Source of the DNA: a virus
Strand: one strand, 5' to 3'
IMG/VR virus record: IMGVR_UViG_3300042691_055937
Coordinates: 1-41,113 of that record
Length of the DNA: 41,113 nucleotides
Shown here one piece after another: positions 1 through 41,113 of the stretch; positions within the stretch are counted from its first letter, which is position 1; every line of letters starts with the position of its first letter. Under the pieces are notes generated by a model, which made no database searches, was not told the origin of the DNA, and saw only the letters and a program-made list of their open reading frames with translations. The position numbers and the translations under genes were made by a program.

Positions 1-348
1 ATGATCCTTGCTCTTGCCTCCGCCGCCGCGCTGGCCGTCTGCCCGCCGCAGGGGGCGCGCGTCAACTGTGTTGTTGACGGCGACACGCTCTGGCTGAATG
101 GCGAGAAGATCCGCATTGCCGAGATCGACACGCCCGAAATCAACGGGCGCTGCTCGGCCGAGCGGGCGCTGGCCTTGCGGGCGCGGGGCAGGCTGGTGGA
201 GCTGCTGCGCGCTGGGCCGGTGCGGTTCCAGCGCGTCGGCAAGGATCGCTACGGCCGCACGCTGGCGCGGTTCGGATCCGTTTCGGAGCAACTGATCAGG
301 GAAGGGCTGGCGCATCGCTGGCCGAGCCGCAAGGACTGGTGCGGCTAA
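1..348 (+). CDS. Thermonuclease family protein (SNase-like), probably secreted
   Basis: A 115-aa protein with the staphylococcal-nuclease fold signature. DGDTLW is followed by the stretch IRIAEIDTPE (catalytic Arg and calcium-binding Asp region of the family), and DRYGRTLA supplies the second conserved Arg. Known members are Ca-dependent, sugar-nonspecific nucleases. A short hydrophobic N-terminus (about residues 1-20) looks like a signal peptide, which suggests export. The ATG is the first base of the window, so a longer upstream start cannot be excluded. It faces the spanin genes, with only 6 bp between the two stop codons, so it is transcribed separately from the late operon. It may be a phage accessory gene (moron) or the first flanking gene; the sequence does not decide. 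Confidence 0.85.
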   Translation: MILALASAAALAVCPPQGARVNCVVDGDTLWLNGEKIRIAEIDTPEINGRCSAERALALRARGRLVELLRAGPVRFQRVGKDRYGRTLARFGSVSEQLIREGLAHRWPSRKDWCG

Positions 349-354
349 GCCACC

Positions 355-690
355 TCAGAACACCCCCAAAAACTTCGGCCGCGCGCGTTTCACCGCTTCA
401 CGGTCGCGTTCTTCGCAGCGTTCGACGATGCCGATCGCGGCTTTCGTGCGGTCATTGGCCTTGTCGAGCTGGCCGGTTTGCGCGTCGGCGAAGGCGATCC
501 ACTCGCCAACGGTGGAACCTTGCGGCAAGTCCGCGCCCGGAACCCCCTCGCGCCATTCACTGGGCAGGAGCGAGCTGCAGGCACTCGGGGCGGCCACGAT
601 AGGCGGCGCGCTTACAAAGGGCGCGCAGGCCTGCATCGTGCACGCCGCCGGCAACAGGAGCAGCAGCGCCCGGGGCTTTGCGGATATCAT
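355..690 (-). CDS. Rz1-like outer-membrane spanin lipoprotein
   Basis: A 111-aa protein in a different frame from the upstream i-spanin gene, overlapping its 3' end by 134 bp. The N-terminus is positively charged and hydrophobic (five Leu in a row), then reads LLPAACTMQAC, a lipoprotein-type signal. The lipobox is imperfect, with Pro at -3 before Cys17; Cys22 is an alternative. The rest is Pro/Ser-rich, then helical. I chose the ATG at 690 because a GGAG lies 7 nt upstream; longer in-frame starts (to 762) have no comparable site. Known Rz1 proteins sit in the outer membrane and pair with Rz to fuse the membranes in the last step of lysis. Overlap with the Rz gene is typical of this pair. It is last in the leftward late operon. 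Confidence 0.72.
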   Translation of the reverse strand: MISAKPRALLLLLPAACTMQACAPFVSAPPIVAAPSACSSLLPSEWREGVPGADLPQGSTVGEWIAFADAQTGQLDKANDRTKAAIGIVERCEERDREAVKRARPKFLGVF

Positions 691-940
691 CGGCATTCTC
701 CATGGTGGTGCGATCAGTCTGGGCCGCGCGGGCGCCGACTTCGCCGACGCTTTCGACCGCATCCGCCCCGCTCGCGAGCGCGGACTCGGTCTGGCCCTTG
801 CCGAGCCGGGCTTCAGTCTTGGCGGTGCGCGCGGTCTGGCAGGATTGCAGCGCGAACAGGCCCGCCAGCGCCGCCACCAGCAGCGCAGCGCCGAGCAGAC
901 GGACCCCGAGCGGGGTCAGCGAGCGGAGGAAGGCCATCAT
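557..940 (-). CDS. Rz-like inner-membrane spanin
   Basis: A 127-aa protein with one N-terminal membrane segment (about residues 12-32, ending near LQSC) and an Ala/Glu-rich, probably helical periplasmic part. This is the architecture of an i-spanin (Rz), which spans the periplasm with its Rz1 partner. Its ATG overlaps the stop of the holin-like gene (CAATGATGG), so the two are translationally coupled. The Rz1-like gene starts inside it in another reading frame. The assignment rests on topology, position in the lysis cassette and the overlapping lipoprotein gene, since spanin sequences diverge greatly. Confidence 0.65.
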   Translation of the reverse strand: MMAFLRSLTPLGVRLLGAALLVAALAGLFALQSCQTARTAKTEARLGKGQTESALASGADAVESVGEVGARAAQTDRTTMENADDIRKAPGAAAPVAGGVHDAGLRALCKRAAYRGRPECLQLAPAQ

Positions 941-1215
941 TGCCCCTCCCCCGGCTGATCGCGATCATCGATCGTCGCCCCGTCGCGCGAGGCGGTCACC
1001 AGCATCCGGCGGCCGAGCACCCAGCTGAAGGCCCCGATCACGAGGAACAGCTGGACGTGCGCCGCAATCGCCAGCCAAAAGGTCTCGCGGACATGCGCGG
1101 CAAGGTGCCACAGGCCCCAGGCAATGAAGCAGGTGAAGGTCAGCGAGGCCCCGATCAGCGCGATGAAGGCCCATGCACGGCGACCATCGGGGGTCATGAT
1201 GTCAGGTGCCTTCAT
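937..1215 (-). CDS. Holin-like small membrane protein
   Basis: A 92-aa protein with two long hydrophobic segments (about residues 14-40 and 45-68) separated by a short HVRET turn, and a charged C-terminal tail (TASRDGATIDDRDQPGEGQ). Size, two-segment topology and location between the endolysin and spanin genes fit a class II-type holin, which would make the inner-membrane hole that triggers endolysin release. Start and stop overlap both neighbours by 4 bp (ATGA-type coupling). Known holin families share little sequence, so the call rests on context; it could instead be the antiholin, with the 1934-2224 product as the holin. Confidence 0.55.
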   Translation of the reverse strand: MKAPDIMTPDGRRAWAFIALIGASLTFTCFIAWGLWHLAAHVRETFWLAIAAHVQLFLVIGAFSWVLGRRMLVTASRDGATIDDRDQPGEGQ

Positions 1216-1937
1216 TGCGACAACTCCCGGCGCATCGCGCGCGCCAGCTTGAATGCGTAATCGTTCTTGCGCCAGGCAGGGCCATTGTACCCCCGCGCAA
1301 AGCGCTCGTTGGTGACCGCGTTGATCGAGATCGCGCGCAGCGCCGGGCCAAGCCGGTTTGCGCGGATAAAGGCCGCCAGCGCGCGATAATGGCCCAGCTC
1401 ACCCTCCACCATGCTCCAGGCAAAGGCAAACACGCTCGGATAACCCAGCACCTTCCAGTGCCCGCCCATGATCTGGAACTTGCCCCAGCTGGCGCTCTCG
1501 AAGGCTGCCACGGGATCTTGGCCGCACGCCTCGAGCAGCTTCTCCCAGCTGTCGTTGATCCCGTCGCGATCGGCGTCGAGCGTGTAGCCACCAGGGTCGG
1601 GGTGAGCCACCCACTGACCAGGCAGGCTCGATCCGATCTTGATCTTGAGCCGCCGCCAGAACCAGTGACGCTCCCACAGGATCTTCGGCTGACCGCCCGG
1701 CAAGAATCCGCTGCCCGAAGACTCCACCGCCGCCACGGCGCGCACCTGTTCAGGCATCGCGTCCAGCTCACGCGCGATCAGCCCGATCTCGCCGGGCGTG
1801 ACAGGCGCGGGGTTGCGCGTCGCGAAGAGCCGAAACAGCGCATCGCGCGTCCGGGGCCCGACGTTACCGTCGACCTCGAGGCCAGCGCCCTTGGTGTTCA
1901 GGAATTGCTGCAAGGCGATCCTGTTTGCATGGCTCAT
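1212..1937 (-). CDS. Endolysin: peptidoglycan-binding plus N-acetylmuramidase domain
   Basis: A 241-aa lysis enzyme. Residues 1-45 contain LQQFLNTKGAGLEVDGNVGPRTRDAL, the N-terminal peptidoglycan-binding repeat pattern. The body matches the phage N-acetylmuramidase family (DUF3380): VAAVESSGSGF holds the conserved catalytic Glu, followed by ILWERHWFW, ASWGKFQIMG and a C-terminal WRKNDYAFKLA. I placed the start at 1937, where ATG overlaps the upstream stop (CAATGAGC) and an AGGAG lies 8 nt upstream; in-frame codons up to 1985 lack such a site. No signal peptide or membrane segment is visible, so release should depend on the holin. It would cut the glycan strands of the host wall. Confidence 0.87.
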   Translation of the reverse strand: MSHANRIALQQFLNTKGAGLEVDGNVGPRTRDALFRLFATRNPAPVTPGEIGLIARELDAMPEQVRAVAAVESSGSGFLPGGQPKILWERHWFWRRLKIKIGSSLPGQWVAHPDPGGYTLDADRDGINDSWEKLLEACGQDPVAAFESASWGKFQIMGGHWKVLGYPSVFAFAWSMVEGELGHYRALAAFIRANRLGPALRAISINAVTNERFARGYNGPAWRKNDYAFKLARAMRRELSQ

Positions 1938-2224
1938 TGCTTTGTCTCCTGTGCCTCTTTGAGATCGTCGAGCAGCTTTTCGCACCGCTCCAGGACGTCA
2001 GATGCTCCGCGGCTTTTACGAGCGACCTGCCAGAGCAGCTCAATCACGATCAGGTGCTTGGCCGTTGTGTCTTTGTGCAGCAGTTCGCGCTGTTCGCATG
2101 CCTCGAGCTTCTTCTCGACATCATCAAAGCGCGCTTCCACCTTGGTCCACAGCCAGGCGACAGCGCTGCCGGCGGCGGTCAGCGCACCAACGACCGAGGT
2201 CATCAGCACAGCAACTTCACTCAT
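1934..2224 (-). CDS. Small membrane/coiled-coil protein of the lysis cassette
   Basis: A 96-aa protein. Residues 3-27 form one hydrophobic helix (VAVLMTSVVGALTAAGSAVAWLW). The rest is charged and heptad-like (EARFDDVEKKLEAC, LERCEKLLDDLKEAQ). It sits immediately upstream of the endolysin with a 4-bp ATGA overlap, so a holin, antiholin or lysis-accessory role is likely. I do not recognise the family. The topology, with one N-terminal membrane helix and a cytoplasmic coiled coil, resembles holin-associated proteins such as XhlA turned round. The function is inferred from position only. Confidence 0.5.
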   Translation of the reverse strand: MSEVAVLMTSVVGALTAAGSAVAWLWTKVEARFDDVEKKLEACEQRELLHKDTTAKHLIVIELLWQVARKSRGASDVLERCEKLLDDLKEAQETKQ

Positions 2225-2265
2225 TGGGGCGACCCTTCAGTATGGTGTTGAAACTGCCAGAGCGT

Positions 2266-2496
2266 TCAGTTGCTCGGACCCGCCAGCGAGTTGCGGCAAT
2301 GGTCGCGCTCGCCCATGGCGACCGCGAACAGAAGGTCGATCACAGCCTCGATCACGATCCAGCGACGCTTTCCGGCGTTCGCCTCGATCGCGCTACGAGA
2401 CGAGAACGGCATATCGGGATCGCCGGAAAGGGTGGCGTTGAGCCACTGGGTCAACCCAATGAGAAAACCGCGTCCTGAGATCATCACGGCCACCAT
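2266..2496 (-). CDS. Hypothetical protein, 76 aa
   Basis: A short ORF overlapping the 3' end of the DUF4376 gene by 13 bp. The N-terminal half is mildly hydrophobic (MVAVMISGRGFLIGLTQWLNATL), and the middle KRRWIVIEAVIDLLFAVAMGERDHC may form a helix. I do not recognise a family. Its position between tail-fibre-type genes and the lysis cassette, the overlap, and the lack of any other good ORF in the gap support it being real. Nothing suggests a specific function. Confidence 0.45.
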   Translation of the reverse strand: MVAVMISGRGFLIGLTQWLNATLSGDPDMPFSSRSAIEANAGKRRWIVIEAVIDLLFAVAMGERDHCRNSLAGPSN

Positions 2497-3014
2497 TTAT
2501 CGTCAGTGTAGTCTGTCGGGATCGACTGCATCTCGCGCAGTTGCTTTGCGGCAAAGATGATGCTCGTTTCCACGTTGGCGGCGGCTTGGCCGAACTCGAA
2601 ACAGGTCTGCGCATCCATTGGCATCAGGCTGTTGTCTGATGCGATCCAGGCAAAATCCCGCTCGGGGTTGGCCCACCGTAGGTTGCCCGGCTGCGCACCG
2701 GCACCAAGCGCAAAGCCCGCCAGCGTAGCCGCCCCGGTGATGCGTTGAAGGCTGCGCGGATCGCGCTGGAACTTTCGGCCGCGGAACGTGAAGTCTGCGA
2801 CCAGGCGGCGGTCGCGCTCGGCGTTTACGTCTTCTGGAGTCGAGGCGGGCGGCGCGGGCTTGCTGAAGCTCTCACCATCCCAGATGTCGCCAATGTCGGC
2901 GGTTTCGCTTGCCACCCAGCCTTGTTCGGCGGCGAAATCCGCGTCCGCTGCGGCAACATTCGCCACCGTTCCGTTTTCAATGATCGCATATCGGCCCATG
3001 GCAATTATATCCAC
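2484..3014 (-). CDS. DUF4376-type tail fibre accessory/assembly protein
   Basis: A 176-aa product from a GTG at 3014, which would overlap the upstream fibre gene by 10 bp. An ATG at 2999 (MGRYAIIENG) gives 171 aa; no clear ribosome site decides. The first 25 residues (YAIIENGTVANVAAAD) look like the N-terminal strand found in many phage fibre-assembly proteins. From about residue 65, NAERDRRLVADFTFRGRKFQ and later RITGAATLAG match the DUF4376 pattern, common at the end of tail-fibre proteins and next to fibre genes. It directly follows the glycine-rich fibre gene, so a role in fibre folding or attachment is likely. The molecular function of DUF4376 is unknown. Confidence 0.72.
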   Translation of the reverse strand: MDIIAMGRYAIIENGTVANVAAADADFAAEQGWVASETADIGDIWDGESFSKPAPPASTPEDVNAERDRRLVADFTFRGRKFQRDPRSLQRITGAATLAGFALGAGAQPGNLRWANPERDFAWIASDNSLMPMDAQTCFEFGQAAANVETSIIFAAKQLREMQSIPTDYTDDKWWP

Positions 3015-4363
3015 GTTGTGATGCGGGCGAAACCGGCGCCGCCTGCGCCGCCTGCGCCCGAGTTGGTGCCGTTGGTGGAGCCTGCACCGCCGCCGCCGCC
3101 CGCAGCTATGCCGCCAGCGCCACCGTTGCGCGTGACATTGCCTGCGCTGGGCGGTGCGCCGCCCCCGCCGCCTTGGAACGCCGCCCCTGCTCCGCCGTTT
3201 GTATCGCTGCCGCCAGTGCCGCCGCCGCCAGTGGCAGCGCCGCTCGACCCGCCTGCACCCGAGGCGTAAGCGGCATTAGCGTTAGTGACGCCGCCGCCGC
3301 CGCCGCCACCAGCACCGCCATTGACGGAGCCAAGGCCAGGACCGCCGAACGATCCGGTGCTGCCGGCGCCAGCGCCACCCACACCGCCGCCGCCGCCCGC
3401 AGAGTTAGGGCCACCAGTGCCAGGGTTATTCGAGTTGTTTGTCATACCAGCAGACCACGGCGCGCCGCCGCTGCCGCCGTTTGACCCGCTGTCAACGCCG
3501 CCGCCGCCGCCGCCCCCGCCAAAGGCGGACAGCAGCGCTCCAAAACTGGTGGTGCCGCCAGCGCCACCGTTATTCCCATCAGTATTATCGACCGTAACGC
3601 TGGCACCCGCCGTGCCAGCGGCCCCGATGGTCACTGATATTGGTGACCCAAGTTCGCTCGCCAAAAACATTCGCGCATTATACCCACCGCCTCCGCCGCC
3701 GCTGCCGCCAGTGCGAGTGCTTCCCACCGCATTACGCCGCCCCGACCCGCCCCCGCCGCCGCCGCCCCAGAGTTCGACAAGCACAAAGGTTGCGCCAGCG
3801 GGCTTCGTCCAGTTGCCAGAGCCAGTGAACGTCTGGATATTCGGTGCCGAAGCCCCATCGCCTTTGTCGCCCTTCAACCCTGTCAGGTCGATCACCTGAA
3901 TGGCGATGTTGTTCGCGGTGATTGTCGAAGATGCGAAGTTGAGGGCGCTGATACGATAGTTGGTCGCACCTGCGCCCGGCTCATGCAGGAAGGCGATGCT
4001 TGCCGTGCCAAATGGTGACGATGCAATCCCAGTGCTGGCAGACGCCGCTTCCTTCAAGAGCGTGCCGCTGTTGTTGGTGCCTTGCCGAAGGCGCATGGTT
4101 GCAGCGCGAGCGGTGGTGCCAGTGTCTTTCGTAAAGTTGGCGTGCGCGAGGATCAGCAGCTTGCGGTTCGCAGCACCCGCCGAAACCGCAACCGTCGCCA
4201 GTTCGATTTCCGCTGTAGTGGTAAGGCTAACCGTGCCAGTTGGCTGACTGATGAACGTGGTCATCGGGCCAGCGCCGGCAAGTGCGGCAATCTCGCTCAA
4301 CGGCGCCTTATAGAGCGTTCCGCCTCGCTCGACGACTGTGACATCGGTTCCGGCTGCGGGCAT
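3005..4363 (-). CDS. Glycine-rich tail fibre / receptor-binding protein
   Basis: A 452-aa fibre protein. Residues 1-30 carry ERGGTLYK and a following helix, shared with the gene upstream. Residues 35-155 look like a beta-rich shaft, ending in a short collagen-like GLKGDKGDG. NIQTFTGSGNWTKPAGATFVLVELWG begins a domain seen in phage fibres, followed by about 250 residues extremely rich in Gly (runs of six to nine), ending RITTWI. Glycine-rich fibre tips of this kind are known adhesins, for example polyglycine-II tips in some phages. The ATG overlaps the stop of the previous gene as TAATG. A GTG or ATG of the DUF4376 gene follows at once. Confidence 0.8.
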   Translation of the reverse strand: MPAAGTDVTVVERGGTLYKAPLSEIAALAGAGPMTTFISQPTGTVSLTTTAEIELATVAVSAGAANRKLLILAHANFTKDTGTTARAATMRLRQGTNNSGTLLKEAASASTGIASSPFGTASIAFLHEPGAGATNYRISALNFASSTITANNIAIQVIDLTGLKGDKGDGASAPNIQTFTGSGNWTKPAGATFVLVELWGGGGGGGSGRRNAVGSTRTGGSGGGGGGYNARMFLASELGSPISVTIGAAGTAGASVTVDNTDGNNGGAGGTTSFGALLSAFGGGGGGGGVDSGSNGGSGGAPWSAGMTNNSNNPGTGGPNSAGGGGGVGGAGAGSTGSFGGPGLGSVNGGAGGGGGGGVTNANAAYASGAGGSSGAATGGGGTGGSDTNGGAGAAFQGGGGGAPPSAGNVTRNGGAGGIAAGGGGGAGSTNGTNSGAGGAGGAGFARITTWI

Positions 4364-4950
4364 TACGGTGCGCTCGTCAGGTTCGCGATCGAGAAGCCGA
4401 GCTGCTGGCCACTCAGTGTCAGCGGGTTGGTGCTTGCGCTGCCCGCCAACGTCACCGCCGCGTGTGATGCGGTTTCGAGCGCATCCAGATCCACCGCCTG
4501 AGTGATCGAAATGTGGCCGAGCTTGTTGAACTGCGCCGGCACCATCAGGCCCGCGTTCGTGCCATCCGCTGCCGGAATCGTCGCGTCTGTGCCGGTGTCG
4601 CTGGTGACAACGCCGTTCGTCGCGCTGGCCGAATAGGCAAGGTTGGTGTTGCCCCCAACCGTAAGGTCAAGGCTTTCCTGTTCGGCAATCTTGCGCCAAG
4701 TGCCCGAGGACAGCCACTGATAAAGGGCCCACCCAGTATCGACCGTGGCATCAGCAGAGGCATCATCGACCATCACGCGGTCGCCAGCGCTCATACTGCC
4801 GTCGAGAGCATTGCGAGCGGCAATGTCGGCAACCCGATATTGCGAGGTGCCGATCTGGCCTTCGACGTAGGCAAGAATGTCGGAGGCAAGCGTCTTGTAG
4901 AGTGTGCCGCCGCGCGAAATGACAAAGCTGTCAGAACCTTGAACTGCCAT
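4363..4950 (-). CDS. Tail fibre-like structural protein
   Basis: A 195-aa protein with AGGAG 8 nt before the ATG. The N-terminus carries SRGGTLYK followed by a helix (TLASDILAYVEGQI), closely similar in layout to the N-terminus of the next gene, which implies a shared docking peptide. The middle segment (AARNALDGSMSAGDRVMVDDASADATVDTGWALYQWLSSGTWRKIAEQ) is the small beta module often found in phage tail proteins. The C-terminal half is Ser/Thr/Ala-rich and probably beta-structured. It is coupled to the glycine-rich fibre gene by a 1-bp stop/start overlap. Receptor binding or a fibre adaptor role is inferred. Confidence 0.6.
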   Translation of the reverse strand: MAVQGSDSFVISRGGTLYKTLASDILAYVEGQIGTSQYRVADIAARNALDGSMSAGDRVMVDDASADATVDTGWALYQWLSSGTWRKIAEQESLDLTVGGNTNLAYSASATNGVVTSDTGTDATIPAADGTNAGLMVPAQFNKLGHISITQAVDLDALETASHAAVTLAGSASTNPLTLSGQQLGFSIANLTSAP

Positions 4951-4952
4951 GA

Positions 4953-5180
4953 TTATGCTCCTGGTGCTAGAGGTAGTTCTTCAATGTTGATCCGGATGTC
5001 GTTGCCGATAACCGCGATGCCGTCGCCGCCGGTGACGTTTGCGGAAGCGGTCGGGACGATGAAGCCAGCAAGGTCGGTCGCGCCGGTTCTGGCGATTGCC
5101 TCAAGCGCGCCGGCCGGGCCGCGCCAGCGCGTTTCGACAGCGCGCGGCGGCACCCGCCAGCGAAGCAGGATCCCGCTCAC
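4953..5180 (-). CDS. Small tail-region protein, 75 aa, unknown
   Basis: It starts at a GTG that overlaps the stop of the preceding gene (GTGA), so it is translationally coupled. The protein is basic at the N-terminus (LLRWRVPPRAVETRWRGPAG) and then beta-like (NVTGGDGIAVIGNDIRINIEELP). I do not recognise the family. It lies between two tail-protein genes with no spacing, ending 2 bp before the fibre ATG, and is most likely a minor tail or fibre-adaptor component. Confidence 0.55.
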   Translation of the reverse strand: MSGILLRWRVPPRAVETRWRGPAGALEAIARTGATDLAGFIVPTASANVTGGDGIAVIGNDIRINIEELPLAPGA

Positions 5181-5521
5181 GCCACCGCCGCCTTCGTCAA
5201 AGCGATCAGCGCCGTGCTGTCGGTGATGTCGATGGTGCCGCCAGCGCCTGTCAGCTTGGCGTCGATGCCGTAGAAGCCTTCCGACAAATCAGCCGATTGG
5301 GCCGCCGCCATGCTGATGTTCCAGCCTGCCGGAAAGTCCCCACTCGCTGCGCGCGGCGCTACCGTCATAGCAATCGGCGTGAAGCTGGATTCAGGCCGGA
5401 AAAGGCTGCGCTCCATGCTGCGCACGATCCATGCCTGCACGGTGACAGACGATGCGTTGCCGCTGACCGCATCCAGTGCGATGGCGATGTCTTCGCCGAT
5501 GCGGAAGGTGCCTAGAAGCAT
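5177..5521 (-). CDS. Small tail-region protein, 114 aa, unknown
   Basis: The ATG at 5521 is preceded by GGAG at 9 nt. The sequence alternates short hydrophobic and polar stretches (IGEDIAIALDAVSGNASSVTVQAWIVRSM, FYGIDAKLTGAGGTIDITDSTALIALTKAAVA), which suggests an immunoglobulin-like beta sandwich. Such small beta proteins often accompany tail-tip proteins. No family is recognised. It is part of the leftward tail operon, with a GTGA overlap to the next gene. Confidence 0.55.
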   Translation of the reverse strand: MLLGTFRIGEDIAIALDAVSGNASSVTVQAWIVRSMERSLFRPESSFTPIAMTVAPRAASGDFPAGWNISMAAAQSADLSEGFYGIDAKLTGAGGTIDITDSTALIALTKAAVA

Positions 5522-5553
5522 TCAGGTTTCTCCGGGACAGATGAGGGTGGCTC

Positions 5554-5688
5554 TCACGGCTCAACGCACTGGGTATCGGGCGGGCAGTCCGGGTTTGATG
5601 TCGGCAGCGGGTCGGGCTGCTCGGTCGGCGCTGCCGGTTCGCAAGCGGTGAGCGCGAGCGCAAAAGCGGCGATTGCGATGTGCTTCAT
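5554..5688 (-). CDS. Tiny lipoprotein in the tail operon, 44 aa
   Basis: A short ORF 11 bp downstream of the stop of the giant tail-tip gene, with AAAGG just upstream of its ATG. The translation has a textbook lipoprotein signal: MKHIAIAAFALALTAC, cleavage before Cys16 (lipobox LTAC), then an acidic, proline-rich mature peptide of 29 residues with two further Cys (NPDC and TQC). The mature part is rich in Pro, Asp and Glu (EPAAPTEQPDPLP). A secreted or outer-membrane-anchored mini-lipoprotein in a tail operon could act in lysis (Rz1-like) or block receptors against superinfection, as the T5 Llp lipoprotein does. Either role is inference. Confidence 0.65.
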   Translation of the reverse strand: MKHIAIAAFALALTACEPAAPTEQPDPLPTSNPDCPPDTQCVEP

Positions 5689-5699
5689 GGACCTTTTTC

Positions 5700-8600
5700 C
5701 TATCCTTGAGTTGAGATGATGCCGAGCGTCTGCGCGATTGTGCCCGGGCCAGACGAAGGCTCTGGCCCCGTCCCGTTAAGCGGGCGGCTCGTGAGCTTGA
5801 GGCGATAGAGCATATTGCCATCAACGGTCGTGGTGTCGGTCGTTGTTGCCGAGTTCGACGAGCTGAAGGTGACGGTGCCGGGTTCGGTCGGGCCGAGCGA
5901 GGCCGTCCATGTCCGCGTGATCGTGTAGCTGAAGGTGGCCACGGTGGTCCAAGATGAGCCGCCGTTCACGCTTCGCTCAAGCGTCAGGGCCGCAGTGCTT
6001 GTGCTGCTGCCTGCGGTCCCGTGGGTCGTGTGCTCGCCGGACCACGAGAAATTGTAACTCGTGATGACCGTTCGGGAGCCGACGATCGAAGTGAATTCTC
6101 CCAGGGTCACGGAGGCGTCGGCGCCGGTCAGCGTAGATTGTGCCGCGTTCTTGCGCACACCCGCACTCAGGCTGCCGCCGAAGTAGGCATCACCGTTGGT
6201 CTTGAGATACGAGATGGCGTTGGCTTCGGTGCAGAGGCTAACATTGGCGCCCGAAGGGGTGGGGCCGAACCACTCAATAAACTGGCTGGCCGACCCGAAG
6301 CCGGACCCGCTCACCTTCATGAAGGCGCCATCGTTGAAGATGATGCGCGCGTTGTTGAGCTCGAACCGGGCCTTGTTGTCCGAACTGCGCAGCGTGCCCG
6401 CCGTCACCTCGCCGATGTTGGCGTTGATCGCGGAAAGCTGAGTGACGCTGATCTTCGCTGCCGTAACCGCACCGGCCTGAATCTTGTTGGCCGTGATCGC
6501 GTCTGTGGCGATCTCGGTAGCGGTCACAGCGTTCGCCGCGATCTTACCGGCAATGACGGCGCCCGCCGCAATCTCGGCCGCCTGCACCGCGCCTGCCGCG
6601 ATCTTACCCGCCACAACAGCGCCCGCCGCGATCTCGGTAGCGGTCACAGCGCCTGCGGCTATTTTTCCCGCGACCACAGCGCCTGCTGCGATTTCGGTTG
6701 CCGTAACCGCGCCAGCATTGATCTTCCCGGCAGTAACCGCATTGGCCGCGATCTTGTCTGCGACAACGGCATTTGCGGCAATCTCGCTGGCCGTCACTGC
6801 ATTCGCTGCGATCTTGGCCGCCGTAATCGCATCATCGGTGATTTGCGTTGTCGTGATCTGGCCGGTGATCTTTGTCGCGGCAAGGGCGGCGATCTGGGCA
6901 TCGGTCAATTGCCCAGTCACCTTGGTGGCAGCGATGGCTGCAATCTGCGCATCCGAAAGCTGCCCGGTGACTTTGGACGCCGCCAGCGCCGCAATCTGAG
7001 AGTCGGCAAGCTGACCGCTGATGTCCACCGCAGGAACGGCGGTCGTCCACGCCGATCCTGTGTAGCGATAGAGCTTGTCGTCGGTGGTAAGAAAGACGAT
7101 GCGCCCTTCAAACAGATCTGTCACCGGCAGCGTGTCAACAATCTCATAGCCGCCGCGCGTCTTGGCGAGCGTAAAGTCCTTGTCGATGGTGATGCCAGCG
7201 AAGGCACCCGATCCGGTCGCGCGAATGGTCAGCGTGGCGGTATTGACCGCAGCGTTCCCAAACTGCCCCGCCGAGGCGCCCGCGCCCGTCACCGTGTAGG
7301 TCTGACCGACATAGCTCACGGTCAGCGACTGTGGGTTAGCCTGCGTGCTCAGCGTGAAGTTGGCGCTGACATCGGTGCTGCCCTGAAAAACCCGGAAACT
7401 GCCAGTTGCGCCCGCATAAGACACCACGTTGCCGTTCGCGTAAGCGAAGACACTGAAGCTCTCGTTGGTCAGGAAGCCGGTGATCGCCGGCGTGCCAGCA
7501 GCGCCAGTCGCGCCGACATCCCCGCGGGGCGATTTCGCCAAGCTGTAGATCCGGTCGTAGTTCACGCCGTTGAAGGTGGCGCGAAGGGTCGCCGTCGCAC
7601 TCAGCGCATAGGGGTCGCGGACAGTGTAAACGCCGGTCGATGCGTTGAACGTGATCCACGGGGCATAGGGCGCCAGCGTGGTGCTCTGCTGCACCATCGC
7701 GCCCCACGCGAGGATGCCGCTGTTGGTCACACCCGCGTAGGAAACCATGCCGGTCGCAGCTTCGGGCGACGGCGTGCCGGACAGAACGGGCTGTGCGTAT
7801 AGAAGATGGGTTTCGGTGCCGCTTCCGACCGTGCCCCAGACCCACGCGCGATACCAGCCATTGCCGACAGCCGTGATGCCGGCCCCAAGAACCGTTCCGC
7901 TAGATCCGGCGTTTTGCTGGGTGACAGTGCCAGCGCTCAGATCAAAGGTCGCGCCGAACCACCTGTTCGATGTGGCCGTGCCGTAGATGATGCGGGCGAA
8001 AGTCCGTTCTTCGGCGCGGAAGTGGATGCTGGCGATGTAGGTGCCCGCAGGGCGCGAGACGATTGTAAGGCGCCGCGCCCAAGTCGCCGTCGAGGTATTC
8101 GCCTCGAAAATCTTGTCGGCAGTCGTGCCACCAAGCGGGTCAAGCGTGGCGACATTGCTGGTCGCCCCCGCATTCAGACTTGTCCAAAGCTCTAGCGCTT
8201 CGGGGTTGGGGGCGAGGTTCGATCCCCCAGTGTTCGCGGGGGTGGTGGAGACAATCGAAAAGGTGGGAGAGACGAGATCGGCGCCGGAGCGCACTTGCAT
8301 GGTTCCGCCTGCGCCGGAATAGTCGCCATTGAACCCGAGCGCATCAGTCTGGACAGAGTGTGCTTCATTTGTGAGGGTGGCCGATACACCTGCGACACCG
8401 TCCCTGAGACGAACGACCGTCACTTGGTCCGTAAGCGCGCCGAGCGTTGCGGTTACAACCGCGTAAGCTGCCGCGCCAAAGTTAGCGAGGCTGAGGGTTC
8501 GGGTGTCCCCGGTGCCAGTCAGCGTGGCTGCCCCGAGACTGGCGCCGGATGCGTCGAAGAGAGTGCCGGCAAATACGACAGTCCCGCTCACATTCTGCCT

Positions 8601-11600
8601 GACGGCTGTGAAGGTAATATTCTGCGTCGCGGGTGATGCCGTGCCTGCGCCATCGAAAGTAAAGGCTTGAGCGCTGGCGGAAAGCGTGAGCAGCGGCGCA
8701 GAGCTGCCGGTGCCGCCAGCCCTGGACTTCGAGAGCGAGAGTGTCTTATCGATGGTCACGCCGCCAAACACAGCCCGCAGCACGGCGGTAGCCGTGTCGG
8801 AACTCATTGACGCAACTGTGTAGGCCCCAGTGCTCGCGTTGATATTCGCGTCGCATCCGGTCTCACTCTGCACCGAGAAGGTAGCGGAGGTGGTTACATC
8901 GGTAATGCCGTTGAACACCTTAAAGGTGCCGGATGCCGGGTTGAAATCGGAAACAACGCCCGCGCTGTCGGCAGCAAGCGTGCTGGCTTCATTCGTAAGG
9001 AAGCCAGTGATTGCATTTACACCGGGAGCGCCGGCGGCACCATCCTGAACCCGGACGACGGTGATCTCATCAAAAAAGGCGCTGCCATCAGTCACGGTTG
9101 CCCGCACCCGAACGCCGTTCGTGCTACCCCGCGCGGTGTTAAACTGTGCCGCCGTCATGGTGACACTGTCACCGGTGGTCGGGCTGATAAACGATGACAG
9201 GGGGGTTTGGCTTGCCCCGCTCAGGTCGAAGATCGACCAGACGACGCCAACCGCCGTCCCCTGCCGCGTTGCCGTGAACACGATGTCTTGCGTGGATGGA
9301 TCAAGGGCGGCGGCGGAATTGAACCTGATCTGCTGGCGACTGGCTGAAAGAGTTACCAGCTTAGCAGCGGCACCGCCTGCTCCAGCCTTTGCCTTACTGA
9401 TCGTATAAATCTGATCAATCGTAACGCCCAAATAGACCGCACGGAGCGTGAAGGTTTCAATGTCGGTGGTCCACGAAGGGCCAGAAAGACTATAAACACC
9501 CGTCGTCTCGTTAATGGTGAGCGTCAGGCCGTTCTTAGTTTGTGTCCAGCTTGCTCCACCGTCGGTCCCACCGACGATAGAAAATGTCGATGATAGGCGG
9601 ACGTTCGTGCTGCCAAAGAACACCTCGAAATTACCGCCCGCACCGGTTAGCAAATAGCCAGTCCCATCTGCCGCGGATGGAACGGTATGCGCTTCGTTGG
9701 TTAGTAACCCCGTTGTTGCTGAGAGACCGTCCTGGCCAGCCTTCGACTTGGCGATTGTGTAAACGCGATCAATGGTGACAGCGCCGTTAACCGCACGAAG
9801 GGTAAAGCTCTCGGTGTCGGTGGTCCAAGAGGCACCAGAAAGACTATAAACTCCGCTTGAGTTAATGGTGATGGTCAGGCCGTTCTTGGTCGCAGACCCA
9901 ACCACAGAAAACGTGGTCCCACTCAAGGTCACGTCAGTTATGCCATTGAACACATTGAATGTGCCGCCGGCACTAGCCAGTGAATAACCAGTGCCATTTG
10001 AGGCAGCCGCCACCGTGTGCGTCTGGTTGTTCAGGAAGCCGGTGATTGCGTTCTGACCCGTAGCACCCGCCTGCACCCGAACCACGCTGATGCGGTCATT
10101 GAAGGTGGTTCCGTCCGTCATCGAGCCGGTCACGATTACGCCGGAGGTGCCGTTGCGCGCAGAGTTGAACTGCGCTTCCGTCATCGTCACGCTGTCGCCG
10201 GTGGCCGAGGAGAGGAAGCTGGTCACCGGCGTGCGCGCCACCCCGGCAGCGTCGGTGATGGTCCAGTTGACCGTGCCAGTGGTGTTCTGCTTGTTGGTGG
10301 TGAAGGTGGTGGTCTGGGTTGAGGGTGAGGGCGATCCTGCAGCGTCGTAAGCGATGGTCTGCCGGTCAGAGATCACCGTGATCGTCTTGGCGTTTTCCCC
10401 TGGCACACCCTGTCGGCTCTTCGCCAGGGTATAGGTGCGATCATAATTGACGCCCGCCCATGTCGCACGCAGGGTTGCCGTGGCAAAGTTCACGCCGGGA
10501 TCGCTGACGGTGTAAACACCTGTCGAGGAATCGATGCTGATCCAGCTACTTGTAGGCGTTTTGGCCGCGATGCTGAACGTTGGCGTGAGCACGGTAGCCC
10601 CGCGGCGCAATGTGATCTGCCCACCGGCCGCACTGTAATCGCCGCCGCTGCCAGCAGCATCGGTGGCAACCACATGCGCTTCGTTGCTGACCAATATGGT
10701 CAGCCCTTCAAGGCCATCGGCGCCCGGTGTGCCGGATCCTGCGCTGGCAACCAGCGCCCAGCGCAGCGCATCCGGCGGGGCGTTGCCGGTGCTGTCATCG
10801 ACGATCAGCCGATAGGTTGAGCCGCTGAAGATGACTTCGTCGCCGCGAATATAGGTCGTGCCGGCATCATAGGTGCCCATCGCCACGTTGCGGGTTGCGT
10901 CGTCAGCCGGACGTCCCGGCCCATCGACCTCCGGCCAAAACGGCGCACGTGCCTCGCGCGTGATGGTGTCGCGCGCTTCGGCAGTGTGGGTCAGCGAAGG
11001 AGTGGGCGGAGCTTCGCCGGTGCGGCCTAGCGCGAAGGCATGCTTCGCGCTGTCTTCGGTCACCAGCGTCATGGTAACCGTCATGGTCGCAGGGTCGAAC
11101 TGGCGCCGCAGGATCACCGCATCATGATCGAGGCCCAGCTCGGGAATCTCGAGGCGCAGGCACTCGCCCGGGCGATAGGTCCGCAAGCGCGGCATCAGCG
11201 TCAGCGTAATCGGCGTCAGCTCGCGCGAATTCGTCAGCCAGTAGGCCGCCAGCTGCGCCGCCTGGTCCACGTCCTTCACGAAGTTGAACGGGATCTCCTC
11301 GGCCTTTTCTTCACCGTCTTCTGCGAGATAGCTGGCGACCTGCACTTCCTTGGCAGGCACAAGCGTCCAGTTATGGTCGGGCGAGGTATAGCGCGGGCGA
11401 AGCGTGTTGAGCCGATCGCGCCAGCTCTGCATCGCTGTGACTTCCTGCGGGCCATCGGCAAGGTCGGCCTCGGTGACAGTGTCGAGCGAAATGCGCGGGC
11501 GCTGCCAGTGAAAGCCAAGCACCGCACCGGAGAACAACGGTTCGGCACCACCGGCGATGCAGATGTCGCGCAGGTTCTGCCAGCGCCGCTCGGGATCGCC

Positions 11601-12482
11601 CGCCGCTCCTTCGAATACGACGCCGAACATGCGCCAGGAATTGGCTTCGCAATCGCTCGCCCAGGCGGCCACGCCTTCCCAGTCGATCCCCTCTTCGGGG
11701 ATGCCGACGCCCACAACGCGCTTGCCGTTGACGAAGCGGCCAAAGGCATAGGTGCCAGCGTGCAGCGCCGGGTTTTCGCTCCATTCGTAGGTGGTCTCGT
11801 TACCAAGCCGGTGCGCGCCCGATCCACCGGGCCGCGTGCTGTCCTTCCGCGGATCATAGACCTTGACCCACTTGGCCAGGACACCGCGCGTCGGCAGGCC
11901 CGAAGCGTAGATCTTGCCTTCCTTGTCGAACTTATGGTTCCACGCGATAGCGGCGACGCCGCTCAGCTTGTGGTCGCTGCCCCACCCGGTCGGGTTGGCC
12001 TGCAGCGGCGCCGTCAATGCCGTGTCCGGGCGCGCGCCAAGGCGCGTGTCAATCGCCAGCCAGCCCGAATAGTAGGACGTGACCGGCCCGAAATCGACCT
12101 GCGGCGTGATCGGCCCGGCAATTGGCCCGGCAACGCTCAGGGCAATCGCCTCAAACAGGAACGGGTTCGGCACCTTCTTCAGCGTCGGGCCATAGCCGAC
12201 ACGGTGCCGCATCACGCCTGCAAAGTACCCTTCGCCCATGGCATAGGGTGACGGTGGGTCGACCTCGATGAGGGTTTCGGTAACGCTTCCTCGCGCTGGC
12301 GGTGGCTTGGTGAGCACGCGTGCGGCGATGCCGGCGACGCCGCCCACGACGGTCGCAATCGAGGCGACAGTTCCGGCAGTAGCAGCAAGCGCTGTCCCGG
12401 CCGCCGCAAAGGCGCCAATGCCAGTCGCCACCAGCGCCACCGCGCCCGCTACCACGGCGATGGTCCGAAGCACCTTCGCCAT
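5700..12482 (-). CDS. Giant modular tail-tip / host-specificity protein (gpJ-like)
   Basis: A 2260-aa protein, the largest in the phage. Residues 1-60 are hydrophobic and Ala-rich, as in tail-tip proteins of this kind. About residues 65-560 form the conserved hub region. Near residues 548-590 is a small aromatic module (YIRGDEVIFSGSTYRL) of carbohydrate-binding type. Residues 592-1780 are a string of beta modules of two kinds, A1 B1 A2 A3 B2 A4 B3 A5 A6, separated by short Gly-rich linkers. Module A5 is interrupted by a lectin-like insert. After residue 1824 come three 17-residue and then about 12.7 ten-residue repeats, followed by a 250-residue Ser/Thr-rich beta C-terminus. The protein should close the tail tip and recognise the host surface. 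GGAGG lies 11 nt before the ATG. Confidence 0.88.
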   Translation of the reverse strand: MAKVLRTIAVVAGAVALVATGIGAFAAAGTALAATAGTVASIATVVGGVAGIAARVLTKPPPARGSVTETLIEVDPPSPYAMGEGYFAGVMRHRVGYGPTLKKVPNPFLFEAIALSVAGPIAGPITPQVDFGPVTSYYSGWLAIDTRLGARPDTALTAPLQANPTGWGSDHKLSGVAAIAWNHKFDKEGKIYASGLPTRGVLAKWVKVYDPRKDSTRPGGSGAHRLGNETTYEWSENPALHAGTYAFGRFVNGKRVVGVGIPEEGIDWEGVAAWASDCEANSWRMFGVVFEGAAGDPERRWQNLRDICIAGGAEPLFSGAVLGFHWQRPRISLDTVTEADLADGPQEVTAMQSWRDRLNTLRPRYTSPDHNWTLVPAKEVQVASYLAEDGEEKAEEIPFNFVKDVDQAAQLAAYWLTNSRELTPITLTLMPRLRTYRPGECLRLEIPELGLDHDAVILRRQFDPATMTVTMTLVTEDSAKHAFALGRTGEAPPTPSLTHTAEARDTITREARAPFWPEVDGPGRPADDATRNVAMGTYDAGTTYIRGDEVIFSGSTYRLIVDDSTGNAPPDALRWALVASAGSGTPGADGLEGLTILVSNEAHVVATDAAGSGGDYSAAGGQITLRRGATVLTPTFSIAAKTPTSSWISIDSSTGVYTVSDPGVNFATATLRATWAGVNYDRTYTLAKSRQGVPGENAKTITVISDRQTIAYDAAGSPSPSTQTTTFTTNKQNTTGTVNWTITDAAGVARTPVTSFLSSATGDSVTMTEAQFNSARNGTSGVIVTGSMTDGTTFNDRISVVRVQAGATGQNAITGFLNNQTHTVAAASNGTGYSLASAGGTFNVFNGITDVTLSGTTFSVVGSATKNGLTITINSSGVYSLSGASWTTDTESFTLRAVNGAVTIDRVYTIAKSKAGQDGLSATTGLLTNEAHTVPSAADGTGYLLTGAGGNFEVFFGSTNVRLSSTFSIVGGTDGGASWTQTKNGLTLTINETTGVYSLSGPSWTTDIETFTLRAVYLGVTIDQIYTISKAKAGAGGAAAKLVTLSASRQQIRFNSAAALDPSTQDIVFTATRQGTAVGVVWSIFDLSGASQTPLSSFISPTTGDSVTMTAAQFNTARGSTNGVRVRATVTDGSAFFDEITVVRVQDGAAGAPGVNAITGFLTNEASTLAADSAGVVSDFNPASGTFKVFNGITDVTTSATFSVQSETGCDANINASTGAYTVASMSSDTATAVLRAVFGGVTIDKTLSLSKSRAGGTGSSAPLLTLSASAQAFTFDGAGTASPATQNITFTAVRQNVSGTVVFAGTLFDASGASLGAATLTGTGDTRTLSLANFGAAAYAVVTATLGALTDQVTVVRLRDGVAGVSATLTNEAHSVQTDALGFNGDYSGAGGTMQVRSGADLVSPTFSIVSTTPANTGGSNLAPNPEALELWTSLNAGATSNVATLDPLGGTTADKIFEANTSTATWARRLTIVSRPAGTYIASIHFRAEERTFARIIYGTATSNRWFGATFDLSAGTVTQQNAGSSGTVLGAGITAVGNGWYRAWVWGTVGSGTETHLLYAQPVLSGTPSPEAATGMVSYAGVTNSGILAWGAMVQQSTTLAPYAPWITFNASTGVYTVRDPYALSATATLRATFNGVNYDRIYSLAKSPRGDVGATGAAGTPAITGFLTNESFSVFAYANGNVVSYAGATGSFRVFQGSTDVSANFTLSTQANPQSLTVSYVGQTYTVTGAGASAGQFGNAAVNTATLTIRATGSGAFAGITIDKDFTLAKTRGGYEIVDTLPVTDLFEGRIVFLTTDDKLYRYTGSAWTTAVPAVDISGQLADSQIAALAASKVTGQLSDAQIAAIAATKVTGQLTDAQIAALAATKITGQITTTQITDDAITAAKIAANAVTASEIAANAVVADKIAANAVTAGKINAGAVTATEIAAGAVVAGKIAAGAVTATEIAAGAVVAGKIAAGAVQAAEIAAGAVIAGKIAANAVTATEIATDAITANKIQAGAVTAAKISVTQLSAINANIGEVTAGTLRSSDNKARFELNNARIIFNDGAFMKVSGSGFGSASQFIEWFGPTPSGANVSLCTEANAISYLKTNGDAYFGGSLSAGVRKNAAQSTLTGADASVTLGEFTSIVGSRTVITSYNFSWSGEHTTHGTAGSSTSTAALTLERSVNGGSSWTTVATFSYTITRTWTASLGPTEPGTVTFSSSNSATTTDTTTVDGNMLYRLKLTSRPLNGTGPEPSSGPGTIAQTLGIISTQG
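6450..6830 (-). repeat. Decapeptide repeat array within the tail-tip gene
   Basis: The DNA encodes 12 complete and one partial ten-residue repeats with consensus A-V-x-A-x-(E/K)-I-A-A-(G/N). Most units alternate between Glu and Lys at position 6 (TATEIAAG then VAGKIAAG). Neighbouring 30-bp units are very similar, so the array can expand or contract by recombination or slippage. The regular period suggests a fibrous trimer stem. It is a protein-coding repeat, not a CRISPR array. Confidence 0.92.
6861..7013 (-). repeat. Three 17-residue repeats in the tail-tip gene
   Basis: Three tandem 51-bp units encode Q-L-x-D-x-Q-I-A-A-(L/I)-A-A-(S/T)-K-(V/I)-T-G. They stand just ahead of the decapeptide array, separated by QITTTQITDD. 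The motif is familiar from the shafts of many phage fibres. Confidence 0.88.
7660..8234 (-). other. Lectin-like domain inserted inside beta module A5
   Basis: Inside the tail-tip gene, module A5 reads PTFSIVSTTPANTGG, then about 190 foreign residues beginning NLAPNPEALELW, then resumes as WITFNASTGVYTV. Module A1 reads PTFSI...TPTSS directly into WISIDSSTGVYTV. The insert has the pattern of carbohydrate-binding beta sandwiches in phage fibres: an NLAPNP opening, YIASIHFRAEE, GWYRAWVWG, and a final ILAWGAMVQQ...YAPW. Boundaries are good to about 10 bp. Confidence 0.75.
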
Positions 12483-12485
12483 GCG

Positions 12486-12914
12486 TCAGAGCCTCCACGC
12501 CGCGGTGACGTTGCCGAGATCGATGTCGAGCACGGCCATCAGGTACGCATCCGGATGCCAGCCCGCGAACTTGCGCGGGGCGACGTTGACGAGCAGCGCA
12601 TCAAGCCAGCCTTCCTCACCGGGAACCGCCGCCAGGTCGCCAAGTCGCATTTCTGCTGGCGCAATGCGCGGCAACAGGCTGTCGATGAGGTCTGCCACGG
12701 TCTCGAAGCCGCGCACATCGAGCTCCTTGCGCGCACGCAGAGCCGAGCGGATCGGAGGCATTCGCGGGGGCTTGTGCCCCATCTGCCGCATTTGGAACCG
12801 GGCGAGGTGCAGGCAAGTCGTGCTTTGACGCCAGTTGAACGGCCTGCCGCCGTAACGCGACATTGTCGCTGCCGTGGCGATCCGGCGGCGCTCAAGTTCG
12901 GGAAGTTCAGTCAT
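12486..12914 (-). CDS. DUF6950-like tail protein (position of the K/NlpC tail peptidase)
   Basis: A 142-aa protein. The motif RPFNWRQSTTCLHLARFQMRQMGHKP resembles the N-terminal region of DUF6950 proteins, which occupy the slot that NlpC/P60 peptidases (lambda gpK, GTA gp14) fill in other tails; the Cys in TTCLHLA could correspond to their catalytic Cys. The C-terminal region includes LLVNVAPRKFAGWHPDAYLMAVLDID. The ATG overlaps the previous stop (TGATG), and the giant tail-tip gene starts directly downstream. A cell-wall-related role at DNA entry is inferred. The matching His and polar residue of a peptidase triad cannot be assigned with confidence. Confidence 0.5.
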   Translation of the reverse strand: MTELPELERRRIATAATMSRYGGRPFNWRQSTTCLHLARFQMRQMGHKPPRMPPIRSALRARKELDVRGFETVADLIDSLLPRIAPAEMRLGDLAAVPGEEGWLDALLVNVAPRKFAGWHPDAYLMAVLDIDLGNVTAAWRL

Positions 12915-13528
12915 CAGAATGCCAACCTGTCAACGCCGCCAAAGCCCGGGTTGCCGAAGCCTTCCGCACCCCAGCTCCCACCACCGCCAGAAGCTCGCAC
13001 AGGCCCGGCTACACCCCAGGCAATAGGAACCTTCAGCCCGATCGCGTTGTCGTGCCCCAGCTCGCCGGGCCAGATCGTCTTGTGGAAGGTGGGCGACAGC
13101 GTGTTACCGATGTTGCGTTCGAACAGCCGCTCGGCCGTCGACACGATTGTGATCGAAAGCGAACGCTCGCCGCGTGCTACACGCACGCTGGTCTGGTCGA
13201 TCTGGCCTTCGAAGGCGAGATCCGGCGTGCCAGCGATCAGGCCGGTCGCCGAGTTGAACTCGGCGATCCAAAAACGGGCGCGGGACTGCTGGAAGCCGGG
13301 CTGGGAAAGGTCAGCTGTACTGCTGGAGCTGGGCGGCTGCAGTGTGAGATCGAGCGCCGGCACCTCGTCGCCAATGCCTTCGCTCAGAGGCTCAAGCGCG
13401 GCGATGTTTCCGAACACGTCGTCCGCGCTGGTGTAGGTTTCGCCGCCGAAGACGATGAAGCCACCGTCGCACAGACGCACGGTGCGCGTCGGAAACTCGA
13501 TCTTAAGCAGCCCGACCAGAGAGAGCAT
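12914..13528 (-). CDS. Tail-tip protein (lambda gpL-like position)
   Basis: A 204-aa protein. It opens with a short beta segment (LLKIEFPTRTVRLCDGGFIVFGGETY), and the body contains FEGQIDQTSVRVARGERSLSITIVSTAERLFERN, a beta-barrel-like pattern shared by hub-type tail-tip proteins of many phages. The C-terminus is Gly/Phe-rich (ASGGGGSWGAEGFGNPGFGG). It follows the distal-tail gene and precedes the DUF6950-like gene, matching the L-K-J order of lambdoid tails. Start and stop overlap neighbours by a few bases. The exact family is not recognised. Confidence 0.6.
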   Translation of the reverse strand: MLSLVGLLKIEFPTRTVRLCDGGFIVFGGETYTSADDVFGNIAALEPLSEGIGDEVPALDLTLQPPSSSSTADLSQPGFQQSRARFWIAEFNSATGLIAGTPDLAFEGQIDQTSVRVARGERSLSITIVSTAERLFERNIGNTLSPTFHKTIWPGELGHDNAIGLKVPIAWGVAGPVRASGGGGSWGAEGFGNPGFGGVDRLAF

Positions 13529-14118
13529 CAGGCGAACTCCTCGATCGTGAAGCCCAGCTGCACCAGGTGATCGACGCGGATCGCCCAGTCGGCGCTTTCG
13601 CCGTCAACGAAGCCGTCGATCATGGGCTGGGACAGGTGCACCACCGCGCCATCGGGGAAGGGAAAGCGCAGCGCTGGGGCGATGCTTACCGACGCAAGCC
13701 CTGAGCCGTTGGCTGTCACAGCGTTGGTGACGTTGTGCAGATAGTGTCGCCCACCGCCGACAATGCTCAGCCAGAAGCCTTCTGCAATGGCGTAGCCCGC
13801 CGTCAATCCGCGCAGCGCGATCGCCGTGCCGGATTGCCCAGCGCCGTTCACCACGGGACTGCCGGGCGAACCCTGCGTCTCGCTCAGCAGCGGATAGGGC
13901 AAGCGCAGGCCTTCCTGCTTGGCGCGGATCAGCCGTGACACAAAAACGCGCGCTTCGGCGGGCGACATCAGCGGATAGGACACATTCAACCGGAAGCGGT
14001 TACCCGGACGGTTGACCCGCACCGCTGCCCCGCCAAGCGCCCCGCGCAGGTTCATGCCGTAATCGATCAGCGAAGGCTCGACGCCGTTCGGCGCCGGGAG
14101 ATCAGGAAGGGTAATCAT
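13528..14118 (-). CDS. Distal tail / minor tail protein
   Basis: A 196-aa product from the ATG at 14118 (MITLPDLPAPNGVEPSLIDYG), chosen because GAGG lies about 9 nt upstream and the gene then begins 10 bp after the tape-measure stop; the frame stays open to 14214 inside the tape-measure gene, without such support. The sequence NRFRLNVSYPLMSPAEARVFVSRLIRAKQEGLRLPYPLL resembles the N-terminal domain of distal-tail or gpM-like proteins that cap the tail tube. The C-terminal part (LRFPFPDGAVVHLSQPMIDGFV...VQLGFTIEEF) is beta-rich. Position directly after the tape measure fits a tail-tip initiator protein. Confidence 0.6.
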   Translation of the reverse strand: MITLPDLPAPNGVEPSLIDYGMNLRGALGGAAVRVNRPGNRFRLNVSYPLMSPAEARVFVSRLIRAKQEGLRLPYPLLSETQGSPGSPVVNGAGQSGTAIALRGLTAGYAIAEGFWLSIVGGGRHYLHNVTNAVTANGSGLASVSIAPALRFPFPDGAVVHLSQPMIDGFVDGESADWAIRVDHLVQLGFTIEEFA

Positions 14119-14128
14119 CGGGCCTGCC

Positions 14129-16186
14129 TCAACCGACCCGCCGCGTGCGCTGGCGAGCGAACTGGCGTGCCGCTCCTTCGGCGCTGCCGGCAGCGATGCT
14201 AGGAGCAGCGGCATTTACCACGCGAGCCGAGACTCCGGCGACGCGCGTGTCGAACTCGCCAGACGGCTGCACGAAGATGTCGATCCGGCCACGATCATTG
14301 GCGGCGCGCAGATCGCGGTTGCTGATCACCTGCGAACCGCGGGGCAGGTTGACCAGCTCCGGCCCGCGCTCACCCACCAGCGCTAGGCCGCCGGGTGCAT
14401 AATTGGTACCCTGGGCAAAGCCCGGCACACTGGCGCGGTTGATGTTTGCCGCCAGCTTGCTGCCAAAAAGGCCGGATCCGCCAAGCTGTAGGAAAAGATT
14501 TACCGCGCTGCCGAGGATGTCGAGAAAGCCGCCGCCCTTGATCGCGTTAACCATATCATCAAGCGCCCGGACCGAATTCTGCGCCATCTCGCGGAAGCTT
14601 TCGGCGATGCGAACAGTCTGGATCTGGGTGCGGTTGGCAACTGCGCCGAGATTTTCGGACACCTTCTCGGCGGCCGCGTTGACCTTGTCAGCTTCTGCCA
14701 GCGGGCCCGTGTCCAGATTGACACTGGCCTTGGCGTTTCCACCGACAAGCCGAAGCCTCGCCGCCTCTTCGGTTCGAGCATCAAGACCTGCGGCCCGAAG
14801 AAGATTGCGATCGGCGATCATCTGCCGCGCGGCGGCAATCTCGGGAAACAGCCGATCGAGCAGCTGCGATACGTCCTGCGCCATTTGGCGCGCAGCATCG
14901 GTAACGCTGGCAGTTGCCTTTTGCGCCGGATCGACCATCACGGCCTGCAGGCGCGCCATCTGGGCAGCGATGCCGTCGACCATGTCTGGCACGTAGGAAT
15001 TGCCGACGACGGCGACGTACATCTTGCGGAAGCCTTCGGTCACAGCGCCAATTGGGTTGAGCACGCCGCGCAAGATGGTGCCCAGGTTGTCGCCCAGCCA
15101 CTTCTTAACCGCCTGATAGAGGCGGCGCAGGATCGGCTCGATCTTGTCCCAGTTCTGCCAGATCAGGAAAATGCCGGTCAGCACCGCGCCAAAGCCGAGC
15201 AACACCGGGTTGGCCATCAGCCCGAGCGCAGCGATCTTGATCACGCCGAACGCCGCGGCGATCGCTGGCGCGATGGCGACAATCTTACCGATCACGATCA
15301 GCACCGGGCCGAGCGCCGCCGCAAGGCCACCAACGACAATCGCGACATCCTGAACGGGCTGGGGAAGTTGGGAAAACCAGTTGATGATCCCGGTGAGTCC
15401 GCTGATTAGAGGGGTGAAGGCGGGCAGCAGCTTGGTGCCGATAGCAACCTGCAGCTCTTCGAACGCGGCCTGCGCAGCGCGCATCTGGTTGGCGGTACTC
15501 TGGCTGGTGCGGGCGACATCACCTTGGGCGTTGGCTGTGCCCTCAAGGATGAGTGCATAGCGCGCTTGGATCTTTTCCTGCTCGGTCAGCTCGCGGCCGA
15601 CACCACCAAGCCCCATCTCGAGCGCCTGCGCTTTCACTGCCGCTTCAGACAGGAACACGCCAAAATCGCGAAGCGGCTCGGCTTCGCCCGTAAGGCCCGA
15701 ACGCAGCTTGTCGATCGCGGTCTGGACGTCGACATTGTAGAAGCTCGCCAGATCCTGTGCGAGGACAGCAAATTCCTTCGACATGTCGGCCGCCGCCTGC
15801 GCGGTCGGCGCTGCCTGGTTGAAGAAGATGCCGAAGGTGTTGGCGGCGCGCTGCATCTCCTGCGTGGAGCGGCCCATAGCGTTGCCCGTAGTCTCAGCCC
15901 AATCGTTCATCGCCTCCGACATTGCGCCGAAGGTCTGGTCGAAGGCGCTCTGCAGCTCGCCTGCGTCAGACGCTGCATTGAAGGCGGAAACCCCGAAGGC
16001 CCCAAGCGGCACCGTCAGCCCGAGCGACATGGTCTGGCCCAGCTTGCCGATCTGGTCTCCCATCTTGGCAAATTTGCGCTGCATCTGGGCAGCGCGCTTT
16101 TCGGCAAGGGTCGCACCCTTCTCGAACGCGGCGGTTTCGAGCGACAGCGAGACCGCGAGCCGCTTGATCACATCGCCGAGAGCCAT
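14129..16186 (-). CDS. Tail tape measure protein
   Basis: A 685-aa protein. Residues 1-65 form a coiled-coil-like, charged helix (KGATLAEKRAAQMQRKFAKMGDQIGKLG). Residues 70-260 match the phage minor tail protein family (tape measure TP901-like), with AMGRSTQEMQRAANTFGIFFNQAAPTAQAAADMSKEF and DLASFYNVDVQTAIDKLRSGLTGEAEPLRDFGV. Two or three hydrophobic stretches around 285-350 are typical, since the protein forms a channel at DNA entry. The C-terminus (LVGERGPELVNLPRGSQVI) is the usual ending. By the 0.15 nm per residue rule the tail would be near 100 nm. It starts 3 bp after the end of the frameshifted chaperone ORF. Confidence 0.93.
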   Translation of the reverse strand: MALGDVIKRLAVSLSLETAAFEKGATLAEKRAAQMQRKFAKMGDQIGKLGQTMSLGLTVPLGAFGVSAFNAASDAGELQSAFDQTFGAMSEAMNDWAETTGNAMGRSTQEMQRAANTFGIFFNQAAPTAQAAADMSKEFAVLAQDLASFYNVDVQTAIDKLRSGLTGEAEPLRDFGVFLSEAAVKAQALEMGLGGVGRELTEQEKIQARYALILEGTANAQGDVARTSQSTANQMRAAQAAFEELQVAIGTKLLPAFTPLISGLTGIINWFSQLPQPVQDVAIVVGGLAAALGPVLIVIGKIVAIAPAIAAAFGVIKIAALGLMANPVLLGFGAVLTGIFLIWQNWDKIEPILRRLYQAVKKWLGDNLGTILRGVLNPIGAVTEGFRKMYVAVVGNSYVPDMVDGIAAQMARLQAVMVDPAQKATASVTDAARQMAQDVSQLLDRLFPEIAAARQMIADRNLLRAAGLDARTEEAARLRLVGGNAKASVNLDTGPLAEADKVNAAAEKVSENLGAVANRTQIQTVRIAESFREMAQNSVRALDDMVNAIKGGGFLDILGSAVNLFLQLGGSGLFGSKLAANINRASVPGFAQGTNYAPGGLALVGERGPELVNLPRGSQVISNRDLRAANDRGRIDIFVQPSGEFDTRVAGVSARVVNAAAPSIAAGSAEGAARQFARQRTRRVG

Positions 16187-16189
16187 TCG

Positions 16190-16806
16190 TCAGCCTTTCC
16201 GTTTCGCCATCCGGTCGAGCATTGCCTTGACCTCCCGCGCCGACTGGGCGGGGGTCTTGGGCTTGCGCCGGTTGAGCAATTCATCGAGCGGACGAAGCCG
16301 CTTCTGGCGGGCGAAAACTTCGCCATGCCATGCAATCACCACAGCCTGATCAAGCTGTGCATTGAGCCGAGCGCCGACGAGCAGGGCGAAAGTGCGCGGG
16401 GTTGCTCGCCAGAAGGCGTCAGGATCTAACCCCGCTTCGACCCACTGCGACCAGAGCTCTTCCCACCCGGTCGGGCCGCCGGTGCCGCGCCCTTTCCCCC
16501 CGCACTCGGCTGAAGGAAACCGGCGTCACTGGCCTTGCTGAGCGCGTCAGTGAGCGCCTGCTGGTCGGTTTGCATGATGGCCAGCACGTCCGCCCGGGCG
16601 ACGTCCGGATGATGCCGGGCGAAGGCCGCCTGCGCGATTGCCGCCATCGCCGACATAAAGCCGGAACCGGCCATGGCCATCACTTGCGGCAGCGGCTTAC
16701 CTGTTGCCTCTTCGACGCCGAGCAGCGCCTCCATGTCGAGCACCAGTGTAAATTGCCGCCCGTCCGCCAAGACAAGCGCCGCTTCACCCTTGATCGGGTT
16801 TGTCAT
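16190..16806 (-). CDS. Tail assembly chaperone, -1 frameshift (G-T type) product
   Basis: Made by reading the 126-aa chaperone frame to codon 105 and then slipping back one base. After the heptamer GGGAAAG the -1 frame is open for exactly 100 codons and stops at 16190, giving about 205 aa. The extension (GWEELWSQWVEAGLDPDAFW..TPRTFALLV.. ending DRMAKRKG) is the second chaperone domain: DPDAFW followed by TPRTFALL is the signature of small tail chaperones in GTA and HK97-like phages. It has no good start codon of its own. In lambda the gpG and gpGT pair wraps the tape measure and recruits tail tube subunits; the same role is expected here, directly upstream of the tape measure. Confidence 0.82.
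16426..16806 (-). CDS. Tail assembly chaperone, unshifted (G type; GTA-gp10-like)
   Basis: The zero-frame product, 126 aa. MTNPIKGEAALVLADGRQFTLVLDMEALLGVEEATGKPL is the pattern of the GTA-gp10/TAC family found between tail tube and tape measure. The C-terminal 25 residues are low complexity (GKGAAPAARPGGKSSGRSG) and start at the slippery site, as expected when that segment mainly serves the frameshift. Made in excess over the shifted product in known systems. It lies 10 bp downstream of the tail tube stop. Confidence 0.85.
   Translation of the reverse strand: MTNPIKGEAALVLADGRQFTLVLDMEALLGVEEATGKPLPQVMAMAGSGFMSAMAAIAQAAFARHHPDVARADVLAIMQTDQQALTDALSKASDAGFLQPSAGGKGAAPAARPGGKSSGRSGSKRG
16492..16498 (-). 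promoter_or_regulatory. Programmed -1 frameshift site GGGAAAG
   Basis: The minus strand reads GGGGGGAAAGGGC across 16501-16489. In the zero frame the codons are GGG GGA AAG, so the heptamer is G GGA AAG, the same sequence and phase as the lambda G/T slippery site. After slipping, the ribosome reads GGG AAA and continues into the 100-codon extension. Confidence 0.85.
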
Positions 16807-16816
16807 GCGTCAGACC

Positions 16817-17278
16817 TCAGGGCGTCGGAGTCGAGTAGGCGCCGGAGGACACCAGCGTGTTGATAGCGAAGGTCACAGTCGCCTCCATCTTGCCATCAGC
16901 TTCGACGGTGCCCTTGTCATAGGTCAGGATGACGCCCTTGAGATCGTACTGCCAGGTCGGCACGCCAAGCTCCGGGATGACAAGCCGAAGATAGCGCTCG
17001 TCACCATCGGACAGCGCACCTTCGATTGCCACATCGGTGTCCGAGCCAGGACGGAAGTTGAGCGTGATTTCGATCTCGCCCGGATCGATCATGCCGCTGG
17101 TGTACTGCCGGCGACGGTTCGGCGACTTCAGATGCGTCGTCTCGACCCGCTCGCCAGTGTCGGACGGGAGCGAGAACGAAACCACCTGCACCAGCTCTTC
17201 AAGATTTCCAGCAGTCGCATCGCTGGAAAGGTGCACTTCGCCGTTGTAGCCGGTGGAGGGCTTCTGGGTTTCGGCCAT
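16817..17278 (-). CDS. Major tail tube protein
   Basis: A 153-aa protein. GYNGEVHLSSDATAGNLEELVQVVSFSLPSDTGERVETTHLKSPNRRRQYTSGMIDPGEIEITLNF follows the phage tail tube (TTP) family: an N-terminal strand, the ETTHL loop and the SGMIDPGEI turn. The C-terminus ends in a short flexible SGAYSTPTP. AGGAGA lies 7 nt before the ATG. It follows the tail terminator and precedes the chaperones, the standard siphovirus order. It should polymerise into the hollow tail tube around the tape measure. Confidence 0.88.
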   Translation of the reverse strand: MAETQKPSTGYNGEVHLSSDATAGNLEELVQVVSFSLPSDTGERVETTHLKSPNRRRQYTSGMIDPGEIEITLNFRPGSDTDVAIEGALSDGDERYLRLVIPELGVPTWQYDLKGVILTYDKGTVEADGKMEATVTFAINTLVSSGAYSTPTP

Positions 17279-17289
17279 GTCAGTTTCTC

Positions 17290-17688
17290 CTACGCAAGTG
17301 AGTGTTCGATCAGCAGGTCTAGCGAGAGCCGGTGCACAAATCCGACGGTGGTATCTTCGCCCAGGTCGCGGGGCCCTTCGGCCTTACCGCGGCCGAACTG
17401 CACGCCAGACACCGTAGCGGGCTCGGCAACAGCGGCGATTATGGCCTCGGCGGCGGTGCGGGCCGCATTGTAGGTTGCAGCAAAAACATCGACCTGCACT
17501 CGCACTTCGCGGCTTGCATCATAGCCGCGCAGATGCTGGGGCCGCAGATCGGTGACGGTCTGCATCCGGCCATAGGGCAGGGCCGTCGCCTGCGGCACCA
17601 CGTTCCAGAACAACCGGTCGCCCAATGCTGCAACAACCCCGGCGTTAGCCTTGAGCCGTGCATGAAGCGCCGTCTGCAGGTTCGCCAT
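17290..17688 (-). CDS. DUF3168 tail terminator / tail completion protein
   Basis: A 132-aa protein from ATG at 17688 (MANLQTALHARLKANAGVVAALGDRLFW), which follows the previous stop by one base; an in-frame extension to 17757 would run inside the upstream gene. RLFWNVVPQATALPYGRMQTVTD and the VRVQVDVFAATYNAARTAAEAIIAAV stretch match DUF3168, whose members cap the finished tail at the head-facing end. The length is typical. Confidence 0.82.
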   Translation of the reverse strand: MANLQTALHARLKANAGVVAALGDRLFWNVVPQATALPYGRMQTVTDLRPQHLRGYDASREVRVQVDVFAATYNAARTAAEAIIAAVAEPATVSGVQFGRGKAEGPRDLGEDTTVGFVHRLSLDLLIEHSLA

Positions 17689-17689
17689 G

Positions 17690-18154
17690 TCAGCCCTTCT
17701 TCGCGGCCCGCTTGCGCGCCCGCTCGGTCGTTCGATCAATTTCGTCGCGCAGCACATCGGCCACTTGCGCGATCACGTTGTCCGCCTCTGCATCGGCAGC
17801 GGGCCGCATGAACGGCGCCGCCGGCATGTTGACCGTGCCGAACTCTTGAAACGCGCCGACACCACCTTCTTCCCGTCCGGTGGGGCCCGTCAGCATCTCG
17901 ATCCCGCTTTCACGCAAGAACCTGCCGCCAGCCCCGCGCCGTGCTCGGACCTTCTTGGTCGTGATGCTGTCCCGCAGCTTGCCGGTGTCTTCCGGCACCA
18001 GCTGCTTGGCCCTGGTCTCGATGGCAGACAGAGCTTTGCGCATTCCGCGTTGCACTGCATTCTTGCCCGCCGTGGTGCGGCCGGTCAGCTGCTCAAGCTC
18101 GACCAGCGCTTCTTCGAGGCCGCCGAGCCCTTCGAGCTTCATCTCCATCTTCAT
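17690..18154 (-). CDS. HK97-gp10-family neck/tail protein
   Basis: A 154-aa protein. LEGLGGLEEALVELEQL, then KALSAIETRAKQLVPEDTGKLRDSITTKK and VGAFQEFGTVNMPAAPFMRPA are the hallmark segments of the HK97 gp10-like family: an N-terminal helix, a PEDTGKLRDSI loop and a final EFGT..PAxPFMRPA. These proteins belong to the head-tail joining set. The gene starts 2 bp after the head closure gene. The C-terminus is strongly basic (TTERARKRAAKKG). Confidence 0.87.
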   Translation of the reverse strand: MKMEMKLEGLGGLEEALVELEQLTGRTTAGKNAVQRGMRKALSAIETRAKQLVPEDTGKLRDSITTKKVRARRGAGGRFLRESGIEMLTGPTGREEGGVGAFQEFGTVNMPAAPFMRPAADAEADNVIAQVADVLRDEIDRTTERARKRAAKKG

Positions 18155-18156
18155 GG

Positions 18157-18501
18157 TCAGACCGCCATATCCGGATTGGCCACAGCCACGAATTCGACGG
18201 TCCCTCGCTGGGGGCTGTCGCGCACGACACCCCGCACGTCCCAGATCATGCCTTCGGCGATCAGACGGTCGCGCAGCTGCACCTTGCGCGTGACGTCGCT
18301 CGACAGCGCCTGAAACGTTGCAGGCTGCATGCCCTGTTCCATGGCTGCCTGACGCCGCTCGTCGCCGCGACCATAAATGATCGCGGCCAAGACCTGTCCG
18401 ATTTCCGCCCAGGTCTCGATCGGCTCGCCGTAGTCATCCTTGATGCTCGTGGCGCGCTGGATGATTACCAGCTTGTTCCGCTGGCCTGCCGGACGCCGCA
18501 T
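18157..18501 (-). CDS. Phage head closure protein
   Basis: A 114-aa protein from the ATG at 18501, which overlaps the connector stop (TGATG). MRRPAGQRNKLVIIQRATSIKDDYGEPIETWAEIGQVLAAI matches the phage head-tail joining/closure family (SPP1 gp16, HK97 gp7-like): an N-terminal strand, the D-x-G-E-P loop, and later VQLRDRLIAEGMIWDVRGVV. It seals the portal after packaging and offers the tail attachment surface. The longer in-frame start at 18531 lies inside the connector gene and is not needed. Confidence 0.83.
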   Translation of the reverse strand: MRRPAGQRNKLVIIQRATSIKDDYGEPIETWAEIGQVLAAIIYGRGDERRQAAMEQGMQPATFQALSSDVTRKVQLRDRLIAEGMIWDVRGVVRDSPQRGTVEFVAVANPDMAV

Positions 18502-19070
18502 CAGATTACCGGCATCCGGTAGGCGCTGCACAACTGGCGGAAGCCCAGCGGGATCTCGCCAGAAATAGTGCCGGTCACCACGGTTTCACGGTTCAGGAAC
18601 AAGTGCGCCGCGAACATGCGGACAGCCTGCAGTAATGCCTTAGGCCGTTCAGTCGCTGCAAACCCCGCATCAAACGTGATTTCAACTCCGGCCGCCACAC
18701 CTTGCGGAGGCCTACGCCCGGGCTTCAGCGCAATCTCGTCGCGCCGCACGATCCGCCAGTCAGCCTGATTGCCGGTCACCTGATTGCCGTTTGCATCCAG
18801 CCAGGAAATCGCATTGATCGCGGTCACCGGCCAGACGCCGAGCCGGACGGTCGAGGGAAGCTCTTCCCCGCGCCACACCAGATCGGACAGCGGCCCAAGC
18901 CGGACACCGCAGTACTTTTCCACCATGTCGATAGCCGCGTCGCGATAGATCTCGATGATCGGATCGAAGTCCGTTTCGATCACTCCCAGATGCTGGCGCA
19001 GATCCGTCAGCGGAACGATGGCCTCGCCATAGTCGGCAGGCAGGGCAAAGGGAGCAAGTTCGAACTGCAT
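18501..19070 (-). CDS. Head-tail connector (phiE125 gp8 / gp6-like)
   Basis: A 189-aa protein. The pattern PLTDLRQHLGVIETDFDPIIEIYRDAAIDMVEKYCGVRL is the helical N-terminus of the phage connector family. It is followed by WPVTAINAISWLDANGNQV and ITFDAGFAATERPKALLQAVRMFAAHLFLNRE, typical of phiE125 gp8-like proteins. Such proteins form the first ring below the portal. It is first in the cluster after the terminator-like hairpin at 19097-19128. Confidence 0.85.
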   Translation of the reverse strand: MQFELAPFALPADYGEAIVPLTDLRQHLGVIETDFDPIIEIYRDAAIDMVEKYCGVRLGPLSDLVWRGEELPSTVRLGVWPVTAINAISWLDANGNQVTGNQADWRIVRRDEIALKPGRRPPQGVAAGVEITFDAGFAATERPKALLQAVRMFAAHLFLNRETVVTGTISGEIPLGFRQLCSAYRMPVI

Positions 19071-19096
19071 CTTGCCCTCTCGCTATCGGTCCCGGG

Positions 19097-19128
19097 AAGA
19101 AGAAGGGCCGGACGTCGCCGCCCGGCCC
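19097..19128 (-). terminator. Terminator-like hairpin after the 19151-19600 gene
   Basis: On the minus strand GGGCCGG and CCGGCCC form a 7-bp all-GC stem around a 10-nt loop, followed by TTCTTCTT. It lies 22 bp past the stop of the head-region gene and ahead of the connector gene. The T-rich tail is interrupted, so it may be leaky and serve to lower expression of the connector genes relative to capsid. Confidence 0.5.
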
Positions 19129-19150
19129 ATCAATTTGTTGCCAGCTTCCG

Positions 19151-19600
19151 TCAGACGATTTCGTCGACGGTTGCGGCACCATTCGCGCTGGCGACATCCT
19201 TGACCGGATCCAGCCCAAGCACGATTGCGCCGGCATCCGAGGTCGCAGTGCCGACCGTGATGCTCAGCTGCACGTGGGTGAAGCCGTTGTTGATGTCGAG
19301 TTCGTTGGCGAAGAGGTTGATCACCGCCTGCTTGTCGCTGTCGGCGCCGGCCTGCGTCAGCTGGGCGATCGCCTTGCCGGTCACATCCTTGGCACTAGCA
19401 CCCGCAGCCGAGGTGGCCTGCTGGATCTTGGCGTCGAGTGTGGCCGACGAACCGAGCGTCCCAGCCTGCACCACAGCCATGATGGCGAGGAACTTGGACA
19501 TGTCGATCCACCCGGTGGTGTAGGTGCCAGTGGTGTAGGCGTCGGGGTCGATGTTGCCGACCACCGCAACGCGATCGGAAGGCTTCACATTGCTGTTCAT
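19151..19600 (-). CDS. Head-region virion protein, 149 aa, unknown
   Basis: The ATG at 19600 has GGAG 8 nt upstream. The protein is Ala/Thr-rich and beta/alpha mixed: KPSDRVAVVGNIDPDAYTTGTYTTGWIDMSKFLAIMAVVQAGTLGSSATLDAKIQQATSAAG, then FTHVQLSITVGTATSDAGAIVLGLDPV. Proteins of this kind lie between capsid and connector genes in many alphaproteobacterial phages. A capsid decoration or head-completion role is plausible but not shown. Hairpins on both sides (19097-19128 and 19642-19657) set it apart as its own short transcription segment with the capsid gene. Confidence 0.6.
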   Translation of the reverse strand: MNSNVKPSDRVAVVGNIDPDAYTTGTYTTGWIDMSKFLAIMAVVQAGTLGSSATLDAKIQQATSAAGASAKDVTGKAIAQLTQAGADSDKQAVINLFANELDINNGFTHVQLSITVGTATSDAGAIVLGLDPVKDVASANGAATVDEIV

Positions 19601-19641
19601 GATTGATCTCCTCGGATCAGAATGAAAAGGGGAGAGGCGGA

Positions 19642-19657
19642 GGCTGAAATTTCAGCC
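19642..19657 (-). repeat. 16-bp perfect palindrome between capsid and next gene
   Basis: GGCTGAAATTTCAGCC lies 10 bp past the capsid stop. As RNA it gives a 6-bp stem with an AAUU loop. No T-run follows, so it is not a convincing terminator; it may protect the 3' end of the capsid message or be a processing site. Confidence 0.6.
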
Positions 19658-19666
19658 CCCACCCGA

Positions 19667-20947
19667 TCAGCGCGCTTCGAGCGTGACGAAGTGCGACTTG
19701 GTGTTCGACCCGCCGTTGGCCGGTGCAACCGGCGCCGAAAGCACCGGCTGACCGCCAATCCGGAAGATCCAGCGGAAGGCGCGGACGTTGTAGTCGAAGA
19801 ACAGGTGAATGCTCTCCTGCAGGCTGACGCCATTGGCCTTGCGGAACGCCTCGTAGCCGTTGGGGTTGACGAACTGGATGTCGCCCAGATCGCCCAGCTG
19901 GTCGCAGTGCTCGGTGAAGATAACCGGGCGGCCCAGCACCGTGCCACCGGGAGCGACTGCGAAGTTGGGCTGCCACAGGGGCTGGCCAGCAGTGCTCTCG
20001 AGGATCATCAGCTGCGGCATGACGTCGCTATTTGCCAGCCAGACAGCATTGGTCGGCATCAGCATCCGCGAATACATCTTGCCGATGTTCTTTGCGTTGA
20101 CCGTGTCGGCGGGCTGGCTGCCTTCCTTGTTGACGGTGACCAGCGCGCCCGACTTCATCCAGCCCAGCGGCTTGCCGACCCCATCGCCGTTGACGAAAGC
20201 GTCGACAGCGGTCCAGCGGATCGCGGCAGGAGCCTTGCGGGTGAGGTAGTTGGTGAGGCGCGGAGCATCCTCGAGCAGTTCTTCCGACGCGTTGACGAAA
20301 GCGTAGCATTCGTGAAGTGCCGTTTCGCGAGGGGTCAGGTCCAGCTTGCTCGACGTCATCTGGTCTGCCTCGCTACGCCAGTAGGCCTGCACGCCGGTGG
20401 TGCCCCAGGGCGTGGTCTCGTCACCGAGGCCCTGCACCTTGTTCTTGCTGGTCGGCTCGGGCGAGATCAGGTTCATGATCTCGTCAGTGTCGCCAAACAC
20501 CAGATCGACGATTTCCTCGCGGAATTCTGCGGGGACCAGGAAGCTACCCGCCTGATCGCCCTGCTCGGTGTGGACGTTGGTCGGAGCCGACAGGCGATCA
20601 TCCAGGCGGAAGTTTGCACCGGCCGCGGGGTTGGCATTGCGCACTGCCATGGCAAACTCACCGAGGCTGGCGAAACCGTCGCTCGAGGGGTTCGGATTGC
20701 GCGGCCGCGCAGGAACGGTCGGCGCCGGAGCAGCAACCGGATCGGCACCGATAAGAGCGGTGCGCGATGCAAGGTGGTCGAGGCGTTCGATGTTGGCAAG
20801 CTGACGGGTCAGGGCCGCATCATCGGCATCGTGCTCGGCCTGCTCTTCGGCAGTCAGGTCACGGTTTTCGGACATCGCCGTCTGCAGGCGAGCTTCCATG
20901 CGCGCACCGGTTTCGCGCGCTTCCTTCTTCAACAGGGCGAGAGCCAT
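19667..20947 (-). CDS. Major capsid protein, HK97 family
   Basis: A 426-aa protein from the ATG at 20947, which has AAGGAG 7 nt upstream; the frame stays open to 21007 but only through the terminator region. Residues 1-110 are a charged, coiled-coil scaffold-like domain (KKEARETGARMEARLQTAMSENRDLTAEEQAEHDADDAALTRQL) that HK97-type capsids lose by proteolysis. The capsid fold follows: DQAGSFLVPAEFREEIVDLVFGDTDEIMNLI, later TVNAKNIGKMYSRMLMPTNAVWLANSDVMPQL and PVIFTEHCDQLGDLGDIQFVNP. The S49 protease upstream is the likely processing enzyme. A strong terminator lies between them. Confidence 0.92.
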   Translation of the reverse strand: MALALLKKEARETGARMEARLQTAMSENRDLTAEEQAEHDADDAALTRQLANIERLDHLASRTALIGADPVAAPAPTVPARPRNPNPSSDGFASLGEFAMAVRNANPAAGANFRLDDRLSAPTNVHTEQGDQAGSFLVPAEFREEIVDLVFGDTDEIMNLISPEPTSKNKVQGLGDETTPWGTTGVQAYWRSEADQMTSSKLDLTPRETALHECYAFVNASEELLEDAPRLTNYLTRKAPAAIRWTAVDAFVNGDGVGKPLGWMKSGALVTVNKEGSQPADTVNAKNIGKMYSRMLMPTNAVWLANSDVMPQLMILESTAGQPLWQPNFAVAPGGTVLGRPVIFTEHCDQLGDLGDIQFVNPNGYEAFRKANGVSLQESIHLFFDYNVRAFRWIFRIGGQPVLSAPVAPANGGSNTKSHFVTLEAR

Positions 20948-20985
20948 GTCTTTCTCCTTGGTTGGCAAGGGCGCGCGCGCCCACG

Positions 20986-21015
20986 AAAAAAGCCCCGAGG
21001 TCACCACCCCGAGGC
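20986..21015 (-). terminator. Intrinsic terminator between protease and capsid genes
   Basis: On the minus strand GCCTCGGGG and CCTCGGGGC pair over 9 bp (two G-U wobbles) around the loop TGGTGA, followed by six T. This is a complete Rho-independent terminator 28 bp past the protease stop. Late transcription must read through it or restart to reach the capsid gene, which suggests an antitermination system or a separate capsid promoter. Confidence 0.68.
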
Positions 21016-21042
21016 CACGATCACCCGATTGGTTACGGGAAT

Positions 21043-21912
21043 TCAGATCTGCGCCAGTTTCCCGCGCAGCGCGGCCTGCTGCCGCATCAGTCCAAGGCGC
21101 GCGCGCGGCGTCGAATACTTCGCCACCACCTCGCGCAGCGTCATCACGCCATCGATGATTCCGCGCTCCGCCGCCCGGCGGGCACTAAAGACCTCGCCGG
21201 TGCCGTGGATCGCAGGTACCTCGCTTACGCGGATGCCGCGCCCGCGGGCAATCGCGGCGTTGAAGTCCTGCGCCATCTCGTCGACCTCGGCCTGCATCTC
21301 GGCCCGGTCTTCGTCCGAGAGCGGGGCATAGGGATGGGCGGCGACCTTCTTGGCGCTGCTGGCGATCAGCGTGGTCTTCATCCCGATCTTGTCTTCAAAG
21401 CCGGAATTGTCGACATGCCCGGCGCGAACGCCGACCGAACCAACCTGACCGCTCGGCGTGGCGTAATAGGCGCTCGCCTGCGTTGCGATCCAGTGCGCCG
21501 CGCTGAAGGAATACTTGTCGGCAACCGCGATCACCGGCTTGGCTTGACGTGCCTCGAACACCGCGTCGCCCGCTTCCCGCGTTCCCCAGACGAGACCTCC
21601 GGGCGACATGATCTTGAGCACAATTGCGCCGACACGGTCATCAGCCGCCGCCTCGCGGATTGCCTGGGCGAAAGCCTCGGTCGAGGTTCCGCTCCAGCTG
21701 CCCGAGGGCGAAAGCGGCCCCATCAGCGGCATGATCAGTGTCGCGCCTTCGCGCACCGGATCAGACGGCTTGGCCGCGGCGCTGCCGCTTCCCGCGAACA
21801 GCGTGGCCAGACCCGCAGGCAGCCGGGCGGCTATCGCCTCGCTCTGGAGCAGTTCGGCAAGCGCCTCGGGCTGCATCGCCCAGATCGCGCGGGCGGCTGC
21901 GACGTCACGCAT
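21043..21912 (-). CDS. S49-family prohead protease (SppA/ClpP-like)
   Basis: A 289-aa protein from the ATG at 21912, which has GGAG 7 nt upstream; an ATG at 21918 (ATGA overlap with the portal stop) is possible but too close to that site. IVLKIMSPGGLVWGTREAGD and the motif SFSAAHWIATQASAYYATPSGQVGSVGV carry the S49 active-site Ser (Ser137, before AAHW) and the glycine-rich strand. The conserved Lys should lie in GMKTTLIASSAKK. In phages this enzyme cleaves scaffold domains during prohead maturation, and the capsid N-terminal domain here is a fitting substrate. The gene is coupled to the portal gene, before a terminator. Confidence 0.9.
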   Translation of the reverse strand: MRDVAAARAIWAMQPEALAELLQSEAIAARLPAGLATLFAGSGSAAAKPSDPVREGATLIMPLMGPLSPSGSWSGTSTEAFAQAIREAAADDRVGAIVLKIMSPGGLVWGTREAGDAVFEARQAKPVIAVADKYSFSAAHWIATQASAYYATPSGQVGSVGVRAGHVDNSGFEDKIGMKTTLIASSAKKVAAHPYAPLSDEDRAEMQAEVDEMAQDFNAAIARGRGIRVSEVPAIHGTGEVFSARRAAERGIIDGVMTLREVVAKYSTPRARLGLMRQQAALRGKLAQI

Positions 21913-21914
21913 CG

Positions 21915-23243
21915 TCATTCTCCATGATGTCGGCAATCGAGCATCGATCGCGCGGTCTGGTCCTGCGGCGCGGTCTGGCCGCCGCTCGCGCTGTCCGCCG
22001 CGCGGTTGCTGTTGAGCGGCTCGCGCGGATCATCGGCCCACGGTTCCGGGATAGCCGGCAGGCCGAACCAGTCAACGCGCAGATCGTTGGTCGAATGCGT
22101 TCCCGCCGTCCGCGCCAGCACGGCGTTGCGGAACTGGGTCGCACTATCGCCGCGCAGCAGCCCGTCGAGGTTCATCTTGAACGACCAGCGCGCACGCTGG
22201 TCCGGCGTCATCAGCCGCTGGCGCACCGCCTGCTCGATGCGCCGCGTCCAGGGCCGGATCGAATACTTGACGAAATCGAGCGCTTCCTGCTCGTGATTGG
22301 CCTTCGCTCCACCTTCCTCGCCGACAAGCGATTTCGGAATATGCCAGTACCGCGCCAACTCCAGCGTGCGCTGCTTGATCAGCTCGGCAAGCTGGGAATC
22401 GGTGTTGTTCGAGGCAACGTCCTTGAACGTCAGGCCCTGCTCCAGCACCGGGATCTTGCCACTGCGCCAGCTGGCGATGCTCGACTTGAGCCGGGCGATG
22501 GCCTCGTCGGTCAGCTTGTCCTCGGTGGTCAGCAACCCCGCGAGGCGAGCCCCGTTGGTAAAGAAGTCGCGGCCCTGACTTTCCAGTGCCAGCGCAAAGT
22601 CAATCGAACCCTTTGCCATCCGCCAGGGCGTGAGCGGACGCGCGGTGCTGTCGGCCAGCCCGGCAAACCAGAACACATCCTGCGGACGCAGCACCCGCAT
22701 CGGCCCCCGTTCAGGGGTGTAGCGGATTTCGAAATCGCGGTCTTCCCAGTCGACCTCGGTCCGCACCGGAGTGAGCGGCCACATTTCCACGCCGACCGGC
22801 GAAGACACCGGCTCGGCGAAGGCAATCCCCGCCAGCGCCGAACGGAACGCCATCGAGGACCAGAACTCGTCGCCGGTCTGCAAGCGGTTTGGCGCATCGA
22901 CCACCAGCTCGCCGATCGGCATGAAGGGATCATGTTTTCCATCCGGCCCGCGGAATTCCCGCGGGAGACTGCCGGCGATCACCGCGATCAGGCTGCAGCA
23001 GAAATAGACCGCCGACACCTTGGCCGCCGCCTCGGCGCGATCAGCCGAGCTCATCGAGGTAATGTTCGCCCACCACTCGTCGGCGAACATGTCCTTGCCG
23101 TTGGTGTTGATCGGCCCGCTAGTCGGATAGTTTGCCCCGGCCTGAGGGCGAACAAACGGCACGACAGATCGCGAACCCTGTGCCGCCCACATCGCCTCTT
23201 TCGCCGCTGCTTGGGGCGAGAGGTTGTAACCGGCAAGGCTCAT
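21915..23243 (-). CDS. Portal protein, HK97 family
   Basis: A 442-aa protein with the standard phage portal pattern: AAAKVSAVYFCCSLIAVIAGSLP near residue 75, DEFWSSMAFRSALAGIAF, FEIRYTPERG...LRPQDVFWFAGL, then GLLTTEDKLTDEAIARLKSSIASW, GLTFKDVASNNTDSQLAELIKQRTLELARYWHIPKSLVG and EQEALDFVKYSIRPWTRRIEQAVRQRLM. The dodecameric portal is the DNA gateway and head-assembly initiator. It overlaps the large terminase by 4 bp and the protease gene by up to 4 bp. The C-terminal 40 residues are disordered and polar. Confidence 0.95.
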   Translation of the reverse strand: MSLAGYNLSPQAAAKEAMWAAQGSRSVVPFVRPQAGANYPTSGPINTNGKDMFADEWWANITSMSSADRAEAAAKVSAVYFCCSLIAVIAGSLPREFRGPDGKHDPFMPIGELVVDAPNRLQTGDEFWSSMAFRSALAGIAFAEPVSSPVGVEMWPLTPVRTEVDWEDRDFEIRYTPERGPMRVLRPQDVFWFAGLADSTARPLTPWRMAKGSIDFALALESQGRDFFTNGARLAGLLTTEDKLTDEAIARLKSSIASWRSGKIPVLEQGLTFKDVASNNTDSQLAELIKQRTLELARYWHIPKSLVGEEGGAKANHEQEALDFVKYSIRPWTRRIEQAVRQRLMTPDQRARWSFKMNLDGLLRGDSATQFRNAVLARTAGTHSTNDLRVDWFGLPAIPEPWADDPREPLNSNRAADSASGGQTAPQDQTARSMLDCRHHGE

Positions 23244-24967
23244 ACGATCAGAATACCCCGCTCTTCATAGACCGACCGTTGCAAACCGGCCGCCACCGGG
23301 CCCAGCTCGAGCATCTGCACCGCGTTGAGCATGGCGATCAGCGGGTCGATCTTGGCGACCCCTGCTCGCTCCTTGGCGATGTACAGGTTGCTCCCGCGTA
23401 GTTCGGCTTTCGCGTTGGACACACACCAGGCCATCAGGCGGCTGCCACCGTGGCGCAGCATCCCGTCGACCAGTTTGAATTCGACTGTCTTGATCGTGCC
23501 GGTCAGGCCGACACCTTGACGCACCGAGGCGATCGAACCGCCTTTGCGCGTCACTTCGTCGTAAGGTTCGAAGCCCCCGGCGACGAGCGCCTCGAGCAAC
23601 CCGCCCATGCCCCAGGCATCGACTCCTAGTGCGCCAACCTCGGGCATCTTTCCCGTGGCTCGCAGCTCGACCACTCGCTGGGCGACGAGATCGACCATTT
23701 CCTGCGCGGTGTCGGTCAGGGTCAAATCGCCGTCGTCGGCGAACCCTTGCAACATCGAGGCGATGTCCTTGCGCCGGTCGAGCACCACTTGCCGGGCATA
23801 AGCATGGCACCAGGCAAACCAGATACCGGTCCCGGCCTCACGCCCTGCCACGGCCAGCCCGAACAAGTCGTCAGCGCCGCCGTAATCGATTCCGGCAACG
23901 ATCACCTCGCACCGGTCAATCAGCTGCTCAAGCGTCAGCCCGGGCTCGGTTGCATCTTCCCAGTAATCGGCCCCCATCCAGCGGTCACGCCGCAAGCGCA
24001 GCCCGATCTCGACGTTCAGGTTCTTCGCCAGGAAGATCTGCAAGCCTTCGCCGTCGCCGCGCTGCTCCTTTGCCAGCTCGCCTTCGAGGTATTCGGTGGT
24101 GACCGAGCGCCCGATATGGGGGTTGGTCACATAGAAATTCGCCGGATCGAGGAACGCCTGCTCTTCGATCATGTCTTCGGGCCACTCGTAGAGCACGCCC
24201 AGCGTCTCGGGATCCTCGATCTCGCCGTCCCGCACATCGCGGAAATAGGCCAGCTCGGTCTTGAACACGCCCGCCGGCGGCTCGTCCGAGTGCGTCGTGA
24301 CGTAGAGCACAAAGCCCTCGGGCCGGGCAGCAAGCCCACCTAGCGCCTCGCGCAGCATTGCCGCCGACTTCGGCTTCTTGCCGAACAGCCAGAGCTCCTC
24401 GACCAGCACCATGCCGGCCTTCTTGCCCGAGGCCGTGTCGCTGTCCGCCGCGATAATCTTGAGCTCAGCCCCAGTGACCCGGTGCCTGATCGTGCGGCGG
24501 TTTTCGATGATGTGCAGGAGCTTCGTCAGTTCCGGATCCGCGCGAACCATGCCGCACGCCGGAGCAAACGAGTTGCCCGCAATCTCGATCGTCGGCGCGA
24601 GGATCATCAGCTCGGCATTGTGCCGCCAGTTGATGATCAGCGCGGTGAGCATGACGCCCGCCGCGATCGTCGACTTACCGTTCTTCTTGCTGATCAGCAG
24701 CATGAAGCGCCGGATCAGCCGTCGCCCGGTCTTCGGATCCTCGGCCCCGAAGATAGCCGCCACTAGGTCGATGACCCGCTGGTCCACCACCTCGCCGAGC
24801 GTCGGCCAGGTCTCGTCCTTCTTGCGCGGCAGGTCGGTAACCTGCAGGCTGCAGAACACGCCGAGCGCATCCTTGGCCTTGTTCGGAAACAGCGGCGCCA
24901 GCGGCACCAGGCTGTCACCGGCCACGATCCGCTCGCGCCAGTCAGGGCAAGCGGTCGACCACTTCAC
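23240..24967 (-). CDS. terL: Terminase large subunit (HK97-type)
   Basis: A 575-aa packaging motor. Walker A SKKNGKST is at residues 93-100, the Walker B strand VLVEEL at 187-192 (catalytic Glu), and the nuclease domain starts at VAGIDYGG with Asp361. A further acidic site lies near GALGVDAWG and the end KIDPLIAMLNAV, as in Terminase_1 proteins. It packages DNA into the prohead and cuts at genome ends. It lies 10 bp after the small subunit, 4 bp overlapped with the portal gene. HK97-like enzymes usually act at cos sites with an HNH partner, and such a gene is present upstream. Confidence 0.95.
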   Translation of the reverse strand: MKWSTACPDWRERIVAGDSLVPLAPLFPNKAKDALGVFCSLQVTDLPRKKDETWPTLGEVVDQRVIDLVAAIFGAEDPKTGRRLIRRFMLLISKKNGKSTIAAGVMLTALIINWRHNAELMILAPTIEIAGNSFAPACGMVRADPELTKLLHIIENRRTIRHRVTGAELKIIAADSDTASGKKAGMVLVEELWLFGKKPKSAAMLREALGGLAARPEGFVLYVTTHSDEPPAGVFKTELAYFRDVRDGEIEDPETLGVLYEWPEDMIEEQAFLDPANFYVTNPHIGRSVTTEYLEGELAKEQRGDGEGLQIFLAKNLNVEIGLRLRRDRWMGADYWEDATEPGLTLEQLIDRCEVIVAGIDYGGADDLFGLAVAGREAGTGIWFAWCHAYARQVVLDRRKDIASMLQGFADDGDLTLTDTAQEMVDLVAQRVVELRATGKMPEVGALGVDAWGMGGLLEALVAGGFEPYDEVTRKGGSIASVRQGVGLTGTIKTVEFKLVDGMLRHGGSRLMAWCVSNAKAELRGSNLYIAKERAGVAKIDPLIAMLNAVQMLELGPVAAGLQRSVYEERGILIV

Positions 24968-24977
24968 GGCGATCGTC

Positions 24978-25445
24978 TCACTGCATCAGCAGCGAAGGAG
25001 CCTCACGCGGAGCAAACCGCCCGCCCACGTTGCCGGCAGCCTCGCGCTGCTGTTCCTTCTTTCCCTTGGGCGCAGGCGTCGGCGCGGTTCGCGCTTCGAC
25101 CTTGTGGCTGACAGCCTTGAGCTGCTCGCCAGCAATCATGCCGGCCAGCGCCTTCTCAGCCGCGACATTGCCGTCCTGGGCAAGCCGATTGAGGCGGATC
25201 ATCTGGTGACCCTTGAACTTCAAGGCGGCCAACTGGCGCTCGCCGATCTCGGCGCGGTAGTGTGCATAAAATGCCCGCCGCGACAGACCAAGGGCTTTGG
25301 CGACAGACATCACATCATGGCCGCAGACAAAAAGCATGTTCACAAAAGCACGCGTTTCTGCGGTTGCGACGTGCGGCGGCCGACCGGGGCCCCGCACTTG
25401 GGGCATCGGATTGCCGAACAGGTCGAGCTCAATCGTCTCACCCAT
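24978..25445 (-). CDS. terS: Terminase small subunit (HTH)
   Basis: A 155-aa protein from the ATG at 25445 (a TTG two codons earlier is a weaker option). After GRPPHVATAETRAFVNMLF comes a helix-turn-helix, DVMSVAKALGLSRRAFYAHYRAEI, as in small terminases that bind the packaging site. The C-terminus is basic and Ala/Pro-rich (TAPTPAPKGKKEQQREAAG). It is directly upstream of the large subunit, so the identity is supported by context. The sequence between 25446 and 25538 holds nothing I can identify. Confidence 0.8.
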   Translation of the reverse strand: MGETIELDLFGNPMPQVRGPGRPPHVATAETRAFVNMLFVCGHDVMSVAKALGLSRRAFYAHYRAEIGERQLAALKFKGHQMIRLNRLAQDGNVAAEKALAGMIAGEQLKAVSHKVEARTAPTPAPKGKKEQQREAAGNVGGRFAPREAPSLLMQ

Positions 25446-25538
25446 GTGCAAAAATTCCTAAGCCCAGAAAAAAGTCTACGAATGAGAGGGACGGCGGTCT
25501 GGAGCACTTCAGCCTCACAGACTTTCGACCACCCCCCC

Positions 25539-25877
25539 TTACCTTGCACCGCCCTTCGCCGATCCTGACACGCGAGCCAGCTTCGCCCGCGCAGTCTTCG
25601 CGTTATGACACCCGCCGCAGTACCACTTCGCCCCTTCGAACGGGGGAAAGTCCGGTCCACCATCCCGCCGCTCGATCACATGATCGAGTATCAGCTTGTG
25701 CGCGGACCCGCAGACACAGCACCAGACGCCGCCATGCAACCGTCTGGTCTGTTCCTTGTGCGCCTTGCGATAGTTCCGCCACTCGGACGAAGCGTAGAAG
25801 CTCTCTACCTTCTTTGGCAGCGCCGCCACCCGAGAAGGTGCGCGGCCGATCCGGCTTGGCAATCGGTTGAGAGCCAT
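25539..25877 (-). CDS. HNH endonuclease
   Basis: A 112-aa protein with the HNH signature: a zinc pair around CVC (Cys53-Cys56), LILDHVIERRDGG (catalytic His66), and WYCGGCHNAKTAR (Cys87, Cys90, then HN). The N-terminus is basic. In HK97 the HNH protein gp74 sits next to the terminase and stimulates cos cleavage; the same role is likely here. It is the first gene of the leftward packaging/structural set, downstream of the structured region at 25878-26110. The ribosome site before its ATG is weak. Confidence 0.88.
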   Translation of the reverse strand: MALNRLPSRIGRAPSRVAALPKKVESFYASSEWRNYRKAHKEQTRRLHGGVWCCVCGSAHKLILDHVIERRDGGPDFPPFEGAKWYCGGCHNAKTARAKLARVSGSAKGGAR

Positions 25878-25921
25878 TGAAGATTAGCCGCGCCAGTGGT
25901 TCAGGGAGAGAGGAGACATCT

Positions 25922-25974
25922 GGACCGGCGCCGCAACAGTATCAAGGGGGGAGTCTTGAAGACGGCGCCGGTCC
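25922..25974. repeat. 12-bp inverted repeat with 29-nt loop
   Basis: GGACCGGCGCCG at 25922-25933 is matched exactly by its reverse complement at 25963-25974. The loop holds a GGGGGGAG motif flanked by CAAG and CTTG. Confidence 0.85.
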
Positions 25975-26002
25975 TGCGCCTCAGCCCAAACGCACGCGCT
26001 CA

Positions 26003-26021
26003 GGCTATCGACGCGATAGCC
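26003..26021. repeat. 8-bp hairpin with 3-nt loop
   Basis: GGCTATCG, loop ACG, CGATAGCC: a perfect hairpin with no T-run on either strand, so not a terminator. Confidence 0.85.
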
Positions 26022-26069
26022 CGCCCGCAGGGGGGAGAGGAACTACGATATTTTGGGGGGAGGATTAAT

Positions 26070-26120
26070 CCCCCGTTGACAGCCGCGAAAGCCTAGCATT
26101 TGCGCGCCCTTCAACGGGGG
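26070..26120. repeat. 10-bp inverted repeat overlapping a stop codon
   Basis: CCCCCGTTGA at 26070-26079 and TCAACGGGGG at 26111-26120 enclose 31 bp. On the minus strand the right arm contains the stop codon TGA of the 26111-26734 gene. No T-run follows. Confidence 0.85.
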
Positions 26121-26734
26121 AGAGACCCGTCATCATAACCAAGGCGGCGCGCATTCCACTGCGCCAGCACCCCGCGCCAGTGCCGCTGCGGCACCCCGTT
26201 CACCCGGCACACCAACATGCAAACCGCCTGCCGATAGGCCTCACGCAGCCGCCTTGCCGTGCGCGGATAACCGATGCGCTGCCGCATCCTGGCCCAATCT
26301 ATCGGCTCACCGCGCCACAAGTGGAACGACGCCGCCCACAGGATCGACCGATCCATGGGATCAGCCAGCAGCTCCATCCATCCCAGCAGCTGCTCATACC
26401 GCGTGACCTCGATCGCGCACAGCGGCGTGCGAGGGCGCAGGCTGTCGATCTTGCGTACCAGCAGCTCGCGCCCCGCCTCATTCACGATCAGCGTCTCGGA
26501 TGCCTCAGCCCGGCCGGCAGCATAATCACTGACCTCCGCCTGGGCGAGATGCCACGGCCCATCGCTTGCCCAGGGCGAGGTCGCCAGCGACCGCCCCTCG
26601 GCCTTGGCCCGCCATTCGAGATCGCGCAGCTCGGCCAACGCCTCTTCCATCGCCTCTGGCGTCGGAACCCTCGAAAGCCGCAATCCGGAAGGCTCACGGA
26701 AGGCTGCATTTTTGAAGCTTTCCTCATATTCCAT
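26111..26734 (-). CDS. DUF6362-like HTH protein, possible late-gene regulator
   Basis: A 207-aa protein. The C-terminal part (EPIDWARMRQRIGYPRTARRLREAYRQAVCMLVCRVNGVPQRH) follows the layout of DUF6362-like phage proteins: a short helix-turn-helix then a helix ending in CRVNG. The middle (LRPRTPLCAIEVTRYEQLLGWMELLADPMDRSILWAAS) is helical. It stands between the replication genes and the packaging genes, just before the structured region, where many phages keep the late transcription regulator or small terminase-like DNA-binding protein. A late activator or antiterminator role would fit the terminators inside the late operon, but the family is only tentatively recognised. Confidence 0.45.
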   Translation of the reverse strand: MEYEESFKNAAFREPSGLRLSRVPTPEAMEEALAELRDLEWRAKAEGRSLATSPWASDGPWHLAQAEVSDYAAGRAEASETLIVNEAGRELLVRKIDSLRPRTPLCAIEVTRYEQLLGWMELLADPMDRSILWAASFHLWRGEPIDWARMRQRIGYPRTARRLREAYRQAVCMLVCRVNGVPQRHWRGVLAQWNARRLGYDDGSLPR

Positions 26735-26999
26735 AAGGACTTACCTCTCTATTTCTCTCTCTGAAAAGGGTAAATGGAAGGAATGGAAGGGAAATTGAGG
26801 GTGAGGGCGCTGGGATTTGCATTGCACTTCTCACATGGCAGACCCCGCAAAACCCTTCCGCCCCTTCCAAACGCAAACAACCCCGCGAAATCACGCAAGA
26901 AATTTCCTTCCGACCGACTGAAAACACGCCTTCCGCCACTCACCCGCGCGGAAGGCCCTGCGCCGCCATCGTGAGCGGCAAGCCTTTGATATTGCGAGC
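26735..26999. promoter_or_regulatory. Intergenic region with seven GGAAGG motifs
   Basis: No supported gene in 265 bp between the primase gene and the 26111-26734 gene. GGAAGG occurs at 26776, 26785 and 26950 on the plus strand and at 26854, 26863, 26906 and 26929 on the minus strand. Two pairs are spaced exactly 9 bp and face each other (26776/26785 and 26854/26863). This looks like a regulator-binding region, perhaps the late promoter. I cannot point to a clear -35/-10 pair. Confidence 0.45.
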
Positions 27000-28889
27000 C
27001 TACCAGTCATCGCCCGGTACCCAATCGGGATGGTCGCCAGTAGGCCAATCCGGTCCGTTTTGCGGGGTGTCCTGCGCGCCCGCCGCACCGCCCTCTGCAG
27101 GGCTATCAGGCCCGCTCCACCTTCCTTCGCGGATGGCCTCTGGATCAATGCCGTCGCGCAGCCGCAGGCCCAGCCACTTCATGCCGTCGCTGGCTTTCGA
27201 GACGAAACCCTTGTCCTGCATGCCCTTCTTGAACCCGCCGATCTTCCAGAACGCGCCGCCGGCCTGCTCGCACCAGGCCAGATAGGTGTCGTGCAGCAGC
27301 TTCGCCGCCACGCGCATCGGCCGGTTGGGCAGATCGTCGCCCACCTCGCAGCAATCGTGCAGGAAGCGCCCCAGCTCGTCGCTCTGGTCACGATAGGCCT
27401 CGGTCGCAAGACGCACCTGTTCAGGCTCGATCAGCCCGTGTTCGCGCCAGTCGCAAAGGCCCTCGAGCAGCCGGTTGAGGATGCCGCTCGCCTCGCCCTT
27501 GAGCTTGGCTGGCAGATCCCGGTCAACATCGGCGCGGTCCACCGTCACCGCCCAGGGCACCAGCTGCATCCGGCGCCAGATGCCGTCGGAATTGTCCTTG
27601 ATGTCGGGCTTGTGGTTTCCGCTGATCGTCATCTTGAAGTCGGGCAGGAAAGTGAAGAAGCCCTTGTTCAGATGCCGCGCGTCGACCGGGTCTCCCCCGG
27701 TTACCATCTTGATTAGCCCTTCGTTCAACTTCGCACCACGCTCCGGCTCGGAAACGCGCAGGAATCGCACCCCGGGCAGGCGCGCGAGGTCGGGCGTGGC
27801 CTGATCGCCGCGCCGCTTGATGCCATTGTCGAGGAAGCTCTCGATCGGGATCGATCCGGCATAATCGCCCGCAATATGGGCGATCGCCTCAACCGCGGTG
27901 CCCTTGCCGTTGCGGCCTGAGCCATAGAAGAACGCCAGCTTCTGATCGCCGATGTCGCCGGTCAGCGACAGGCCGAACCATTGGTGGATGAAGCGCCGCA
28001 TGATCGGATCGGGCTGCACCTTGGCGATGAAGGCATCCCACACAGGCGCCTCTGCGCCCGGCGCATACTTCACCGGTGCCAGCTTGGTGATCAGATCCTC
28101 GCGCCGGTGCGGTTCCTTGACGATCTTCCAGCCATCGACCTTCCAGTCCGATTTGCCCGCCGCGATTTCCTCAGGGCTGCGCTTCACGCTCCGCCGCTTC
28201 AGCCGCAGCGTGCCATTGAGCACGTTGATCGCCATGCGGTCGGCATCGAGCTTGTCAGGCTCGATCGCGATGCCGGGGAAAGAGCGAGCGATCTTGGCCA
28301 CCGCGCCGAGTTTGCCGTTCGCTTCGCAGGCCTTGGCATAGGCCGCGATGGCACCGGACCATAGCTGGCGCGACGACGGCGCGGTCGAGAAAGCCCGGTC
28401 GCGGACCTTGCAGTTGGCGATGAATTCGCTCGCCTCCTCGACCGCCTTGTCGCTGTCAACCGAGGGCACGCCATCCGGGCCGGAGGGAAATTGCGAGCGG
28501 ATCGCCCGCTCGAGCGCGCCCCAGCCTTCGGTGGTCCGGTTCATCGCCCAGATCTGGAAGTTCTGCAGCTTGACCCCGTCGAGTTCCTCGGGATCCTCGC
28601 AGCCGAGCGCCGCGATCAGCGCAGCCTCATTGCGGATCGCGCGCACGGTGAGGAACACCGATTGCATCACCTCGGCAGGCAGGGTGTCCTTTTCCTCGGA
28701 CAGCAGGCGCCAGCGCCGCGCGTCCCACATGAACCACCCGATCTTGTCGCAGAAGCGGAAGTCATCGCCATAACGCAGCCGCCAGCGCTCGGCCGTTCCG
28801 AGATCGGTCAGCGGCAGACGCGCCGCAGCAAGATCGCGCGGCAGATCGGGCGCGGCGGTAATCCCCCGAAAGGTGCTTTGCTCTGACAT
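27000..28889 (-). CDS. Phage primase-helicase (P4/D5 type, SF3 helicase)
   Basis: A 629-aa replication protein. The N-terminal region (residues 30-290) contains GDDFRFCDKIGWFMWDARRW and RMAINVLNGTLRL, typical of the D5 N-terminal domain. The SF3 helicase core has Walker A GSGRNGKGT (residues 323-331), a following RLPGVRFLRVSEPERGAKLNEGLIKMVTGGD, then FTFLPDFKMTISGNHKPDIKDNSDGIWRRMQLVPW. The C-terminal DUF3987/primase-type tail ends in acidic, disordered residues. It should open and prime phage DNA at the origin. It follows the methyltransferase gene by 3 bp and is the last gene of the replication operon. Confidence 0.92.
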   Translation of the reverse strand: MSEQSTFRGITAAPDLPRDLAAARLPLTDLGTAERWRLRYGDDFRFCDKIGWFMWDARRWRLLSEEKDTLPAEVMQSVFLTVRAIRNEAALIAALGCEDPEELDGVKLQNFQIWAMNRTTEGWGALERAIRSQFPSGPDGVPSVDSDKAVEEASEFIANCKVRDRAFSTAPSSRQLWSGAIAAYAKACEANGKLGAVAKIARSFPGIAIEPDKLDADRMAINVLNGTLRLKRRSVKRSPEEIAAGKSDWKVDGWKIVKEPHRREDLITKLAPVKYAPGAEAPVWDAFIAKVQPDPIMRRFIHQWFGLSLTGDIGDQKLAFFYGSGRNGKGTAVEAIAHIAGDYAGSIPIESFLDNGIKRRGDQATPDLARLPGVRFLRVSEPERGAKLNEGLIKMVTGGDPVDARHLNKGFFTFLPDFKMTISGNHKPDIKDNSDGIWRRMQLVPWAVTVDRADVDRDLPAKLKGEASGILNRLLEGLCDWREHGLIEPEQVRLATEAYRDQSDELGRFLHDCCEVGDDLPNRPMRVAAKLLHDTYLAWCEQAGGAFWKIGGFKKGMQDKGFVSKASDGMKWLGLRLRDGIDPEAIREGRWSGPDSPAEGGAAGAQDTPQNGPDWPTGDHPDWVPGDDW

Positions 28890-28892
28890 GGC

Positions 28893-29528
28893 TCAGGCGG
28901 CCTCATAATCCGAAGCGCGCTCCAGACGCTTGCGACAGGGACTGATCCATTCGAACTCGGTCGCAACCTCACGATCAGGCATCCCGTTGATCCAGACCAG
29001 CCAGCAATAGGCCGTCGCGGTCGATCCCTCAGGCGCTAAGCGGCCCTTGTGCATCACTACACGCTCGGCGAACTGGAGAATGTGTGTCGGGGGATTGATG
29101 CTGAACAGCTGAGCCCAGCGCCCCACCGATTCCAGAAAGGCGCTCCGGACAATCACGGCAAAGCCACATGCGCTGCTTTCCGCCATCCGGGCGATGAACT
29201 GCTCGGCAAGCCGGAAAGGGGGATTGGTGATCGTCCAATCGACCTGCGCCGGAGTAGGGCCGAACAGATAATCGGCAACCGGAAAGCCGACACCATAATC
29301 GTGAACGTCGGCCGGCAGCACGTTCCGAAAATACTCGCTCAGCGGCGCGACCATGTGACCGCGATTCGCAGCAGGCTCCCGACAATTGCAGTTTTCAAGA
29401 ATCTCGCCCTGATCGCGGAGCCACTCGCACAGCGCCCGCGTCGCCCAAGGCGGCGTCGGGAAATCATCTAAGCTGCTGTGAGGCTCACTCCGCTGTTGCA
29501 TCACCGCCGAAGATCGATTCTGGCTCAC
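28893..29528 (-). CDS. DNA N6-adenine methyltransferase-like protein
   Basis: A 211-aa product from a GTG at 29528 whose GTGA overlaps the upstream stop; an ATG nine codons later is the alternative. DDFPTPPWATRALCEWL opens the domain, EPAANRG (residues 51-57) is the SAM-binding motif I, and NPPF (102-105) is the catalytic motif of amino-methyltransferases. Between them, VHDYGVGFPVADYLFG supplies the adenosine-binding acidic residue. No target-recognition domain is obvious, so the site is unknown. It may protect phage DNA from restriction or influence methylation-dependent regulation. It lies within the replication operon. Confidence 0.83.
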   Translation of the reverse strand: MSQNRSSAVMQQRSEPHSSLDDFPTPPWATRALCEWLRDQGEILENCNCREPAANRGHMVAPLSEYFRNVLPADVHDYGVGFPVADYLFGPTPAQVDWTITNPPFRLAEQFIARMAESSACGFAVIVRSAFLESVGRWAQLFSINPPTHILQFAERVVMHKGRLAPEGSTATAYCWLVWINGMPDREVATEFEWISPCRKRLERASDYEAA

Positions 29529-30181
29529 GCCGCTTCCCCCATTTCCACCCGCGCCCGTTCCTTGACCCTCGGCAATCCGCCGACCTCGAGCAGCGCCTTG
29601 ACCCGCGCACCCGCGCCGGCATCGCATTCCAGCGTCACCCGCTCGCCCAGACCGCGCAGGCGTGGCAGGGCAGCGCCCCAATCCAGCACCCACACTGCGC
29701 GACCTTCGGCCCGCAGCCACTCCAGCGGATCAGCCACCAGCTTGACTGTAACGCGCCGCTCGCGGCCCCAGGCATCCGCCTCGGCAGCGCGGATCACGTA
29801 TTCGCCCAGGCACCAGCCTTCGCCGGACCGCCGCGCGACCTGATCAGGATGCGACGTCGAAACCGCCGCAACATCAGCCAATTCACCGCCCTCAGTCATC
29901 GCCAGGAGCAAGCGGCCGTCCGGCCCCTCGGGCTCCCAGCGCTCGCCGGACCGCGACAGATGCACCCGCGCCGCACCGATCAGGCACCGCGCATTCAACT
30001 CTGCGACGAAGCGACCCGGAACACCCAGCGCCTCAAGCCGCTGGCAGGCCCGATAATCCAGAGGCCGCGCCACCAATTCGCCCGCCAGATCCGACGCGGT
30101 GTCGAACAGTGGGGCGGGCAAAAGCGCCTGCGGCGCGCCCAGCACCTTCGCCTGCAAATCGGAAATGCGCCCTGCCGCCAT
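29525..30181 (-). CDS. Hypothetical early protein, 218 aa
   Basis: The start is at 30181, where ATG overlaps the upstream stop (TGATG). The sequence begins MAAGRISDLQAKVLGAPQALLPAPLFDTASDL. The body has several Trp/Arg pairs and charged loops (DYRACQRLEALGVPGRFVAEL; RRVTVKLVADPLEWLRAEGRAVWVLDWG). I do not recognise a family and see no zinc motif or membrane segment. The place between the HTH protein and methyltransferase genes suggests a role in early gene expression or replication. Frames extending upstream to 30445 are shadows of the HTH gene. Confidence 0.6.
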   Translation of the reverse strand: MAAGRISDLQAKVLGAPQALLPAPLFDTASDLAGELVARPLDYRACQRLEALGVPGRFVAELNARCLIGAARVHLSRSGERWEPEGPDGRLLLAMTEGGELADVAAVSTSHPDQVARRSGEGWCLGEYVIRAAEADAWGRERRVTVKLVADPLEWLRAEGRAVWVLDWGAALPRLRGLGERVTLECDAGAGARVKALLEVGGLPRVKERARVEMGEAA

Positions 30182-30546
30182 CACGCCGCCCTCCGCAATC
30201 CGCACAGGCGCTGCCCGCAGCGGTCCGCCTCGACAGCACCCACTGACCGGTCGCACTGGTCGCACCAGCGCCGCTCGGGCAGCTGTGGAGCGCTGTCCGC
30301 TTTTTCGGCCCGCCTTGGCATATGCAGCACCACCACTGCCTCGGCCCGCACCTTGGCAGCCGGACGCGCGCCATAGCGGTTGCCCGAATGGCCCAGCGTG
30401 CGCAGCCCGAGATCGGCGATCCGCTTGTTCAGCGTCGCCCGGCAAAGACCCAGCGCCGCAGCAATCTGCCGCCGCGAGCGTCCCTCAAAAATCATCTGGC
30501 GCAGCTGCAGATCGAGCGCGGCCCAGTCGTGACGAACCGCGCTCAC
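30181..30546 (-). CDS. GcrA-like HTH protein with C-terminal CX2C-X11-CX4C motif
   Basis: A 121-aa product from a GTG at 30546 (GTGA overlap). WAALDLQLRQMIFEGRSRRQIAAALGLCRATLNKRIADLGLR is a helix-turn-helix laid out like the N-terminus of GcrA, the alphaproteobacterial sigma70 cofactor (WT...LxxLWxxGxSxxxIAxxLGxxxxxxVxxKxxRLGL). The C-terminus CDQCDRSVGAVEADRCGQRLCGLR has Cys95, 98, 110 and 115 with the spacing of a small zinc knuckle. The neighbouring ParB-like protein ends in the same motif. A transcription regulator acting on early genes is likely; whether it is a true GcrA homologue is not shown. Confidence 0.65.
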   Translation of the reverse strand: MSAVRHDWAALDLQLRQMIFEGRSRRQIAAALGLCRATLNKRIADLGLRTLGHSGNRYGARPAAKVRAEAVVVLHMPRRAEKADSAPQLPERRWCDQCDRSVGAVEADRCGQRLCGLRRAA

Positions 30547-31607
30547 GCCGCCCGTCCTTGTCGGCCTACCGCTGCGCTGCTTGAGGCCGCCACATCCCGC
30601 AGCTTGCACCACGCGCTCTGGCACCGCTTGGCCTTGTCCGGCGAAACCAGCTTGTCGCACTGGTCGCAGAACTGGTCGCCCTGCGCGCGCCGGTCATAGC
30701 GGTCGCCGAACGCCGCCGCGGCCCCGCCGACTGGCAGAGGCAGTGGGGTCGGTGAGGGACGGTCAACATCCGCCCCGACGCCCGCCCTAACACTGGCCAT
30801 CGCCTCGCGCAGGACGAAGGACATGGCGACGGTCCGACCAACGCCGGATCGCGCCATCTCCTCGAGCGCGGCCGAGCGCCACTCACCCTGCGTCCTGGTG
30901 CGCAACACCGTGATCAGACGCGACAGTGCCTCGTCATCGATCACCCCGTCGCCGGTCTTGCCGGCACACACCGAGACCAGTCCCGGAAAGATCGTCCCGG
31001 CGTAGTGCAGCACCTTGCCCTTGAAGGCCTCCGCCATCAGCGTCATCGCCAGCTCGGTCGCCGCAGGCCCTTGCGACTTCCACGCCTGCCGCAGACCGCC
31101 GATGTTGGCGATCTGGCCGGGCTGCCAGAACAGGGGGTTGGTGTGCGGCGCAAGGCTCAGCCCCGCGCGCTCCATCGCCGCCCCGATCGCGATGCAATCC
31201 GCATCGCCCGCCACCAGTGCGGCCCGGAACTTGTCGATCGCATTGACCGGACGCCGCCGGTCATTCAGATCGTTGAACAGCTGCGCCTCTTCAACGACAT
31301 CGCTGAATTCCTCGATCAGGCAGGGCAGCTGCTGAATATCGCCGCGCAGCTTGGCCGCGGCGAGCCGGTGCTGCCCGTCGACCACGAACAGCCGGCCATC
31401 GCGGCGCGACACGGTCAGCACCTGGGCGCGGCCCCAGTGCCAGTTGAGCGCGATGTCGGCAATCAGCGCCTGGCTCTCGCCATTCTCGATCGAGCGCTGG
31501 TAGCGCGGATCGATCTCGAGCTGATCAGGCAGGCAATACTGCATCACCGCCAGCGTGCCGCGCGCCGGCTGCATCGTCTCGCGCGAGAAGGTCTTGGGCT
31601 TCGACAT
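30543..31607 (-). CDS. ParB/Srx-like protein (DUF6551) with zinc-type tail
   Basis: A 354-aa protein. DGQHRLAAAKLRG (residues 77-89) preceded by IDPRYQRSI is the ParB-fold nucleotide/catalytic box found in DUF6551 proteins. In ParB-fold enzymes this box binds CTP or ATP; here the substrate is unknown. A helical middle part follows. The C-terminal part has FCDQCDKLVSPDKAKRCQSAWCKLR with four Cys (314, 317, 329, 334) spaced as in the next gene, then an ASSSAAVG tail encoded by a 24-bp repeat shared with the gene at 33156-33782. It is coupled to both neighbours by start/stop overlaps. Roles in replication or host takeover are inferred. Confidence 0.75.
   Translation of the reverse strand: MSKPKTFSRETMQPARGTLAVMQYCLPDQLEIDPRYQRSIENGESQALIADIALNWHWGRAQVLTVSRRDGRLFVVDGQHRLAAAKLRGDIQQLPCLIEEFSDVVEEAQLFNDLNDRRRPVNAIDKFRAALVAGDADCIAIGAAMERAGLSLAPHTNPLFWQPGQIANIGGLRQAWKSQGPAATELAMTLMAEAFKGKVLHYAGTIFPGLVSVCAGKTGDGVIDDEALSRLITVLRTRTQGEWRSAALEEMARSGVGRTVAMSFVLREAMASVRAGVGADVDRPSPTPLPLPVGGAAAAFGDRYDRRAQGDQFCDQCDKLVSPDKAKRCQSAWCKLRDVAASSSAAVGRQGRAA
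30564..30587. repeat. 24-bp direct repeat, copy 1
   Basis: Identical over 24 bp to 33723-33746 and in the same reading phase: both copies encode ASSSAAVG. Here it lies at the C-terminal end of the ParB-like protein (residues 341-348). Confidence 0.9.
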
Positions 31608-31954
31608 CAGACCGCCTCCGAATTTGCTTCAAAGGCATCAGCCAGCGTCGGATGCGACCGGGTCGGCCACGGCCCGTGATAGGCGCGCGGACGATCGACC
31701 ATCTCTTCCGCAACGACCCTGACGAAATCCTTGGCCAGATCGAACGCCCGCAGCGCCGCATCGAGCTCGTTACGCAGACCCTCGGCCTCGGCGCGGGTCA
31801 GCAGCCTCGGCTTGTCCACGCAGTATTTGCGCTGCTCGATCATCAGCACCAGCGGCCCCGCGATGCCGAAGCGCGCATCGCCATTCGGCATCGCCACCGC
31901 GCGATAGATCCGCGGATTGCCGGCAAAGGGATAATTGTCGGGCTGCACGTTCAT
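31607..31954 (-). CDS. Hypothetical early protein, 115 aa
   Basis: The start is at 31954: GAGGG lies 8 nt upstream, and the ATG follows the DnaN stop by two bases. MNVQPDNYPFAGNPRIYRAVAMPNGDARFGIAGPLVLMIEQRKYC is beta-rich, then an acidic helical tail follows (RAEAEGLRNELDAALRAFDLAKDFVRVVAEEM). I do not recognise a family. Its tight fit between dnaN and the ParB-like gene (TGATG overlap) supports a real gene. It might be an adaptor for the clamp or primase, but nothing in the sequence shows this. Confidence 0.6.
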   Translation of the reverse strand: MNVQPDNYPFAGNPRIYRAVAMPNGDARFGIAGPLVLMIEQRKYCVDKPRLLTRAEAEGLRNELDAALRAFDLAKDFVRVVAEEMVDRPRAYHGPWPTRSHPTLADAFEANSEAV

Positions 31955-31956
31955 GG

Positions 31957-33159
31957 TCAGACCCTCATCGGCATCAGGACGCAGAAGAATGCCGTGTCCG
32001 CCGGATCGCGCAGGGTGCACGGATCGCCGGCGGTATCGTCCCGCGGCCACTGGAAATCGATTTCCTCGCCGGTAAAGCCGGTCAGGCAGTCGACCAGATA
32101 TTCCCCGTTGAAGCTCGCAATCTTGTGACCGGCCGGAAAGCCATGCTCGGCCGCGACATCGACATGCGCCCCGCCGAGATCGTGGCACTCGAGCGAAACC
32201 CTGATGCCAGCCTCGCGCGCATCAAGCCGCACCGCCCGCGTCCGCGTCGTGGAAAACGGCGTCAGCGCCCTGATCGCCGCCAGCAGCTCGGCGCGGTTCA
32301 TCCGGACCGAGCTTGCCACACCATTCGGGATCACCCGCGCGTAATCCGGATAGACCCCGTCGATCAGCTTGCTCGTCAGCGTCAGCCCGAGCCCGCCAGC
32401 GCTGCCGGCAAAGGCAATGCGCGGCGATCCCTTGGCCTCAGGGGCAAGAGTGTTTTCGGGCCGGTTGGGCAATCCCGCACGGCCATAGCTGAGCCGCACC
32501 GCGTCCTTGCTCTTGGCAAAGTGCTGCATCACCTTGAGAATGAAGCGCCGCGGAATGATCGTGCGCGGCGGAACATCGCCCTGGGCGCCGGGCAGCGGAA
32601 CATCGACGATCATCAGCCGGTGCCCGTCGGTCGCTACGAAGCGCCACAGCCACTCGCCGATGCGCTCCATCGCGATACCGTTGAGGTAATAGCGCCTCTC
32701 TTCGAGCGAAATGGCCGGCATCACGCGGGCGATCTGCGCCAGCTCGGCCGCACCGAGATCGCACCCGAACTCTTCGACAGCGATCACTTTCATGACCGGA
32801 AACTCGTCAGCGGGCAGGGTGTTGATGCTGGCCGAGAGCGCGCCGCTGGCGATCTGCACCCGCGCATCCTTGCCTTCTCCGGCAAAGGCCAAGTCAACCG
32901 TGTCGCCGCCGACCTGCTTGATCGACCGCGCCACCTGCTTCGCGCCGCGCAGCGCAAAGGGCGCCAGCCCCACGCCCGAATAGGGCATCTCGACCACGGC
33001 AGAGGTGTCGAGATCGGTCGCGTCGAGACGCAACTTGCCATTGGCCGTGACCTTGATGGTCTCGAGGATCGGGATCCGCGCATGACGGTCGGCGACGCTG
33101 GCGGCAATATCGAGCGCACGGGTGAATTCCCTGCGATGGGCAGTCATGATCTGGCTCAT
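31957..33159 (-). CDS. dnaN: Phage DNA polymerase III sliding clamp (beta subunit-like)
   Basis: A 400-aa protein with the three-domain beta-clamp layout. Recognisable segments are IPILETIKVTANGKLRLDATDLD in domain 1, VATDGHRLMIVDVPL in domain 2 (the T-D-G-H-R-L box), and FNGEYLVDCL plus the C-terminal FFCVLMPMRV in domain 3 (bacterial clamps end MPMRL). The clamp tethers the replicative polymerase to DNA. Phages usually borrow the host clamp, so an own copy is uncommon; it may recruit host Pol III to phage DNA or compete for clamp-binding proteins. GGGAG lies 6 nt before its ATG, which overlaps the upstream stop. Confidence 0.88.
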   Translation of the reverse strand: MSQIMTAHRREFTRALDIAASVADRHARIPILETIKVTANGKLRLDATDLDTSAVVEMPYSGVGLAPFALRGAKQVARSIKQVGGDTVDLAFAGEGKDARVQIASGALSASINTLPADEFPVMKVIAVEEFGCDLGAAELAQIARVMPAISLEERRYYLNGIAMERIGEWLWRFVATDGHRLMIVDVPLPGAQGDVPPRTIIPRRFILKVMQHFAKSKDAVRLSYGRAGLPNRPENTLAPEAKGSPRIAFAGSAGGLGLTLTSKLIDGVYPDYARVIPNGVASSVRMNRAELLAAIRALTPFSTTRTRAVRLDAREAGIRVSLECHDLGGAHVDVAAEHGFPAGHKIASFNGEYLVDCLTGFTGEEIDFQWPRDDTAGDPCTLRDPADTAFFCVLMPMRV

Positions 33160-33782
33160 CTGTTACTCCCCACGTTATCGGAACCTGTCGATTTCCCGGC
33201 ATGCCTGCCGGTCAGGATGGTCACTTTCGGCCCGTGCTGCGCACCGAAGGGTGCGGGCTGGATCGCGATCTTGCCCTCGGCCTCGAGCCGCTTCATCAGC
33301 CACCGCGCCCGCTCGCGCGCCTTGTCATGGGTCTGGCCCGTCACCGCCTCGGCCAGCTTGGCCCGCGAGGGGCAGGGCGCGCCTGCCGCTGCCGCTTCCA
33401 CCAGCACGCGGTGCAGGATCAGCAGCTGGCTGGCGGTCAGATCGGGCATCACCTGCCGCGCCCGCGCGCTGGCGGTATCGACGCGCTCGATCAGGAACTG
33501 CCAGCGCCGCTGGTCCATCGGGTCACGCCGCTGAAAAGTGCGAACCTCGCCCGCATCCACCCACTGCCGCACCAGCGCCACCGCAGCCTCTTCGCGCGGC
33601 AGTTCGAACCCGGTCGCATAAATCGCCTTGGCCAGCGGAGCCGCGGTTTCGAACCACGCCTCAAGCTCGCTCACCGGCACCACCAGCGCCAGCGCAAAGG
33701 AAAAGGTTTCCGAGTTCTTGCCGCCTACCGCTGCGCTGCTTGAGGCGTGCTGCTGCGTCTGTGCGATCCCCCTCTGGCCCAT
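33156..33782 (-). CDS. Winged-helix-like early replication/regulatory protein
   Basis: A 208-aa protein from the ATG at 33782, 3 bp after the CII-like gene (a TTG two codons earlier is in frame). Residues 13-20 (ASSSAAVG) are encoded by the 24-bp repeat shared with the ParB-like gene. The middle part is helical (EAWFETAAPLAKAIYATGFELPREEAAVALVRQWVD). Residues 120-190 (LTASQLLILHRVLVEAAAAGAPCPSRAKLAEAVTGQTHDKARERARWLMKRLEAEGKI) look like a winged helix. Position upstream of dnaN and downstream of the cII-like gene is where lambdoid phages encode their origin-binding protein (gpO), but I cannot show origin repeats. Confidence 0.6.
   Translation of the reverse strand: MGQRGIAQTQQHASSSAAVGGKNSETFSFALALVVPVSELEAWFETAAPLAKAIYATGFELPREEAAVALVRQWVDAGEVRTFQRRDPMDQRRWQFLIERVDTASARARQVMPDLTASQLLILHRVLVEAAAAGAPCPSRAKLAEAVTGQTHDKARERARWLMKRLEAEGKIAIQPAPFGAQHGPKVTILTGRHAGKSTGSDNVGSNR
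33723..33746. repeat. 24-bp direct repeat, copy 2
   Basis: Identical to 30564-30587, 3.16 kb away. Here it encodes ASSSAAVG at residues 13-20 of the winged-helix-like protein. Confidence 0.9.
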
Positions 33783-33784
33783 GG

Positions 33785-34267
33785 TCAACCCACCTTTGCC
33801 AGACGGACCGATGCGGTCTCTTCCTCGATTGCCAGCGCCCGAAGCTTGACCAGCGCGGCCACCACCTCGTCGATGTCCTGCGCCAGCGCACCGGCCTCGC
33901 GATTGTCGATCTGGTCGTCAGCCAGCGCTGCCATCAGAGTGCGGGCCACATCGCCAAACTCGGCAGTGGCCTTCGCCATCTGCAAGGCGAGCGGGGCTCC
34001 CGAACCGGTCACCGAAGGCAGCTCGATCGCGACGTGGCCGAGCTCGGCGGCGAAGGCGGCGAGGATCTCGGCCTTGCCCCCGCACGCCAGCGCGGCCTCG
34101 TCCAGCTCGACCATGTGCTCGAGCGTCGGCAGATCGACATCGTTGCGATTGTTCCAGCGCCCGGCCTGCGAGGAGGACACCCCCGCCGCCAACGCCGCCC
34201 GCTCGATCCCGCCGACATGCTTGATCGCGCGGATCACGGCGAGCTTGATGAAGCCCCGCCGGATCAT
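33785..34267 (-). CDS. CII/CP76-family phage regulator
   Basis: A 160-aa protein. LAVIRAIKHVGGIERAALAAGVSSSQAGRWNNRNDVDLPTLEHMVELDEAALACGGKAEILAAFAAELG is the HTH and dimer region of the Phage_CP76/CII-like family, and the C-terminal helix (DQIDNREAGALAQDIDEVVAALVKLRALAIEEE) is the usual four-helix end. In lambda, CII turns on repressor and integrase genes at infection. It is the third gene of the leftward operon after cro, the same place as lambda cII. The gene overlaps the small membrane protein gene by 4 bp. Confidence 0.75.
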   Translation of the reverse strand: MIRRGFIKLAVIRAIKHVGGIERAALAAGVSSSQAGRWNNRNDVDLPTLEHMVELDEAALACGGKAEILAAFAAELGHVAIELPSVTGSGAPLALQMAKATAEFGDVARTLMAALADDQIDNREAGALAQDIDEVVAALVKLRALAIEEETASVRLAKVG

Positions 34268-34443
34268 TCGCCCGCTCCCAGAATGGTCAGGACCGCCGGC
34301 CAGACGAAGAAGGTGTAGAGATCAGCCCCCACCGCGCGCGGATCATCGCCGTGGCAGGCGCGATGGCTGGAACGGATCAACCGCAGCGTCAGGCCACCGG
34401 CAAGGAAGTAGGCGAACGCAAAGCCAAGCCAGAATTCGATCAT
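34264..34443 (-). CDS. Small membrane protein, 59 aa
   Basis: The ATG at 34443 has GAGGGG 6-7 nt upstream. There are two hydrophobic segments: MIEFWLGFAFAYFLAGGLTLRL and DLYTFFVWPAVLTILGAGE, joined by a His/Arg-rich loop (RSSHRACHGDDPRA). It sits between the Cro-like and CII-like genes, 10 bp after the former and ATGA-coupled to the latter. Unknown function. An early membrane protein in this slot may protect the infected cell or adjust host physiology, but the sequence offers no direct clue. Confidence 0.55.
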   Translation of the reverse strand: MIEFWLGFAFAYFLAGGLTLRLIRSSHRACHGDDPRAVGADLYTFFVWPAVLTILGAGE

Positions 34444-34453
34444 CGCGCACCCC

Positions 34454-34813
34454 TCAATCGAACACAGCCGCGCTGCCGGAAGGGCAGGCTGGAAGGGGAC
34501 GGGAATCCGCCAGCGTCTTTCCCGCTGACAGGACAGGGCACGGCAGGGTAACCCCGACGACATGAGCCAGATCGATCGCCTCTTGAGCAACCTCGCCCGC
34601 CGGCCAGTTGTCCGGATCAGCGAGGAACGCCGCGAACTTCTCCAGCGTGGCGTCGGTCACCTTGTTGCCCGGATCGCGCAGGCGCTCGACCGTCTGGGCA
34701 TGATTGGAAACGATGCTCGACAAAGCGCCGAGCGTGCGACCGGTTGCGCGCGACCAGGCCTCTGCTGCATCCAGCAGACGGTCTCGCAGGCGGGGGCGTA
34801 GCATTTGATCCAT
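34454..34813 (-). CDS. Cro-like HTH protein
   Basis: A 119-aa protein from the ATG at 34813 (AAGG 6 nt upstream); ATG at 34804 is possible. LLDAAEAWSRATGRTLGALSSIVSNHAQTVERLRDPGNKVTDATLEKFAAFLADPDNWP is a compact HTH region of the type placed opposite CI genes in alphaproteobacterial phages. It is the first gene of the leftward early operon, starting 8 bp from the presumed -10 and directly beside operator O1. A Cro-like antirepressor acting at the same operators is expected. The tail (PLPACPSGSAAVFD) is disordered. Confidence 0.68.
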   Translation of the reverse strand: MDQMLRPRLRDRLLDAAEAWSRATGRTLGALSSIVSNHAQTVERLRDPGNKVTDATLEKFAAFLADPDNWPAGEVAQEAIDLAHVVGVTLPCPVLSAGKTLADSRPLPACPSGSAAVFD

Positions 34814-34820
34814 GCCGCGC

Positions 34821-34850
34821 CTTATGCGGGGTATAACCCGCACATGTCAA
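34821..34850 (-). promoter_or_regulatory. Leftward early promoter (PR-like)
   Basis: On the minus strand TTGACA (34850-34845) is a perfect -35 box, and CATAAG (34826-34821) an acceptable -10 at 18-bp spacing. Operator O1 fills most of the spacer and O2 overlaps the -35 by one base, so bound repressor would block RNA polymerase. It drives the cro-like gene and the replication operon. Confidence 0.65.
34826..34841. promoter_or_regulatory. Operator O1, GCGGGGTATAACCCGC
   Basis: A near-perfect 16-bp palindrome between the -35 and -10 of the leftward promoter, extended to 18 bp by flanking T and A. One of five copies of GCGGG-N-TA-NNN-CCCGC in the window, all within 1.7 kb. Confidence 0.85.
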
Positions 34851-34865
34851 CGGGCTATGTCCCGC
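34850..34865. promoter_or_regulatory. Operator O2, ACGGGCTATGTCCCGC
   Basis: Second copy, 24 bp from O1 start to start, with one mismatch in the left arm (A for G). It overlaps the last base of the -35 box of the leftward promoter. Confidence 0.82.
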
Positions 34866-34884
34866 TTTTTTCGCATTCCGATTT

Positions 34885-34900
34885 GCGGGATACGTCCCGT
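34885..34900. promoter_or_regulatory. Operator O3, GCGGGATACGTCCCGT
   Basis: Third copy, ending immediately before the repressor ATG at 34901. Binding here should shut off repressor synthesis (autoregulation), by analogy with lambda OR3. Confidence 0.82.
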
Positions 34901-35635
34901 ATGGCGCAAAACCCCGAAAACGCCCTTTACGATCGCATCGACGCTCAGCGCGAACAGCTGGGGATAAGCGCCCGCGAGCTGTCCCTGCGTGTCACCGGCA
35001 AGCCCGATCTGATCCGCGATCTTCGCCGTCGCGGTCATGCCCCCTCGGCCGACAATCTCGCCCGCATCGCCGAAGTCCTCGATGTCAGCGTCGACTGGCT
35101 GCTCGGGCGCAGCGCGAACAAGGCACCGGTCCTAAGCGAAGTCGCTTTTGCCGATCGTCGTCTCGATTGGAACGGCCCTAAACCGGATCTCGACCCCATC
35201 CCGCTGGTCGGCACCGGTGACTGTGCCACGATCCAGTTCGAAAGCGATGGCGGCCAGATGCTCGATGTCGAGCGGTGCAGCTTTAATGCCGATCACACCG
35301 TCCGCATGATTGCCCGCCCGCCCGCGTTGAAAGGCGCGCGCGATCTTTATGCCATCTACTTCCAGGGCGAGAGCATGATGCCCCGCTTCGAACCCGGCGA
35401 GGTTGGCATCGTCGATCCGACCCGCCCGCCCGGGCCCGGCGATTACGTGCTGGTGCAGCTCACCAACGGCGAGGAGGACCACGTCACCAGCGTCCTGGTC
35501 AAGCGCCTGGTCCGCACCACCCTGCGCGAAATCGTGCTCGAGCAGTTCAATCCGCCGGCCACCTTCACGGTCCCGCGCATCCGCGTCGCCCGCGTCCACC
35601 GAATCCTGCAGCAGACCGATCTGCTGTTCGGCTAA
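34901..35635 (+). CDS. CI-type repressor (HTH plus S24/LexA-like peptidase)
   Basis: A 244-aa protein. Residues 5-68 form an XRE helix-turn-helix (YDRIDAQREQLGISARELSLRVTGKPDLIRDLRRRGHAPSADNLARIAEVLDVSVDWLLG). Residues 100-230 form the S24 peptidase-like domain, with the catalytic Ser158 in FQGESMMPRFEPGE and Lys201 in VLVKRLVR. No Ala-Gly cleavage pair is visible in the linker; Val103-Gly104 in PLVGTGD is the nearest candidate. There is no ribosome site before the ATG, which abuts operator O3, so a leaderless message is likely. It should repress both early operons through the shared 16-bp operator and be inactivated in the SOS response. Confidence 0.9.
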   Translation: MAQNPENALYDRIDAQREQLGISARELSLRVTGKPDLIRDLRRRGHAPSADNLARIAEVLDVSVDWLLGRSANKAPVLSEVAFADRRLDWNGPKPDLDPIPLVGTGDCATIQFESDGGQMLDVERCSFNADHTVRMIARPPALKGARDLYAIYFQGESMMPRFEPGEVGIVDPTRPPGPGDYVLVQLTNGEEDHVTSVLVKRLVRTTLREIVLEQFNPPATFTVPRIRVARVHRILQQTDLLFG

Positions 35636-36069
35636 CGCGATCCCGCGATCACAGCGAAGACAAGCAGGGCGGACAGCAGCAACGCGCACCCGATCGCCCA
35701 TCGGCCGACCCGCGCAGCGAACTGCTCGGCTTCTGCGTCAAGATCGCGCGAGCTGCGATCCCCAGCAATTGGCCAGATTGTCACTTTCAATCTGACACCG
35801 AGGTGCCCCGACCGCCCATCCTTGCCGACAAAGGCGACCTCGGCATCGACGTCCTTGCCCTCGTCCAGCAGGGCACTCGTCAGCCACCCTTCGCGCGGAA
35901 GGTAGCCAATGGTCTGCCCGCGATGATTGTCCACCCTGATCGCCCGCGGATCGTAGGGATTGTCCGGCTCAGGCACCAGCAGCGCCTCTTTGCCCACCAT
36001 CCCCTTGTAGATCGCGCCTTGGTAGTTCGATTCCCCGACGACAGCGACCTCGTAGGTGCGCCCGCTCAT
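35632..36069 (-). CDS. Membrane-anchored HIRAN-domain protein
   Basis: A 145-aa protein. Residues 5-95 match the HIRAN domain (VVGESNYQGAIYKG, then EPDNPYDPRAIRV and IGYLPRE), known as a DNA-end or damaged-DNA binding module in HLTF and in bacterial proteins. Residues 124-142 are one hydrophobic helix (WAIGCALLLSALLVFAVIAG) at the very C-terminus, so the HIRAN domain should face the cytoplasm, tethered to the inner membrane. Its gene is ATGA-coupled to the lipoprotein gene and runs against cI, overlapping its stop by 4 bp. This is the place of rex in lambda. A sensor of incoming or broken DNA at the membrane is an attractive inference; no homologous system is known to me. Confidence 0.75.
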   Translation of the reverse strand: MSGRTYEVAVVGESNYQGAIYKGMVGKEALLVPEPDNPYDPRAIRVDNHRGQTIGYLPREGWLTSALLDEGKDVDAEVAFVGKDGRSGHLGVRLKVTIWPIAGDRSSRDLDAEAEQFAARVGRWAIGCALLLSALLVFAVIAGSR

Positions 36070-36380
36070 ACGCAGTTCTTGAACTTGATCACCGATACCG
36101 GCGAATTCGCCCGCCGCACCTCGACCCGCGATCCTTTGCCATCAGGCACCACCGTGTAAACGACGCCCGTCATCCCGACCGCGCTCTTGATGCTGATCAC
36201 GTAAGACCCGTCGCCGCGCGCGAAGGGCGCCGCCATGTTCTTCTCGCCGATGCAGAAGGCGACTTCCTCGGCTGATCGCGCCGAGGTGACAACCTCGTCT
36301 GCAGCCTCCGCCATGATCTCCTGCGTCGATGCGCAGCCCGCCAAACCCAGAACCGGCACCAGCCAAAACAGCTTACCCAT
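36066..36380 (-). CDS. Lipoprotein of the immunity-region cassette
   Basis: A 104-aa protein from the ATG at 36380 (GGAG 8 nt upstream). MGKLFWLVPVLGLAGC is a clean lipoprotein signal, with lipid attachment at Cys16; Ala at +2 favours the outer membrane. The mature part has an acidic helix (EIMAEAADEVVTSARSAEEVAF) then a beta region (GSYVISIKSAVGMTGVVYTVVPDGKGSRVEVRRA) ending with a Cys. It is the first gene of a two-gene minus-strand unit with the HIRAN protein. A role in blocking superinfection at the envelope is plausible; a role as a signal partner to the HIRAN protein is speculation. Confidence 0.72.
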   Translation of the reverse strand: MGKLFWLVPVLGLAGCASTQEIMAEAADEVVTSARSAEEVAFCIGEKNMAAPFARGDGSYVISIKSAVGMTGVVYTVVPDGKGSRVEVRRANSPVSVIKFKNCV

Positions 36381-36450
36381 TGATTGTGCTCCACGAATGC
36401 CTGCCGCACTTATCGCTTTTCGCCCCGGCAAGCGCAAGCAGGCGATTGAA

Positions 36451-36466
36451 GCGGGGTAAATCCCGC
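36451..36466. promoter_or_regulatory. Operator O4, GCGGGGTAAATCCCGC
   Basis: Fourth operator copy, between the lipoprotein gene and the rightward operon. It lies upstream of the rightward -35 box and could also influence the divergent lipoprotein promoter. Confidence 0.83.
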
Positions 36467-36474
36467 ATTTGGAA

Positions 36475-36503
36475 TTGACGCGGGATAAAACCCGCATTAT
36501 TCC
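36475..36503 (+). promoter_or_regulatory. Rightward early promoter (PL-like)
   Basis: TTGACG (36475-36480) is a good -35. TATTCC at 17-bp spacing is a poor -10, while CATTAT fits the consensus better but is only 14 bp away. Operator O5 covers the last base of the -35 and nearly all of the spacer. It drives the operon that begins at 36527. Confidence 0.5.
36480..36495. promoter_or_regulatory. Operator O5, GCGGGATAAAACCCGC
   Basis: Fifth operator copy, within the rightward promoter. Together with O4 it places the integrase operon under the same repressor as the leftward operon. Confidence 0.85.
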
Positions 36504-36526
36504 TCCCGCATCCAAGGGAGGAACCC

Positions 36527-37054
36527 ATGACAGTTTCCCGTAAAACCACTGCCTACCAGCGGACCTTTGAGGTTTTCGCCACCTTCACTGAAGGCATGAC
36601 GGTGCACGATCTCGAAGCACTGATGGAGCAGCAGAACGACAAGAAGGCCGCTTCGAAGCGCCTCAGCCAATTTGTCAAAGAGGGGCTGGCGGTGAAGCTG
36701 CCTCGGGCAGGCCGCGTTTCCCTCTACATTCCGACCGGCAAAGGCATCGCTGCCCGCAAACTCGAGACGCGCGATCCGGCCCGCGGGCGCAAGCGCTTGC
36801 CAGAGCAGCGGTTGACCGACCTCGAGCGCGAACTTGCTCGGCTCAAGGCCTTCGAAGAACGCGCGCTCAAGCGCCACCCAGACCTTGCTACGCCGGATCA
36901 CATCCACGCCGCGAGAGAGCGCGTCTGTGCGATCCTTGACCGGAATGGCAGGACGGAAGCGGCCAAGCTGACCCTTGCCGGCATGCGTGACGACAGCAAT
37001 GAAATGCTCGTCGCGATTGAGATGGCCGGTCCGGCTCTGGGATGCGCCGCATGA
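36527..37054 (+). CDS. Early protein with winged-helix-like N-terminus, 175 aa
   Basis: The ATG follows a very strong ribosome site (AAGGGAGG, 6 nt). Residues 8-85 (TAYQRTFEVFATFTEGMTVHDLEALMEQQNDKKAASKRLSQFVKEGLAVKLPRAGRVSLYIPTGKG) look like a winged helix with a beta hairpin. A charged helical linker follows (EQRLTDLERELARLKAFEERALKRHPDL), and the C-terminus is mixed. It is the first gene of the rightward operon directly behind O5, so it is made early and repressed in the lysogen. It may be a DNA-binding regulator or antirepressor; I do not recognise a named family. Confidence 0.65.
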   Translation: MTVSRKTTAYQRTFEVFATFTEGMTVHDLEALMEQQNDKKAASKRLSQFVKEGLAVKLPRAGRVSLYIPTGKGIAARKLETRDPARGRKRLPEQRLTDLERELARLKAFEERALKRHPDLATPDHIHAARERVCAILDRNGRTEAAKLTLAGMRDDSNEMLVAIEMAGPALGCAA

Positions 37055-37470
37055 CCGCGCCCGTCTCCCCCGCCACCATCGCCCGGATCGCCGAGGAGCA
37101 GTTCCGCCAGCGCGCCGCCGCCTTGAAGCGCGCGGTCGACAATGGCGACTGGCCGGGCGATCCCGCCAATGAAACCGCGCGCCTCTGGCTCGCCATCGCT
37201 GCTGCTGCCGGCGCGAAGCTGCCCGAGCTGCAGGTGCCGCTGATCTTCCCGTTGAACCGCACCGGCTCGATCATGGCGCACAACATCGCCGAGCCGCGCG
37301 CCTACCTCGGCGAGCTGGCCCGCGCGCGAGACGTCGCGCTCGCCAAGGCCGAGGCCAACCCCAAGGATCTGCGCGCCGAACAGAAGGCCCGCGATCTGAT
37401 CGCGCTCGCCGAAGCCCTCGGCGCCCCTGGCGTCGATCACAGCCCCCGAGATCAGAGGAGCGCAGCGTGA
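37051..37470 (+). CDS. Hypothetical early protein, 139 aa
   Basis: The start ATG at 37051 overlaps the previous stop (ATGA). The sequence is Ala-rich and helical: MTAPVSPATIARIAEEQFRQRAAALKRAVDNGDW, then ETARLWLAIAAAAGAKLPELQVPLIFPLNRTGS, and ARARDVALAKAEANPKDLRAEQKARDLIALAEALG. No family recognised. Coupled on both sides (ATGA and GTGA). Confidence 0.6.
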   Translation: MTAPVSPATIARIAEEQFRQRAAALKRAVDNGDWPGDPANETARLWLAIAAAAGAKLPELQVPLIFPLNRTGSIMAHNIAEPRAYLGELARARDVALAKAEANPKDLRAEQKARDLIALAEALGAPGVDHSPRDQRSAA

Positions 37471-37571
37471 AAGATAGCATTCTTCCCCGCATCGCTTGGG
37501 CTGCGTTCGGCCTCGGCACTGTCATCATCTGGACCCTCGCTATCATCGGTGCGGGAAGCATCGTGCCGTGA
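37467..37571 (+). CDS. Mini membrane protein, 34 aa
   Basis: A short ORF starting at a GTG that overlaps the previous stop (GTGA), with GAGGAG 6-7 nt upstream. The peptide (VKDSILPRIAWAAFG, then LGTVIIWTLAIIGAGSIVP) is one hydrophobic helix with a charged N-terminus. The overlaps at both ends are the main evidence that it is translated. Unknown function. Confidence 0.55.
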   Translation: MKDSILPRIAWAAFGLGTVIIWTLAIIGAGSIVP

Positions 37572-37696
37572 CGCGCGCCGACCTGATCACCCTGATCCGC
37601 TGGGGCTGGGCCAATGATCGCGGCGGCCCGCTTGCCGTCACGCTTGGCTTTGCCGCCATCCCGATCTTTGCCCTCTTGCTGGAGAGCTTTCGATGA
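37568..37696 (+). CDS. Mini membrane protein, 42 aa
   Basis: Starts at a GTG overlapping the previous stop by 4 bp. TRADLITLIRWGWANDRGGPLAVT is followed by a hydrophobic helix (LGFAAIPIFALLLESFR). Second of two consecutive tiny membrane proteins. Unknown function. Confidence 0.5.
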   Translation: MTRADLITLIRWGWANDRGGPLAVTLGFAAIPIFALLLESFR

Positions 37697-37824
37697 ACCC
37701 TATGGAACGTAGTCGCGAACGCCGACCGATGAACCCAAGTCTGCGCCGGCACCACTTCGGCCCAGTGCAACCGATGCACGAGCCCAACTGGTTCGAGCGC
37801 TTGATCGATTGGGTGCGGCGATGA
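37693..37824 (+). CDS. Small basic protein, 43 aa
   Basis: ATG overlaps the previous stop by 4 bp (ATGA) and the next gene again by 4 bp. The peptide is Arg/His/Pro-rich (MNPMERSRERRPMNPSLRRHH), with a C-terminal amphipathic FERLIDWVRR. Could bind nucleic acid; no family known. Translation is supported only by the coupling pattern. Confidence 0.42.
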   Translation: MNPMERSRERRPMNPSLRRHHFGPVQPMHEPNWFERLIDWVRR

Positions 37825-38078
37825 ACTTGCCCATCTGTATCGAACGCGACGTTCCGCTGCCGGAAAGCAAGAAGCAGTATAAATACCCGTTCGCAGAAAT
37901 GCAGATTGGAGACAGCTTTGCGATTCCATTGTCTGGCGAAATTGGCCGGCATGGCGAGGACTTGTCCGCATCGCGGTTGCGCAGTTCTGCGAGTACATTC
38001 GGTCGCGTGCATGGCGGACGTTTTATCGTTCGCATCGACAAGGTTGGTGGCTCAATCCGCTGCTGGAAGGTGGAATAA
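37821..38078 (+). CDS. Hypothetical protein, 85 aa
   Basis: ATG at 37821 overlaps the previous stop (ATGA). MNLPICIERDVPLPESKKQYKYPFAEMQIGDSF, then RLRSSASTFGRVHGGRFIVRIDKVGGSIRCWKVE. The YPFAEMQIGDSF and GRFIVRID segments resemble small beta proteins common in phage early regions, with a single DNA- or RNA-binding-like basic strand. No named family recognised with certainty. It ends in a TAATG overlap with the next gene. Confidence 0.6.
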   Translation: MNLPICIERDVPLPESKKQYKYPFAEMQIGDSFAIPLSGEIGRHGEDLSASRLRSSASTFGRVHGGRFIVRIDKVGGSIRCWKVE

Positions 38079-38341
38079 TGAGCCCCACTCGCCGCCAAAA
38101 GCTGACCAGAGCGGCCGATCTGATCCGCGCCGCCAGCAACGCCGACAGCTTCGATGCCGAGGCGGTCAAGAACGCCCTGCGCGCCATGGGCGCCAAGATC
38201 GTCGATCAGCACACCAACACCTACTCGGTCCGCCTCGCCGGCGTCACCGCCAGCAGCACTTACGACAAGGGCGAGCACCTGCTGGTCCGCTGGGCCGCCA
38301 ACGCCCGCGTCGCACTGGCAGAGGATCCCGCTAATGGCTGA
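38078..38341 (+). CDS. Hypothetical early protein, 87 aa
   Basis: Starts at the TAATG overlap. MSPTRRQKLTRAADLIRAASNADSFDAEAVKNALRAMGAKIV is helical, then QHTNTYSVRLAGVTASSTYDKGEHLLVRWAANARVA is beta-like. No family recognised. It overlaps the DUF5131 gene by 8 bp. Confidence 0.55.
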   Translation: MSPTRRQKLTRAADLIRAASNADSFDAEAVKNALRAMGAKIVDQHTNTYSVRLAGVTASSTYDKGEHLLVRWAANARVALAEDPANG

Positions 38342-39335
38342 CAACACCCACATCGAATGGACCGAGGCGACCTGGAACCCGATCACCGGCTGTTCCGTCA
38401 CCAGCCCGGGCTGCACCAATTGCTACGCGATGCAGCTCGCCGGCACCCGCCTCGCCGATCACCCGAGCCGCGCGGGCCTCACCCGCGAGATCAACGGCAA
38501 CCACGTCTGGACGGGCGAGGTCCGGTTCAACGAGCAATGGCTGGACCAGCCCCTGCGCTGGAAGCGTCCGCGCATGATTTTCGTCTGCGCCCACGGCGAT
38601 CTGTTCCACGAAAGCGTGCCCGACGAATGGATCGACCGGGTCTTCGCGGTGATGGCGCTCGCACCGCAGCACACCTTTCAGGTGCTGACGAAGCGCTCGG
38701 CGCGGATGCGGGAGTATTTCCGCGAGAGCGCGGACTGGCGCGCGGGCTGGCGCGCGCGCATCGCCGATCTGCTCAACGAATTGAAGCCGGGGCCACTCTG
38801 GAACGGCAACGTTTATCAGGGCTGGCAGAACCTGCACGGCAGACCGGACGGCCTCCCGAACGTCTGGCTGGGCGTCTCGGTGGAAGACCAGCAGCGCGCA
38901 GACGAGCGCATCCCCGATCTGCTCGCCACCCCCGCCGCCGTCCGCTGGATCAGCGCCGAACCTCTGCTCGGGCCGGTGGATTTGTGCGCTGTTCGCAGCG
39001 GTGAGCTGCCGACCGCACCAATCGCCGGCTACATCCCACTCACCAGCACTGATCACAAGCCGGTCCGCATCGACTGGGTTGTGGCAGGCGGCGAGAGCGG
39101 CAAGGGCGCCCGCCCGATGCACCCCGATTGGGCGCGCAGCCTCCGCGACCAATGCGCCGCCGCTGGCGTCCCCTTCTTCTTCAAGCAATGGGGCAACTTT
39201 CTTCCGGCAGGGCAGGCTCCGGCGGGAAAGAAAAAGCCGTGGGTTGGGCCTCACTCACTGCCTACCACCAAGGCCTTTGCCGGTCGCCAGCTCGACGGCA
39301 TCGAACACAACGGAATGCCGGAGGGCGCGCGATGA
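38334..39335 (+). CDS. DUF5131 (phage Gp37/Gp68) family protein
   Basis: A 333-aa protein from the ATG at 38334. IEWTEATWNPITGCSVTSPGCTNCYAMQLAGTRL is the family signature, with Cys20, 27 and 30 arranged as a likely metal or iron-sulphur ligand set, as in radical-SAM-like TIM barrels. Further conserved pieces are RMIFVCAHGDLFHESVPDEWIDRVFAVM, FQVLTKRSARMREY, NVWLGVSVEDQQRADERIPDLL, RWISAEPLLGPVDL and WVVAGGESGKGARPMHPDWARSLRDQC, ending FFFKQWG. The reaction is unknown; the family is widespread in phages and islands and has been discussed as a nucleic-acid or nucleotide modifying enzyme. It belongs to the rightward operon. Confidence 0.9.
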   Translation: MADNTHIEWTEATWNPITGCSVTSPGCTNCYAMQLAGTRLADHPSRAGLTREINGNHVWTGEVRFNEQWLDQPLRWKRPRMIFVCAHGDLFHESVPDEWIDRVFAVMALAPQHTFQVLTKRSARMREYFRESADWRAGWRARIADLLNELKPGPLWNGNVYQGWQNLHGRPDGLPNVWLGVSVEDQQRADERIPDLLATPAAVRWISAEPLLGPVDLCAVRSGELPTAPIAGYIPLTSTDHKPVRIDWVVAGGESGKGARPMHPDWARSLRDQCAAAGVPFFFKQWGNFLPAGQAPAGKKKPWVGPHSLPTTKAFAGRQLDGIEHNGMPEGAR

Positions 39336-39601
39336 TGGCCAAGCTGGGCGAGTGGTTCTGGTATGTCGGCAGCGACGAGAGCGACGACGAAATGATGCAG
39401 TCCGGAAAATCGAGGGACGGGGCCATCGCTGATGGCCGCCACTGGTTTGGCGCACGCGAGACCTTCTACATCGTCGAGGCCAGAATGCGGGTGTCAGACG
39501 AGGCAGCCATAGCCAGCAGAAAGCGCGACGCGGCTCCCTTCGCTGAAACCCGCAACGGTGAGTGGATCGAGCCTTTGCCTGCAACTGAAGGGGAAGGGTG
39601 A
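39332..39601 (+). CDS. Hypothetical protein, 89 aa
   Basis: ATG at 39332 overlaps the DUF5131 stop (ATGA); the next codon is also ATG. The sequence MAKLGEWFWYVGSDESDDEMMQSG opens a Trp/acidic-rich domain; then GRHWFGARETFYIVEARMRVSDEAAIASRKRDAAPFAETRNGEWIEPLP. Unknown family. It is tightly coupled to the DUF5131 gene and could be its partner. Confidence 0.58.
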   Translation: MMAKLGEWFWYVGSDESDDEMMQSGKSRDGAIADGRHWFGARETFYIVEARMRVSDEAAIASRKRDAAPFAETRNGEWIEPLPATEGEG

Positions 39602-39846
39602 TGCTCACGGTGAGCGCAGAATGGCGGCCGTGGGGCAGCCTCGAAGCCCTTTATCTTGGCGAAATCATCGTCGGGCGCGTCGCCCAAAGCGGAGGCGGGC
39701 GGTGCGGCACAAAGCCGCGCGCGATCTTCAATTTGGCCGCCGTCGAAACGGGAGCCTTCTGGGTCAAGTGCACCAGCATTGCCGCCGCGAAGCTTCACAT
39801 CGAAAACCGGCTCGTCGAATGGTTGCGAAGGGCAGGGCTGGAATGA
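39601..39846 (+). CDS. Hypothetical protein, 81 aa
   Basis: ATG at 39601 overlaps the previous stop (TGATG); a GTG one codon earlier is also possible. GGGAAGGG lies upstream. MLTVSAEWRPWGSLEALYLGEIIVGRV then FNLAAVETGAFWVKCTSIAAAKLHIENRLVEWLRRAGLE: a beta sheet and C-terminal helix as in small phage proteins of unknown function. Coupled to the excisionase-like gene (ATGA). Confidence 0.58.
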   Translation: MLTVSAEWRPWGSLEALYLGEIIVGRVAQSGGGRCGTKPRAIFNLAAVETGAFWVKCTSIAAAKLHIENRLVEWLRRAGLE

Positions 39847-40172
39847 TCCCCAACCTCCTCACCGAGGCCGAGGCCGCCGCCCGCCTGCACATCGCCCCGC
39901 GCACCCTGCGCCAGCTGCGCAGCAGGGGCAAGATCCGCCACGTCCGCCCGACCCCCCGCACAATCCTCTATCGCGAGGACGACATCGCCGACTATATCGA
40001 GCGGCAGGCCCGCGAGGAGCGCCCCTCATGTCCGTCTACAAACCCGCCAAAAGCCGCTTCTGGCAATATGATTTCCAGTTCAAAGGTTGTCGGCATCACG
40101 GCTCTACGGGATGCACGGCGCGTCGCGACGCAGAACGCTACGAAGCCGAGCTCCGGCGGAAGGTCGCGCTAG
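39843..40172 (+). CDS. AlpA/MerR-type excisionase-like protein
   Basis: A 109-aa protein. Residues 1-55 (LLTEAEAAARLHIAPRTLRQLRSRGKIRHVRPTPRTILYREDDIADYIE) are a winged HTH of the AlpA/excisionase type. The C-terminal 48 residues lie inside the integrase gene in another frame; that tail is Ser/Arg-rich and may be dispensable. As in many phages, it directly precedes int and is expected to bend the attachment site DNA and favour excision. The overlap of 145 bp with int is unusually long for such pairs. Confidence 0.75.
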   Translation: MIPNLLTEAEAAARLHIAPRTLRQLRSRGKIRHVRPTPRTILYREDDIADYIERQAREERPSCPSTNPPKAASGNMISSSKVVGITALRDARRVATQNATKPSSGGRSR

Positions 40173-41113
40173 GCGAGACCGTCAAGCCGCCGATCACGCT
40201 CGATCTGGCCTGCGGCGAATGGCTCGCGCTCAAGGGCAGGCACCAGCGCAGCCACAAGACCACCGAATACCAGCTCGAAAACCTCGCCGTCGGCCTCGGC
40301 AAGAACCGCTGGCTGCACGATCTGACCCTGCGCGATCTGGACCGGTTCATCGCCCGCCGCCGCGCCTCTGTCTCCAACGCCAGCGTCAACCGCGAGATCG
40401 CGCTGCTGCGCCGGGTCTGCAACTGGTGCGAGGCCCGCGGCTATGACGTGCCCGTGATCGAATGGCGCGAGGCGAGGCTGAAAGAGAAGGCCCCCGAAAC
40501 CCGCATCCTCTCGGCCGAGGAAGAGGCCCGACTGTTCGCGCACCTGCCCGAGAGCCTGAAGCCGATCGTCGAATTCGCGCTGATCAGTGGGCAGCGCAAA
40601 GCCGAGATCGTCACCCTGCGCTGGGCCGATGTCGATCTGGTCAATGCCCGCGCCACCGTCAGCACCAAGGGCGGGCAGCGTCACACCTTCCCGCTGACCC
40701 CGCGCCTCGCCGCGATCATCCGCGCGCAGCCCAAGGTCTGCCCCCAGGTCTTCACCTACAAGGCCGAGCGCAGCGCGCCTAGGCGCAAGGATCGGGTGCA
40801 ACGTGTGAAGGGCCAGCGCTATCCCTTCAGCAAGCAGGGCTGGGACCGCAAATGGCGCCGCGCTCTGGCCGAGGCCGGGATCGAAGGCTTCCGCTTCCAC
40901 GACACGCGCCACACCGCCCTGACCCGCCTCGGCTCGATCGAGGCCGCCCAGCGCCTGGCAAACCACAGCGACATCAGGACAACGCGCCGCTACTTCCACA
41001 CCAGCGAAGACGAAGTCCGCAAGCTGATGGCCGCCGCCGAGTCCCGGAATAGTCCCGAACCGGCAGACGGCGAGGGCGCTGAAACCCGCAGAAATGCTGG
41101 GGAAAGCGCATGA
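40028..41113 (+). CDS. int: Tyrosine integrase
   Basis: A 361-aa site-specific recombinase from the ATG at 40028. The N-terminal arm-binding part (MSVYKPAKSRFWQYDFQFKG) is followed by a SAM-like core-binding domain (residues 55-140), then the catalytic domain. That domain has Arg190 in SGQRKAEIVTLRW, His291 and Arg294 in HDTRHTALTRLG, His313 in ANHSDIRTTRRYF, and Tyr322 as the nucleophile. The C-terminus is disordered and Glu/Arg-rich. It inserts and, with the excisionase-like protein, excises the prophage. The window ends with its stop codon, so the att site just beyond cannot be seen. Confidence 0.95.
   Translation: MSVYKPAKSRFWQYDFQFKGCRHHGSTGCTARRDAERYEAELRRKVALGETVKPPITLDLACGEWLALKGRHQRSHKTTEYQLENLAVGLGKNRWLHDLTLRDLDRFIARRRASVSNASVNREIALLRRVCNWCEARGYDVPVIEWREARLKEKAPETRILSAEEEARLFAHLPESLKPIVEFALISGQRKAEIVTLRWADVDLVNARATVSTKGGQRHTFPLTPRLAAIIRAQPKVCPQVFTYKAERSAPRRKDRVQRVKGQRYPFSKQGWDRKWRRALAEAGIEGFRFHDTRHTALTRLGSIEAAQRLANHSDIRTTRRYFHTSEDEVRKLMAAAESRNSPEPADGEGAETRRNAGESA

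Follow-up and report, generated by a model that had tools for sequence, protein, structure and literature searches.

A membrane-anchored HIRAN-domain protein and a lipoprotein are encoded by two minus-strand genes beside the repressor gene of a temperate tailed phage with a cI-like repressor of S24 type (IMG/VR record IMGVR_UViG_3300042691_055937, positions 1 to 41,113; this whole stretch of 41,113 nucleotides is hereafter called the window). Comparison with related phages suggested that the two genes lie in a variable cargo slot, and judging from sequence comparison, we consider it somewhat more probable than otherwise that they form an exclusion or abortive-infection cassette expressed in the lysogen. 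The features of the immunity region on which this reading is based are as follows.

34826–34841, no strand assigned: cI operator located upstream of both cI and the leftward operon; near-copies lie around 34855 and 34885
34901–35635, plus strand: cI-like repressor with HTH_3 and S24 peptidase domains (Pfam/PHROG profile matches), convergent with the cassette
35632–36069, minus strand: HIRAN-TM protein, 145 aa, with the HIRAN domain at about residues 4–99 and a helix at 108–143 containing the membrane anchor (Pfam, AlphaFold, Foldseek)
35641–35697, minus strand: predicted C-terminal transmembrane segment, residues 125–143 (hydrophobicity; positive-inside rule)
36066–36069, minus strand: ATGA in which the stop codon of the lipoprotein gene and the start codon of the HIRAN gene overlap, suggesting translational coupling (sequence)
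36066–36380, minus strand: lipoprotein, 104 aa, phrog_914 family, with C43 and C103 invariant across relatives (profile, alignment)
36333–36344, minus strand: lipobox LAGC, with A as residue +2 (sequence)
36451–36466, no strand assigned: cI operator GCGGGGTAAATCCCGC, which precedes the lipoprotein start by 71 bp
36480–36495, no strand assigned: cI operator GCGGGATAAAACCCGC; it overlaps the promoter of the rightward early genes (TTGACG at 36475)
36527–37054, plus strand: first gene in the rightward early operon and boundary of the slot (ORF position)

Both cassette genes had a positive coding score under the codon model of the phage and occupied, as originally predicted, the minus strand of the interval that separates cI from the rightward early promoter. 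The stop codons of the HIRAN gene and cI overlap (35632–35635). Operators of the form GCGGGnTAnAnCCCGC start at 34826, 36451 and 36480, and in sister phages operators are likewise found ca. 35–100 bp upstream of the slot gene. From this layout of genes and operators, the cassette converges with cI and diverges from the early promoter. The "rex position" assigned by the original prediction therefore holds for location, between cI and the early promoter, but not for transcription: rexAB is transcribed together with cI, whereas the cassette runs towards it. The promoter proposed for the cassette (TTGCGC, 17 bp, GATAAG; 36437–36409) is literally present and outside the operators, but it matches 7 of 12 consensus bases, which is chance level: a score of 7 is attained at six placements within the interval and in 93% of its shuffled versions. 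A promoter scan of the interval gave no candidate above the threshold. Expression of the cassette in the lysogen is plausible from its position.

To characterise the interval, loci with a homologous cI were gathered from viral contigs and from 398 genomes, all belonging to the family that contains a Novosphingobium genome (L049/G001). The slot was conserved among related phages and its content changed: differing genes, mostly on the strand opposite to cI, were found within the immunity region and outside the lytic operons. The slot contained a HIRAN-TM protein in L001, a TM segment with a tRNA_anti-like OB domain in L086 and L090, a TM segment with a helical domain in L088, L091 and L107, two-TM proteins in L089 and L107, a lipoprotein in L110, a TM segment with a zinc ribbon in L114 and L115 (co-directional in L115), an exported protein in L117, a TerB-like protein in L116, and a HIRAN-like domain with a TM segment and a periplasmic domain in L108. 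Membrane or lipoproteins, with membrane and lipobox calls made by simple rules, accounted for 14 of 18 convergent slot genes compared with 15 of the 193 neighbours of matched size (Fisher p = 7e-11, related sequences counted); counted by family, they made up 11 of about 14 (binomial p = 1e-7 at 14% background). L001 was left out of the 14/18 count, and its apparently frameshifted cI gene was used for position only. In the closest cI relative, L086, the slot protein matched phrog_8545, annotated as "superinfection exclusion Sie-like" (E = 2e-22), and the Pfam tRNA_anti-like family (E = 4e-15). The comparison of slot occupants thus supported the idea of a slot for exclusion or moron cargo.

One occupant joins several of these elements. 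In the prophage of G220 (L108:1–11001), a single protein fuses a HIRAN-like domain to a TM segment and a DUF3862/BLIP-like periplasmic domain; its PADLOC, PHROG and Pfam HIRAN matches were weak, and the periplasmic domain matched the moron family phrog_6148 (E = 1.5e-17).

Outside the slot, the window encodes a phage-borne DNA polymerase III beta clamp (31957–33159; three Pfam beta-clamp domains; phrog_947, E = 4e-51) and, in the early operon, a DUF5131-like protein (38334–39335; Gp37/Gp68-like by eye) that is common to L088, L110 and L112. The early region ends in differing integrases among the homologous-cI relatives: a tyrosine-type integrase in the window (40028–41113) and L090, and a serine recombinase in L089 (7715–9283) and L108 (7655–9232).

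The predicted HIRAN domain was confirmed by a match to PF08797 (E = 4.4e-11; 42.9 bits against a cut-off of 24.7) and by an AlphaFold model with a mean pLDDT of 90.9, which Foldseek aligned to crystal structures of the HLTF HIRAN domain (E = 9e-7, probability 1.00) and, as a second match, to lp_0118 (E = 9e-6). The expected C-terminal anchor was also found, as one strong hydrophobic stretch at residues 125–143 (mean Kyte–Doolittle 2.58). The HIRAN domain is predicted to be cytoplasmic, since the positive-inside rule places the N-terminus in the cytoplasm. Counts of K and R beside the anchor likewise placed the HIRAN domain in the cytoplasm in each of the eight anchored HIRAN proteins analysed, both those with a C-terminal anchor (window, L001, L108, L003 and L012) and those with an N-terminal one (L158, L063 and L008). 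The remaining slot proteins had the opposite topology, with the bulk of the protein outside.

In a profile alignment, the HLTF pocket was partly retained: the NPYD motif (N91, Y93, D94) and the Y73 position were kept, and R71 was replaced by S, Y72 by N and H110 by Y. R71, Y73, N91, D94 and H110 are further residues of this pocket. Y72 and Y93 border the nucleotide pocket of HLTF (PMC4666394), and as Y72 is replaced here, DNA-end binding by the modelled HIRAN-TM protein is plausible but should not be assumed. The suggestion that the protein senses DNA ends thus fits its fold and its predicted cytoplasmic side, although the HLTF pocket is kept only in part. The protein also differs from the HLTF/Rad5 HIRAN domains, with which it shares the fold and the NPYD motif, in being standalone and membrane-tethered and in lacking conserved R71 and Y72.

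HIRAN genes recurred beside prophage repressors in other lineages. The window HIRAN had a match in 38 of the 398 Novosphingobium-family genomes, and all of the best eight matches adjoined a repressor, compared with about 3 of 21 weaker ones (p = 4e-5). Five of the eight (L054, L055, L058, L059 and L061) were convergent with a different S24 repressor, and three (L056, L057 and L060) were co-directional with an XRE repressor and lay downstream of it; L131, L132, L133 and L134 are viral-contig copies of loci already in this count. Beyond this sample, HIRAN genes directly followed an XRE repressor in Donghicola (L024) and Novosphingobium (L049). This adjacency across lineages indicates that HIRAN keeps its place beside at least three kinds of repressor. 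The anchor does not appear essential to this placement, because no clear anchor was seen in the closest HIRANs that are linked to other repressors (L131, L159 and L162).

Anchored HIRAN proteins, with the anchor at either end, also occurred in seemingly unrelated viral contigs (L003, L005, L007, L008 and L012). In L170, a HIRAN protein that seems to carry a signal peptide (3897–4292) is encoded directly upstream of a 1060-aa protein (4405–7587) with a Cas9-like N-terminus.

The second cassette gene carries the LAGC lipoprotein signal that had been predicted (MGKLFWLVPVLGLAGC-A), and its lipobox cysteine agreed with a simple rule (KLFWLVPVLGLAGC). An alanine at position +2 of lipoproteins generally favours sorting to the outer membrane. 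The sole convincing family match was phrog_914 (E = 6.5e-7), and the two cysteines invariant in this family are as expected of a periplasmic domain. No confident PDB or viral match to the lipoprotein fold was obtained, the best being an uncharacterised protein of Pseudomonas phage phiAH14a (TM 0.60, E = 0.002). No relative was found in the viral contigs scanned with the lipoprotein, and a GenBank tblastn search gave no direct phage relatives for either cassette gene. The closest lipoprotein relative (L173) is encoded 16 bp downstream of another S24 cI, on the same strand and without a HIRAN gene. Other phrog_914 genes (L171, L172 and L177) are single and on the opposite strand within structural operons, the classic layout of a moron. 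The G344 prophage carries such a lipoprotein gene against its structural operon (L171:4329–4652), and its own cI slot contains two membrane proteins.

The expectation that the two genes would be conserved together elsewhere was not borne out, as no linked pair was detected in the 398 genomes or the other loci searched. In the nearest relative, L001, HIRAN-TM (54% identical) occurs alone. We therefore rejected the HIRAN protein and the lipoprotein as one conserved system, on the grounds of HIRAN without the lipoprotein (L001), the lipoprotein without HIRAN (L173) and the lack of a linked pair in the 398 genomes. The two genes therefore appear to be separately mobile cargo that share a transcript here by chance, and the lipoprotein is most likely a separate periplasmic moron.

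Exclusion cargo of prophages beside cI is already known as a kind, and several characterised systems resemble parts of the cassette. AbiP of Lactococcus and PdpSau of an S. aureus prophage are membrane-anchored proteins with a nucleic-acid-binding OB-like domain that stop phage replication (PMC10127798). The likeness, one of layout by description, lies in the combination of a membrane anchor with a nucleic-acid-binding domain and, for PdpSau, in prophage origin; however, their anchor is N-terminal, their domain is of OB type, and PdpSau is encoded near lysis genes rather than beside cI. Lambda RexA is a non-specific DNA-binding exclusion protein with an RdgC-like fold (PMC11077077). Like the cassette, rexAB lies between cI and the early promoter region and combines a DNA-binding partner with a membrane element, but it is co-transcribed with cI and RexB is polytopic, whereas the window genes are convergent with cI and encode a HIRAN fold with a single anchor and a lipoprotein. 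Neither Pfam, PHROGs nor PADLOC assigned the cassette proteins to a Rex family, and only a single TM segment was present. By analogy, AbiP, PdpSau and RexA are the nearest functional models of the cassette. The Sie-like phrog_8545 proteins (tRNA_anti-like, PF12869) occupy the same slot in L086 and L090 and are membrane-anchored, but their domain is predicted to be periplasmic and is not HIRAN; their profile matched none of the window proteins. For the lipoprotein, Ltp is a precedent as a small superinfection-exclusion lipoprotein encoded in the lysogeny region (PMC3952083), and SieA is a further exclusion precedent (PMC10883804). Ltp and Cor share with the window lipoprotein their small size and their place in the lysogeny region, but not sequence.

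Prokaryotic HIRAN domains, known from HipL kinases and HipN antitoxins, have been suggested to sense phage DNA ends (PMC8262856). The window protein shares the domain with HipL and HipN, but it has a single HIRAN, no HipS domain was found, and there is no adjacent kinase gene; a HipN-like toxin–antitoxin was rejected on this last ground. No PADLOC defence family covers the HIRAN-TM architecture, and PDC-M03B matches by its HIRAN part only.

In the exclusion reading, the interval from cI to the rightward early operon would be a variable slot for prophage-expressed anti-superinfection genes, occupied here by two genes on one transcript that runs away from the early promoter. The HIRAN protein would be tail-anchored in the inner membrane with its HIRAN domain at the cytoplasmic face, where it could bind the DNA ends, 3′ or single-stranded, of a superinfecting phage genome at entry or while it begins to replicate at the membrane. 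Such binding would block establishment or trigger abortive infection, as is thought for AbiP and PdpSau. The lipoprotein would act as a separable periplasmic moron, probably interfering at the envelope. The specific mechanism, in which HIRAN binds the DNA ends of superinfecting phage, is offered tentatively.

Among the alternatives, HIRAN might instead tune the lysis–lysogeny decision of the phage itself by sensing broken or replicating DNA and shifting the cI switch, as reported for lambda RexA. Its fold and its repeated placement beside repressors, mostly of RecA-responsive S24 types, would suit such a role. However, sister-phage slots hold envelope-facing and Sie-like proteins that have no connection with DNA, HIRAN genes are also found after XRE repressors lacking an S24 domain, and a membrane anchor is unexpected in a switch regulator; we consider this unlikely. 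The mixed nature of the slot families, including a TerB-like protein, and the isolated phrog_914 morons in structural operons would also accommodate host-fitness genes with no anti-phage role, acting for example in envelope stress or the uptake of plasmid or transforming DNA. We doubt this explanation too, given the Sie-like PHROG in the slot of the closest relatives and the linkage of HIRAN with repressors across lineages.

HIRAN genes are also found in phage replication modules, and DLP4 lists one there (PMC6469090). The window gene could accordingly be imagined as an accessory gene for lytic replication or repair, as in DLP4-type phages, but this gene and the early genes are on opposite strands, it lies outside the early operon, and unrelated genes replace it in close relatives, making this role improbable. 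The overlap of the HIRAN and cI stop codons, together with the many convergent genes of relatives that end < 100 bp from cI, raises the further idea that the convergent transcript controls cI by running into its 3′ end and that the proteins are incidental. Conservation of the HIRAN domain and of the lipoprotein cysteines between distant relatives, and the existence of co-directional versions, render such a purely antisense role very improbable.

The exclusion reading is therefore the one that we retain for the cassette as a whole. No membrane-anchored HIRAN linked to repressors was found in the literature searched, a search that excluded subscription journals and most preprints. Nor did it yield a report tying HIRAN to superinfection exclusion, both words occurring together only in an unrelated review, and no characterised prokaryotic HIRAN domain was found in the literature examined. 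The occurrence of HIRAN beside repressors in several unrelated phage lineages points to a putative, undescribed form of phage-encoded protection. HIRAN might even be a widespread anti-phage module of alphaproteobacterial prophages that was captured next to several unrelated repressors. In this broader proposal, which is at present speculative, anchored forms keep a DNA-end sensor at the cytoplasmic face and seize the ends of injected phage genomes, and a periplasmic part, either fused to them or encoded nearby, acts outside. The comparative pattern suggests a testable role, in which DNA-end recognition at the membrane would keep competitors out of a prophage-bearing cell. Furthermore, since each relative holds a different and mostly unannotated envelope protein, the cI-proximal slot is a place in which more exclusion genes may be sought.
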